The notes under the pieces: model-generated
Told to the model about the DNA's origin: nothing
Seen by the model: the letters and a program-made list of their open reading frames with translations, nothing else
Databases searched by the model: none
Position numbers and translations under genes: made by a program
Source of the DNA: a virus
IMG/VR virus record: IMGVR_UViG_3300030104_005616
Coordinates: 2,158 to 47,409 of that record
Reading direction: 5' to 3' (one strand)
Length of the DNA: 45,252 nucleotides
In this document: positions 1-45,252 of the stretch, in pieces
How the letters are laid out: every line of letters starts with the position of its first letter
Position numbering within the stretch: position 1 is the stretch's first letter

Positions 1-418
1 ATGCTTTTAGGATTTCTTCCTCCATATCATCGCCAAACTCTTTCAGGAACGGATCCATTCCAGCGGCTCCACCTTCATCACGAAGAATCTTTTCAATCTT
101 CTTGGGGTCAACATGAACAAAGCCCTTGCCTGCCATATCAACATGATCGGCTTCAACTTCGGCATCGTGCTTCTCGCCAGTCTCCGGATCGTACATGTCG
201 TGTGGCTTAAACTCTTCGTCTAAACCTTCTTTCTTTGAGTTACCCCAGTTGGCAGCTCCAACCTTGCGGCACTTAACAAGAGCACCAGAGGCATAAGCAG
301 ATGGCCATACATCATATTTTCGTTTAGCTATGCGAGTACAGCGATCATCTTCTTCTGATAAGACAGCAGTGATTTCTTCTTCAATAATTTTATTAATTTC
401 TTCGGTTGTAAGTTTCAT
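1..418 (-). CDS. Putative virion cargo protein with N-terminal targeting-type module (3' end cut off)
   Basis: The gene starts with ATG at 418 and reads open to the window edge, so its C-terminus is missing (139 residues visible). Its ATG overlaps the stop of the preceding gene as ATGA, so translation is probably coupled. Residues 1-22 form a charged amphipathic helix ending AVLSE, almost the same as the N-terminus of the preceding protein. Residues 27-56 hold a small cysteine-containing module with the core KYDVWPSAYASG followed by LVKCRKVGAANWG, a cassette I remember from other marine phage proteins. The rest is acidic (residues 60-139). I infer cargo carried in the virion or processed by a prohead protease. 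No enzyme motif is visible. Confidence 0.7.
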   Translation of the reverse strand, partial: MKLTTEEINKIIEEEITAVLSEEDDRCTRIAKRKYDVWPSAYASGALVKCRKVGAANWGNSKKEGLDEEFKPHDMYDPETGEKHDAEVEADHVDMAGKGFVHVDPKKIEKILRDEGGAAGMDPFLKEFGDDMEEEILKA

Positions 419-729
419 TTCTTTTTGCCCCATTTTTTACCTTTACCTTTTGTACCACAAGCAGATGGTGTTGGGCGACATGATGGGTACTTCGATCTCT
501 TTTCACCATCTTTGCGTCCACAGGATTTACACTTCTTTCTGCCTGTCTTCTTATCTTTACGACATGTATTGCAATCAACCCATCCCTTTGATTTTCCTTT
601 GCCGCCTTGGCGGGAGAACCAGCCATGCAACCCTGATTCTTTTTCTTTTGAATAATCGGTTTTCTCATCAAGAACAGCGGTGATTTCTTCTTCTATTATA
701 TTAATAATATCTTCGTTTGTGATTTCCAT
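415..729 (-). CDS. Small basic Cys-rich protein with N-terminal targeting-type module
   Basis: This 104-aa protein begins with the acidic amphipathic helix shared by three other genes here (I-I-E-E-E-I-T-A-V-L-D-E, residues 11-22). It then switches to a very basic body with GLHGWFSRQGGKGKSKGW and about six cysteines, in C-x2-C pairs at roughly residues 53-69 and later. It ends in a Lys/Gly tail, KGKGKKWGKKK. The Cys pairs suggest zinc binding and the charge suggests DNA binding. A small basic body behind a removable-looking N-terminus is the architecture of T4 internal head proteins. There is no clear Shine-Dalgarno sequence: a CTATTTA element lies only four bases upstream of the ATG. Similar cysteine cassettes occur in marine phage genomes as far as I recall. 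Confidence 0.75.
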   Translation of the reverse strand: MEITNEDIINIIEEEITAVLDEKTDYSKEKESGLHGWFSRQGGKGKSKGWVDCNTCRKDKKTGRKKCKSCGRKDGEKRSKYPSCRPTPSACGTKGKGKKWGKKK

Positions 730-757
730 GCTATAAATAGAATTTAGATAATAAAAA

Positions 758-773
758 AGCCCCTTTCGGGGCT
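758..773 (-). terminator. Rho-independent terminator after the LPP20-like lipoprotein gene
   Basis: Read on the minus strand this is AGCCCC-GAAA-GGGGCT followed by TTTTTT. A 6-bp GC stem with a GNRA-type tetraloop and a U-tract lies 24 bases past the stop codon at 797, and separates the lipoprotein operon from the cargo genes. Confidence 0.9.
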
Positions 774-796
774 AAAGTGTTTTACTATAAAAACAT

Positions 797-1330
797 TTAT
801 CTTTCTAAACTATCCACTTCGGCATCTAGATCACGGAAAGCATGAGATGCTCGATGACGGAGGCCCCTTCGGGCTTTGTCACTCAACTCGTTCATCTTGT
901 CAAAAGTGTCCGAGAATGTTTTAATGTCTAAACACACAAGTGTAAAGTAATGACCATTCTGTATGTCGCTTCTCTTGGCTACCGTACCAGACAACGACAT
1001 AGAGGCAACTTGCTTTGAGACCGATGTGGTTAGTTCTTCTGTGAAGTCCTTCCCGTTTGTCTCGCCTTCTTCGATGTAATCTTTAATCATCGACTTGACC
1101 TTGACTTCAAGTTGGCGGCCCAACTCATCTCTTCCGCGAGCGGTTGCTGATTGTTTAGCCATGGCGATATTGCCTTTGTGTTTATATGAACCCACCGCAC
1201 AACCTGCTGGTGGGGTCATCGCCCAACTGGGCATTTGAGAGGACATTTCTTTAGATACTGCGGGGGCTTGTTTGCCTCCACATGCCGTCATGGACAAAAC
1301 CAAAGCGGCTGAATAAAATAATCGTTTCAT
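797..1330 (-). CDS. LPP20-like lipoprotein
   Basis: The 177-aa product has a classical lipoprotein signal: Lys/Arg at residues 2-3, a hydrophobic core and the lipobox SMTAC with Cys17 as the lipidation site. After a short linker, residues 34-150 resemble the LPP20/FlgP-like lipoprotein fold: a P-x-W segment, an Ala-rich helix (AKQSATARGRDELGRQL) and a region ending in YFTLVCLDIKTF. It should sit in the envelope. Its role for a phage is unknown; superinfection exclusion, adsorption blocking or lysis are possibilities I cannot separate. It is last in an operon with the 74-aa membrane protein 18 bases upstream, and a terminator follows. Confidence 0.7.
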   Translation of the reverse strand: MKRLFYSAALVLSMTACGGKQAPAVSKEMSSQMPSWAMTPPAGCAVGSYKHKGNIAMAKQSATARGRDELGRQLEVKVKSMIKDYIEEGETNGKDFTEELTTSVSKQVASMSLSGTVAKRSDIQNGHYFTLVCLDIKTFSDTFDKMNELSDKARRGLRHRASHAFRDLDAEVDSLER

Positions 1331-1348
1331 TTATTACTCCTATGTTGA

Positions 1349-1573
1349 TTATTCTGATTGTTGATTGCGTTGTTGATCTTCATAGGCACCATACATGGAC
1401 ATACCGAAAAGAGCACCCAACATAACAAACCCTACCCCCACGGCAGGATTAAGACCCAAGACGATAGCAAGCGAGCAAGCTCCGATAAGTATTAATGATA
1501 CGATGAGAAAATATCCCATTATCATCATAAAATCCTTTGCTCCATTTTTAATCCACGAATAATTATTTTTCAT
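1349..1573 (-). CDS. Small two-helix membrane protein
   Basis: The 74-aa protein has two predicted transmembrane helices (about residues 16-39 and 42-62) and a polar C-terminus rich in Gln and Asn. I do not recognise the family. It opens a two-gene operon with the downstream lipoprotein under a near-consensus promoter at 1609-1636, so an envelope role in the infected cell is likely. A holin is possible from size and topology, but nothing else lysis-related is next to it. A GGAG Shine-Dalgarno sequence lies about six bases before the ATG. Confidence 0.65.
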   Translation of the reverse strand: MKNNYSWIKNGAKDFMMIMGYFLIVSLILIGACSLAIVLGLNPAVGVGFVMLGALFGMSMYGAYEDQQRNQQSE

Positions 1574-1608
1574 TTTAACTCCACATTAGCACTTGATTGT
1601 GCTTTCAT

Positions 1609-1636
1609 ATAATAACATGTATTATAATATTGTCAA
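1609..1636 (-). promoter_or_regulatory. Sigma-70-type promoter for the membrane protein/lipoprotein operon
   Basis: On the minus strand: -35 TTGACA (1631-1636), a 16-base spacer, -10 TATTAT (1609-1614). TG one base before the -10 makes an extended -10. The spacer resembles that of the promoter at 3026-3053, including ACATGT next to the -10. Confidence 0.75.
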
Positions 1637-1650
1637 GTAAAAAGTTTAAT

Positions 1651-2592
1651 TTATTGCAAAAAACCTGTTCCGATGACTTCCCATTCCATATGGGTCTCAA
1701 TATATGATTCCAAAGGGTAGAACGCAACCATATTAACTTCGTGTCTCGCCAAATGGATGGCTACCAAACTATATGATGGATATTGTGCAAGATAAGAGCC
1801 GGGAAAGGTCAAAAATCCTTGGTCAGGCCCAACACAAGCAGCATAACCCAGCAACTGTGTTCCTTGTTGATTATAAATTGCTAGTGTAACCATAAATACT
1901 CCGCTTGAGCCGTATGGGGCCCAAGTGAAGGTCATCCCGCTCTTTAAAATTGGTGCTGCATAAGCATATGATGGATCCACATAAAACATAGTATAGGGCT
2001 CGATAAAATCAAATCCCTCAATTGAGGTGAAGGAAAAGGACTCGGTATAGTTCCCAAGTGATACATCATGGATAGCGTTTCTATCGTATTGTGTTTCATA
2101 AAGATAGGCATAGTGTTCTCCAAATTCTGATTGTGTAGCAACAAAAGAATGAATAGGGCCGACAACATTTACTTGCTGGCCAACATCAATCGGGTTTGTT
2201 GATGGAACTGTTATGAGCAATTGATTTGTGCAAGAGCCGATGGGGGGTATCCAGCTTGTATGTGAATCAGAAGTGGGTTCGTGGAATCTCGTCTTAAACT
2301 CGACAAGAAGTTCTTGTGATTCTCCAAAGCAAGCTGGACACCCTATTTGACGGAGATAATAATTAACATAGCCACCCGTGCCTTCCATCACTGGTGCGGA
2401 GTCAGGTTCTGATGCTGGCTCGGTTGATGGGCTTGACGGATCTGAAGATGGATCGGATGACGGTTCCCCGCTCGGCTCTATTTCTTCTGTTGTGTCGGTC
2501 ACCACTACTGTGGATGTGTCTTGTTTTTTGTCCGTATACCCAAGCAGCCCAACTTCTGTTGAACATGCGGCTATTAAAATTAAATTAATCAT
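1651..2592 (-). CDS. Lipoprotein with Ser/Pro/acidic repeat linker
   Basis: The 313-aa product starts with a short signal ending in the lipobox LIAAC (Cys10). The n-region lacks Lys or Arg, which is unusual, but a GGAG site fits this ATG. Residues 35-70 form a low-complexity linker of E/D-P-S-S repeats. The remaining 240 residues are beta-rich and aromatic, with two Cys pairs (one is CPAC near residue 85), and look like a folded domain outside the cytoplasm. I do not recognise the domain. Such repeat linkers are common in lipoproteins of some marine Myxococcota and related bacteria, so the gene may be host-derived or mimic host surface proteins. It lies downstream of the 126-aa gene and probably shares its promoter. 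Confidence 0.7.
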   Translation of the reverse strand: MINLILIAACSTEVGLLGYTDKKQDTSTVVVTDTTEEIEPSGEPSSDPSSDPSSPSTEPASEPDSAPVMEGTGGYVNYYLRQIGCPACFGESQELLVEFKTRFHEPTSDSHTSWIPPIGSCTNQLLITVPSTNPIDVGQQVNVVGPIHSFVATQSEFGEHYAYLYETQYDRNAIHDVSLGNYTESFSFTSIEGFDFIEPYTMFYVDPSYAYAAPILKSGMTFTWAPYGSSGVFMVTLAIYNQQGTQLLGYAACVGPDQGFLTFPGSYLAQYPSYSLVAIHLARHEVNMVAFYPLESYIETHMEWEVIGTGFLQ

Positions 2593-2613
2593 TATATCTC
2601 CGTGCTTTTTAAT

Positions 2614-2994
2614 TTAGTTGTTTACCGACATCAAGTCAGCAATTACTTCAGTATTCAAGCCAGTTGTTTCTGTCTCGGTTTGTTGAATACTGATGCTGAA
2701 CCATGGCTCGTAAATAAATTCTGGTTCCCAAATTTGATGATGATTGCTTTCAAAGAATTCGACAATCGTCTCAGCAGATGGTTCGTCTGAAAGCATCGCC
2801 TTTACATCATCGATAAAGGGTGAGTCACAATCATTATCATAAACAAAATCGCTTTGAAATTCTTCTAGCCAAGCATTTGCCGCAACAGTTACTGCTTCAT
2901 TATAATCAGCGGTGGTGGCAACAGCATATGTATCAGTTGCTGGTCGTTTGTAGTCATCAACATGACTGGTTCGTATTACAGTGTAAAGTGCCAT
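2614..2994 (-). CDS. Hypothetical acidic protein
   Basis: The 126-aa product is strongly acidic and has no membrane segment or motif I recognise. The middle is helical and Ala-rich (about residues 28-60), followed by an aromatic acidic stretch with IWEPEFIYEPWF near residues 88-99. It is the first gene after the strongest promoter in this part of the window, so it should be expressed early and abundantly. Small acidic early phage proteins are often host-takeover or DNA-mimic factors; that is only an analogy. Good AGGAGG Shine-Dalgarno. Confidence 0.65.
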   Translation of the reverse strand: MALYTVIRTSHVDDYKRPATDTYAVATTADYNEAVTVAANAWLEEFQSDFVYDNDCDSPFIDDVKAMLSDEPSAETIVEFFESNHHQIWEPEFIYEPWFSISIQQTETETTGLNTEVIADLMSVNN

Positions 2995-3025
2995 GATACC
3001 CTCCTATTTTGATCAGGACAAGTAT

Positions 3026-3053
3026 ATTATAACATGTTGTATAACATTGTCAA
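3026..3053 (-). promoter_or_regulatory. Consensus sigma-70 promoter
   Basis: On the minus strand: a perfect -35 TTGACA (3048-3053), a 16-base spacer, and a perfect -10 TATAAT (3026-3031) with TG upstream (extended -10). The spacer contains the inverted repeat ATGTT-ATAC-AACAT, which could be an operator. It drives the 126-aa gene at 2614-2994. Confidence 0.88.
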
Positions 3054-3080
3054 CACAAAAGTATTACTTTTTAATAAAAA

Positions 3081-3102
3081 ACCACCAGACGGCTCTGGTG
3101 GT
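3081..3102 (-). terminator. Rho-independent terminator after the nucleotidyltransferase-like gene
   Basis: A perfect 9-bp stem, ACCACCAGA/TCTGGTGGT, with a 4-base loop; on the minus strand it is followed by TTTTTATTAA. The 115 bases between it and the stop at 3219 hold no gene or motif I can support. Confidence 0.9.
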
Positions 3103-3218
3103 CAGTGGTAGATTCGCTTCATGTAACTGTATTTAAGTAGTTTTAGTGAACACCGTTCTTATTATTTTATAAATCACAAAGTACGAATTGATCCATTATT
3201 AGCTTTTTATGCGGATTA

Positions 3219-4211
3219 TCAAACAACCCTTAGTTTGGAGGAGTCCGGTAAATACCTTCCGGTAAGCCCAAGACGATCCTTGTTCTTCGTCCAGTAACCT
3301 TGTAAGTTCAAGGGGATATCTGCCCTTGTACTATCCAGAATCTTTATATAAGTGTCTATGGTTTTTTGATAAACCTCTGGGCTTGAATTCTTCGCCAAGT
3401 AGTCGTATAGTGAGTAGTATTTCTTTGTCTGTTCTTCATCAATTGGAGAACCATAAAGATTGCCGAGCAACTCAAGAGCATCCTCAACATCACGAACAAC
3501 ATATTCGCCTGATTCTTTATCCCTTACGCCCATACCATGAACAAATGAATACCCTTTGGTATTAAACATGGATAATAACAACTGAGTCCTGTGTAATCCT
3601 TTTAGGTTCTCAACAGGTGTATCGGAATAATAAGCAAACTTCAACCATTTAAGGTTGCCGACCATCCAATCAATTTGGACACCAATGTCCATTTGATCAC
3701 CTTCGGGATTGTATTGAGGAAACAAAGTAAAAATGTTTGAGAACTTTGTTTTCTTCTCAGCGACTTTTATAATGTCTGAATTTTCATTAATATATTTCGC
3801 GATCAACGATAGAAATGCTTTCCATTTGGACATCTCCTCTGTGGCTGTTCTCGCTCTCTTTTTAATTTGATTGTACTTCGTTTCCCATTCTTCGGGATCC
3901 ACATTCCAAGCGGCAAAATCATTAGCATCAACAAGACCATCGGGAAAGAATGATTTGACATCAAAGGCCACATCAATATCGCCAGAATATGCTTTCTTTC
4001 CTACACTGCCCACAGGATTGAATTCGGCAAACTGCTGTGCTTGTTTTGGAAATAGTTTAGTTAGTTCGTCACGATACTTATCAAGTGTTGGCTCTATGTA
4101 TTCTAATGGAATTCTAGCTGTCTCTCCTTTAAATATATTGCCACCTTCGCCTAATACTGCGATGAGTTCTTCTTTGATCATTCTCTTGAGATCATTTTTA
4201 TTTATTTTCAT
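3219..4211 (-). CDS. Nucleotidyltransferase-like protein with N-terminal targeting-type module
   Basis: The 330-aa product starts with the shared module (MKINKNDLKRMIKEELIAVL, then GE). The body carries a minimal nucleotidyltransferase signature: GSVGKKAYSGDIDVAFD at about residues 69-85, i.e. G-S, then D-x-D, the metal-binding pair of the Pol-beta superfamily. A third acidic residue may lie in QMDIGVQIDWMV near 174-185. The substrate is unknown; related domains transfer nucleotides to RNA ends, proteins or small molecules, and some act as toxins. If the N-terminus is a capsid-targeting propeptide, the enzyme would be packaged and injected, like T4 Alt. It ends its operon before a strong terminator. 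Confidence 0.7.
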   Translation of the reverse strand: MKINKNDLKRMIKEELIAVLGEGGNIFKGETARIPLEYIEPTLDKYRDELTKLFPKQAQQFAEFNPVGSVGKKAYSGDIDVAFDVKSFFPDGLVDANDFAAWNVDPEEWETKYNQIKKRARTATEEMSKWKAFLSLIAKYINENSDIIKVAEKKTKFSNIFTLFPQYNPEGDQMDIGVQIDWMVGNLKWLKFAYYSDTPVENLKGLHRTQLLLSMFNTKGYSFVHGMGVRDKESGEYVVRDVEDALELLGNLYGSPIDEEQTKKYYSLYDYLAKNSSPEVYQKTIDTYIKILDSTRADIPLNLQGYWTKNKDRLGLTGRYLPDSSKLRVV

Positions 4212-4431
4212 CTTTGTTCTCCACTTTTACTAAAACATCTGCGGCCATATCGTTTTCATCCATTTCTGGATTAATCCACCTGACTCTGACTATCTGTACA
4301 TCATTTACTGTCTTTATTTCTAAGGCAATTCCAAGATCCCCGCTCATGACCCATGCACCCTCACCTTCAAAGTAAGGAGCATAGAGAACTAAATCTCCAA
4401 CCTCTAAACTATTATAACCCGTTTTGCCCAC
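4198..4431 (-). CDS. Small GDLV-family protein 1
   Basis: A 77-aa protein with the family core LEVGDLVLYAPY near residues 9-20, then short beta-strands (GIALEI, VQIVRVRWI), which suggests a small SH3-like or KOW-like barrel. The start is GTG with no obvious Shine-Dalgarno; a CTATTTA element lies four bases upstream. It overlaps the next gene by 14 bases. One of five paralogues in the window; this one diverges most after the core. Function unknown. Confidence 0.65.
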   Translation of the reverse strand: MGKTGYNSLEVGDLVLYAPYFEGEGAWVMSGDLGIALEIKTVNDVQIVRVRWINPEMDENDMAADVLVKVENKDENK

Positions 4432-4448
4432 GTTGTAAATAGAAAAGT

Positions 4449-4700
4449 TTATTTTTCATGTTCATATTTCTCTAAGAACATTTCAAACATAACTGAAGCA
4501 TAATTGTGGCCAACCCACATTATGTCATACTCATAAAGATACTCTGTAAATGTTGTTTCTTCTGGTAGTTCGAATTCAAGCTTGAAGAGGCCAACAACAA
4601 GGCCAACTCTTGGATGTATATCAGAAGAGTCCGAGTAAATGTAAGTTACTAAGTCGCCAATATTAAATTTAGGCTCTTCGGAAGTGTTGCTTGGATTCAT
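4449..4700 (-). CDS. Small GDLV-family protein 2
   Basis: The 83-aa protein has FNIGDLVTYIY at residues 12-22, then RVGLVVGL, YDIMWVG and an acidic C-terminal helix. The pattern matches the paralogues at 4198, 4860, 5122 and 11040: F-x-[IVL]-GDLV, a G-[IVL]-V turn, then an aromatic Y-D-[IY] strand. A small beta-barrel is likely. Its N-terminus overlaps the preceding gene by 32 bases. Function unknown. Confidence 0.7.
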   Translation of the reverse strand: MNPSNTSEEPKFNIGDLVTYIYSDSSDIHPRVGLVVGLFKLEFELPEETTFTEYLYEYDIMWVGHNYASVMFEMFLEKYEHEK

Positions 4701-4863
4701 TTGATAATTTAATTTGGCTTACACCAAACTTCTCATGAGGACACCAAACATAAAAATATTCTCCTGTATCGTGAGTGCAATAATATTCCCTCCCTTTTTC
4801 AAAAAAAGCAAAATTATTAATACAAATCAATGTAGCACCTTGAAAGGAGAAAGTTATATTCAT
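4669..4863 (-). CDS. Hypothetical small beta-rich protein in the GDLV gene cluster
   Basis: A 64-aa protein without the GDLV core, but of similar size and predicted beta content (FEKGREYYC, YFYVWCPHEKFGVSQIKLS). It could be a very diverged relative. Its ATG overlaps the stop of the upstream paralogue as ATGA, and its end overlaps the next gene, so the cluster is translated as a tightly coupled unit. No function can be assigned. Confidence 0.6.
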   Translation of the reverse strand: MNITFSFQGATLICINNFAFFEKGREYYCTHDTGEYFYVWCPHEKFGVSQIKLSNESKQHFRRA

Positions 4864-5096
4864 GATGTGTCTCTCGGTGATTCATAGGGCTCTAATTCAT
4901 GGTCAAAGAAGAAAACTTCCCTACCTTGAATTAAAACAAGATAATCATATTCGCCAGTCAGCCAATCTTGATATTGCATCAGTTTTATAACAAGACCAAT
5001 CTCTCCCGGCTGAACAATATAATCATCAAATGTCAATTCTACTGGTGATTTACAAACGACAAGATCCCCCACATTAAAATTTCTCTCTCCAAACAC
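4860..5096 (-). CDS. Small GDLV-family protein 3
   Basis: A 78-aa protein with FNVGDLVVCK at residues 7-16, then QPGEIGLVIKL, YDYLVLIQGREVFFF and a final ELEPYE. It is the closest relative of the next paralogue (5122-5379): both share P-G-[ED]-[IV]-GLV, then Y-x-VLI-x-GR, then FF-x-x-ELE, so they come from a recent duplication. The start is GTG. A small barrel-like fold is likely. Function unknown. Confidence 0.72.
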   Translation of the reverse strand: MFGERNFNVGDLVVCKSPVELTFDDYIVQPGEIGLVIKLMQYQDWLTGEYDYLVLIQGREVFFFDHELEPYESPRDTS

Positions 5097-5121
5097 GAAA
5101 TGCCCTCTAAAATACCTAGTA

Positions 5122-5379
5122 TTATATTACAGTATTCTCCTTCTCTTCTTGTGTGACCAATTCTAACTCTTCAGCAAAAAACACAAGAGTCCTTCCATGA
5201 ATCAGAACAATATAATCTATACCCCACACTGAAAGTATCTCTTGGTCAACATCGATGTCAACTACAAGCCCTACATCGCCGGGTTTTACAATCAACTCAT
5301 AAATTAAAAAATCAACCGGCTCTTTGATTCTCACCAAATCGCCAATCTTAAATTCAGCATCTTCTTCCAATGACCACAT
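5122..5379 (-). CDS. Small GDLV-family protein 4
   Basis: An 85-aa protein with FKIGDLVRIKEPVDF, then KPGDVGLVVDIDV, IDYIVLIHGRTLVFFAEEL and an acidic tail. It is clearly paralogous to the neighbour at 4860-5096. The repeated GDLV / PG-x-[IV]-GLV / VLI-x-GR pattern looks like strands and turns of one small barrel. It is the first gene of the cluster, directly after the ClpS-like gene, so it is probably cotranscribed with it. Confidence 0.72.
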   Translation of the reverse strand: MWSLEEDAEFKIGDLVRIKEPVDFLIYELIVKPGDVGLVVDIDVDQEILSVWGIDYIVLIHGRTLVFFAEELELVTQEEKENTVI

Positions 5380-5391
5380 ACATAATATATA

Positions 5392-5712
5392 TTACTCCGG
5401 TTCTGCTTCGGCAAGCAAAGGCACTTTATAAGCGGCGGCGGTGGTCCTTACTTGGCCAACTTTTGTCTCAGCTATTTCTCTGCTATAAACACCAGCGACG
5501 CCTCGGCCTGAGTTGTGCACGTTCATCATAATGGCGGTTGCATCTGCTTTGCTTCTATGAAATATCTTTTCCAAGATCGCAACGACAAAATCCATTGAGG
5601 TGTAGTCATCATTATAAAGCACCACTTTAAATTTCTTTGGTGGTTCAACTTTATCTTTATGTCGGTCTAACAGACCGAGATCTGATTGTTTATCCATTTT
5701 CTTTTTAGGCAT
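5392..5712 (-). CDS. clpS: ClpS-like N-end-rule adaptor
   Basis: About 106 aa from the ATG at 5712, which has a GGGGGA Shine-Dalgarno; an upstream in-frame ATG at 5739 lacks one. Residues 28-100 follow the ClpS core closely: FKVVLYNDDYTSMDFVV, then an I-F-H-x-S helix, A-T-x-I-M-x-x-V-H, GRGVAGVYSREIAETKV, and a C-terminal L-x-x-E-x-E-P-E-like end. The N-D-D segment and the His of M-x-V-H correspond to ClpS residues that bind N-degrons and ClpA. ClpS delivers proteins with destabilising N-terminal residues to ClpAP and inhibits SsrA-substrate degradation. A phage copy probably redirects host proteolysis. The extended Lys-rich N-terminus resembles the flexible ClpS tail that engages ClpA. Confidence 0.9.
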   Translation of the reverse strand: MPKKKMDKQSDLGLLDRHKDKVEPPKKFKVVLYNDDYTSMDFVVAILEKIFHRSKADATAIMMNVHNSGRGVAGVYSREIAETKVGQVRTTAAAYKVPLLAEAEPE

Positions 5713-5803
5713 TAGTAATTCCCCCAGTGACAATCGCATGGATCACATCCACACACAAAACAATAATCAGTTTTTTCTACAACTATAAACGAACCATGGT
5801 TGC

Positions 5804-5980
5804 TTAACCCTTTGGATAAACAGCAAGACCATGTTTCTTTGCTGCTTTCGCAACAATACTTCTCATTTTTTGAGAATTTCCAGTAATAACTTCAACCGGA
5901 AGCTCATTCATTAAAATAAAATTTACTACTTCTGTCTCAACAGAATCATGTCGTTTTCCATGTAAATCAAGTTTCTTCAT
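5804..5980 (-). CDS. Smr-like miniprotein
   Basis: This 58-aa ORF starts at 5980, where ATGA overlaps the stop of the phosphoesterase gene. It begins MKKLDLHGKRHDSVETEV and continues with VEVITGNSQKMRSIV. The LDLHG motif and the later [VI]-I-T-G-x-S-x-x-M-R turn match the small MutS-related (Smr) domain, where DLHG and HGKG-type turns form the nucleic-acid nicking site. Here the HGKG turn is replaced by TGNS, so nuclease activity is uncertain. It is a bare domain with no partner domain. The reading frame and coupling support a real gene despite its size. Confidence 0.72.
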   Translation of the reverse strand: MKKLDLHGKRHDSVETEVVNFILMNELPVEVITGNSQKMRSIVAKAAKKHGLAVYPKG

Positions 5981-6669
5981 TTTGCATCCGGTTCAAATGT
6001 TTTTAGACGAAGTTGTCCGTCTTTAATTAGAATATAAGTAGAGTGTTCAACCCAATCACCTATGTTGGCATAGGTTTTAATCTTCTCCATCTCATCAACC
6101 CAAATAACAACTTCTGGTATGTGGGTGTGGCCCATGATAAATACATCGGCCCCTTTGTTGAGTTTCATTATATCCCACACTCTTCTGAGCTTTCTTTTCT
6201 TTTGTTGTTGTCTCACATACCAAGCGGCAAGATTCCACTTGAATACTCTCTCCAAGAGATCATGAAAGATAGATACGATGTTCATGGTAAATTTCCAATG
6301 GACTATACCTTTTTCGTATTTATCGCCATGCTCCACTCGATAGTGGCGACCTGCGTAGTCAAATTCATATTCTTCCATGAACTCAATACCAGCAACAGTC
6401 TCACCTACAAACTTACTAAAAGCTATGTCGTGATTCCCAACAATGTAAACAATTCTTTTATTATCTCGGTTCAAATCTGATATTGTCTGAAATAGCTCGG
6501 CTGTATGTTTTGTGAATGTTGGGACTCGAATGAAATCAATAATATCACCAGCGAGTATGATTTCATCAAAATCTACTGAATTTAATAATCTCTGTAACTT
6601 GGATTCCTTTGAATGTAAAGAACCCATATGTATATCTGAGATGATCAATCTGGTGTAATCTTCTTCCAC
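5977..6669 (-). CDS. Calcineurin-like metallophosphoesterase (LpxH/YfcE-like)
   Basis: The 230-aa enzyme has the complete metal-binding series: D-x-H in IISDIHMGS, GDxxD in ILAGDIIDF, GNHD in IVGNHD, a His in VEHGDKY and GHTH in FIMGHTHIP. The order and length fit UDP-2,3-diacylglucosamine hydrolase-like or general phosphoesterases of the calcineurin fold. The substrate is not clear; lipid A precursors, nucleotides or phospho-DNA ends are all possible. The start is GTG with a GGAG site five bases away and its own promoter upstream. It heads an operon with the Smr-like protein, ClpS and the GDLV cluster. Confidence 0.85.
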   Translation of the reverse strand: MEEDYTRLIISDIHMGSLHSKESKLQRLLNSVDFDEIILAGDIIDFIRVPTFTKHTAELFQTISDLNRDNKRIVYIVGNHDIAFSKFVGETVAGIEFMEEYEFDYAGRHYRVEHGDKYEKGIVHWKFTMNIVSIFHDLLERVFKWNLAAWYVRQQQKKRKLRRVWDIMKLNKGADVFIMGHTHIPEVVIWVDEMEKIKTYANIGDWVEHSTYILIKDGQLRLKTFEPDAK

Positions 6670-6688
6670 TTTGACTCCGCTTATAATA

Positions 6689-6717
6689 AGTATATCTTAT
6701 ATTAGAAGTCTTGTCAA
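6689..6717 (-). promoter_or_regulatory. Sigma-70-type promoter for the phosphoesterase operon
   Basis: On the minus strand: -35 TTGACA (6712-6717), a 17-base spacer and -10 TATACT (6689-6694). The -35 touches the stop codon of the upstream permease gene. Confidence 0.75.
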
Positions 6718-6718
6718 G

Positions 6719-7672
6719 TCAAAAAGAATCGAAATAAATAACACCGGATACAACCGCTACACTTAAGGCCAGTCCTAGCATAATTTTAAGGAAATCGCCA
6801 ACTAACATGGGGAAAATAACTTTGACTTCCTTGTCTTTGTTGAACATTCTATATACAGCTAGCTCTCGACCAGCAAGCAGCCCAATAAATACCCAAGTTG
6901 TGCTCATCGGTATATCATTATAAATTTTGAAATACCAGAGAACCATAGCATAAAACAAATCAATCAAACATGCTGATCGAATAAAGCGAGTTCCACTTTT
7001 TGAAAGGACTATCTCTTGTATCTTACCTCCGTTCGTCTTGAATAGGTGACCAAGACCGAGAACTAAAATAGCTATGATCGAAAGCATCATGGGAAGCCCC
7101 ACACCTTCTCTCGGCAAATAAACAAAGACATTTGCTATATCATGAGACAACCACATATGCCATAAGAATCCCGTAGAAAACCACTGTGCGATAGACCAGA
7201 ACTTTTTATTATTTTCTTTTACTGGTTCTTTCTCATTTAAGTATCGAGACATAACGGTCCAGATAAGATATGAAGCCACAGCAGCTATAGCATAACCCAT
7301 GGCAGATTTCATAATTATCTTTTCTAACACAAGGCCGCTTGAAAACGCACTTAAAGTCAATAATGTTGTGGAGACTGGTATTCCGTAACGGGTCAAGCCC
7401 AACAAAAGAGCGGGAGCAAGAGCATGATACCATTGAAACTGCTCTGGAAGTGGTATTTTATTTAATCTTCCAAATGCGATATCGCCTTGGGACCAGCCAT
7501 ACATTAAAGTACCGGCTAATATAACGGATGCAAATAGCCACATCCAATACCATTTAACTTTTTTACTGTTGGAGCTTATAAAAGTTCCAAGTGTTTGGGC
7601 ACTATCGTTACCTATAACAGAGTAAGCGGCCAGAAGGAACCCGATGGTTCCAAATACTATTGATAAAGTCAT
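6719..7672 (-). CDS. PiT/PHO4-family phosphate permease
   Basis: A 317-aa polytopic membrane protein with about eight to ten hydrophobic segments. It shows the duplicated PiT signatures: GNDSAQ (residues 21-26) and HDIAN in the second half match the G-A-N-D-x-x-N motif, and PVSTT and PMSTTW match P-x-S-x-T-H. These line the Na+- or H+-coupled phosphate path in PiT transporters. The protein is shorter than most cellular PiTs (about 400-500 aa), as if the central loop were reduced. It would raise phosphate uptake during infection. PHO4 genes are known from algal viruses; a phage copy is less usual. A CTATTTA element lies 16 bases before the ATG, suggesting late or separate control. Confidence 0.82.
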   Translation of the reverse strand: MTLSIVFGTIGFLLAAYSVIGNDSAQTLGTFISSNSKKVKWYWMWLFASVILAGTLMYGWSQGDIAFGRLNKIPLPEQFQWYHALAPALLLGLTRYGIPVSTTLLTLSAFSSGLVLEKIIMKSAMGYAIAAVASYLIWTVMSRYLNEKEPVKENNKKFWSIAQWFSTGFLWHMWLSHDIANVFVYLPREGVGLPMMLSIIAILVLGLGHLFKTNGGKIQEIVLSKSGTRFIRSACLIDLFYAMVLWYFKIYNDIPMSTTWVFIGLLAGRELAVYRMFNKDKEVKVIFPMLVGDFLKIMLGLALSVAVVSGVIYFDSF

Positions 7673-7747
7673 TTTTTGCCTTTATGATAAATAGGAAAAG
7701 GAACCATCGTAATGTTTTTAATCGAACAAATGGGACAATAATGTCAC

Positions 7748-8095
7748 CTACTTCATGAAGACCTGTATGGCCATAATTAAAGAGGCGAGAATCAGACAAA
7801 GAGTGGTCTTTAAAGTGAATATACTTTCACCTAAATGAATCCAAGTTAAAGCAGCAAAAACAAACATACCACTTGCAAACCCTAAAAAACGACACGTCCA
7901 AAGAGCCTCAGATGCCGCATATATATTTTTTGTACCATACCAAAAAAATAATGCTGTTGGTATTGAAAAAACCAAAGCAGATAAAATAGCTTTATCTTTC
8001 CAGTAATCCCAAACGAACTGGCTATTAAGTTGATACCAAGCGACAATTTGTGCTGCTGTGAATAGTAAAAAACCAACTATTAATCTATAATCCAT
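7748..8095 (-). CDS. Four-helix membrane protein, DMT-like
   Basis: A 115-aa protein with four predicted transmembrane helices (about residues 3-21, 34-53, 66-86 and 93-113). The last two contain FLGFASGMFVFAAL, then LGESIFTLKTTLCLILA. The small size and helix pattern recall half-size drug/metabolite-transporter-like proteins, and I remember similar ORFs in other marine phages and algal viruses; this is memory, not a search. Its ATG meets the stop of the thymidine kinase gene, so the two are coupled. Its substrate, if any, is unknown. Confidence 0.7.
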   Translation of the reverse strand: MDYRLIVGFLLFTAAQIVAWYQLNSQFVWDYWKDKAILSALVFSIPTALFFWYGTKNIYAASEALWTCRFLGFASGMFVFAALTWIHLGESIFTLKTTLCLILASLIMAIQVFMK

Positions 8096-8664
8096 TAGGA
8101 CCCCAAAGCTTTCATGTCACAAGAGTGGTGCATACTGCACCTAGGCTCGTACATTTCTTTTCCACCTATCTCCACATCTTTATCGGTGCCGCCTTTCTTA
8201 TAGGTGTAAAAAGCATCTGCGCCACAAACTGTACAAACTGCTGGACAAACTTCAACCCTAGTGGCCCATGGCAACATCTTCGTCATTTCTGGAAACGGCT
8301 CCAGAGTTGAAGAAAGTTGCAACGAGGAAACCAAAATGGTGTATCCAGTTTTATATAAGTCAATTAAAACTTCAGCAGCACCATCAATCATAAAAGCTTC
8401 GTCTAAAGCAACAACACCTGAGTTTGCATTTCTTTTTTCAAGATGCATATAAATCTCTTCGGCGGCGACGATTGGAGTTGAATTCATTTCATAACCCCTG
8501 TGAGTTACAATTGATTGACCTTCTGGGTCATAGCGTGTATCTTTTAACGGCTTGAAAGTGAACACCTTCTTTTGTTTTAATCGATATCTTTCTATTGCAC
8601 TACACAATCTCGTAGTTTTTCCACCGAACATAGGCCCGGTGAAGATTACAAATTCATTTCTCAT
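8095..8664 (-). CDS. tdk: Thymidine kinase (type II)
   Basis: A 189-aa kinase converting thymidine to dTMP. The P-loop GPMFGGKT lies at residues 10-17, the Walker B ALDEAFM at 86-92, and a zinc-binding lid in the C-terminal half with C-P-A-V-C-x-V-C and a later EPRCSMHH. Length and motifs are typical of bacterial and T4-type Tdk. With ThyX and the ribonucleotide reductase it supplies dTTP for replication. It has its own strong promoter and a GGTG-type ribosome site. Confidence 0.95.
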   Translation of the reverse strand: MRNEFVIFTGPMFGGKTTRLCSAIERYRLKQKKVFTFKPLKDTRYDPEGQSIVTHRGYEMNSTPIVAAEEIYMHLEKRNANSGVVALDEAFMIDGAAEVLIDLYKTGYTILVSSLQLSSTLEPFPEMTKMLPWATRVEVCPAVCTVCGADAFYTYKKGGTDKDVEIGGKEMYEPRCSMHHSCDMKALGS

Positions 8665-8681
8665 GTTTCACCTTTGTTAAT

Positions 8682-8709
8682 ATTATAACTTATAATTATT
8701 AATTGTCAA
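8682..8709 (-). promoter_or_regulatory. Sigma-70-type promoter for tdk
   Basis: On the minus strand: perfect -35 TTGACA (8704-8709), 16-base spacer, perfect -10 TATAAT (8682-8687). It lacks the extended -10 TG seen in most of the others. The -35 overlaps the stop of the J-domain gene. Confidence 0.85.
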
Positions 8710-9347
8710 GGATTAAATGTATAATTAAACAAATTTTTAAGAAAAGAAATTATAACTTTATCTTTCTGTTCCTCTGTCTCTGCTTGAGACATATGCCAGC
8801 CAAATGTTTTTTCCATTGCTGCAATTTTTTTGTTTACATCTGATATCTCTTCTCTCAACAATTCATTTACTTTTTCATACTTTTGCGGGTGAATATCCAA
8901 CTCTTCAGCTATCTCAAGTAGCTGACCCCACTTTTCATTATCAAATGCCTCAGATGCTTGTTTGAACATTTCTTGTTTTTTTATGACATCGGGAGTTTGC
9001 TCCACATTAGAAAATTTGTCTGGGTGGATCTTTTTGGCGATGCCGCGAAAGATTCTTTGAAATATCTTTTTTTTACGGGCTTGTTCTGGTGATAACTCTG
9101 CTTTAACATCTTCATTTTTTTGTTGCTCTGTGACAACAGGTTTATCAGTGAACTGTTTTACTTTTTCTGGTTGTTTTGCTTCAAGTTCAGTGATTGAAAT
9201 ATTGTGTTTAGCACAAAATTCCCTATAATGTTTTTCAAACTCTATATTGCCTTCAACACAAGCTTGGTCAACATAGTCCAGTTCAGAATATTTAAACCTT
9301 AACTCATTAGATAGTTTCTTATAGAGCTTGAATGTACTAACAGACAC
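8706..9347 (-). CDS. J-domain (DnaJ-like) protein
   Basis: A 213-aa protein. Residues 90-150 resemble a J-domain: helix II with RGIAKKIHPDKF (HPD at 108-110), then a helix with FKQASEAFDNEKWGQLLEIA. HPD is the signature that stimulates Hsp70/DnaK ATPase. The flanking regions are predicted helical or coiled coil (residues 1-60 and 150-200) and may bind a client. No Gly/Phe or zinc-finger region exists, so it is a type III J-protein. It could recruit host DnaK to a phage assembly or replication step, as large T antigen does. The start is GTG at a GAGGA site, next to the preceding gene. Confidence 0.8.
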   Translation of the reverse strand: MSVSTFKLYKKLSNELRFKYSELDYVDQACVEGNIEFEKHYREFCAKHNISITELEAKQPEKVKQFTDKPVVTEQQKNEDVKAELSPEQARKKKIFQRIFRGIAKKIHPDKFSNVEQTPDVIKKQEMFKQASEAFDNEKWGQLLEIAEELDIHPQKYEKVNELLREEISDVNKKIAAMEKTFGWHMSQAETEEQKDKVIISFLKNLFNYTFNP

Positions 9348-9349
9348 AC

Positions 9350-10264
9350 TTAGTCCTCAACATCAACAGCGATCCTATTGAACTCGCTATACTTAAATAG
9401 ATTCTTTGTGGGCCTAACGATGCTATGAGCCAAATCTGTTTTCATAAAGTCTCGATATTCAGCCCAAGAGCTTATGTTTGAAAAATCATCTGGTTCGTGT
9501 ATTGTGGCATTATCTAAATCCAAGTCCGTGAATACATCCTTTAAATCAAAATAACGAGCACTCCATCTTTCTTCTATTGGTAACGGTTCAACTGGGATGG
9601 CTTTTGTGGAATTGGGAACACTTTTATATTTGCCTGTCCCTTTTCTTACATTCCTCCTATATTGGATGAACTCATCTTTACCAAACGTGAAAGAAGTATA
9701 GTAATTGTCTTGGACTGTCTTACCTTGATATGAAACATAAAAGTTTTTTTGTGTCTTGATAAATTTTCTCTTCTTGTCGAGAAACCTTGGATCAAAGATG
9801 CCATAAGGAAAAGAGACATAGTATTTGTCTGGTATCATCCAAGTTGATAATCTGGCCGAAGTTTTAAATGCAGAAAGGGCACCATAAATTACACTCCAAG
9901 AGAGGCAATCTCTTCTGTCTCTGTCTTTTGGGTGAACCGGAACCCAGAAGATCGGAATTCTTCGCTTTAGTGACGATGGTTTTGGTCCGAGAGTATTATA
10001 AAAGTAGAGAGGATCCTGTATGTAATCTCCGATCCTATATCTCACAATAGGGGCTATATCATCATTGCACACGATCCAAATTGTATCACAACCAGCAAAA
10101 GCACACTCAACAACAGCGGCTTCTAACATAGTATAGTTGGGAGCAACAGGCATCATGCTGTCGGGATAGGGCATACCAAAATCTAAGCTTTGTCCGGCAA
10201 TTGGTATAATCCCCGTAAGGTGGAAATTTGCTTGTGACGGAAAAGTTTTTTCGTGGAATTCCAT
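9350..10264 (-). CDS. Nucleotidyltransferase-like (GT-A fold) protein
   Basis: A 304-aa protein. Residues 17-70 resemble the first Rossmann strands of sugar-nucleotidyltransferases or GT-A enzymes: TGIIPIAGQSLDFGMPYP, then MMPV, an E-A-A-V helix, and FAGCDTIWIVCNDD. The usual G-x-G-x-R loop is degenerate, so catalysis is uncertain. The rest is rich in aromatics and basic residues with no motif I can name. It overlaps the upstream gene by 82 bases in another frame. That gene also looks like a nucleotide-binding-type protein of unknown function, and the pair is probably a unit. I remember similar pairs in marine phages without an assigned role. Confidence 0.65.
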   Translation of the reverse strand: MEFHEKTFPSQANFHLTGIIPIAGQSLDFGMPYPDSMMPVAPNYTMLEAAVVECAFAGCDTIWIVCNDDIAPIVRYRIGDYIQDPLYFYNTLGPKPSSLKRRIPIFWVPVHPKDRDRRDCLSWSVIYGALSAFKTSARLSTWMIPDKYYVSFPYGIFDPRFLDKKRKFIKTQKNFYVSYQGKTVQDNYYTSFTFGKDEFIQYRRNVRKGTGKYKSVPNSTKAIPVEPLPIEERWSARYFDLKDVFTDLDLDNATIHEPDDFSNISSWAEYRDFMKTDLAHSIVRPTKNLFKYSEFNRIAVDVED

Positions 10265-11025
10265 AATTTACCTTCTCTTCTTCTTTGTTCTAAAATTGTG
10301 GTTGTTAAGTAAAGTGGAGTATAATTTTTAATAACATCTCGATGTGAATGTTCTATCTTAACAGCATAATGGAGTTGTATTCCTTTTTTATTGTATCCGT
10401 TCGCTGTTCCTCGGATGCCGTTGTCCTTCATCATCTTTAACACTTTAAGGCGAGCATAGCTCTCGCTGCTGTCGTAGTTTTCTATATCTGCACTTTTGAT
10501 CTTTGAGAAAGCAACAACATCTTTGCGGGTGCGATTAAGGCCCACTCGCTTTGGCGAATGAAAGAACAATTTATTTACAAATCTAGATTTCTTGTCTTCG
10601 ATAAGTATATGAGGATGGACGGTTCCCGAATGAACATGAAACCAGTCGTATACGTTTAAAGAAGAATTAGAAATTTTATCGAAATCGATCCTTTCATTAT
10701 ATCTTATCTTAATTCTTGAATTATCGACGGTTGTGATGCTAAATGCTTTTCTTTCGCTTCTGATGTTTTTAACAATGTTGGGCACCAACACAAGGCCACC
10801 CATAGAAAGCAAGAATGTTAGGCGATCCCATAATTCAGATTTATAAACATCTCTTGCTCCCTCATATCCCAAAAACTTAAAATCATCGAGATTGGAAACC
10901 TTCTCTAATTCAAAGGGAATTAACGGTTCTTTTATAATAATGGGGGTCTCTGAGACAAACGAATAAAGTAATGCCTCTAGAGATCCCCCTATGATTATCT
11001 TATTATAAAAAAATTCTTGTTTCAT
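10183..11025 (-). CDS. Hypothetical protein with Rossmann-like N-terminus
   Basis: A 280-aa protein. The N-terminus KIIIGGSLEALLYSF (residues 9-23) resembles the beta-alpha turn of FAD or NAD binding proteins, although the usual G-x-G-x-x-G is incomplete. The middle has YDWFHVHSGTVHPH (two His in a short span) and a later basic helix, SYARLKVLKMMKDNGIRG. I do not recognise the family with certainty. It is followed by the nucleotidyltransferase-like gene, with a long 82-base out-of-frame overlap, suggesting coupled expression and perhaps a common pathway. Confidence 0.6.
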   Translation of the reverse strand: MKQEFFYNKIIIGGSLEALLYSFVSETPIIIKEPLIPFELEKVSNLDDFKFLGYEGARDVYKSELWDRLTFLLSMGGLVLVPNIVKNIRSERKAFSITTVDNSRIKIRYNERIDFDKISNSSLNVYDWFHVHSGTVHPHILIEDKKSRFVNKLFFHSPKRVGLNRTRKDVVAFSKIKSADIENYDSSESYARLKVLKMMKDNGIRGTANGYNKKGIQLHYAVKIEHSHRDVIKNYTPLYLTTTILEQRRREGKLWNSTKKLFRHKQISTLRGLYQLPDKA

Positions 11026-11039
11026 CGAAAACCAGCGGA

Positions 11040-11282
11040 TTAATTTGCATCTACCATTCTAAGTAAGAATTCTTGCGGTACATCAGTAAGTAGTTGATCG
11101 GCAATCATTATATCATAGGCCCAATAGCAAAACGGATCTTCATCGGCACTATAAAATAATGGATAAGTCAAATTTCTGGGACCTGAGATTATTAAACCAA
11201 TATTGGCCAACTTGTTTTCTAAAACTAATTGACCAAATTCATTTAAAATCACAAGATCGCCTAATTTAAATTTAGCTTCCAC
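11040..11282 (-). CDS. Small GDLV-family protein 5 (detached copy)
   Basis: The 80-aa product has FKLGDLVILNEFGQL at residues 5-19, then NIGLIISGP, YDIMIAD and a helical end. It is paralogous to the group at 4198-5379 but sits 6 kb away, between thyX and the Rossmann-like gene. The GTG start overlaps the end of thyX by 11 bases. Function unknown. Confidence 0.68.
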   Translation of the reverse strand: MEAKFKLGDLVILNEFGQLVLENKLANIGLIISGPRNLTYPLFYSADEDPFCYWAYDIMIADQLLTDVPQEFLLRMVDAN

Positions 11283-11994
11283 CCCTTACTTCCTTATACG
11301 ACTCCACAGTGACCGGAAACAAGTCAGTAGCGATTTGAAGACAGGCTTCCGCTGCTTTTTGGATTTCCCATTGTGCTCCCATATGCGTTCGTAGGTCAAT
11401 GAATTTAAGTAAGTTATTAAGATTAGTTGTTCCATAATACTCGGTATATAGGTTCTGGGGTAAAATCATCCTTGCTTGTTCTCGACAAACCCCATTTGAC
11501 ATAAGGTCTCGATAAACATCCAAAGCTCTATTTGTTTGTGCTTTTAAGATTTCAGAAGCACGAATGCCTTCACCATAATCAGACCAATCATGAACTATAA
11601 CAGGATCGGCTACTTCGTCTGGGTTGGAGGCTTGTCGGTTTGATTTGTGTTGGGTTCTAAATTCTTTCGGCAAATAAAATTGCAAATCCTTGTCGGTATA
11701 TCTACGAGAGATTTCGTTATAGGACCAAGTTCTGTGCCTATGGTGTTGCGAACGAACAAATAAAGGGACAGTAAATTTAAAGGTAACAACACAATGCTCC
11801 AAAGTAGAAGTGTGTCGGTGTTTAATAAGATAGTTAATGAGTTTTCTATCCCGGTTATCCAACTGATGCTTTTCAACACCAAAAGAAACCCTAGCAGAAT
11901 TGACGACGGAAAGGTCACTGCCCATATGAGAAATGTAGTCCACACGACCAATCCCGTCATCATATAAGAGAACAGATTTTTCATATTCGCTCAC
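11272..11994 (-). CDS. thyX: Flavin-dependent thymidylate synthase
   Basis: A 240-aa enzyme converting dUMP to dTMP with FAD, NADPH and methylene-tetrahydrofolate. The signature RHRTWSYNEISRRY (residues 86-99) matches the ThyX motif RHRxxSxNExSxRY exactly. Length is normal for the family. It acts with Tdk and the ribonucleotide reductase. The ATG overlaps the upstream gene as ATGA. A hydrophobic ORF inside it in another frame (11610-11984) is a shadow. Confidence 0.96.
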   Translation of the reverse strand: MSEYEKSVLLYDDGIGRVDYISHMGSDLSVVNSARVSFGVEKHQLDNRDRKLINYLIKHRHTSTLEHCVVTFKFTVPLFVRSQHHRHRTWSYNEISRRYTDKDLQFYLPKEFRTQHKSNRQASNPDEVADPVIVHDWSDYGEGIRASEILKAQTNRALDVYRDLMSNGVCREQARMILPQNLYTEYYGTTNLNNLLKFIDLRTHMGAQWEIQKAAEACLQIATDLFPVTVESYKEVRGGS

Positions 11995-12752
11995 TTCTTC
12001 CTCCGCACAAATTTAATTTTCTTACCTTTGTGCATCTCGGCCTTAATCATTGCTTCGATAACGGAATTTGGAGCATCAATTTCAATCTCTTCGTTTTTAA
12101 ACTTAACATCTTCGGTCTCATCATCTTTTGGAGGATTTACTTTCTCTGGGTATTCATGATCTTCTGGCTTACCATAAGCCTCTTTGAAGACAAATGTAGA
12201 ACCACGAACTCTCGACCAAAAATTAGCATCTTTCTCAATTGGCTCAAGACTTGTCCAAGGGCCACCGTATTCAACACGACTACCATCAGGGGCAAAAGCA
12301 TCAATATACCTTTTACCAGATCGAGACCCCATCTCGCCAAAAATGAATGCATCTTGTTCATATTTTGAACTCAATTCTTTCGCCTTCTCAAAAAGATCGG
12401 ATTCGCCTCTCTCAACATCGCCTCGTTCTTCATCGGTAACGACAATCGACTTCTCAATGACGCGAACTTCATTTCCATCTTCGTCTTTCTCAACCCAAGA
12501 GCCATCAATTTCAGTAAAAGGAAAGCCAGCAGCTTTCCAAGCAGCTTTTAGTTCTTTACCTCTATCATCGTTTTCGTTTCTTGATTTCTCATGTCTATCA
12601 GCAGACATAACAACAAAAGAAACATCCGAGTTGTCTATCTTATCTTTAATGCGATTAAAAGAAGACTCAGTAATAACTGGTTCCTCTAAAAGCATAGACG
12701 GACCAGCCGCCTCTTTGATTAATTCTTTGAGCATCTTAGCATCTAATTTCAT
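11991..12752 (-). CDS. DUF3293-like protein with N-terminal targeting-type module
   Basis: The 253-aa protein starts MKLDAKMLKELIKEAAG, a variant of the shared amphipathic module, followed by L-L-E-E at residues 21-24. Residues 45-160 resemble DUF3293-type proteins (SFVVMSADRHEKSRNEN, a GFPFTEIDGSW turn and AFIFG near residue 145), though I am not certain. The C-terminus, after an acidic linker, ends in a Lys/Arg cluster, KKIKFVRRKK, that could contact nucleic acid. A CTATTTA element lies 36 bases before the ATG inside the groES-like gene. No enzymatic role can be given. Confidence 0.6.
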   Translation of the reverse strand: MKLDAKMLKELIKEAAGPSMLLEEPVITESSFNRIKDKIDNSDVSFVVMSADRHEKSRNENDDRGKELKAAWKAAGFPFTEIDGSWVEKDEDGNEVRVIEKSIVVTDEERGDVERGESDLFEKAKELSSKYEQDAFIFGEMGSRSGKRYIDAFAPDGSRVEYGGPWTSLEPIEKDANFWSRVRGSTFVFKEAYGKPEDHEYPEKVNPPKDDETEDVKFKNEEIEIDAPNSVIEAMIKAEMHKGKKIKFVRRKK

Positions 12753-13033
12753 TTTGTAAATCTCCCCATTACATAATTGTCTAGGACTAAATAGATTTCT
12801 TTACCTTTCATCTCTATTTTTTCTAACATTCTTCTTTCAACAATTATGGTATCATTATCTGATAGAGACCCAACAAGCTTGCTGTCACTCGCCACTGCGA
12901 GGACAGAACAAGCAAGATAAGGTGATTCTTGTTTTTTATAATCATCGGGGAGCATAATCATAGAATTTGTTTCTTCTTTCTTCTCCTCGATGGGTTTAAC
13001 TAAAATGTGACGGTTAGTTGGTTCAAAGTTCAT
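12749..13033 (-). CDS. GroES/gp31-like co-chaperonin
   Basis: The 94-aa protein fits the GroES barrel: the N-terminal strand RHILVKPIEEKKEE, a mobile-loop-like segment (residues 18-30) with the hydrophobic tripeptide MIM, then SVLAVASDSK, a D-T-I-I-V strand, and YLVLDNYVMGRF at the end, comparable to the GroES I-L-A-V ending. T4 gp31 replaces host GroES so GroEL can fold the large capsid protein, and this gene probably does the same. No GroEL is seen in the window, so the partner would be the host's. The fit is by pattern only; sequence identity to GroES is low. Confidence 0.78.
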   Translation of the reverse strand: MNFEPTNRHILVKPIEEKKEETNSMIMLPDDYKKQESPYLACSVLAVASDSKLVGSLSDNDTIIVERRMLEKIEMKGKEIYLVLDNYVMGRFTK

Positions 13034-13224
13034 TATCCCTCCACTTCGTTTTTAGAATCTTGAATGTCTTTTCTCATTTGTTTGAGTAAGTTAATGGCTT
13101 CTTGACAAGCTTTTCTTGCTCTAACAGCAGATGACTTATAGCCATACTTTTTATTTTCAATCTTATCAATATCATCGGCTGTGCCGTTTAATATACTGAT
13201 TATTTCTAACATTTTATCGTTCAT
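13033..13224 (-). CDS. Small helical basic protein
   Basis: A 63-aa protein, almost all helical, with Lys/Arg-rich stretches (KYGYKSSAVRARKACQEA and then LLKQMRKD). It may bind nucleic acid or regulate the reductase. I do not recognise it. It starts where the reductase gene ends (shared base 13224) and its stop overlaps the next ATG (TAATG), so it is translated as part of the operon. Confidence 0.6.
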   Translation of the reverse strand: MNDKMLEIISILNGTADDIDKIENKKYGYKSSAVRARKACQEAINLLKQMRKDIQDSKNEVEG

Positions 13225-15212
13225 TATTCTTCTCCAAAGTTAATTTCGCACGAATCATTCGTACAGTATTTAGAACCGACTCCCTCTTCTTCCGTTTCGA
13301 TTCTTTGTATAGGGGTGATGCCCTTTACCATTTCATTATATTGTTCTTCTGTGATTGGCTCGTAAGGAGCTTGTTCGTATCCTGTCTCTTGGTATCTCAA
13401 GAAGGACACAGCTTTCAAACGAGACTCATAAAGCTCCAAAGCATCTTTAATTTGTGGGGCTTCGTTGGCATTAAAAGTAACAGTAATGCTTACACTATTA
13501 TCAGCCCAATAGTGTTGATATTGAGAAGCAATTTCTAACTGCTCCCACATAGAAACATCTTTTTTACCTTTAACAAAGTAAGGCTCTTTTACTGGAAACT
13601 CAACACAAACAGTATTCGGCGAATACTTATCATCTTCAATTTTATAGCCAGCCTCTTTTAAAGTCGGTAACAAATCGGAATCCTTTCCAAAGCGAATCCT
13701 TCTAATATAGAATTCATTCTCTGGAAAGTGAATGCCCGGTGTTGAACCATTAAGAAGTGATACTGTCCCACTTGGTTTAATAGAAGTCATCCTAACGGAA
13801 CGTGGAATACAGAGCCAATCTGCATATTCTTTATCCATCTCGGTTACATGCTCGTAAGCATCATCACACCATTGCAACATCGTTCTTCGTGTATGTTTGT
13901 TGAAAGCTTGGATAACACCAGATTGAGATAAACCGATACGACGATTTTTTAACATAATAGCATTGGTCTCTCTCCAATGTGTGTTCACAAGGGTGACTGT
14001 CTTTCCATACAAATAGGCAATCTCAAGTGTTTTGAGATAATCTTCATAAGAATCATGTTTAGCTGGAAAGGTCTCGACCAGACAGCAAAGCTCTCCATCC
14101 TCTAATTGTTGCTCAACACAAGGATTAAAGCCCATGACTTTCATATCGTCATATCTTTTACCATCTTTCATGCGGCCATAGTGGCGAGCATTATGGAGCC
14201 AGATATAGCCCGGTTCGCCGTTCTTTTGTGATTGTTCGGCGTGCCAAGTATAATCCATACCGATCTTTGCTTCAAAAGAATTGTTAGAACCCCAACGATG
14301 ATGGTATAACTTCTCTTGATCGTTCTTCATTGTTAAATATTCTTTATCATCATGTTGGCCCAATGCAAGGGCAGCAGAACGACGAACATTACCAGCGACT
14401 ACACATCGGCCAATAAGGTTTTCAGTGTCAACAATATCAATTGATGTAATCAATTCGCCAATTTTTTCATTATATAATTCTTTTAAATTATTATGAAGCT
14501 CAATCAAAGGTTTGGGACCACTTGATGTGCCTCCGAATCCTCTAATTGGTTCTCCTTCGGCACGAATTTTTGAATAATCAAAATTAGGAACCTTCTTGCC
14601 TTGAAGGTAACCATCAAGAAGGATATGAACCGAATCAACCCAACCTTCGCGACTATCATCAATTATTAAAGTATCTTGTGTCCATTGCGGTTCTTTAACA
14701 GTTAATGTCTTCGCTCCAAGTGTGTCAAAACCAACACCGATTCCAACCATCAAGGCATCCATCATCCAAGCGAAAAGATATCCTCCTTTTGAGGATAGAT
14801 CCTTTGTTGAGCGAAAAGCACAATTGAAAAGGCCAGCACCAGTTCGTTCGTAAATAAATTTAGTTCCCATCATCCAAAGCCCTCTACCGGGCGGTGTCCA
14901 CTTTAAATTAAATAAACGATCATAAGCTTCTTTTGCTGTTCTTTGTGCCTTGGCATCATTCCATTCCAAACCAAGAGCAAATACATGTCTCTTTTGAATG
15001 TCGAACATTCCTTCGATAACACGTCGGCATGTTTGATACCATTCTTCAGTGCCTTTAATGTTTGGATCTATCTCGTTTAAACGACGAGCATAGGTTCGTT
15101 TGTAGGTGATGTAACCAACAGGCCCCCATGGCACTTCTTTGTTTTTGTATTGGTCGATAAATTGGTCTGATAAACCAAATCTCCGAACATTAATGTTTCC
15201 GATTTTCATCAT
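13224..15212 (-). CDS. nrdJ: Class II (adenosylcobalamin-dependent) ribonucleotide reductase
   Basis: The 662-aa enzyme reduces ribonucleotides with a cobalamin-generated thiyl radical. The active site NPCVE (residues 363-367) carries the thiyl Cys365 and Glu367. The redox pair is likely Cys131 in LFNCAF and a Cys of ELCCL near 376. The C-terminal arm has C-x5-C (KYCTNDSCEINF) for re-reduction. Length and layout match monomeric triphosphate reductases like that of Lactobacillus leichmannii. It needs B12 from the host but no oxygen and no second subunit. It lies downstream of the helicase gene with ten bases between them. Confidence 0.93.
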   Translation of the reverse strand: MMKIGNINVRRFGLSDQFIDQYKNKEVPWGPVGYITYKRTYARRLNEIDPNIKGTEEWYQTCRRVIEGMFDIQKRHVFALGLEWNDAKAQRTAKEAYDRLFNLKWTPPGRGLWMMGTKFIYERTGAGLFNCAFRSTKDLSSKGGYLFAWMMDALMVGIGVGFDTLGAKTLTVKEPQWTQDTLIIDDSREGWVDSVHILLDGYLQGKKVPNFDYSKIRAEGEPIRGFGGTSSGPKPLIELHNNLKELYNEKIGELITSIDIVDTENLIGRCVVAGNVRRSAALALGQHDDKEYLTMKNDQEKLYHHRWGSNNSFEAKIGMDYTWHAEQSQKNGEPGYIWLHNARHYGRMKDGKRYDDMKVMGFNPCVEQQLEDGELCCLVETFPAKHDSYEDYLKTLEIAYLYGKTVTLVNTHWRETNAIMLKNRRIGLSQSGVIQAFNKHTRRTMLQWCDDAYEHVTEMDKEYADWLCIPRSVRMTSIKPSGTVSLLNGSTPGIHFPENEFYIRRIRFGKDSDLLPTLKEAGYKIEDDKYSPNTVCVEFPVKEPYFVKGKKDVSMWEQLEIASQYQHYWADNSVSITVTFNANEAPQIKDALELYESRLKAVSFLRYQETGYEQAPYEPITEEQYNEMVKGITPIQRIETEEEGVGSKYCTNDSCEINFGEE

Positions 15213-15221
15213 AATATACCT

Positions 15222-16580
15222 CTATTTTTTCATGTTTTTATATTTGTTCTTTAAAAATTCTACAGTTGATTTTGTGGACTCTTGCACAGCATCGTTCATT
15301 GTCTCATCTTGTCGCTCCAGCACTTTCATCGTAACTCTCGACCAATCAGCGAAGATCGGAAACACAAGACCGTCTGGACCATTTCTATTCTTGGCGACAA
15401 AGACTCTTCCAGTGTTCGCATTCTTATCTTCGATGGTTCTCGACAGCGAAAATATAAAATCAGAGACAAAGCATTTATTGAAGGCTTCTGATATTGCCTC
15501 CATGGTGATAACTTCCGCATTTAGACCCGACCTATTTGTTTGTGATGCCGTCCAAAGAGGGCAGTCATAAATTTGTGCGATGGCTCGCAATTCTTCGTAA
15601 ATGTTTTCAAGATCGTGGCGTTTCTCACGGGTCTCCTTAACTGGTCTTAAAAGGTCGGCATAATCGACAATAATCATGTCGGGCTCAATGCCTCTCTTCT
15701 TTAATCTTTCAATATGATTTTTGATTGTTTCCGTCGAAGCGGATTTCGTTGGATATTCCTTAATAATTAGAGTTCCCTCAATATCTTTCACAATATCGAG
15801 AATTTTTTGTTTATTCGACATCAGGTCGCCCAGCGGAACACTCGTTATTGATGAATCGTATCTTGACCCGACAACAGTGTCGGCTAATTCTAGTGTATAA
15901 TGAACAACAGTTTTACCTTGTTTTAGCGCGGCAGACCCAAGTGCAGCAAGCACCATGGACTTTCCAGCCCCGGTAGGGGCAATCGCGACTCCAAGCTCCC
16001 GTTTTCCAAGACCACCTTTGCAAATATCATCTATTCTATCCCATCCGGTTGATACCGGATCGCGATTTTTTATTTGGAATCTTTCTTCAAAGTCCTTGAG
16101 GTAATCATGACCGAAATTGTTGTCGGTTCCGAGTTTTAGAGCATCTTGGATAACTTTCTGTATCTCGTCGAAAGATGAAGTTTTGATGAGTTTTACCGAT
16201 TTCATCATGGCCCCTTTTAGGACCTGTTTGCGGCAAAAGTCAAGTGCATTATCTTTAATATATTGGGCCCCATCTATTTCCGAATCCGAAAGCACTTTGG
16301 CGTAAAACTGTCTTATTTGTTTCTGGAGAGCATCGGAGTACTCACTAAGCCCTGCGGAAATATGTGTAGCCATAATCTTGTAAGATGGATGCATCTTATA
16401 ATCACGGCGGTAATCTAAAATTGTCTTAGCGAATACTCGCAAATACTCATATTGCAAAAACTCAAGACTCAATACTTCTGTGATTTGATCACAAAAGGGT
16501 CGGTCTTGTAGCATTAAATGGCACAAGTCCTCTTGAAATGATTTTCCAAATCTCTGAAATGTTTCGTTGGTGTGTTCCAT
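15222..16580 (-). CDS. Replicative DNA helicase (DnaB/T4 gp41-like)
   Basis: A 452-aa RecA-fold helicase. Walker A APTGAGKS at residues 201-208 and Walker B MIIVDYADLL around 300 match the DnaB family, followed by LWTASQTNRSG, a SuperFamily 4 motif. The N-terminal 170 residues are a helical domain for primase interaction or hexamer formation. The size equals T4 gp41 (475 aa). It lies in a replication cluster next to the 5'-3' exonuclease and has its own promoter. No separate primase is seen in the window. Confidence 0.92.
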   Translation of the reverse strand: MEHTNETFQRFGKSFQEDLCHLMLQDRPFCDQITEVLSLEFLQYEYLRVFAKTILDYRRDYKMHPSYKIMATHISAGLSEYSDALQKQIRQFYAKVLSDSEIDGAQYIKDNALDFCRKQVLKGAMMKSVKLIKTSSFDEIQKVIQDALKLGTDNNFGHDYLKDFEERFQIKNRDPVSTGWDRIDDICKGGLGKRELGVAIAPTGAGKSMVLAALGSAALKQGKTVVHYTLELADTVVGSRYDSSITSVPLGDLMSNKQKILDIVKDIEGTLIIKEYPTKSASTETIKNHIERLKKRGIEPDMIIVDYADLLRPVKETREKRHDLENIYEELRAIAQIYDCPLWTASQTNRSGLNAEVITMEAISEAFNKCFVSDFIFSLSRTIEDKNANTGRVFVAKNRNGPDGLVFPIFADWSRVTMKVLERQDETMNDAVQESTKSTVEFLKNKYKNMKK

Positions 16581-16602
16581 TTTTCCTCCAATGCTTTTTA
16601 AC

Positions 16603-16631
16603 TATGTAACATCTTTTTGTAACCGTGTCAA
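16603..16631 (-). promoter_or_regulatory. Possible sigma-70-type promoter for the helicase operon
   Basis: On the minus strand: -35 TTGACA (16626-16631), 17-base spacer ending in ATGT, and a weak -10 TACATA (16603-16608) with an extended -10 TG. The -35 is perfect; the -10 matches poorly. Confidence 0.5.
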
Positions 16632-16640
16632 ATGACTTTT

Positions 16641-17600
16641 TTATCTTTGAAAATTTTTTATTAAATTCCATAAGTCCGTGAAATTTATAGATCCTTGGCC
16701 ATCCTCAAAGAGCATTTTTGTGAAATTCATCTTATTACTCTCTGCCTCAAAACTGGCTATGGTGTAGTCAATTTTCTTTCTATTGAGTACCGAAATCGAG
16801 GGGTTATATAGCTGCATGATTGAGTAGTTATTCTCTACGAGCTTTTGGTTCTCGATGATCTTGTTATGTGCAACTTTCTTTTTTTCTACACTCTCGCAAT
16901 ATTCGACCAATTCTTCCAATTCGTACTGTTTCGACTCGGAAAGGAATGCAAAATTTTTGGCGATGGTTTTTAACCCAACACGACCCACTCCCTTGAGGTT
17001 GTCCGAGGCATCCCCTGCAATTGCTCTGGCTAATGCAAAGTTATTGGGGTGAATGCCAAACCTATATGTAATTGTTCCCTGTGTCTCAAGTTCTGCTTGG
17101 ACTGGCCGATATACTGCTGTGTTTTCATCACATAGTTGAAAGAAATCTTTATCGCTTGAGACGATGATCTTCTGCCAATCCTTATAGTGCTTGTGGCGAG
17201 AAACAATTGCGATGACATCATCTGCCTCAACACCATCATAGGTTAGTTGCATTACGGGCAACTCGTTTAAGTACTCAAACAAACGAATCTGTTGGTGGAT
17301 TTTATTTTGCTCTTGGCTCTTTGGATCTAGCTCAATCATGCGACGATTAAAACGAAGAGGTTTTCTACCTTCTTTGTAATTCTCATTCTGTTGTTTTTTT
17401 CTCTGGGAGCCACCAATGCCATCCCAACAAATAATAACCTCATGGGGACGTGCTTGTCGCATAACTTTCTGTAAGGACTTGAGAAAACCTATGGTCCCTC
17501 CGATTGGAATACCGGAAGGATCCATAGTGGGGATAATGACATAACTTCGTATAAACAGGTTAAGAGCATCAATAATTAATAGTCTTTTCTTTTCGCTCAT
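16641..17600 (-). CDS. 5'-3' exonuclease / flap endonuclease (T4 RNase H-like)
   Basis: The 319-aa protein has the FEN-family acidic motifs: LLIIDALNLF (first Asp), GVEADDVIAI, IVSSDKDFFQL and GDASDNLKGVGRVG, the last being the helix-hairpin-helix and metal site. It should remove RNA primers from Okazaki fragments, a job done in T4 by gene rnh. Size matches T4 RNase H (305 aa). Its ATG overlaps the purA-like stop as ATGA, so it is cotranslated with that gene. Confidence 0.93.
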   Translation of the reverse strand: MSEKKRLLIIDALNLFIRSYVIIPTMDPSGIPIGGTIGFLKSLQKVMRQARPHEVIICWDGIGGSQRKKQQNENYKEGRKPLRFNRRMIELDPKSQEQNKIHQQIRLFEYLNELPVMQLTYDGVEADDVIAIVSRHKHYKDWQKIIVSSDKDFFQLCDENTAVYRPVQAELETQGTITYRFGIHPNNFALARAIAGDASDNLKGVGRVGLKTIAKNFAFLSESKQYELEELVEYCESVEKKKVAHNKIIENQKLVENNYSIMQLYNPSISVLNRKKIDYTIASFEAESNKMNFTKMLFEDGQGSINFTDLWNLIKNFQR

Positions 17601-18601
17601 AATCTCTCCGGTGAGTTTGAGAGATAGATGTGCTTGGCTAGCGAGTTTGATTGCCCAACCTTATCAGTAATGAACTCTGTTAATTTGTGGTAAGAAGAAA
17701 ATTCTTTTAACTCTCCTCCACTATAACATTTAAAGATGCCCAATTCTCTAATCACATCACATTTATTAATGACCAAGTGTGTTGTTCCTGTTTTTCTCGC
17801 AGCATCAATCATCATATCAACATTAAGCCAATTACACTTTCTTTTTCGTCCGGTTGTTACTCCAACTTCACCCCCTAGATCGCCCAATTTGGTCAATTCT
17901 TTGTCTTTTAGTAGCTTATCGGGGAATAGTGGGTCCACACCAGAACGAGTGTCATATAGCTTGGCTATGCCCCATATACGGCGAATTTTCTGTGGAGGGA
18001 ACCCAAGGGAACAAGCACCATAGGGTAGTGTAATGGATGAGGTGACATAAGGATAATTACCATGGTCTATATCTAAATAATAACCTTGGGCCCCCTCGCA
18101 AAGAACTTTTCCACTTAATTGTTCATCCCAGATTAATTCTTCTGGGAGAACATCTTTCGCTAACTGTCCAGTTCTAGCCATCTTGTCTGAATAACATGGG
18201 GCGATTCCTTTGGAGGTTGTCCCAAGCTTCTTGGCTAATTTCTTTTTATCTGTTGTTATATGTTTATCTGTTACAATATGTGCTCTCGGAGAAACCTTAA
18301 CCAAAGAAGTATCGAATCCTTTCTCTTTAAGATAGTTCAACTCTTCTTGTAAGGACTCTGGATGTACTACACATTGAGGCCCGATGACTGATTTAATTCC
18401 ATGAAAGACACCAGATGGAATAAGATGTGTTTTAAATTTCTTTCCTTTTAGGAAGACTGTGTGGCCAGCGTTGTTACCGCCAGCCCAGCGGCAAACATAA
18501 TCATATGATTTGTCTTTCGCAAGATAAGATGTTATTTTTCCTTTGCCTGTATCTCCCCAAGAGAGATCGGCAACAATGTCTACATATTGTATTTCTTTCA
18601 T
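17597..18601 (-). CDS. purA: Adenylosuccinate synthetase (PurA/PurZ superfamily)
   Basis: A 334-aa enzyme joining IMP and aspartate, or possibly dGMP and aspartate. The first loop WGDTGKGK keeps the catalytic Asp of PurA, while its Thr equals the residue in the GSTGKG loop I recall from PurZ. NAGHT keeps the catalytic His. GTTSKGIAP, GAQGYYLDIDHGNYPYVTSS, TTGRKRKCNW and NKCD are all present; NKCD supports GTP as phosphate donor. The short length resembles archaeal PurA and PurZ rather than bacterial PurA (about 430 aa). I infer PurA activity raising AMP/dATP supply. It has a good promoter and a GGAGG site and heads an operon with the exonuclease. Confidence 0.92.
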   Translation of the reverse strand: MKEIQYVDIVADLSWGDTGKGKITSYLAKDKSYDYVCRWAGGNNAGHTVFLKGKKFKTHLIPSGVFHGIKSVIGPQCVVHPESLQEELNYLKEKGFDTSLVKVSPRAHIVTDKHITTDKKKLAKKLGTTSKGIAPCYSDKMARTGQLAKDVLPEELIWDEQLSGKVLCEGAQGYYLDIDHGNYPYVTSSITLPYGACSLGFPPQKIRRIWGIAKLYDTRSGVDPLFPDKLLKDKELTKLGDLGGEVGVTTGRKRKCNWLNVDMMIDAARKTGTTHLVINKCDVIRELGIFKCYSGGELKEFSSYHKLTEFITDKVGQSNSLAKHIYLSNSPERL

Positions 18602-18622
18602 GAATACCTCCGTTGCTTTTAT

Positions 18623-18650
18623 ATTATATCATGATATTGTGATTTGTCAA
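18623..18650 (-). promoter_or_regulatory. Sigma-70-type promoter for the purA operon
   Basis: On the minus strand: -35 TTGACA (18645-18650), 16-base spacer, -10 TATAAT (18623-18628) with TG before it (extended -10). It follows directly the U-tract of the uvsX terminator. Confidence 0.87.
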
Positions 18651-18654
18651 ATAA

Positions 18655-18682
18655 AAAAACCCCGAAATTAATCGGGGTTTTT
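18655..18682 (-). terminator. Rho-independent terminator after uvsX
   Basis: An 11-bp stem, AAAAACCCCGA/TCGGGGTTTTT, with a 6-base loop; on the minus strand it is followed by TTTTTTTATTTG. The symmetric stem may also work on the other strand. Confidence 0.92.
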
Positions 18683-18707
18683 AGTTTTTCTAACCAAAGG
18701 AGATGGT

Positions 18708-19784
18708 TTATGAATTTTTTTTATATTTGTTTACGAATTCTTCTTCTAAAACTTCCATTACGGCAGCTTTAAACTTTTCATCTTTTAGTTTCTCAAGCCA
18801 ATCTTTTGATTGGAACTTATATTCTTTGCCTTTGCTGTCGATGATAGTTTTCCAAGCACCAGAAGCTTTATAACGATCGCTATTAACTTTAGCCAGAGCA
18901 TGAAGCCATGATTCTTCATCAGCGATTCTAACATCTTTACCGCCCCAGAGAACATCAAAAGTACACTCTCTACCGTACCCGGCTGAACGGACCTTTTGAA
19001 TCTTGGCTTTAACCTCGGAACCAACTTGTGTTCCGTTCTCATCAAGCACTTTACCTGCTTTTGCTTTACGGCGTGTGAGCCAAATACGAAGAGCACAGTG
19101 GAACTCAATAGCTTTGCCACCGGGGGCAAAATAAGGTGTAGTCATTGCTTCTGCTACATTAGTTGTAATATTAGTTTTCAACTGATTAATAAGCAAAAGG
19201 GTTGATTGTGTTCTCTCCAAAGGAACTTGCAATTTAGCAAATGCTTTTGAAAAGATTCTTGGCTTTTGAGCCATACTCGATTGAGGATTAAAATCACCCT
19301 CTACATCTTTCTCTGCTGGTGTTGCGGCAATAGAATCCCAAATAAATAATAATTGTTCATCTGGCCATTGTTCCATTAGATACTCAATGGAAGTTAGAAC
19401 CATTTCTACGGAGGTCGCTTGAACATAAAGGATCTGATTTTTATCACATCCAGCTTTCTCCAAGAACTCCGCATCAACTGCCGCTTCAGAATCAAAGTAA
19501 ATAACCTTCATTCCTTTTTTATTGGCATTTGCTGCAATAACAGCGGCCATAAATGATTTACCCGCTGCTGAAAGACCTGCTAGTTCGGTTATTCTACCAA
19601 CAGGAATCCCCGCTCTTTTGCCGGGATATATTAGCCAATCAAGAATAGTTGATCCGGTTGGGATCCAATCTTTGATCGATGCGGGATTTTCATGATTTAA
19701 ATCATAAGCAACTTCAATCCCTAGTTTTTTGTTAAGGGCTTTTTTAAAGTCGCCAATATCAACTTTACCCGGTTTAGTTTTCAT
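18708..19784 (-). CDS. uvsX: UvsX/RecA-like recombinase
   Basis: About 358 aa from the ATG at 19784 (AAAGG site, eight bases). An in-frame TTG at 19802 with a GGAG site could add six residues. The RecA core has P-loop GLSAAGKS at residues 70-77, a strand LLFIWDSIAATPAE (Walker B), LLINQLKTNIT and the loop FAPGGKAIEFHCALRIWL. It forms presynaptic filaments for strand exchange, repair and recombination-dependent replication, as UvsX does in T4. It is last in the gp32-FKBP-GHKL-uvsX block and is followed by a strong terminator. Confidence 0.95.
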   Translation of the reverse strand: MKTKPGKVDIGDFKKALNKKLGIEVAYDLNHENPASIKDWIPTGSTILDWLIYPGKRAGIPVGRITELAGLSAAGKSFMAAVIAANANKKGMKVIYFDSEAAVDAEFLEKAGCDKNQILYVQATSVEMVLTSIEYLMEQWPDEQLLFIWDSIAATPAEKDVEGDFNPQSSMAQKPRIFSKAFAKLQVPLERTQSTLLLINQLKTNITTNVAEAMTTPYFAPGGKAIEFHCALRIWLTRRKAKAGKVLDENGTQVGSEVKAKIQKVRSAGYGRECTFDVLWGGKDVRIADEESWLHALAKVNSDRYKASGAWKTIIDSKGKEYKFQSKDWLEKLKDEKFKAAVMEVLEEEFVNKYKKNS

Positions 19785-19824
19785 TTGTATTACCTTTCCC
19801 AATTATTACTCCATTAAATAGAAT

Positions 19825-19860
19825 GAGGCATCTGTAAACCCATGCCTCCCTGTGGTGTTT
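19825..19860 (-). repeat. Conserved hairpin repeat, copy A (upstream of uvsX)
   Basis: On the minus strand AACACCACAGG is followed by GAGGCAT, a 10-base loop GGGTTTACAG and ATGCCTC. The stem (19825-19831 with 19842-19848) is perfect. It lies about 40 bases upstream of the uvsX ATG. Copies B and C are at 21481 and 22117. Confidence 0.85.
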
Positions 19861-19864
19861 ATTA

Positions 19865-21391
19865 TTATTTCGCGTTTGAAAAGCGACGTAATGTTTTACT
19901 CATATCTTCAATCATGTCTTCCCTCAGATCATCAATACTTGGACACTGCGGATCGTGTATCTTTGCTACGGCGATCAAAACAGCAGCGATCACTTCAAAG
20001 AATGATTCTTGTGTATCAGGAGTCTCGTTAGCGATATCAATAACAGTGGGATGGTCAGCATTGATTTGAAGCTCCCAATCAAAGGAGTCTTTAACTGTGC
20101 CGGGTATTATTTTTCCAATGTCACCTTTTTCACTCCAGTTGTGCGAAACCATTTTAAAATTATCTTTCACTGGTTTTGTGGCTTTGACAGGAGTTGGCGG
20201 GAACGGTGTTACATTGCCCCCAGAAGATGCCTGTTTGGGTGCAGCAGCAGTATTACTTATTGTTTTCTTTGGTGCGACCCTTGGAAAAGCATTTAAAGCA
20301 TTTGTCACATTGTTAATAGTAGTGGCAACACTGTTTTGGTTTTTCCTTTTTTTATTATTTCTTACCATGTTTGATGTCCAAGACCTCGCTCTTCCAATCA
20401 CAGCACTAACTTGATGATTGAGGGCCTGTTCCATTTGGATAGCATCTTTGCGAGAGCTAGTTCCCATATATATATCAGCATCTGGGCTGTATTCCACTGA
20501 CCATCTCAGGTTATTGTAGTCAGAGTGTGCAACATAAAACCCACTAAGGCCATTTGAATCTGTTAGTGGATTTTCAGTCATTATGCGACCATTGCGGTAA
20601 ATATAGCCACCCTGTGATCTATAAAGTGTTGAATTTTTTGGCACTTTATTTGGTACATCAACCAGATATGCAGCTTTCACTGATATTTTACAACCTTTGT
20701 AATCAAGTGTTACATCTTCCAGTTGAATGGTCTTTGGGTGTTTCCAAAACAAAGGATCCCATGTGTCCATTTTTACATTATTGACCGTTATCAACTCATT
20801 GACCAGATAATTGTTATAAGTTTGAGAAATGTAGGATTCTATCCTATTTTTTGTTGTCTTATAACCATATCTCGCACGATCAATATCGTCAAGAATGATG
20901 ATTGTTCCATCGGCAGGGCCAAACATTTCTTCAATGTCTTGTGGGACCGCAATAGGAAAAGAGCCCCATTTATCTTGTTGCTTAACTATTTGAAGGTCAT
21001 AGGCTTGTCCCAAGATCACACCATTTCTTTTAGTATAGGTGTATTTTTTTCTAGCGATACCTAGAGGACCTTCTGTACCTCCTTTACCATATTTGCCAAT
21101 ATCAATTGTCTTATAGGGTCGTTGAGCACCGAGTGTAAAAGAATTTAATAATTCTTTATGATCCATGCCACATCCGTTATCTTGAATGATAACTCTTGTG
21201 AGCTTGTCCTTTTCATCTTTTTCTAATGTTAGATGAATTGTTGATGCACCAGCGTCGATGGCATTATCAATCAATTCGCCCATCGCTGTGCAAAAGCTAT
21301 AACCTGTTGAACGAATCGAATTCACATAATTATATCCGATTGGATGTACATTAAAGTTATTAACTTGTTGTTTTATATTTATCTTAGTCAT
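19865..21391 (-). CDS. GHKL-superfamily ATPase (MORC/MutL-like)
   Basis: About 508 aa from the ATG at 21391, which has an AAGGA site; an in-frame ATG at 21499 inside a hairpin is less likely. Residues 35-120 carry the Bergerat fold: AMGELIDNAIDAGAS (the ATP/Mg Asn and the base Glu), then DNGCGMD, then GKYGKGGTEGPLGI (the lid glycines). A second domain with GGYIYRNGRIM resembles the MORC/MutL transducer. The C-terminal 130 residues are Pro/Ala-linked to a helical domain. The type is close to MORC or type II topoisomerase-like ATPases. DNA clamping or looping is possible but unproven. It stands next to uvsX and gp32, suggesting a role in replication or recombination. Confidence 0.82.
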   Translation of the reverse strand: MTKINIKQQVNNFNVHPIGYNYVNSIRSTGYSFCTAMGELIDNAIDAGASTIHLTLEKDEKDKLTRVIIQDNGCGMDHKELLNSFTLGAQRPYKTIDIGKYGKGGTEGPLGIARKKYTYTKRNGVILGQAYDLQIVKQQDKWGSFPIAVPQDIEEMFGPADGTIIILDDIDRARYGYKTTKNRIESYISQTYNNYLVNELITVNNVKMDTWDPLFWKHPKTIQLEDVTLDYKGCKISVKAAYLVDVPNKVPKNSTLYRSQGGYIYRNGRIMTENPLTDSNGLSGFYVAHSDYNNLRWSVEYSPDADIYMGTSSRKDAIQMEQALNHQVSAVIGRARSWTSNMVRNNKKRKNQNSVATTINNVTNALNAFPRVAPKKTISNTAAAPKQASSGGNVTPFPPTPVKATKPVKDNFKMVSHNWSEKGDIGKIIPGTVKDSFDWELQINADHPTVIDIANETPDTQESFFEVIAAVLIAVAKIHDPQCPSIDDLREDMIEDMSKTLRRFSNAK

Positions 21392-21480
21392 GTTTTTTTT
21401 GTCCTTGTACCCATTTTTACGGATACGTTTGTTGATATAATGCTTTACAGAAACTATCCTATAAAGACTTTTGTTTAAAT

Positions 21481-21515
21481 GAGACATCCGTAAACCCATG
21501 CCTCCCTGTGGTGTT
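21481..21515 (-). repeat. Conserved hairpin repeat, copy B (upstream of the GHKL ATPase gene)
   Basis: On the minus strand: ACACCACAGG, then GAGGCAT, loop GGGTTTACGG, ATGTCTC. The stem has a G-U pair where copy A has G-C, so pairing is kept. The hairpin loop holds an in-frame ATG for the GHKL reading frame, but a better start lies at 21391. Confidence 0.85.
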
Positions 21516-21523
21516 TTTTTATT

Positions 21524-21628
21524 TTATTCAGCTTCTACTGCTGAATCGTTCTCTTCTACTACTACTTCTTCGCCTGTGTCTTTGTCGATACATCCAATTA
21601 GTAGTGCAGCAATCATGAAATATTTCAT
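21524..21628 (-). CDS. Tiny lipoprotein (34 aa)
   Basis: A 34-aa ORF, preceded by the best Shine-Dalgarno in the area (AGGAGG, six bases). It reads MKYFMIAALLIGC, then an acidic tail IDKDTGEEVVVEENDSAVEAE. The n-region Lys, hydrophobic core and LIGC lipobox (Cys13) form a full lipoprotein signal; the mature part is only about 22 residues. It sits between the FKBP gene and the GHKL gene in a replication operon, which is unexpected for an envelope protein. It could be a small o-spanin-like or exclusion protein. I do not know a homologue. Confidence 0.7.
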   Translation of the reverse strand: MKYFMIAALLIGCIDKDTGEEVVVEENDSAVEAE

Positions 21629-21649
21629 GTTTTCTCCTCCTTTCGATTC

Positions 21650-22090
21650 TTATTCAGTTGTCGTATCAGTTTCAACAACTTCAATTTCAAAATTAAGGTT
21701 TTTACCACTTAAAGGATGATTAAAGTCAAGTGTTACACTGTCTTCGCCAAATGATTTAATTGTTGCGGGCAATGGTTGTCCGTCAGGGCCTCTCATCTCT
21801 ACAAGAGCACCTGGTACAAAATTAAAACCTTCTGGGAAGGTAGTTTTTGGTATTTCTCTAACGAGGGCAGCATTGGCAGAGCCATATGCTTCATCGGCTG
21901 TGAGCGATACTTTTTTGGTTTCGCCAACTTTCATGCCAATGACCGCATTTTCAAAACCCGAAATAACTTGACGTTCGCCAACTTTGAAGATTAACGGGTT
22001 TCCTCTAATTTTTGAATTATCAAATTCTGTTCCATCATCAAGGGTTCCAACATAATGGACTCCTATTGTCTGGCCTTTCTTTATTTTCAT
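21650..22090 (-). CDS. FKBP-type peptidyl-prolyl isomerase (SlyD-like)
   Basis: About 146 aa from the ATG at 22090 (AGAGAG site). Residues 3-60 form the split FKBP domain: IGVHYVGTLDDGTEFDNS, then VISGFENAVIGMKVGE. The insert has YGSANAALVREIP, and the end carries FNHPLSGKNLNFEIEV, the NHPL-x-GK signature of SlyD/FkpB-type proteins with an insert-in-flap domain. It isomerises Xaa-Pro bonds and may also act as a chaperone. A phage copy is unusual; it could assist folding of a virion or replication protein, or copy a host factor such as thioredoxin for polymerase processivity. It stands just after gp32. Confidence 0.88.
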   Translation of the reverse strand: MKIKKGQTIGVHYVGTLDDGTEFDNSKIRGNPLIFKVGERQVISGFENAVIGMKVGETKKVSLTADEAYGSANAALVREIPKTTFPEGFNFVPGALVEMRGPDGQPLPATIKSFGEDSVTLDFNHPLSGKNLNFEIEVVETDTTTE

Positions 22091-22116
22091 TAAAATCTCT
22101 CTTTTTAAAGTAAGTT

Positions 22117-22150
22117 GAGACATCCATAACCCCATGCCTCCCTGTGGGTC
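22117..22150 (-). repeat. Conserved hairpin repeat, copy C (upstream of the FKBP gene)
   Basis: On the minus strand: GACCCACAGG, then GAGGCAT, loop GGGGTTATGG, ATGTCTC. The stem is intact (22117-22123 with 22134-22140). It lies 27 bases before the FKBP start. The loop differs in three of ten bases from copies A and B, but the stem is conserved. Confidence 0.82.
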
Positions 22151-22170
22151 TTATACAAATTGGTGAATAG

Positions 22171-22202
22171 AGGGGGCGCAATTTTTAACCCGCTGGCCCC
22201 CT
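22171..22202 (-). other. GC-rich stem-loop in the gp32 3' region
   Basis: On the minus strand AGGGGGC (22196-22202) pairs with GCCCCCT (22171-22177) around an 18-base loop. It starts 15 bases past the gp32 stop and has no U-tract, so it is a poor terminator and may protect the 3' end of a processed transcript. Confidence 0.6.
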
Positions 22203-22216
22203 GTAGCGGCCCGTAT

Positions 22217-22978
22217 CTAACCGTTCATAAACTTTTGAAAAGCAGCATCTACCTTGCTTTCAGTGTTATATTTAGCTGTCTCCGAAGATCGCGACTCACT
22301 ATTTGCATCGGAGGAAAGATAATCATCCAAGAGGGCTTGTACCTCGGCGGTAGTATGCCGTTGGAAGAGAGTATCAATCTCTGGGACAGAACTAATCAAA
22401 TCATCACAATTAGCCACAGCATCATCACATAAAACGGATGGTCGCCTTCTTGGTTTCAATTGTGTCTTTGGAAACGATCCCGGTGTATTTGGGACCGTGT
22501 AGGTTAGTACGATATCAGTTCCTGTTTCTGGATGTGTTATATCTCCATAATCAGGATCCAATACATAACCCAAAAGGGTTTCATATGCGGTCTTACCATA
22601 AGACCAAACTTTTACTCCAGAAGATTCTTGGCCTCGTACCAAAACTGGGGAGTAATAACGCTTGCGAACAAACAATTTCTTTGCTTCTCGTTTTGCAGTG
22701 TCATTATTGTTTTGAACACCATCTCGCCACAATTGGGATGCGAAATCACAAATCGGACAATTTTCACCATCATTTTTCTTTGGACAGTAAATGCCGGGAT
22801 TTCTACCTACATTATAATGAAAATGATATTCCTTGAACGGATCGCCATCTTCAGTCGGCATAATGCGGATTGTTTGATCACCTTCTTGTGGTCGCCACTT
22901 GGTGCTATTTTCTTGTTTTTTGCCACCATTCTTGGAAGCTTCGAGTTTTGCTCTCATTGCGTCTAAATTTAAAGCCAT
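22217..22978 (-). CDS. Single-stranded DNA-binding protein (gp32-like)
   Basis: A 253-aa protein like T4 gp32 (301 aa). The N-terminal basic domain (MALNLDAMRAKLEASKNGGK) is the cooperative binding arm. The core has KEYHFHYNVGRNPGIYCPKK and then C-P-I-C, making a zinc site of His and Cys ligands, followed by KKLFVRKRYYSPVLV. The C-terminus is acidic and Ser-rich, as in gp32, where the tail contacts other replication proteins. It covers single strands in replication and recombination and works with UvsX. It has its own promoter and a stable 5' hairpin. Confidence 0.93.
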   Translation of the reverse strand: MALNLDAMRAKLEASKNGGKKQENSTKWRPQEGDQTIRIMPTEDGDPFKEYHFHYNVGRNPGIYCPKKNDGENCPICDFASQLWRDGVQNNNDTAKREAKKLFVRKRYYSPVLVRGQESSGVKVWSYGKTAYETLLGYVLDPDYGDITHPETGTDIVLTYTVPNTPGSFPKTQLKPRRRPSVLCDDAVANCDDLISSVPEIDTLFQRHTTAEVQALLDDYLSSDANSESRSSETAKYNTESKVDAAFQKFMNG

Positions 22979-23028
22979 TTTATTTTCTCCTATGAATTAA
23001 AAAGTTTTTTGCCGTTTTGGGCTAAAGT

Positions 23029-23048
23029 CGGGGGGCAAAAGCCCCCCG
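23029..23048 (-). promoter_or_regulatory. Very stable hairpin at the predicted 5' end of the gp32 mRNA
   Basis: On the minus strand CGGGGGGC, loop TTTT, GCCCCCCG: a perfect 8-bp stem with no A-T pair, in AT-rich surroundings. The promoter at 23057-23085 predicts a start near 23050, so the transcript would begin almost at the stem. It is followed by ACTTTAG, not a U-tract, which speaks against a terminator. A 5'-end mRNA stabiliser or regulatory element is likely. Confidence 0.7.
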
Positions 23049-23056
23049 CTGTTTAT

Positions 23057-23085
23057 ATTATAGCATGTTTATGCTTAACTGTCAA
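23057..23085 (-). promoter_or_regulatory. Sigma-70-type promoter for gp32
   Basis: On the minus strand: -35 TTGACA (23080-23085) overlapping the 3' end of the upstream small gene, 17-base spacer, -10 TATAAT (23057-23062) with TG one base upstream (extended -10). Confidence 0.87.
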
Positions 23086-23317
23086 ATGAAAATTGAACTG
23101 TTTTTTGTGAAAGTTGGCCGATTTGTGTATTTTTATTAAATGTTCGCCAACCTTTAGCTTGTACATCATAAACTGTTTCCATACCCTCGGAAAGCTTGCG
23201 TTTCTGACCTCCACTAAATACAGAACTCGGAACATCACTCTCACGAATGAAAGTCATTTCACGGGTATTACCACGCTTAGTTACAAAAGTTCCGGTATAT
23301 GCAGTGTAATTTTTCAT
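23075..23317 (-). CDS. Hypothetical small beta-rich protein
   Basis: The 80-aa protein has a repeated beta pattern (YTAYTGTFVTKRGNTREMTFI, then a VYDVQAKGWRTFN end), suggesting a small barrel. I recall similar short proteins in marine phages, without a known function. It is the only gene between the promoter at 23367 and the gp32 promoter, so it is a one-gene transcript or reads through to gp32. The stop lies inside the -35 of the gp32 promoter. Confidence 0.72.
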   Translation of the reverse strand: MKNYTAYTGTFVTKRGNTREMTFIRESDVPSSVFSGGQKRKLSEGMETVYDVQAKGWRTFNKNTQIGQLSQKTVQFSFDS

Positions 23318-23366
23318 TTTTTCTCCTATTTTGTTGTTGTTTTGTTTTGTCTTTATCGACTCTTTG

Positions 23367-23394
23367 AATATAACATAAAATTATCTTTTGTCAA
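23367..23394 (-). promoter_or_regulatory. Sigma-70-type promoter for the 80-aa gene
   Basis: On the minus strand: -35 TTGACA (23389-23394), 16-base spacer, -10 TATATT (23367-23372) with TG upstream (extended -10). It is ten bases past the stop of the tubulin-like gene. Confidence 0.75.
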
Positions 23395-23403
23395 ATAATT
23401 TTT

Positions 23404-24210
23404 TTATATTTTTTCTTGAATAAAGTGTGTAGACTTAATTGAATAGAAATATGATCTTTCATGCGGAGAAGAGAAGATAGCAAAAGATGAAAAAAGACTT
23501 TTTTCTTTGTCTTGGGCTACCCTATCTTTAATCGACATTAACAAACCACTCTCCTGATGTAAATCATCTTCATTGATACTATACATGTAACCAGCTTCAG
23601 TTATGTTGTCAAGGGGAAATAACAACTTTTCTTCATCTTCATCGAGAAGACCAACAGAAAATGTTCTTATCCGAGAAACTTCTTTTGTCTCTGCTATTGT
23701 TCCAAGGACTGGCTCTGATTGTTTAAAATATTCGTATGTTTCGACAATATTAGCGATTGTGTTATTCGCGTTTCTATAAACATCGCTAATTGGACCTTCA
23801 CCGGCAATGCTCACCAAGGCTGTATTAGAAACAAGATAAAGAGAATTCAAAAGCCCAGATCGAGCAAACTCTTGCAATACATTAAATGCTACTTTATCTT
23901 GCTTAATTTGTATTGGTGTAGATAATAGAGAATCTGGGATTAAATAAACAACATTTAGTTTTTTATTTTTTATCTTCTCCAAGATTCTCAGAGTTGCACC
24001 AGAGGTTTTTGAAGCACCGCAAACAAAAACCCAGCATTCTTTTTGAGAGAATGTAAGTTCTTTCTTTAATGAGGGGCATTTGTTTTCATAATCCTCAACA
24101 GTTTTACATGTTTTCGGAAACATACCAGGGCCGATAAGAATTTTCTTATGACCTTTACTAAAACAATTAGCGACTTTACAGCCCGCTGTTCCTATACCTA
24201 TTACTACCAT
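23404..24210 (-). CDS. Diverged tubulin/FtsZ-like protein
   Basis: A 268-aa protein. The start VVIGIGTAGCKVANCF follows the FtsZ/tubulin nucleotide-binding T1 loop (G-x-G-x-x-G-x-x-x-x-N). At residues 58-73, ECWVFVCGASKTSGAT stands where FtsZ has the GGGTGTG T4 signature, then comes a helix and NVVYLIPD, a second helix NVLQEFARSGLL, and a strand with VSNTALVSI. The order of strands and helices matches the FtsZ GTPase half, but the glycine signature has lost its canonical form, so GTP binding may be weak or altered. The C-terminal part (about 160-268) is shorter than in FtsZ. It lies between the polymerase and the gp32 region. Alternatives: another Rossmann-type nucleotide-binding protein. Confidence 0.6.
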   Translation of the reverse strand: MVVIGIGTAGCKVANCFSKGHKKILIGPGMFPKTCKTVEDYENKCPSLKKELTFSQKECWVFVCGASKTSGATLRILEKIKNKKLNVVYLIPDSLLSTPIQIKQDKVAFNVLQEFARSGLLNSLYLVSNTALVSIAGEGPISDVYRNANNTIANIVETYEYFKQSEPVLGTIAETKEVSRIRTFSVGLLDEDEEKLLFPLDNITEAGYMYSINEDDLHQESGLLMSIKDRVAQDKEKSLFSSFAIFSSPHERSYFYSIKSTHFIQEKI

Positions 24211-25394
24211 GGGACTTCCTCCAAGTCTTTTAAATTGTGTCCGATTTGTACTGATGTCTTAAACCTACCCAAAGAGGTGTCGCTAAAGATTTCAACCAAA
24301 GTCGGAAGTATATGTCTTTCTGATAAATCCATATCAATTGTAACACAATCATGCACAACTGACTGGACAAATGATTTCTTATTCTTTAATAACTTATTAA
24401 CCTTAACTGCTGATTGTAAGCAATTGTCTGATGAAGAAGATTGCAGAAGATAATTTAAAGCATGAAAGTCATCGGCTTCTATCTTTCTCCCGAAAGGAGT
24501 TGATACTATATTATTATTATAATGTTTATTTAGTATCTGTTCTCTCGTATAATGTCTTTCGGTCTCTTGATCATTTGAATTCGGATTGTACAACCAAGCA
24601 AAGAATCGCTGTTTTGCTTTTGATCTCTCGGTTATATTATGATAAATGTTCTTCATATTCCATTCGTGAATATCTTCTTCTGGTTGTTCTTTTCCAGCGA
24701 GAGAAATTAGTGTTCTGATCTCTGCTCCGTTAAAGTCAAGTTGGACAAAAACATCGTTGGTTGGAACTACACAATCAGCGATTTCTTTCTTGAGATTTAG
24801 GATTGGAAAAGAGCCCGGTTTCGTAGTCAATCTTCCGGTCACAGACCCCCATACATCGTACAGAATCGGGGTATTTTCACCCTTAACTTGTTCGAAAAGA
24901 TACTTGGCCTTCCTATCATGCTTGCTATATCTATAGAGCCGATTTAGGTCGATTACGGGGATTTTTTGTGAAATATCATCACACAACTCCATTACATCTA
25001 CCATGTGCTGGTGGTTCTGTGGCTTCTCATAATTCTCAAATACCCAATTGGTTATATCGTTCTTGATCTCACAATAATGTCGAAGATGTTGTTGAGGAAC
25101 AATCTCAAATAAACAAACATCATCAAACTTTATCTTGGCATTTGCTGTTGCTCTCAAGAAGCTCCGAATCTTGCGAGAATAGACTTCATACCTGTCTTGA
25201 AGGTGGACGGGGCCGACTTTACCAATTTCTCGACCACCGCAAAAGATAGAGCCATAATTGATGTTCCGACCAAGAAGATGAGAAGACCACTCCCAAGTCC
25301 GATCAAGGTTGCTTGGGAAATTGTCGTAAATAAAGCTTCCGTTATAATAGATTCCATAGCACTCTCTCCTGTCATCTAATATTTGAAATGTCAT
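24204..25394 (-). CDS. Family A DNA polymerase, exonuclease-less short form
   Basis: A 396-aa polymerase domain. Motif A is LDFNGAEIR (residues 219-227, catalytic Asp220). The O-helix has R257, K261, F265 and Y269 at the spacing of E. coli R754/K758/F762/Y766. Motif C is VVHDCVTID (Asp349), with Cys in place of the usual Glu. GRLTTKPGSFPILNL precedes motif A as in Pol I. The protein has no room for a 3'-5' exonuclease domain: only about 180 residues come before the palm, and they show no D-x-E. The N-terminus seems a conserved family-specific region. It starts at TAATG, coupled to the upstream structural gene. Proofreading, if any, is encoded elsewhere. Confidence 0.9.
   Translation of the reverse strand: MTFQILDDRRECYGIYYNGSFIYDNFPSNLDRTWEWSSHLLGRNINYGSIFCGGREIGKVGPVHLQDRYEVYSRKIRSFLRATANAKIKFDDVCLFEIVPQQHLRHYCEIKNDITNWVFENYEKPQNHQHMVDVMELCDDISQKIPVIDLNRLYRYSKHDRKAKYLFEQVKGENTPILYDVWGSVTGRLTTKPGSFPILNLKKEIADCVVPTNDVFVQLDFNGAEIRTLISLAGKEQPEEDIHEWNMKNIYHNITERSKAKQRFFAWLYNPNSNDQETERHYTREQILNKHYNNNIVSTPFGRKIEADDFHALNYLLQSSSSDNCLQSAVKVNKLLKNKKSFVQSVVHDCVTIDMDLSERHILPTLVEIFSDTSLGRFKTSVQIGHNLKDLEEVPW
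25154..25357 (-). CDS. Possible overprinted small membrane protein (inside the polymerase gene)
   Basis: A 67-aa ORF in another frame of the polymerase N-terminal region. It starts at the ATG at 25357 with an excellent AGGAGAG site six bases upstream, has one strong hydrophobic helix (ATLIGLGSGLLIFLVGTSIM, about residues 15-34) and a basic amphipathic C-terminus, SILARFGAS. The shape fits a small phage membrane or tail-associated protein. The polymerase frame over it also looks genuine, so this would be an overprinted gene or only a shadow. Confidence 0.35.
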   Translation of the reverse strand: MESIITEALFTTISQATLIGLGSGLLIFLVGTSIMALSFAVVEKLVKSAPSTFKTGMKSILARFGAS

Positions 25395-26689
25395 TAATAC
25401 CCCCCGCTTGATCCTCCGCTTGAGCCACCGCCAGATTCACTGGGTGGCATAATTTTAACTGCTTCAATAGAGGGTTCATTTTTTTGCTTCTGTTGATCTT
25501 TGTGAATAATGTAATTTATTCCACCATATTTGGTTTTGTAAGTTCTTTGAAATGTAGTATTAATATACCACATAGCTTTCGTCTTGTCAAGGTATTTTGT
25601 TGTTTTTAATTTGTTTAAAAGCATTTTCATAATATCTTTATCTAAATTGTATTGTTCTTCTATATTTCTAATTTTAGCATATGTCAAGAGCCAATATGAC
25701 ATAGGTATGTTGTGCTGTACATCAAATGGGGTCACGGGGGTTCTATCTTTTATAGTTGAAGATATTTTTCTAGAACATTTATAATTTGATATTTTTTCAA
25801 ACGGAAAAGTCGCAGCCAATAAGTTATAACCATCAATTAATTTGTTCTGAAGAAAGTCATAATCAACACGATAAGCATAATTGTATTGAGTAGCAAAAAG
25901 ATCAATAGTATTGAAAACATTGTTTTGTTCTGCGAATGGTAAGAGAGCAGGTGATAAAATATCTGCTACCATCAAAGTTGGTGACAATTGGGATATCAAA
26001 AAACCATTAGCCAAACAAACTTTAGTGTAATATGGAAAACAAGGGCTATTCAAAACCATTTCTTCAATATCAGCATCGACTCCAAATTCTAAGCCCCCAA
26101 TGTCCAATGCAACACCAGAAGTGAATATATTTGATGTTGTAGAGCGTTGAAAAGAGGTAAATGTAAAAGGAATGTGGTTTAGGGTGCTTTTTAGAAAACT
26201 AATGAAGTGGTTAACAAAATGTTCAAATTTTATTACTTCTTTTTTAAGATCTTTTCCCACCAAATGATCAAATACAAATCTATTCATTAAGTTATCAATA
26301 TATTCATTATATAAATTAATTGGTGATTGATATGATTTTTTAATATTAAATCTAGAAAATATAGGATCATCACTTGGAATAATTGAATTTACCTTAGCTG
26401 ATTCCATGGCATTTTTTACTGATTGGAAGGCATCGACAACAAATCCAAATGCTCGATGTGTGGTTTCAGTGTTTTCCTCAGAAATAATAGGCTTCATTTT
26501 TGATTCATCAGGGTAAACAGTATTTAGTATAGTATCAACACGGCCATATAAAACATATTCTGCATAGCTAAAGTCTCTTATTCCCGGTTGATAGAAAATT
26601 GAAGGGAATGCCTCATTTCTATACAACCCTCTGTAAAAGAAGTTGTTAATCGAGGATTGTGTTGTGTTTTTTCCTTTAAAATATGCCAT
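25394..26689 (-). CDS. Putative virion structural protein with Gly/Ser tail
   Basis: The 431-aa protein is rich in Asn, Tyr and Phe, mixed alpha/beta, and ends in a flexible tail of about 15 Gly/Ser residues with a terminal Tyr. No motif I know is visible. It follows the 1719-aa baseplate-type gene by 21 bases and is the last gene of the structural block before replication genes, so a baseplate or tail-tip role is likely. The Gly/Ser tail could be an unstructured linker or a binding terminus. A CDS is certain; the function is not. Confidence 0.72.
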   Translation of the reverse strand: MAYFKGKNTTQSSINNFFYRGLYRNEAFPSIFYQPGIRDFSYAEYVLYGRVDTILNTVYPDESKMKPIISEENTETTHRAFGFVVDAFQSVKNAMESAKVNSIIPSDDPIFSRFNIKKSYQSPINLYNEYIDNLMNRFVFDHLVGKDLKKEVIKFEHFVNHFISFLKSTLNHIPFTFTSFQRSTTSNIFTSGVALDIGGLEFGVDADIEEMVLNSPCFPYYTKVCLANGFLISQLSPTLMVADILSPALLPFAEQNNVFNTIDLFATQYNYAYRVDYDFLQNKLIDGYNLLAATFPFEKISNYKCSRKISSTIKDRTPVTPFDVQHNIPMSYWLLTYAKIRNIEEQYNLDKDIMKMLLNKLKTTKYLDKTKAMWYINTTFQRTYKTKYGGINYIIHKDQQKQKNEPSIEAVKIMPPSESGGGSSGGSSGGY

Positions 26690-26710
26690 GTTGTTTTTTT
26701 CCGTAATCCT

Positions 26711-29700
26711 TTATTTGCTGTAATCGACAGTCCGTTTTTTCCACAACTTTTTACCTGCTTTCTTCTTAGCATTAACTTGAATGGTTTGTCGCAGGGCATT
26801 ATCAACTGCATCGACACATTTAAGATCTCTTGCGGGGGTCTTTGCTGTGATTTCTTCTTCTTCTTGTCTTGTTGTAATAGTTTTTCCATCAATGGCCATC
26901 ATTCTAGATTCTCCATCGCCAGAATATTGAAATAATGCAGTCAATTTAGTATTGTACCCTTGAGGAGATATTGTAGATTCAACCTTAGTTATGGTGTGAT
27001 AACCTCCAATGCCCAACTGGTTGGCCACTGATCTGTTTCGGCCACCAACAGTTGGGTCCCAATGGCTACCCCCAAAGTTTCGAGGGTCAATAAATATTTC
27101 CATACCGGGATAAAAAATTGTATTACCAAAAAGCTCAATATCCACATTATGAACAGCACCAAGTTGCAACAAACCATAGGTCCCTTGGTTATAATACCTT
27201 GCTTCTCGCAAATAAGCCATTTCACTTTTAGAAAATTTTATATTTTTCATAAGGCCGCGATTTAATCCTATGTGAAAATGATATGTGCCATTTTCTTCAT
27301 CTATATATTTCATACCTCTACCTTGATGAGTAGAAGTAAGTGTAGGAGATACTGGATATATTAAATTATAATCATAATACCCTTCCAATGGTACTCTGAC
27401 ACCTTCAATCTCGTCGCCTTGTGGGATTGGAAGACAAGCGTGCCAATCGTCGAATCCGCTACCTGGTGCGTGCCAATTGTCTACATTTATAATGGTTGGG
27501 TCGTAATCAGTATCGCCTTCTTCCAGCATTTCCAAAATGCGATCTTTTATAACACCGAATCTGTCTTCCCATTTGGTTGCATTTTTGTCTTCAGTTTTTA
27601 TCTCCTCATTGGCATCTAATTCGGATGTAAGATACGAGTGTGTAGACCAACCAGTTGGGTAACCAATTCCTCTAATTTGAGTAGTTTGAAACATTAAGGA
27701 AACATCTATTTGTCTATTAATACAAACTTCGGTCATTAAGTCCACAGCAGCTTCTAAAAGATCCTTAATAAAATCCATCAAAGGATAAATCGTTCTTCCC
27801 GATTTTATAACATTATCGACCATCCATTCATTAAAATATTGTGCTGAAATTGGAATATCGGCTATATTTGCTGAGAAGATTGGTTTTTTACTATTATAAT
27901 CTGTATATATGAACGATGACAATAGAGGAACATATCGTTCCATGCCTGGTATACGTTTATGATATTCTAAAGTGCTCTCTTCTTGAGCATCAAAATCTGG
28001 GGGCGGAGCATACATCGGCATATAAAGACAATCCATTACGGTGTGAAGAATGTCTCCTAAGAAATAAAAGCCAACTTCTTTTTGTGTTTTAAAATCTGTA
28101 TCAACGGGAGTAATAAGATGATAATATTTGTCGCCGATTGGTTTTGGGGCTGAAGTGGAATATGATTTTAAATATTCATTTACTTGGTCTCTATTAAAAG
28201 CAACAGATCTATACAAGCCTCTTTCTTTTAATCGCTTTACAATAGAGCCCTGCGCGGCTTTTATAAGTTTTTCTTCTCTTCTTGCTTGTGCTATCCTGAG
28301 AGCATCAATTTCTTCTACTCTACAATCGGAACTATCAAGTAATTTTTTTAATTCATCTTGCATTGAAGCTCTAAAAAATTCTATTTGAGGAGTCGAAAGA
28401 GCATTAACTTTCGCAGTTTTACTTACTGATTCTGCATATGCAGCATAAGTTATTCTAAGTTCAACAGTTCCATCATTTCTAAAGTCTATTTCATGATCTA
28501 TTTTATTCAACAAAAAAGTTTTGTTTACCGTTTCTAAGGCTTTTTTCATTTTAGGCAGTAGATTATTTTTAGAATTTTTTAAGTGTTGCGCCATTACTTT
28601 CGCTGAAAGCTTCTTGCCTTTTTTATTAAACTCTGCTTCTTTATGAGCATTCCGTCTGTTGGCTTCCTTAACTTCTCTACTCCACAATAAATTTTTAAAT
28701 TGCCTGTCATCGCGAATTTGCCACCCAACATCTGCTCTAATTCTAAAGTTTGCTGGTTGGTATTCGTTGGGATGGATAGAATTTGTATTGGTGGGATATA
28801 AAAGTAGGTCAATATATTTATATTCTTTACCCGGCTGGCCTCTGGTTCTTGTTAATTCATCAAACGACTGAAAAAAGAGAACCAATTCGGCATTGATATC
28901 TTTTTTGGCGGTGGCTGGGGTTGTTCCTTCGTATGACCAATTAAAACTTTTAATACCGCCGCCACGGCCTCTTGATATAGTAGAAGCATCTCGAAGGCTT
29001 TTTATTTCATCAGTGGAAACAAAATTTTCAAATATAAATTCTTTTTCAACTTCTTTGCCATTGTTATCAGTTACTCTAAATAATCTTATTTTTGGAACCA
29101 AAGCCGCTTGAAGCTCTGGGGTTAAATCCATAAAGGGTCGGGCTGCAACAACATCGGGGGCGATTAGTATATTAGAAATTTGGTGATATCTTCCTCCAGA
29201 TTCACCAAGCATATGAAAGCGATCACCAAAAGGAGTCACAACATAACCAGATTCAGTTTTCTTTCTATGTATTGTAAAAAACTCTTGACCGGTTTTTGTG
29301 GGTCTTGGATCGGGTCCCAACTGGTTTTCTTGCACGGCCATCATATCAATTATATCTTCATGAAAAGCATCCCTAAATGCTTCAAGATTTGTCAACAACA
29401 GACATTGATCAATATTTTTTGCTCTTTGTTGTAATAATTCTTTTATTTCTTCGGGATCTAAATCATCATCATCAGCATCAGGAACAGGCGATGGTAAATC
29501 AAACTCGAATGGTGTATTGGCATTAAGACCGACTTTACCGGGTGCAATGCCTTCTGTTTCAAGTGCTGCTTTAATCTCATCATTGCTCATTTTGGCTCTC
29601 TTGCCATAAAGAACAATAGCAAAACGCTGGACACATTGGGTCACCGTTTGTTGGTGACGAAGCCATTCATTAACTTTTACTGCGGCTGAGTTTACAGAAT

Positions 29701-31870
29701 CTAACCATATCTGTAATATATAATATTCTCTAAGAACACTATCTTGTGCATCGGGCATTTCATCCATATACAAAGTTACTTGAGATGCAGCGTCTTTGTT
29801 TGAATAGTTATTTTTGATTTGTGTTTCATACCACTTGACCCTTTCCTCAAATGCTTCCCATTCTTTGGTAAGGCATTGCATAGCATAACTCAAAGGTTCA
29901 AATATTTGTTTACCAAGGATATGATCGTCTTTGGAGGGGAAATAGTTTGAGAATGTGGTCCCTCCTGGGCCCGGAAGATCGTTAAGGACTGCTTGACGCA
30001 TCCCATCCATCAAATTTGACATATTGTTAGCTGGGTTAAAATCTAAAATAGTGTGTTCTTCATCTATCTCGATCCAAGGATCAATGTAGGGGCCGTATGG
30101 TTCCCTATTTTTTTCGGTATCATAACCAGAAGTGTCTAAAACATCTGTAATAACTTTGTCAAGCTCGCCATTCCAAACACTTTCTCCTCTGTTTTGAGGG
30201 CCAGCATTTCGCCCTCTTTTGTAACCTGGCTTTGATGACCTCATCCATTCATACATAACTGATTCTTCTGGAAGTACCGGCACATCGGTTTGTGCAAAAG
30301 CTTTTCGATAATCCGTTGTGAGAGCGGTAGGTTCCATAAACCATGTTCCCAAAGCTCGCTCATTGTATTCACCAATAGAATCTATGACATCTGGGGCGAC
30401 TGGCCAATTGTTTAAGTAAGACCCATTTCCGGCCATTTGGTCGGTGCCGAAACTTGGGTCATCAGAGGTTGGCGAACGAGGTGTTACAGCCCAAGATTTA
30501 TTTCTCAAATCCCAAATTTCATAAAACAAGCGGTTTTTATCACTTATTTTAGCTTTTCTTTCCGCTCTGGAAAGGTCTTTCCCGTAGGTTTCACCGATTG
30601 TTGAAAGCCTATAGTTATCTTGGCCAAATTTGTATTTTCTAAAAACCAAAGTGAGAGCATGAGTTTGTAAACTTGGGCCGACTCTGAGGGTTGTTACAAA
30701 AGGAGAATATTGAGATACGATTCCTTTCGTATCATAAGTGGTAATTGGAAAAACCTTATTAGCCCATGGTTTTGATGTTGGGGCACCATGAGTAATGAAA
30801 TGAGCAAAAGTCTTCTTTGTTATTGGAGACCCAATTAGTTCTTCCAAAACTTTATAAGAGTCCACATTTTTCGGACCCTCTTTTGCGACGGCTTTCTCAT
30901 AATGTTTTTGCCAATATGCAAGAACTTCTGGTGGATGACGATCATAAACATTATATTTTGAAGTAGTATCTCTGGTTGTAGAACCCATAAGGTTCATAAA
31001 TTCAAGATCATTTTCGCCGTAATACTGGCCGCCCATCAGCAAAAATAATCTTCTTTCAGTGTCATCTTCAAAAGACGGAGATTCGCCCAAATGTTCCATA
31101 AATAATTTACACAGATTTGGAACATTAAAGTTATCTTGTTTACCGGGGCCAATTGTTGCTCCACCAGCAATGCTGTAGGCACCAAAGAAAATTGGAGCTA
31201 TACGATCTTTAAAAAATTCATCGTATGTGGATATATTATCTTCGGTCTCAAAAATACCAACAAACCGACCTTGACCATACAATGGGGTTTCGTTGGCTGC
31301 TGTATATCCGCGAGCTTTTGGTACAAAATTAACATAATTAAGATTCCAGTCGCTCGCATAGGTCTGTGTCTTATCAATTTGAAGCTCTTCTGGGATGTCA
31401 TAATCATACGAATCATATTGCCCGTTAACATCAATTTTTATATTGCTATAATATTCTAAAACATAAGTAGTAAACCATGGATCGTCATAAGGGTTACCAA
31501 CAAGCTCTTCGTTAAGAAGAAAACCAGAAATTTGGGCACCACCCAAAGTAGCATTAAAATTTTCAGCAGTGATCGTGTCGCCATGGCGATATTGAAAATC
31601 ATTGTCATCTTCGTTGCCATACCTCCATGGTTTCTTAAATGAAGAAATCCCCGCTGTGTTTTGATGTGCTGTTGGGTTTTTACCATCCCACCATTTTTCA
31701 CCTTCAATTCTAGCTGTGCCTTCTGCGAAGGTTTCATATGTTGCCTTGCTAAACCGAGTAGCACTTATATTAAAAGCCTCAATAGGACGCACACCCTTGG
31801 CGGCCTTTTCAGTCATAAATTTGATTAATTGCTTCAAAAATGTAGAATTTTCTGGATTTCCTAAAGACAC
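26711..31870 (-). CDS. Very large baseplate/hub-type structural protein
   Basis: The 1719-aa protein is the longest in the window. The C-terminal part (about residues 1540-1680) reads like the end of hub proteins of the gp27/gpD group: NTIFYPGMEIFIDP, then LGIGGYHTITKVES and an SPQGYNTKLTALF strand. The middle has long helical and coiled regions rich in Glu/Gln/Lys (about 680-900). The N-terminus is acidic and aromatic. I infer a central baseplate protein, possibly with hub and wedge domains fused. The GTG start overlaps the gp53-like stop (TAGTG). It lies where T4-like phages have baseplate genes. Confidence 0.72.
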   Translation of the reverse strand: MSLGNPENSTFLKQLIKFMTEKAAKGVRPIEAFNISATRFSKATYETFAEGTARIEGEKWWDGKNPTAHQNTAGISSFKKPWRYGNEDDNDFQYRHGDTITAENFNATLGGAQISGFLLNEELVGNPYDDPWFTTYVLEYYSNIKIDVNGQYDSYDYDIPEELQIDKTQTYASDWNLNYVNFVPKARGYTAANETPLYGQGRFVGIFETEDNISTYDEFFKDRIAPIFFGAYSIAGGATIGPGKQDNFNVPNLCKLFMEHLGESPSFEDDTERRLFLLMGGQYYGENDLEFMNLMGSTTRDTTSKYNVYDRHPPEVLAYWQKHYEKAVAKEGPKNVDSYKVLEELIGSPITKKTFAHFITHGAPTSKPWANKVFPITTYDTKGIVSQYSPFVTTLRVGPSLQTHALTLVFRKYKFGQDNYRLSTIGETYGKDLSRAERKAKISDKNRLFYEIWDLRNKSWAVTPRSPTSDDPSFGTDQMAGNGSYLNNWPVAPDVIDSIGEYNERALGTWFMEPTALTTDYRKAFAQTDVPVLPEESVMYEWMRSSKPGYKRGRNAGPQNRGESVWNGELDKVITDVLDTSGYDTEKNREPYGPYIDPWIEIDEEHTILDFNPANNMSNLMDGMRQAVLNDLPGPGGTTFSNYFPSKDDHILGKQIFEPLSYAMQCLTKEWEAFEERVKWYETQIKNNYSNKDAASQVTLYMDEMPDAQDSVLREYYILQIWLDSVNSAAVKVNEWLRHQQTVTQCVQRFAIVLYGKRAKMSNDEIKAALETEGIAPGKVGLNANTPFEFDLPSPVPDADDDDLDPEEIKELLQQRAKNIDQCLLLTNLEAFRDAFHEDIIDMMAVQENQLGPDPRPTKTGQEFFTIHRKKTESGYVVTPFGDRFHMLGESGGRYHQISNILIAPDVVAARPFMDLTPELQAALVPKIRLFRVTDNNGKEVEKEFIFENFVSTDEIKSLRDASTISRGRGGGIKSFNWSYEGTTPATAKKDINAELVLFFQSFDELTRTRGQPGKEYKYIDLLLYPTNTNSIHPNEYQPANFRIRADVGWQIRDDRQFKNLLWSREVKEANRRNAHKEAEFNKKGKKLSAKVMAQHLKNSKNNLLPKMKKALETVNKTFLLNKIDHEIDFRNDGTVELRITYAAYAESVSKTAKVNALSTPQIEFFRASMQDELKKLLDSSDCRVEEIDALRIAQARREEKLIKAAQGSIVKRLKERGLYRSVAFNRDQVNEYLKSYSTSAPKPIGDKYYHLITPVDTDFKTQKEVGFYFLGDILHTVMDCLYMPMYAPPPDFDAQEESTLEYHKRIPGMERYVPLLSSFIYTDYNSKKPIFSANIADIPISAQYFNEWMVDNVIKSGRTIYPLMDFIKDLLEAAVDLMTEVCINRQIDVSLMFQTTQIRGIGYPTGWSTHSYLTSELDANEEIKTEDKNATKWEDRFGVIKDRILEMLEEGDTDYDPTIINVDNWHAPGSGFDDWHACLPIPQGDEIEGVRVPLEGYYDYNLIYPVSPTLTSTHQGRGMKYIDEENGTYHFHIGLNRGLMKNIKFSKSEMAYLREARYYNQGTYGLLQLGAVHNVDIELFGNTIFYPGMEIFIDPRNFGGSHWDPTVGGRNRSVANQLGIGGYHTITKVESTISPQGYNTKLTALFQYSGDGESRMMAIDGKTITTRQEEEEITAKTPARDLKCVDAVDNALRQTIQVNAKKKAGKKLWKKRTVDYSK

Positions 31871-32202
31871 TATTCCACCACCTGTAATGCTTCGGCTAAC
31901 CTTATTGGAATTTTAATTCTGTCTCCTATTTTGTTATGTTGCTCAGTGGGTCTTTTGTTAAATCCAGCAATAACCCACCAATATTGTGGATCACCATAAT
32001 AAAAAGATGACAATTTCCAATACATATCACCATATTTCCATGCATGATCGATTGTCTCAATGGAATCATACACTTCCTGTTCGTAAATTGCTTTCGCCAA
32101 AGTTTTATATTGTTTTATATTTTTTACTCCTCTTTTGTCACGGAGTTCCTTATATTGTTCTGTTGAATTTTTTGCTATTCTTCTATTATTAAATCTTGAC
32201 AT
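31870..32202 (-). CDS. gp53-like baseplate wedge protein with LysM-like domain
   Basis: A 110-aa protein resembling T4 gp53, a baseplate wedge component. Residues 40-95 match the LysM-like module: HAWKYGDMYWKLSSFYYGD, then YWWVIAGFN and a closing G-D-R-I-K-I-P. T4 gp53 is 196 aa; this one keeps the conserved core. It joins wedges into the hexagonal baseplate. Position between two baseplate-type genes supports the call. Confidence 0.85.
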   Translation of the reverse strand: MSRFNNRRIAKNSTEQYKELRDKRGVKNIKQYKTLAKAIYEQEVYDSIETIDHAWKYGDMYWKLSSFYYGDPQYWWVIAGFNKRPTEQHNKIGDRIKIPIRLAEALQVVE

Positions 32203-32227
32203 ATTTTATTCCATTAATTATTGACTT

Positions 32228-32908
32228 CTAAGTGCCGCCGAAAAAACCATTACTACCTTTGATCCATTTATTGTTCTCCCAACCTTTATCGTCCTGATGT
32301 AGTACATTGAGAGTAAAAGATAAAGAAATAACTTTCGGGTATAAATTATTTTTGCCATCCGAAAACATACCCATTTCTAACACTGGGGTCCACTCTAGTC
32401 CTTGCAAATACCCTAATTGCCCACCAGATGCTGCGGCACCAGGGTTACTTCCTCCAGCAGTGATTAAATTTGCAAACTTAACACTAACCAATGGAGGTGC
32501 ATTGATCAGATAACCCAATGACTGTCCAAGGGATCTAGGGTCTACTTGATTATTCATGTCATAAAAAGCAGACTCGCTCCTATCCAATTGTCTTTGGTAA
32601 CCGGGATATAAAAATTTAGTTAAAGTATCGCACTCTTTTAGATTATCTTTTGCGGTTAACAAGTTTGAAGACGGCACATCAAAAGCTAAAGAAATCGAAC
32701 GTCTTGTATTTTGAAATGTTGCTATTGGATCCATCCTTCCATATACATCTTCTTCGTTCCATGTAGAAGTAAAAGATTGATTAAAAGAAGTTAAAAAAGC
32801 TGGGAACACAACATAATCCCCTGTAATCATGCTTTTTATTACTAATTTTGCATTTTTATTTTCTACTATGTCTTTTACTAATTTTTCATAATTTGATGAT
32901 ACTGGCAT
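32228..32908 (-). CDS. Putative baseplate / tail-tube cap protein
   Basis: The 226-aa protein is beta-rich with TFQNTRRSISLAFDVP and YVVFPAFLTSFNQSFTSTW segments, a pattern I associate with tail-tube-like or baseplate proteins near the tape measure gene. It stands between the tape measure gene and gp53, where T4 has tube-cap proteins gp48/gp54. It could initiate the tube on the baseplate. No catalytic motif. The Gly/Ala-rich loop around residue 165 may be flexible. Confidence 0.65.
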   Translation of the reverse strand: MPVSSNYEKLVKDIVENKNAKLVIKSMITGDYVVFPAFLTSFNQSFTSTWNEEDVYGRMDPIATFQNTRRSISLAFDVPSSNLLTAKDNLKECDTLTKFLYPGYQRQLDRSESAFYDMNNQVDPRSLGQSLGYLINAPPLVSVKFANLITAGGSNPGAAASGGQLGYLQGLEWTPVLEMGMFSDGKNNLYPKVISLSFTLNVLHQDDKGWENNKWIKGSNGFFGGT

Positions 32909-32934
32909 ATTTTGTTTCTCTTAATTAAAGCTTT

Positions 32935-35454
32935 TTAGGGCTTGACATGGGCTGATGCGATACGACCTTCGAATAAATCAGTTGTTGCTTTTCCATCAAG
33001 CTGTATTTTTAAAACCTGGCCGTTTTCCTTTTCTTTTTGGCTTGAGAAATAACCTCCAACAGTGTCAATAAATTTTCCAAGATTTCTGCTCATGGCAGCA
33101 CCAGCGGCTCCCTTTGTTAATTCACCGGCAGCTTGGCCAGTTGTAACAAGAGCGATGTTTGCTATTGTCGATTGTATTTCTGCATTTAAAGAATTTTTAC
33201 TCTCTTCAAGACCCTTACCAATTGCAGCGAATGTCTCTTGCAATGCTTCCTTGTTGTCTCTTAAGTCTTGTAATTTTGTTGCTAAATCTCCTATCTTTTC
33301 AGCACTTTTGGTTAACTCATCCATATCCATTTCGGGCTTTGCTTTATCTTTTGAAGTTGACATAAGCATTCCAACACCAAGTGTAGCACCCATGGTTGCA
33401 GCTAAAATACCTCCTAGGACCATTCCATACCTACTTGCTTCCAGCGACTTGGCAGCTATGGCGAGAACCTTCAAAGCAGCGGCCATTGCCCCAATTGAGC
33501 CGACCATAGCATAGATACCTAAAGAGACATCCGAAAAGCCAGCACCTACTTGTTTTAATAATACTATACCTTGAATCATAGTCTTAAACAAATAAGCCAG
33601 AGAGAATGTTATTAAAGCAATAGAGGCAGCAGCGGTGCCAATAACTAAAGCAACACCGCCCATAGAAACGCTGAGGCTTGTTATACCAACACTAGATGCT
33701 GTCCCAGCGGCACCTATCTGTGTAATTGCTGATGCTACAGATCTACCAAGACCTTGGATTGTTTTTCCTGATACTGCTCCGAATATTCTTATTGATCCCG
33801 CCATTTGAAGCATATTCCACAATGCTCCACCCAAAGAAAGTAGAAGTCCTGTGCCAGCAATCATCCATGGGTTTACATCTTTAAGCCATATTAAAAATTT
33901 TCCAAGACCGTCAACAATTCCCTTTATTGACTCAATCATGCCATTTTTTTGTAAATTGACCGCAAAATCAGCAAATATAAGTTTGATTTTTTCCATCACA
34001 TCCAAACCAGCTTTCATTCTATCTTGCAGTGCCTTTTGATTCTTCGCTTCTTTGGCTTGCTCTTTTTGCATTCTTTTGTACTCTCCAACATTCATACCCA
34101 ATATTCTACGAGCTTCATCCAAATTTTTAATATCTAATTGGTTTGCAATCGCTTGTTGTGTGAATTTATCAAGATTTTTAAATGCGACACCAGTTTTTTG
34201 TATACCCTTTATAACATGTTGAATTCTTTTATCATGATCCATCATCATTAGATTGTTTCCAGAAAAACTTGTTCCCAAAATGGCATTCATTTTAGCCGCT
34301 GTTTTAGCAGAATCCGCAAATGTGTCAAATTTGTTTGCTATACCCATCATAGTATCAACTTCAACACCAGCGGCTGATGCTTGAGCGGCAATATCTTTGA
34401 ATATTTTAACTGATTTCTTGCCATAAACTGCAAGGACGGAAAGGGTTTTATTATAATCTTTTGTAATCTGTGATGCTGTTTTTCCGAGAGCATTACCAGA
34501 CATGGCAAGTTCACGGGTCATATCGCCAGCGGCGGTGGCGCCGATATCAAAGCTTTTTGTCAATGATAATATTGTTTGTGATGAATCGTCAGTAGAAACA
34601 CCAATTTCATTAAGACTCGATACTGTATCAATTAGCCCTTGTTGTGTTTTTGCGGTCAAAGCTGGGAATTGTGATAAACTCATTCTTAAAGATACAGCGG
34701 CCTTCTGAGCATCGTCTGCTGAAACACCGAACTGCCTTAATCTATCATTAGTTGAAGCTATAGCAACGTCAAAATCTCGACTGAACCCTGTTGTCTTTGT
34801 GAAAGCGGCACCGGCTTTATCAACTGCAAACATCATTTTGATTGTCTGCTCTACAACTTTAGATAGTATTGAAATCCCTATATTTAAAGGATTAAATGTC
34901 TCTGTAAAACCCTTAGCTAAACCCTTTAAGCCGCCTGATGATGATGCAAGCTTGCCCATTTCCGCTATGTTCTTAGCAAATTTGTTTCCCGATTTTGATA
35001 AAAGACCTAATTTTGTAGCTGCGTCTTCAAAAAAGGGCTTTGACTTTTGAAGTGCTTCTTTATATGCTGGTCCAAGATTATCTATCTTATCTTTATAGGC
35101 TTGTGCAATCATCGCATCGGCATCTAACCCGGCAGATTCAATCTTTTTTCTTGTAGCTTCGTCTAATTTATCAGTAGCCTCATAAGCATCACCAGTGATT
35201 TCTTTAAATTGCCTTAACACTTCAAGATTAGAATTATAAGCAGATAAAGAATCTCCCATAATTTCGTTTACTCTTGCTTCACTAGCAGCAAGTTGAATAG
35301 TCTGAGCATTGACTTCTTTTGTGGCCTCAGATAAGCCTTTCATTGCCGACATAGATTTCTGAATAGCTTCAGCGTATTCTTTATCAGTAATAGTGCCTTT
35401 TTGTTTGGCCTTTGTTAGATTTTCAATTTCTTCAATTGTTTTATCGCTCGCCAT
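32935..35454 (-). CDS. Tail tape measure protein
   Basis: An 839-aa protein, largely helical, with coiled-coil Ala/Lys/Glu stretches at both ends and three to four hydrophobic segments between about residues 530 and 710 (for example AGTGLLLSLGGAL and MVLGGILAATMGATLG). This is the hallmark of tape measure proteins, which set tail length and are injected or help pore formation. Position after the tube and chaperone-type genes and before the baseplate genes is correct. Longer than T4 gp29 (590 aa), so the tail should be longer. Confidence 0.85.
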   Translation of the reverse strand: MASDKTIEEIENLTKAKQKGTITDKEYAEAIQKSMSAMKGLSEATKEVNAQTIQLAASEARVNEIMGDSLSAYNSNLEVLRQFKEITGDAYEATDKLDEATRKKIESAGLDADAMIAQAYKDKIDNLGPAYKEALQKSKPFFEDAATKLGLLSKSGNKFAKNIAEMGKLASSSGGLKGLAKGFTETFNPLNIGISILSKVVEQTIKMMFAVDKAGAAFTKTTGFSRDFDVAIASTNDRLRQFGVSADDAQKAAVSLRMSLSQFPALTAKTQQGLIDTVSSLNEIGVSTDDSSQTILSLTKSFDIGATAAGDMTRELAMSGNALGKTASQITKDYNKTLSVLAVYGKKSVKIFKDIAAQASAAGVEVDTMMGIANKFDTFADSAKTAAKMNAILGTSFSGNNLMMMDHDKRIQHVIKGIQKTGVAFKNLDKFTQQAIANQLDIKNLDEARRILGMNVGEYKRMQKEQAKEAKNQKALQDRMKAGLDVMEKIKLIFADFAVNLQKNGMIESIKGIVDGLGKFLIWLKDVNPWMIAGTGLLLSLGGALWNMLQMAGSIRIFGAVSGKTIQGLGRSVASAITQIGAAGTASSVGITSLSVSMGGVALVIGTAAASIALITFSLAYLFKTMIQGIVLLKQVGAGFSDVSLGIYAMVGSIGAMAAALKVLAIAAKSLEASRYGMVLGGILAATMGATLGVGMLMSTSKDKAKPEMDMDELTKSAEKIGDLATKLQDLRDNKEALQETFAAIGKGLEESKNSLNAEIQSTIANIALVTTGQAAGELTKGAAGAAMSRNLGKFIDTVGGYFSSQKEKENGQVLKIQLDGKATTDLFEGRIASAHVKP

Positions 35455-35457
35455 CTA

Positions 35458-35808
35458 TTAACCCTCATCTTTGAAAGGCCACTTTAATCCTGTTGTGTTT
35501 TCAAAGTTTTGTACTGCTGTATTTAGTTCTTCGCGAGCTTTTACAGTTTGAAAGTGTTCCTTGCCAAATTGCGAATAAGCATCAAGATAGTTTTTTTCAG
35601 CAACAATAGCTTGAGCGTATGATTTTACATCTTTTTGTTTTCCACGGATAATGAATTTTGGCCCTTCGGCATCTTCTTCATTGAGGTTGGCAACAACTTT
35701 AACATCATCCCCATACATCATCTTTAAAAGACTCTTAGACCAAGAACCAAATGTCTCCATCCAAGTTTCTTTTAAAATTATTCTATCGGATAAATCAATA
35801 ACTAACAT
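35458..35808 (-). CDS. Hypothetical tail-assembly protein
   Basis: A 116-aa protein from the ATG at 35808 (GGGAG site, nine bases); an in-frame TTG at 35823 has no good site. It is helical with a short N-terminal strand (MLVIDLSDRIILKETW) and a charged middle, and ends in a Trp-containing motif, TTGLKWPFKDEG. It sits directly before the tape measure gene, where chaperones or tail scaffolds are common. I do not recognise it. A CTATTTA element lies 24 bases upstream, just after a terminator, so transcription may restart here. Confidence 0.65.
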   Translation of the reverse strand: MLVIDLSDRIILKETWMETFGSWSKSLLKMMYGDDVKVVANLNEEDAEGPKFIIRGKQKDVKSYAQAIVAEKNYLDAYSQFGKEHFQTVKAREELNTAVQNFENTTGLKWPFKDEG

Positions 35809-35849
35809 GCAAAATACTCCCAACTTACAAATAAATAGTTTTAATAAAA

Positions 35850-35869
35850 AAATGCCCCGAAAGGCATTT
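35850..35869 (-). terminator. Terminator hairpin after the gp51-like gene
   Basis: A 7-bp stem, AAATGCC/GGCATTT, with a 6-base loop; on the minus strand it is followed by TTTTTATT. It follows directly the stop at 35871 and may reduce transcription of the distal tail genes. Confidence 0.82.
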
Positions 35870-35870
35870 A

Positions 35871-36098
35871 TTATCTTCGTTTATTAGCTTTGTCTAATTC
35901 TTTCTTTTCATCTTTAAATTGTTTTTGTAATCTATTAAGAAACCATAATCTCAAACCTACTGGTAGATTATACATTTCCATAAACGACCAACCGCCATGA
36001 TGCTTTAAAAGAAAAAACTGCTCATAAATAGCCTCAATGTAATTATCGGTCAGGCCAAAAAAAGTCAGCCCCGAAGGGCACCTCCAATTCTTGCTCAA
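35871..36098 (-). CDS. gp51-like hub-assembly / tail chaperone protein, probably made by frameshift
   Basis: The reading frame gives 75 aa: FFGLTDNYIEAIYEQFFLL, then GGWSFMEMYNLPVGLRLWF and a Lys-rich end. I recall the GGWS-F-x-E-x-Y-x-L-P core in small proteins called gp51-like in T4-related phages. The only starts before the conserved part are a TTG with no Shine-Dalgarno and later internal codons. The frame overlaps the end of the gp26-like gene at a run of seven T, in +1 relation. I therefore infer that it is expressed as a C-terminal extension of that protein, like lambda G-T or Mu-type tail chaperones. If so, the separate product may not exist. Confidence 0.7.
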   Translation of the reverse strand: MSKNWRCPSGLTFFGLTDNYIEAIYEQFFLLKHHGGWSFMEMYNLPVGLRLWFLNRLQKQFKDEKKELDKANKRR

Positions 36099-36894
36099 AG
36101 CCGCACGCGGTACAAGAATACTCGTTAATAACCTTTACATCAGGACAAGCTACTCTATAACAATTTTTAAGAAAACGAGAATCCCTAGTTGGCAAATTGT
36201 CAATAAAGTTGTCAATCACAACCCTTTCAGTGTGCCCTTGAACCGATACAATCATTCTTTTATATTGATCGGTTAAAGCAGAATCTGCTAGCTTGCCCTT
36301 TGCTTTATTAGTGGCCAGTTGAGACAAAAATATTTCATCATCTCCGGTCAATAATTTAAACTGAACTGTAAACTTTGTTAATGGCATTGTGGCACTGAAA
36401 TAACCTTCTGGGGTCTGTGTAAGTCCTAGTTTTTCATCGACAGATGATTCATGTGTCTTAACTTTATTAAGATCAAAACTATAATCAGAATTCTCCCCAC
36501 ATGCTGGGCAAGATACTTTTGTATGATAATCGGAACCATAACCAGAAATACGTGCAGCAATAATAATTGCATTCCTATCCCCTACTAAAAGCGAAGAAGC
36601 TTTGAATGTCTTATCAACAATTATGTTATCTAAAAACCTTTCTATAGCAATCCCTTTCTTTAGAAGAGTCTTGGAAGTTAAAATATCTTCATCCTTTGCC
36701 GTCATATACCGGATCTCAATTGTATCTTTTCCGTGCATTGGGTGGTCTTCACCATATCCAAGCCCTTTAGACGGCAAGTCAACAAATTCTGTTGGTGCAA
36801 CAAAGTGCAATGGGCTTTTGGCCTCTACAACCTCCGATACGGGTGCTTCTGCTTGAGGAACGGCACCTGTTCGTTCCATATTATTTCTACTCAA
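36043..36894 (-). CDS. gp26-like baseplate hub protein with two zinc ribbons
   Basis: The 283-aa protein contains VDLPSKGLGYG, IEIRYMTAKDEDIL and LLVGDRNAIIIAARISGYG, the typical series of the T4 base-plate protein family (gp26). Two Cys pairs, CPAC near residue 133 and CTAC near 265, look like zinc ribbons. The last residues read through a run of seven T where a second frame begins. The gene stands between the tube genes and the tape measure gene, the position of tail-assembly chaperones in other phages. It probably acts in hub or tail assembly. Confidence 0.85.
   Translation of the reverse strand: MSRNNMERTGAVPQAEAPVSEVVEAKSPLHFVAPTEFVDLPSKGLGYGEDHPMHGKDTIEIRYMTAKDEDILTSKTLLKKGIAIERFLDNIIVDKTFKASSLLVGDRNAIIIAARISGYGSDYHTKVSCPACGENSDYSFDLNKVKTHESSVDEKLGLTQTPEGYFSATMPLTKFTVQFKLLTGDDEIFLSQLATNKAKGKLADSALTDQYKRMIVSVQGHTERVVIDNFIDNLPTRDSRFLKNCYRVACPDVKVINEYSCTACGFEQELEVPFGADFFWPDR
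36057..36063 (-). other. Candidate +1 frameshift site (seven T)
   Basis: On the minus strand the gp26-like frame reads GAC TTT TTT TGG; sliding forward one base gives TTT TTT GGC, the gp51-like frame. Both tRNA-Phe positions keep perfect pairing. GGAGG lies 17 bases upstream (36081-36085) and GGGG about five bases upstream, either of which could stimulate slipping. Confidence 0.55.
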
Positions 36895-36915
36895 TTTTCA
36901 CCTCTTTTAATATTA

Positions 36916-37656
36916 TTAGATTCTTGTAAATGTTGCATAATCGTAACCCACAACAATTTCAATTGAAACTAGATCATCGCTACTATAATCAAGATCGCCA
37001 TAATTAATTGATTTTATAAATGAATTAACTAAAGTCCAGGTTCTAAAAGCTTTTCCATCATCATTCAACTGGGTTATTTGAAAATCATTTGCATCAGTCG
37101 GCACAGCATTTTTAATTTTTAATTTTGATGCTTCCTCAACTGCGGCAGCAAATTCTGCTTTTTGTTCTGCGGCAGTTTTAAAACTTGGATCTGTCTTGCG
37201 CAACTCTTCAATGTAAGTGCTCCCAAGCAATGAATCTCGACCTTCATTCTTTTGCATTTCTTGGCTGGAGTTGAAATCTTGAATTTTTTTTGCGGCAGAG
37301 GTTGCTTCGGCGGTTCTTAGGTTGGCTCTTACTCTAGTTTCTAAGTATTTAACGACCCCATCTTCCTGGCCAGCCCCGCTTTCAGACATTGTGCTTTGAA
37401 CATTCAATATCTTAATAATTGAGTCAATCGACTCCTTCACATCAACAATATTAATTGTAACATCACTCCATGTTGGAACACCCGGCACTTTATATTTTTG
37501 ATTTAAAAGCTGGTATTCCGATGTATTGATTTCAAATGAAGGCAGAGTTACAGTGTTTACATACCACCAATTGGTGCCTTGAGGTCCCGCCGTGAATCTA
37601 TATTTTCTCGCGGGAACTGCGGCTCCTGATCCAGATGCGTTGCTCCAAAAAGCCAT
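36916..37656 (-). CDS. Tail tube protein paralogue with helical insert
   Basis: A 246-aa protein sharing with its neighbour the start MAFW-x-x-x, R-x-Y-R-F, T-x-T-L-P-S-F-x-[IV], then W-S-x-V near 62-65 and the end GDLDYSSDDLVSIEIVVGYDYATF. Residues about 90-190 are an inserted Lys/Ala/Glu-rich helical region absent in the other paralogue. Two tube-like genes in a row suggest that one forms the regular tube and the other a special ring or decoration. Spacing between them is nine bases. Confidence 0.82.
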   Translation of the reverse strand: MAFWSNASGSGAAVPARKYRFTAGPQGTNWWYVNTVTLPSFEINTSEYQLLNQKYKVPGVPTWSDVTINIVDVKESIDSIIKILNVQSTMSESGAGQEDGVVKYLETRVRANLRTAEATSAAKKIQDFNSSQEMQKNEGRDSLLGSTYIEELRKTDPSFKTAAEQKAEFAAAVEEASKLKIKNAVPTDANDFQITQLNDDGKAFRTWTLVNSFIKSINYGDLDYSSDDLVSIEIVVGYDYATFTRI

Positions 37657-37665
37657 TTAAACCTC

Positions 37666-38205
37666 TTAATCTGCTTTAAAACGTTCTGTACCTGTTGTTG
37701 TACAAGTTGCCCAATCATAACGAAGTGTCAATTCAACTTCTTTCAAGTCATCGCTACTGTAATCCAAAGATCCAAATGTTGCAGCTTGAATGAATGGGTT
37801 TTTCAATTCCCATGCTTCAACAACATCACCTTCAGCATCTAAGATTTCAATCTTAACTGCTCCTAGACCTGCTGCTTTGCTTTTAGAAATGGTTTTCTTG
37901 TTAGCTGCTTTTGCCTCGGTAGATGGAATGTTGTAACCACTTTTAACTAACATGTCAGTCAACAAACCTGTCGCATCAGGAGAGATTGGATCTACAAGTG
38001 TCATTGAAACTGTTGACCAAGAAACTCTGCCTGGGAAATAGTATTTGTTATCCATATGATTATGTTCAACTTCTGAAACATCAAATGAAGGAAGGGTAGC
38101 GGTTTTAGCCCACCACACCGTAGAATTGGCTCCGAAAGCGACCAATGTAACTTTAAATCTATAATTTCTTTTTGCCTCTGATTCGTGGCTAGCCCAAAAT
38201 GCCAT
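37666..38205 (-). CDS. Tail tube protein (gp19-like)
   Basis: A 179-aa protein of the same size as T4 gp19 (163 aa). It shows the tube pattern TATLPSFDVSEVEHNH, FPGRVSWSTVSMTLVDP and the end SLDYSSDDLKEVELTLRYDWATC. It should polymerise as hexameric rings inside the sheath. It follows the sheath gene, as in T4. AGGAG Shine-Dalgarno. Confidence 0.88.
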   Translation of the reverse strand: MAFWASHESEAKRNYRFKVTLVAFGANSTVWWAKTATLPSFDVSEVEHNHMDNKYYFPGRVSWSTVSMTLVDPISPDATGLLTDMLVKSGYNIPSTEAKAANKKTISKSKAAGLGAVKIEILDAEGDVVEAWELKNPFIQAATFGSLDYSSDDLKEVELTLRYDWATCTTTGTERFKAD

Positions 38206-38246
38206 AGTTTGTTTTCTCCTTGTTATAACTTTAACTAGTTTCTACT

Positions 38247-41192
38247 CTAGAATTGAACACCTGATCTTGTGATAATGAAGTCAATAGCAATAAATTCTAT
38301 CGCTCTTGCTGGCTTAACAAAGATTTTAGCATACATGATGTTTTGATCAATCAAATCTGGTGTAGTAGTGGTCTCGTCTAAAACGAGTTTGTATTCTGAA
38401 ATACCGAATCTTGATTGAACATCGCCCAAGAGAAGGTCTGCTTGTGATTTAAAACGAGACCATGTTGCTTGAACATTTTGATCAAAAAGAATAGTATCAG
38501 CTATTTTTCCAATTCTCTTCTTAAGGTATACCATCAACCTTCTAACATTGATTCTATCCAATGCCGATGGTGTTTGCTGAAGTGTTTTCTGCCCGAAGAC
38601 AACAATTTCTCCAACTGCTGGGAATCTTGCAATTGGGTTGATGTTTAATTCATACAACTCATCGCGATCTGCTTTTGGAAGATTCTTCCAAGTTCCAATG
38701 ACACGTGGGCCATCATTACCGCCGAGGATAGAGATTCCACCGCGATTGAACCCTGCTGGTGCAAACCATGGACCTTCAGAATTTGCATCTGAGTAAGCCA
38801 AGGCTCCCGCTGCCGCAACTGATGCTGGAGCAACAAAGATGTCACCGTTTCCTGACAGGGTATCTCTCATACGAACTCTTGGAAAGTGTGTTGCAGCATA
38901 GCTTGTATTTAAATCTCTTGTTCTTGCAGTAGTGAGGACAGAGGCAACACTACCCCCAGCGGCTGCTCCGGTTCCAGTTTCATAAGATTCTTGGTAACCA
39001 TCATCTAAATCAACAAGTGCCAAGGCATCTCCGCGATCTTCAACAGTATCAATCAATTCATTTGTCAAAGCTTCGTTGTACAAACCTGGTATTGAAATTA
39101 CATCGTATTGCACAGCTTCACTATCAGAAACTGATTTGATTGATCTCTCGATAGAAGCATATGCATAGTGAGTGTTTGCAGCTTTGCCACTAAGAATACC
39201 ATTTGCAAATGGATCTACTTTAGTAATATCAAGTCCATCAAATCCACCAAACATAGGCATAGCAAATTGTCTTACACCTTTACTTAACAATGATTGAGAG
39301 CCCGAACCAGCAGTTACAGATAAACTTTCTGCTGCGGCTTTTATATGAGAGCCCGATGCCCAATAGAATGCATCACTTCCAGGTGATGTTTCATTGATAT
39401 CATCAAGTGAGAAAATAAAAGTATGTTCAGTTTGGTTAGCAACCTCTGTGTGCATATCGATACCACCACCAGAATAACGTATAAGGTCAATATAGCTTCT
39501 ATCATCAAAAACATGTCTTGTATTTGTGTTGGCCATCTTGTGCCTCAAACCATGCATATCGTTGCCTTTATAGTTGACACCGGTTCTGGATGTATTCTCT
39601 TCTGAAAGTTTCAATCTTGGAGGAAAGAAACTAGCTGTTATGTGAGAACCAGAAGGGGCAGCTATGAAGCTTGACCCGGCCACGCCGAGGAGTTGGTTCG
39701 TATTGAATGGAATATCAACAACACCACCTGTAACATACAGGTTGGCGACAATGGAGGAACCAGCGGCATCAGTACCAAGGGCTTTTGGTCCCTCAGAACC
39801 TGTTGAATAAGTAAACGGCCTTCCAGCAACTGGGCCATGGAATCCAAATGGAACTTTGTAAGCATCAGATATTGCGTCTAAATCGCCCAATTCAACATAA
39901 ACATAGTTAGAATTATTTGGATAATCACCAAACAATTCATAACGTTCGGTTGATGTGTCCCAAGTTTGATATTGAGTACCTATCTTTTTACCAATAAAGT
40001 TTTCAGAAGATTGATCTAAATTAAGATTACTAAATTCTTCTACCTTATCTCCACCAAGATTTCTAATACAAAGTGTAAATGTAGAATTTGGGCTTTGCAC
40101 TGTGCCGAGTTTTATGTTTTCAACAGTAATATAATAGTTGTTCTGGAACCACTCGCCTTCACTATGAGAAACCAAACGGAACAATTTATCCATTGCGGCA
40201 GGGTTGTAATTTGCAACATCGTCCTGTGGTGTAGGATCGCGATTAATAACCCAGCCTGATTTTGGTGCTACAGCTTCTGCTCTATGGTACATAAGATTAT
40301 TTGCTGCGGTTGCACCTTTTTGAAGCGGTAATAAAGCAGCAAATTGATCACCAGCATTAGCAGCGACATTGCTTGGATTTGTTATCAAGCGACTGACAGC
40401 TTCTTCAAAAGTTTCACCAAGCCAATAATTTTTTGTTGCAGATGCACCATAGTTCGTTGAATCCACTAATTGTGGATTTGTATTTAATACATTTCTAATA
40501 TAACCTTGCTTTTCAGAAGGATCAAAGTGAAATACTAGTGATTCTGTTGGGCCGTAGCTTGTACCACCGACAGTTATATCTAATTTAAAAGTTCCTGGTT
40601 TTGGAGCAGTGCTTATAGATGTAATCCATTCAACCGCTGATGAAGTGGGATGGGGGGTCCCGCCGGGCTGACATGCTGGGGAGCCGCTGAGACTCAATGC
40701 GGAGCCAGTTGTGTATATGATCGCAGCAAGTGTCCCTGTTACTACCGCTGATGATGATGGAATAATATACAAACCATAAGCAGTACCAGTAGAAACTGGC
40801 TTTGAATTGAAAAGTGCACCACCGTTATCCCAACCTGCATAGACATACGAGCCAAGCTTGGTTGGATTATCTTGACCAAGAAGTCTGACAAAAGTAACCG
40901 GAGAGGTTTCAGATGCCAACCAAGCTTGAGCAGCATAAGCTCCATATGTTGGACCTTGATTGTTACCATCACGCCAAACATCGTCATTAATAGTTCCTTT
41001 ACCACTAATTGGTTTTCCAAAAACATCAATAAAATTGTCTAAACTATTAACTTTAATTGGCTTGTTTGCGGGGCCAGAACGGGCTCTACCGATAATCAAT
41101 AAACCATCATCTTCTAAGGCAGGTTCCATTTTACTTTGATCAATCTCTGTGATCTGGACTCCTGGTGAAACGAAATCAAACTTTCTAGGCAT
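38247..41192 (-). CDS. Tail sheath protein (gp18-like)
   Basis: The 981-aa protein has the standard ends: FVSPGVQITEIDQS at the N-terminus and RRLMVYLKKRIGKIADTI followed by LIDQNIMYAKIFVKPARAIEFI at the C-terminus. These polymerising domains are conserved in contractile sheaths. It is longer than T4 gp18 (659 aa); the extra 300 residues lie in variable, Gly/Ser-rich beta insertions (about 150-550) that would decorate the outside of the tail. It contracts during infection. A CTATTTA element lies 33 bases upstream. Confidence 0.93.
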   Translation of the reverse strand: MPRKFDFVSPGVQITEIDQSKMEPALEDDGLLIIGRARSGPANKPIKVNSLDNFIDVFGKPISGKGTINDDVWRDGNNQGPTYGAYAAQAWLASETSPVTFVRLLGQDNPTKLGSYVYAGWDNGGALFNSKPVSTGTAYGLYIIPSSSAVVTGTLAAIIYTTGSALSLSGSPACQPGGTPHPTSSAVEWITSISTAPKPGTFKLDITVGGTSYGPTESLVFHFDPSEKQGYIRNVLNTNPQLVDSTNYGASATKNYWLGETFEEAVSRLITNPSNVAANAGDQFAALLPLQKGATAANNLMYHRAEAVAPKSGWVINRDPTPQDDVANYNPAAMDKLFRLVSHSEGEWFQNNYYITVENIKLGTVQSPNSTFTLCIRNLGGDKVEEFSNLNLDQSSENFIGKKIGTQYQTWDTSTERYELFGDYPNNSNYVYVELGDLDAISDAYKVPFGFHGPVAGRPFTYSTGSEGPKALGTDAAGSSIVANLYVTGGVVDIPFNTNQLLGVAGSSFIAAPSGSHITASFFPPRLKLSEENTSRTGVNYKGNDMHGLRHKMANTNTRHVFDDRSYIDLIRYSGGGIDMHTEVANQTEHTFIFSLDDINETSPGSDAFYWASGSHIKAAAESLSVTAGSGSQSLLSKGVRQFAMPMFGGFDGLDITKVDPFANGILSGKAANTHYAYASIERSIKSVSDSEAVQYDVISIPGLYNEALTNELIDTVEDRGDALALVDLDDGYQESYETGTGAAAGGSVASVLTTARTRDLNTSYAATHFPRVRMRDTLSGNGDIFVAPASVAAAGALAYSDANSEGPWFAPAGFNRGGISILGGNDGPRVIGTWKNLPKADRDELYELNINPIARFPAVGEIVVFGQKTLQQTPSALDRINVRRLMVYLKKRIGKIADTILFDQNVQATWSRFKSQADLLLGDVQSRFGISEYKLVLDETTTTPDLIDQNIMYAKIFVKPARAIEFIAIDFIITRSGVQF

Positions 41193-41252
41193 TAAAATAC
41201 TCTCCTTTAAATAATTAACTCACAGTAAATAGTATTGTTTTAGCCTAAAATC

Positions 41253-42104
41253 CTATTCTCGATAATCGTTATCCTTTTCTTTCCAAGGAATCTGATCGCC
41301 AGCTATAACTCGCTCTCTAGATACCCGTATTTTAACGATATTCTCTCGGATTGTCACTTTTGGACGTTCACGATTTTTGCCTTCTCCAATTAAATATCCA
41401 AGCACTTTTATAGACACATTTGTTTCAAACATTCGCTCGTCTTCGCCCAAGTCTTTTACATTTTTAGTTTCAGTGAAGTCAGGCTGTATAAATGCTTCAT
41501 ACTTATGGCCCTCTTGTTCGAAGAAGAAGCCATTAATATTTCCCGTCTTTGCAATAAAAGGAGCAACCAAGTCATTCATTTGTTGCTGATATTCGGTTCT
41601 TAAAATTATATTATACATTACAGTAACATAGGATGGCACTGGTATTGTTATTTCTTGGTATACAGTCTTGCTTTTGTTGTTTAATTGGGGCCCTGTTTCT
41701 CTGCTATCTTTAAGTAAACGAGCAATGTCTGCATTATTAAAATTTCTTGTTTTGTCTTGCTTTATTCTTCTGGTGACTGTAACTGTGCCGCCTTTATAAT
41801 CATTCTTTTCATTGTAGTGTGCTTGAAAACTTCCCTTGAAAGTTGGGTCTTTTGCAATTGATTCTCGGTTTACTGAAATAATAGGGAGTTTCAATCTGCT
41901 GTCACTATCTCTTAAAAGTTGGTCTTTTTTGACTTGAAACGACCTTTCGGCTCCAAGCCAAATAACTGGAACTTTCTTATATCCTTCATTGGTTATTGTA
42001 GACAAATCGAGTGTTCTATCGACCCAATTATATAAACCAGTGTCTATTGTTTCTATTGTAGAAGGATCAAATGTAATTTCTTTAACTGGCATTGAATAGT
42101 CCAT
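41253..42104 (-). CDS. Tail completion / sheath terminator protein (gp15-like)
   Basis: The 283-aa protein fits gp15 in size (272 aa in T4) and position before the sheath gene. Residues 150-270 show IPVPSYVTVMYNIILRTEYQ, GFFFEQEGHKYEAFIQPDF, SIKVLGYLIGEGKNRERP and KIRVSRERVIAGD, a series I associate with phage tail-completion proteins. It caps the sheath and tube at the head end. A start at the ATG at 42092 is equally possible and would shorten the overlap with the upstream gene. Confidence 0.75.
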   Translation of the reverse strand: MDYSMPVKEITFDPSTIETIDTGLYNWVDRTLDLSTITNEGYKKVPVIWLGAERSFQVKKDQLLRDSDSRLKLPIISVNRESIAKDPTFKGSFQAHYNEKNDYKGGTVTVTRRIKQDKTRNFNNADIARLLKDSRETGPQLNNKSKTVYQEITIPVPSYVTVMYNIILRTEYQQQMNDLVAPFIAKTGNINGFFFEQEGHKYEAFIQPDFTETKNVKDLGEDERMFETNVSIKVLGYLIGEGKNRERPKVTIRENIVKIRVSRERVIAGDQIPWKEKDNDYRE

Positions 42105-42570
42105 CTCTTGCTCTAATACATTCTGCTATTGTTTCAAACTCATGCTCTGGTTGTCCGAACAAATGTTTGGGCTCAGATTTTTTCATGATCTCATAATAAA
42201 TATCGCCATATCTAACAAAGTCGCCAACTTGAACTTCTAAATCTTGATCTTCGGTCAATCTTCTTCTGTGGAACTTTACAGTTATCTTATCCATTACATC
42301 AACCGCAATATTTGACATGAAGTTGGTCTCTTCTCCACCATATTCAACCAAGGCAAAAACTCTAACTGGTGGTAGAAAGGTTTTTTCTATTGCCTCACCA
42401 TAAAGTGGGTGGTAATTTGTATGATCAATATCAATTGGAAAGTACAAAATTTGCTGTCCGATGACTCTTTCAATGATTTCATCATTTACTTGCTTTACTA
42501 AATCTCTTTCTTTTTCCCCAAGGAACATCGGAGGAGGCGGTTGTGCTAATTTTTTCCATTTATCCGACAT
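42082..42570 (-). CDS. Neck / head-completion protein (gp14-like)
   Basis: A 162-aa protein resembling the core of T4 gp14 (256 aa): a helix with VKQVNDEIIERVIGQQILYFPID, a beta core with IAVDVMDKITVKFHRR, and VGDFVRYGDIYYEIMKKSEPK followed by LFGQPEH. It lies between the gp13-like and gp15-like genes, exactly the T4 order, and its end overlaps the next start. It should form a ring of the neck. Pattern-based, moderate confidence. Confidence 0.72.
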   Translation of the reverse strand: MSDKWKKLAQPPPPMFLGEKERDLVKQVNDEIIERVIGQQILYFPIDIDHTNYHPLYGEAIEKTFLPPVRVFALVEYGGEETNFMSNIAVDVMDKITVKFHRRRLTEDQDLEVQVGDFVRYGDIYYEIMKKSEPKHLFGQPEHEFETIAECIRARDGLFNAS

Positions 42571-42574
42571 TTAA

Positions 42575-43849
42575 TTATCCTACAAATATTTTCAAAGGTG
42601 TCTTCCCAACAATATTTTGAGCACTATCAGTCATTTCAGAATCATTGGCAAGAAGCTTTTGATAAGTCATTTCATCTAGTTGTGTCTTCAACTCTTCTCT
42701 TAGTGTTTGTTGTTCATCTTTTGCCTGAGATAAAAGATCAGCGGAATTTAAATTAATATTGTCTCCGGGGATCGGTATAGACCCTCCAAATTTTCCTCTA
42801 ACATGTCCTAATGTCTCCTTGGATAAAGCAAGAGCAAATCTACGGATCCATTGTTTACCAATTGAATTAATATTCTCGTAAGGAACATTTTCAAATGGAA
42901 GTGTGTTCATATTATTAATTCCATTCTGTCCAGATTCAAAATCATCTTCCCAAGGTTCATTTTCATTATCAATAGAAAATCTAAACCAAAAGCTTTTTGG
43001 TGATACATTGTCTGGGGCTGGGTATAACATTAATTTGTTATTAATAATTTCATAAGAATAGTGAGAGGTTCTGGTGTATAAGTGGTCCTCAAATTGAATA
43101 GCTTGAATCTTATTTTGCCAAGCAGGTATTACTTGAAAAGAAGAATCATCAGCATATTGGCCATAGTTTTGTAAATCTCCAACAACATTCAAGCCTCCAT
43201 AGTAACCATAAAATCTCCACATTTGACGTGGGGTAACATAATAAACTTGATGTATTTTGATTCTATTTCCTCCAACTTTATTATAATAAGGAACTGATGA
43301 ATCTGAAATCGCTGAAGATGAAATAATACTTTGCAAATCATAGATTTGTTGTTTATCAACTGTTGTTATAGAGCCTGAGTAAATTGTTGTTCTTCCTCCA
43401 ACAACTGCTTCTGTTGAATATGCATCAGATATACGGAATGCCGTTTCAAAGGAGAATTTAGGATATTTAAGGGCCACATCTTCGGGGCCACTAGTGACAT
43501 CGCCTCGGTGGTCGAAACTTGCTGTTTGTGCCCCTAGCATTGATCCTAGAGTGTTTTTAGATTGATGTAGGTTCACTAAATAAGAATATTCAAAGACTGC
43601 TTCTTCATAATTTGCATAAACACTGCCTGATGGCATTTCTATGTCTAATACATCTCCACCTAATTTCTTATAAGTATAGGCAACCTGTGCAACTGCACCT
43701 GATATAAAACCAGCAGATGCAGTATAATAACCAATAGGGCACGCAGCAGCTACATCAGAATCCCCAGGAGCCACACCAGTAAAAGATACTGACTCCGGTA
43801 ATACTATAGCGCTCTTAGTTGAAGCCGGTGTTAAAGTTGGTATTGCCAT
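42575..43849 (-). CDS. Putative neck protein (gp13-like)
   Basis: About 424 aa from the ATG at 43849 (GGGGGA site); an in-frame TTG at 43864 is less likely. The N-terminal part has predicted helices and beta strands with YVTPRQMWRFYGYYGGLNV near residue 200. The C-terminal part is a helix with IGKQWIRRFALALSKETLG, then IPIPGDNINLNSADLL and a Glu/Gln-rich coiled end, a pattern I remember from phage neck proteins. Longer than T4 gp13 (309 aa). Position before the gp14-like gene supports the neck role. A CTATTTA element lies 22 bases upstream. Confidence 0.65.
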   Translation of the reverse strand: MAIPTLTPASTKSAIVLPESVSFTGVAPGDSDVAAACPIGYYTASAGFISGAVAQVAYTYKKLGGDVLDIEMPSGSVYANYEEAVFEYSYLVNLHQSKNTLGSMLGAQTASFDHRGDVTSGPEDVALKYPKFSFETAFRISDAYSTEAVVGGRTTIYSGSITTVDKQQIYDLQSIISSSAISDSSVPYYNKVGGNRIKIHQVYYVTPRQMWRFYGYYGGLNVVGDLQNYGQYADDSSFQVIPAWQNKIQAIQFEDHLYTRTSHYSYEIINNKLMLYPAPDNVSPKSFWFRFSIDNENEPWEDDFESGQNGINNMNTLPFENVPYENINSIGKQWIRRFALALSKETLGHVRGKFGGSIPIPGDNINLNSADLLSQAKDEQQTLREELKTQLDEMTYQKLLANDSEMTDSAQNIVGKTPLKIFVG

Positions 43850-43898
43850 ACATAAATCCCCCAATCAAGATTAAATAGTTTCCAGAATGGGAAAGCTT

Positions 43899-44234
43899 CT
43901 AACTCTTCTTTCTAGTTGTCTTTGGTGCTCTTTTACGAGGAGCTTTTTTGGCTGGGGTTGCTTTTTTTGCTTTTGCTTCGGCTTCTTTCTTTGCTTTTAG
44001 TTCAGCTTCTTTTTTGGCTTCTTCTTTGGCTCTGAGTTCGGCGGCTTCTGCTTCGGCTTTGAGTTTAGCTGCTTTGGCTTCTGCTTCTTGTGCTTCTTTT
44101 AATTTTTGAATTCTTACGGAGTTTTCTTCTACGACTCTACCAAGACCATTTCTAATAAGGTCTTGATCTGGGACTTCTTGTCCAGCATTTAATTTTCTAA
44201 GAATTAACTTTTTTCTTTTGGATCTTCTACCCAT
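43899..44234 (-). CDS. Ala/Lys/Glu-rich coiled-coil protein with basic tail
   Basis: The 111-aa protein starts basic (MGRRSKRKKLILRKL), continues with a long Ala/Lys/Glu helix of K-A-E-A-type repeats (residues 40-90) and ends in a histone-H1-like tail of Lys/Arg/Pro/Ala/Thr. Such composition can bind DNA or other acidic partners. It sits between beta-rich structural genes and the neck gene. It may be a DNA-binding virion protein. No function is known to me. Confidence 0.68.
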   Translation of the reverse strand: MGRRSKRKKLILRKLNAGQEVPDQDLIRNGLGRVVEENSVRIQKLKEAQEAEAKAAKLKAEAEAAELRAKEEAKKEAELKAKKEAEAKAKKATPAKKAPRKRAPKTTRKKS

Positions 44235-44277
44235 AATATTCTCCTTAAATATAAAATAATTAGTCTCAAAAAGAAAA

Positions 44278-44295
44278 AGCCCACCGAAGTGAGCT
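44278..44295 (-). terminator. Terminator after the beta-rich structural gene
   Basis: On the minus strand AGCTCAC, TTCG, GTGGGCT with one G-U pair, followed by TTTTTCTTTTT. It separates the tandem beta-rich genes from the coiled-coil and neck genes. Confidence 0.85.
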
Positions 44296-44323
44296 TAGTC
44301 TTAATAAGCGGAAATAGTTCCTA

Positions 44324-44776
44324 TTAGGTGAAGACAGCAGCAGTGCGAGCATCAGCAATAATCACACCAGTAGCTTGCCAGCTTGTACCATCGCAATAAA
44401 GTTCAACATATGATCCTACATGAATATCATCAATAAGTCTAACTATTTGATCAGACCCATCGTCTTTATTGGTTCCAATTGAGGTATTAGCCGAAGAACC
44501 AGCATAAACAAGATTCACAAGGGTGCCTTTAATTACATCAGTGCCATTGGCTGTGATATCGATTTGAGCAGCATTATTGGCCATTTGAGCCATAAATTGA
44601 AACCTAAAATATGCTCCCTCTTGAACAGGGGGAAGGGTAATTGTAATGGTGTCGGCGGCATCATAATTAATAAAGAAAAGTTCACCAGTCTCCGCTGCTG
44701 AAATTGTTTTGCTACCTGTAATAATTTCTGCTCTTTGGCGGGATGCGACTCTTGCGCTTCTTGCAACTCTTGACAT
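44324..44776 (-). CDS. Small beta-rich virion protein, paralogue 1
   Basis: The 150-aa protein has a basic N-terminus (MSRVARSARVASRQRA), then a compact beta domain: TITITLPPVQEGAYFRFQF, an IDITANGTDVIKG turn and HVGSYVELYCDGTSWQATG at the end. It shares this pattern with the partial gene to the right. The fold suggests a decoration protein or fibre domain in the virion; the last segment is typical of phage beta-helical or fibre proteins. AGGAG Shine-Dalgarno. Confidence 0.75.
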   Translation of the reverse strand: MSRVARSARVASRQRAEIITGSKTISAAETGELFFINYDAADTITITLPPVQEGAYFRFQFMAQMANNAAQIDITANGTDVIKGTLVNLVYAGSSANTSIGTNKDDGSDQIVRLIDDIHVGSYVELYCDGTSWQATGVIIADARTAAVFT

Positions 44777-44889
44777 AATGTGTTCTCCTTAAAAATATCA
44801 ATAAAATATGTGTGTGGGCTTATTCTGCCCTATCCTTTGTAAGTAGTATTTGCGAATGAAAAAAGAAAAAATCTAGGGCTTTTTATTAT

Positions 44890-45252
44890 CTATACTACTG
44901 CGGTGTAGAATACAGAAGCAGAAAGATGAGAAGCAATGGTCTTGCCAGTAGCTTGCCAGTTTGTCCCATCGCAATGAAGTTCCAAATATGTTCCAACATG
45001 AATTGTATTGGCTGGCTGACCACTAATACTTCCACTATAACAAAGAAGCAAAGAGGCATTGTCTTTATTGGTGGCGACATCAGCATCCCCACTCGCGGTT
45101 TCATATATGAAATTTAATACTGTACCTTTTATAGTTCCAGCACCATCTGCTGTTATAATATTAACTTTAGAATTAACCGCATTCATTGCAGTCATAAATT
45201 GAAATCTAAAGTAGGCTCCATCTTGAACAGGCGGCAATGTAAGAGTAATTGT
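44890..45252 (-). CDS. Small beta-rich virion protein, paralogue 2 (5' end cut off)
   Basis: Open to the right edge: the frame is read from 45252 as TITLTLPPVQDGAYFRFQF, so the true start lies outside the window and an internal TTG is not the start. The visible 120 residues parallel paralogue 1, with GAGTIKGTVLNFIYE and HVGTYLELHCDGTNWQATG, and end VFYTAVV. The two genes arose by tandem duplication. Presumed structural. Confidence 0.75.
   Translation of the reverse strand, partial: TITLTLPPVQDGAYFRFQFMTAMNAVNSKVNIITADGAGTIKGTVLNFIYETASGDADVATNKDNASLLLCYSGSISGQPANTIHVGTYLELHCDGTNWQATGKTIASHLSASVFYTAVV

Follow-up and report, generated by a model that had tools for sequence, protein, structure and literature searches.

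A probable +1 frameshift at a sense codon, preceded by a conserved hairpin, in the tail assembly chaperone gene of a marine T4-like phage lineage

Genes of the tail assembly locus

The DNA analyzed here (hereafter the window) is a 45,252-nt stretch of the 48.6-kb IMG/VR virus record IMGVR_UViG_3300030104_005616, for which a DNA similarity search against named phages returned no match. All features described below lie on the minus strand, where a tail sheath gene is followed by two tail tube (gp19-like) genes (36916..38205; matches to phrog_4542 with 2.8e-21 and 6.7e-24), and these adjoin, on its upstream side, a gene for a 283-aa protein (36043..36894). We call its product TAC-N, as it represents the short chaperone, i.e. 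the gp26/gp51-type N-terminal part. The gene starts with TTG, with GAGGTG ahead of it, and its frame (the 0-frame) ends with a TAA at 36045..36043. A second open reading frame of 75 codons, which carries the +1-frame extension (35871..36098), overlaps it by exactly 56 nt (36043..36098), in agreement with the coordinates and frames of the original prediction, which was also right that the first start codon of the gp51-like frame is a TTG inside the gp26-like gene, at 36098. From the junction discussed below to its stop, this frame encodes 61 aa beginning with GLTDNYIEAIYEQFF (35871..36056); we refer to this extension as TAC-C and to the predicted fusion of both parts as TAC-NC.

Immediately after the TAC-C stop, a terminator scan finds a strong terminator-like hairpin (35850..35869), followed by an ORF of at most 121 aa (35458..35823) and an ORF of 839 aa (32935..35454), both without a family match; by its position, the latter is a probable tape measure protein. 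The earlier placement of the chaperone pair just upstream of the tape measure gene thus holds for the order of the genes, but not for direct adjacency, as the hairpin and the small ORF lie between them. The slot after the chaperone is occupied by an annotated tape measure protein in Flavobacterium phage immuto and Listeria phage LIS04, and in Mel-JY01 a small ORF likewise lies between the chaperone and this slot. With a terminator-like hairpin of this strength ahead of it, the tape measure ORF may have separate transcription.

TAC-N matches PF12322 (T4_baseplate) with an E-value of 3.5e-15 and 56.7 bits versus a cutoff of 24.5, and phrog_150 with 7e-18. A profile of TAC-C compared with the C-terminal parts of T4-like chaperones gave an E-value of 4.5e-5 over 54 columns, versus 0.25-0.47 for shuffled columns; the predicted long form adds to the short one a small C-terminal domain that has homologs in other T4-like chaperones. 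The order tail tube - PF12322 gene - tape measure is found both here and in annotated relatives. Full-length profile comparisons with the single T4 gp26 and gp51 sequences were weak, so that the link to the T4 family rests on PF12322. The best match of the TAC-N model among solved structures is the HK97 tail assembly chaperone 2ob9, at a weak Foldseek E-value of 0.54; the superposition (76/104 residues, rmsd 3.0) has a Z-score of 5.5, below 8 and the highest among the chains compared. The TAC-C model has a pLDDT of 82. From the order of the genes, PF12322 and the profile comparison of TAC-C, we place the product in the tail assembly chaperone family of T4-like phages that Vladimirov, Gautam and Davidson (2022, Virology 566:9; as cited in PMC10885494 and PMC12846349) identified, and both forms would presumably act as chaperones.

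Two other genes of the window deserve a comment. At 17597-18601, near the genes for RNR, ThyX, Tk and pol A, lies a gene for a 334-aa adenylosuccinate-synthetase-like protein (PF00709, 3.7e-82) that matches phrog_1211, "2-aminooxy adenylosuccinate synthetase". Its SWGDTGKGK motif indicates that the Asp of PurA appears to be retained, and it scores 113 bits with the NCBIfam PurZ model, under the cutoff of 300; it could be a PurZ0-like or Z-DNA-related enzyme. Adjoining the baseplate-like genes is an ORF of 1719 aa (26711-31870), a large unknown protein with no PHROG match.

The junction between the two frames

The +1-frame ORF can be entered from the TAC-N frame only at GAC TTT TTT TGG, within the 0-frame sequence GAC TTT TTT TGG CCT GAC CGA TAA, in which a run of seven T spans 36063..36057. 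In the conserved junction TTT TTT TGG (36055..36063; TTY YTT TGG in its general form), the candidate slipping codon is the YUU at 36060..36058, which would occupy the ribosomal P site with TTY before it in the E site and UGG after it in the A site. The window contains 31 T7 runs, fewer than shuffled sequence does, and TTTTTTTGGCCT occurs in it once, against 0.03 expected. What exceeds chance is the conservation of the junction and not the T7 run alone.

This conservation was assessed in two sets of loci that have some contigs in common. The first, found via the upstream protein, comprises the window and 159 IMG/VR relatives with identity down to 43%, and TTY-YTT-TGG is in phase at 160 of 160 loci. 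The second was fetched with the downstream domain only, to avoid circularity, the junction not being used; here, too, the motif is in phase at all 80 loci, and at every one of them a 0-frame ORF longer than 300 nt leads up to the junction and runs through it. The slip sequence is TTTTTTTGG at 149 loci of the first set, TTTCTTTGG at 9 and TTCTTTTGG at 2 (69, 9 and 2, in the same order, in the second set), and a tree built without the slip codons implies at least four independent changes between the variants. The A-site codon is UGG at every junction and the 0-frame stop follows 9 or 12 nt after it in both sets; the same motif is present in the distant phages Mel-JY01 and immuto. The invariant part of the junction is YTT-T, whereas the T-run varies among relatives. 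In this respect the original prediction, which took the run of seven T as the point where the frames join, requires a correction: the run is where it was placed, but the slipping unit is probably the second codon, YUU. A T-run disrupted without loss of the overlap had been named as evidence against a frameshift; such cases occur, yet YUU-U is retained in all of them, so that they refine the model instead of refuting it.

The codons around the junction are constrained beyond the encoded protein. In a non-redundant set of 64 relatives (pairwise identity 49-89%), the TAC-N gene shows background levels of synonymous variation apart from its start region and its last ~10 codons; among the latter, fixed or nearly fixed codons include GAG (60/60 relatives in which Glu is encoded), GAC (62/64), two TTT codons (64/64 and 57/57) and CCT (64/64). 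Past the overlap, the protein encoded in the +1 frame is conserved (consensus GLTDxYMExVYEQFFxLKHHGGWSFxEAYNLPVGLRxWF; 59-63 aa in the nearer set, 59-91 aa overall) and the synonymous sites are free; both frames thus code, and the signal lies at and 5' of the slip site. Since synonymous sites are unconstrained directly after the overlap, there is no sign of a 3' signal, and a downstream stimulator was rejected. Two coding frames under selection and a junction kept across lineages are what is expected of a programmed frameshift, and the conserved ~60-aa domain lacks a conserved start codon.

The last point bears on the explanation that TAC-C is a separate gene, translated from its own start in the overlap, possibly with the help of the GGAGG element described below. 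Some ATG, GTG or TTG is indeed present in the +1 frame upstream of the slip site at 138 of 160 loci, a TTG at -18 occurs in 44 of them, many with a suitably spaced GGAGG ahead, and in the jumbo phage LR756511 (at about 4210-4430) the C-terminal domain has its own start in a TAATGG stop-start overlap. However, the start positions have nothing in common, 22 of the 160 loci have none at all, and the window has TCG at -18. Moreover, the slip site is precisely where protein conservation sets in, a separate start would leave the constraint on TTT TTT and GAC without a function, and the 0-frame gene continues through the junction at each of the 80 downstream-anchored loci. We regard independent initiation as very unlikely. 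Still less credible is a junction created by slippage of RNA polymerase along the T-run or by a sequencing error in the homopolymer: either can arise from T7 runs, but the same arrangement occurs in independent lineages with runs of just 3-4 T (TTTCTTT, TTCTTTT), and the phase is identical in well over 160 separate contigs in which the 0-frame stop is conserved. The comparative evidence strongly supports the original prediction of a programmed +1 frameshift that would give a short and a long tail assembly chaperone, and the comparison of the overlap and the T-run in relatives that it called for has yielded a junction in phase throughout both sets.

A hairpin upstream of the slip site

The 18 nt that precede the slip codons fold into a hairpin of 4-5 bp, which, like the GGAGG next to it, was absent from the original prediction. 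In the window the hairpin is GCCC-UUCG-GGGC (36068..36079); the 18-mer has a folding energy of -7.5 kcal/mol, and the stem ends 4 nt (UGAC) ahead of the T-run and 7 nt ahead of the slipping codon. The 84 distinct 18-mer haplotypes have a mean folding energy of -5.54 kcal/mol, compared with -1.52 (SD 0.16) kcal/mol for re-samplings in which synonymous codons were drawn according to the genes' own codon usage. Full 5-bp stems are formed by 54 of the 84 haplotypes, versus 11.6 +/- 2.6 expected and a maximum of 19 in 500 re-samplings, and no other among the 251 six-codon windows of the gene deviates as far as the segment with the hairpin (z -7.9). Stems such as UGCCC-UUUG-GGGCA, UCCGU-UUGGC-GCGGA, GUUCC-AUUU-GGAAC and UGCCG-UUUA-CGGCA occur in four registers, with 4-7 nt between the stem end and YUU, and on the tree the best register has changed at least 38 times. 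At least 4 pairs are kept at 149 of 160 loci. The hairpin is thus selected beyond protein coding. In LR756508, a distant jumbo phage, AAC UUU CUA directly follows a hairpin of 7 bp, CGCAUCC-CGUU-GGAUGCG.

The 5' side of the hairpin adjoins a Shine-Dalgarno-like GGAGGT (36080..36085), and GGAGG is found in this place at 137 of 160 loci. As the hairpin falls short of 4 pairs in every register at 11 of the 160 loci and GGAGG is missing from 23, neither element is obligatory. With the hairpin unfolded, GGAGG lies 19 nt from the P-site codon, too far for the geometry of prfB; it comes close once the hairpin is folded.

A short GC stem followed by U7 superficially resembles an intrinsic terminator, and the hairpin and T-run could in principle terminate or attenuate transcription instead of stimulating a frameshift. 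Yet they fail the scan that finds a clear terminator at 35850..35869. The U-run is broken in some lineages, a spacer persists and stems move freely between registers, and we consider this reading quite improbable. An Rfam search over the hairpin and T-run gave only a sub-threshold match to suhB (20.9 bits versus a gathering score of 41), which we take as chance.

A role of the hairpin as a frameshift stimulator is suggested by published engineered analogues. A hairpin designed to adjoin the E site stimulates the +1 shift at CUU-UGA in E. coli extract, and at CUU-UGU when cysteine is limiting; it mimics an internal Shine-Dalgarno helix and counters backward shifts (PMC6321510). In the literature searched, no natural +1 site with an upstream hairpin is described, which is not proof of absence; so far such sites have been shown only in engineered constructs.

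Direction of the slip, mechanism and relation to known systems

At all junctions of both sets, YUU in the P site can re-pair one base forward, onto UUU, and the TTT-CTT-TGG variant reproduces the CUU to UUU slip of prfB. The original prediction noted that a -2 slip reaches the same frame, with one Phe more in the product. In a T7 run, tRNA-Phe can indeed move two bases back with full pairing, and phage Mu uses a -2 shift (PMC5009743), which resembles ours in target frame and function and differs in direction. However, at the loci with TTC-TTT-TGG (L110, L128, L239 and L262) the -2 move would place tRNA-Phe on UCU, with a mismatch at the middle base, while the +1 move still reaches UUU. In addition, an upstream hairpin should impede backward movement (PMC6321510), and there is no downstream signal. 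The TTC-TTT-TGG variants separate the two directions and argue against the -2 shift, which we consider improbable. A slip of the first codon (TTT to TTT/TTC), also considered, suits most loci and fails at the TTC-TTT-TGG ones (UCU); the second codon is therefore preferred as the slipping codon.

We conclude that, very probably, two forms of a tail assembly chaperone are made from one start codon, a +1 slip yielding TAC-NC and the hairpin probably promoting the slip. The majority of ribosomes would produce TAC-N and stop at the TAA soon after ...DFFWPDR. A minority, while YUU occupies the P site and the UGG of the A site still awaits its tRNA, would move one base forward onto UUU and read on through GGC-CTG-... 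into the 61-aa C-terminal domain; the predicted trans-frame peptide is ...GADFFGLTDNYIEAIYEQFF... The sequences themselves show two coding frames, their junction, the direction (through the variants) and a hairpin under selection; that ribosomes slip, how often they do so, and what the hairpin, GGAGG and the two products do is inferred. Once the ribosome has passed, the short hairpin would re-form 4-7 nt 5' of the slipping codon and weaken pairing in the E or P site in favor of the forward slip, probably acting as the internal Shine-Dalgarno helix does in prfB. The GGAGG 5' of the hairpin may help, possibly through base pairing to 16S rRNA that makes the ribosome pause.

The likeness to E. coli prfB (RF2) consists in the move of a P-site YUU onto UUU (CUU-UGA in prfB) and in a helix just behind the ribosome. 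However, the A-site codon of prfB is a stop and here it is the sense codon UGG; the helix of prfB is formed between mRNA and 16S rRNA, whereas here an mRNA hairpin takes its place or supplements it; and the feedback by RF2 is missing from the phage site. In its mode of action the phage site would resemble prfB, without belonging to the prfB type. The engineered upstream-hairpin sites (Huang, Cho and Chang 2018, PMC6321510) likewise have a hairpin adjoining the E site and a +1 shift, but their stem has 12 bp and was studied in vitro, while the natural stems have 4-5 bp and lie 4-7 nt from the P-site codon. Lambda G/GT is also a short and a frameshift-extended chaperone, with a shift that is programmed at a low level (PMC5009743) and that is -1, not +1.

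With the T4-like chaperones (gp26/gp51) our system shares PF12322, the place before the tape measure gene and the existence of a short and a long form. In T4 these are two genes, and gp51 carries its C-terminal extension within one ORF; in P-SSM2, S-PM2, HTVC008M, phiM12, Vi01 and RaK2 the extension is in the -1 frame, in contrast to the +1 frame entered here at YUU-UGG behind an upstream hairpin. SP-15, LIS04 and Streptococcus phage vB_SagM-GXN1 have the extension in the +1 frame as well, with other sequences, and in all three the frameshift is unannotated. Their candidate slip sites are UUU-CAC, UUU-UUA, and UUU-CGU or NCC-CGA; the UUU-CGU of the Streptococcus phage is similar to the PA-X site of influenza virus. 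A clear hairpin was not seen in two of the three.

Frameshifted pairs of tail assembly chaperones are known, also from T4-like phages; what appears to be new, and is well supported by the sequence comparisons, is the +1 shift at a sense codon together with the upstream hairpin. The abstract of Vladimirov et al. reportedly mentions frameshifting in several T4-like groups, and that study may already list groups with a +1 shift. It seems to us somewhat more probable than its opposite that a +1 shift at the sense codon YUU-UGG, driven by a hairpin that re-forms behind the ribosome, has evolved in a widespread lineage of marine T4-like phages. Such a site would be the deeply conserved natural equivalent of the artificial upstream-hairpin sites and a form of the prfB signal that does without rRNA, and it would have replaced the -1 shift by which other T4-like phages make the same protein.

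Sites of +1 frameshifting have no general motif, and the case for upstream-hairpin stimulation rests on engineered constructs. Evolution has supplied ~100 different versions of the site described here, whose stems vary in register and lie at defined distances, and the requirements for spacing, stability and the slip codon can be read from their sequences. Annotation usually misses the extension, as in Listeria phage LIS04 and Flavobacterium phage immuto. The T4-like phages would appear to have three routes to one and the same chaperone pair: a -1 shift, a +1 shift and two genes.
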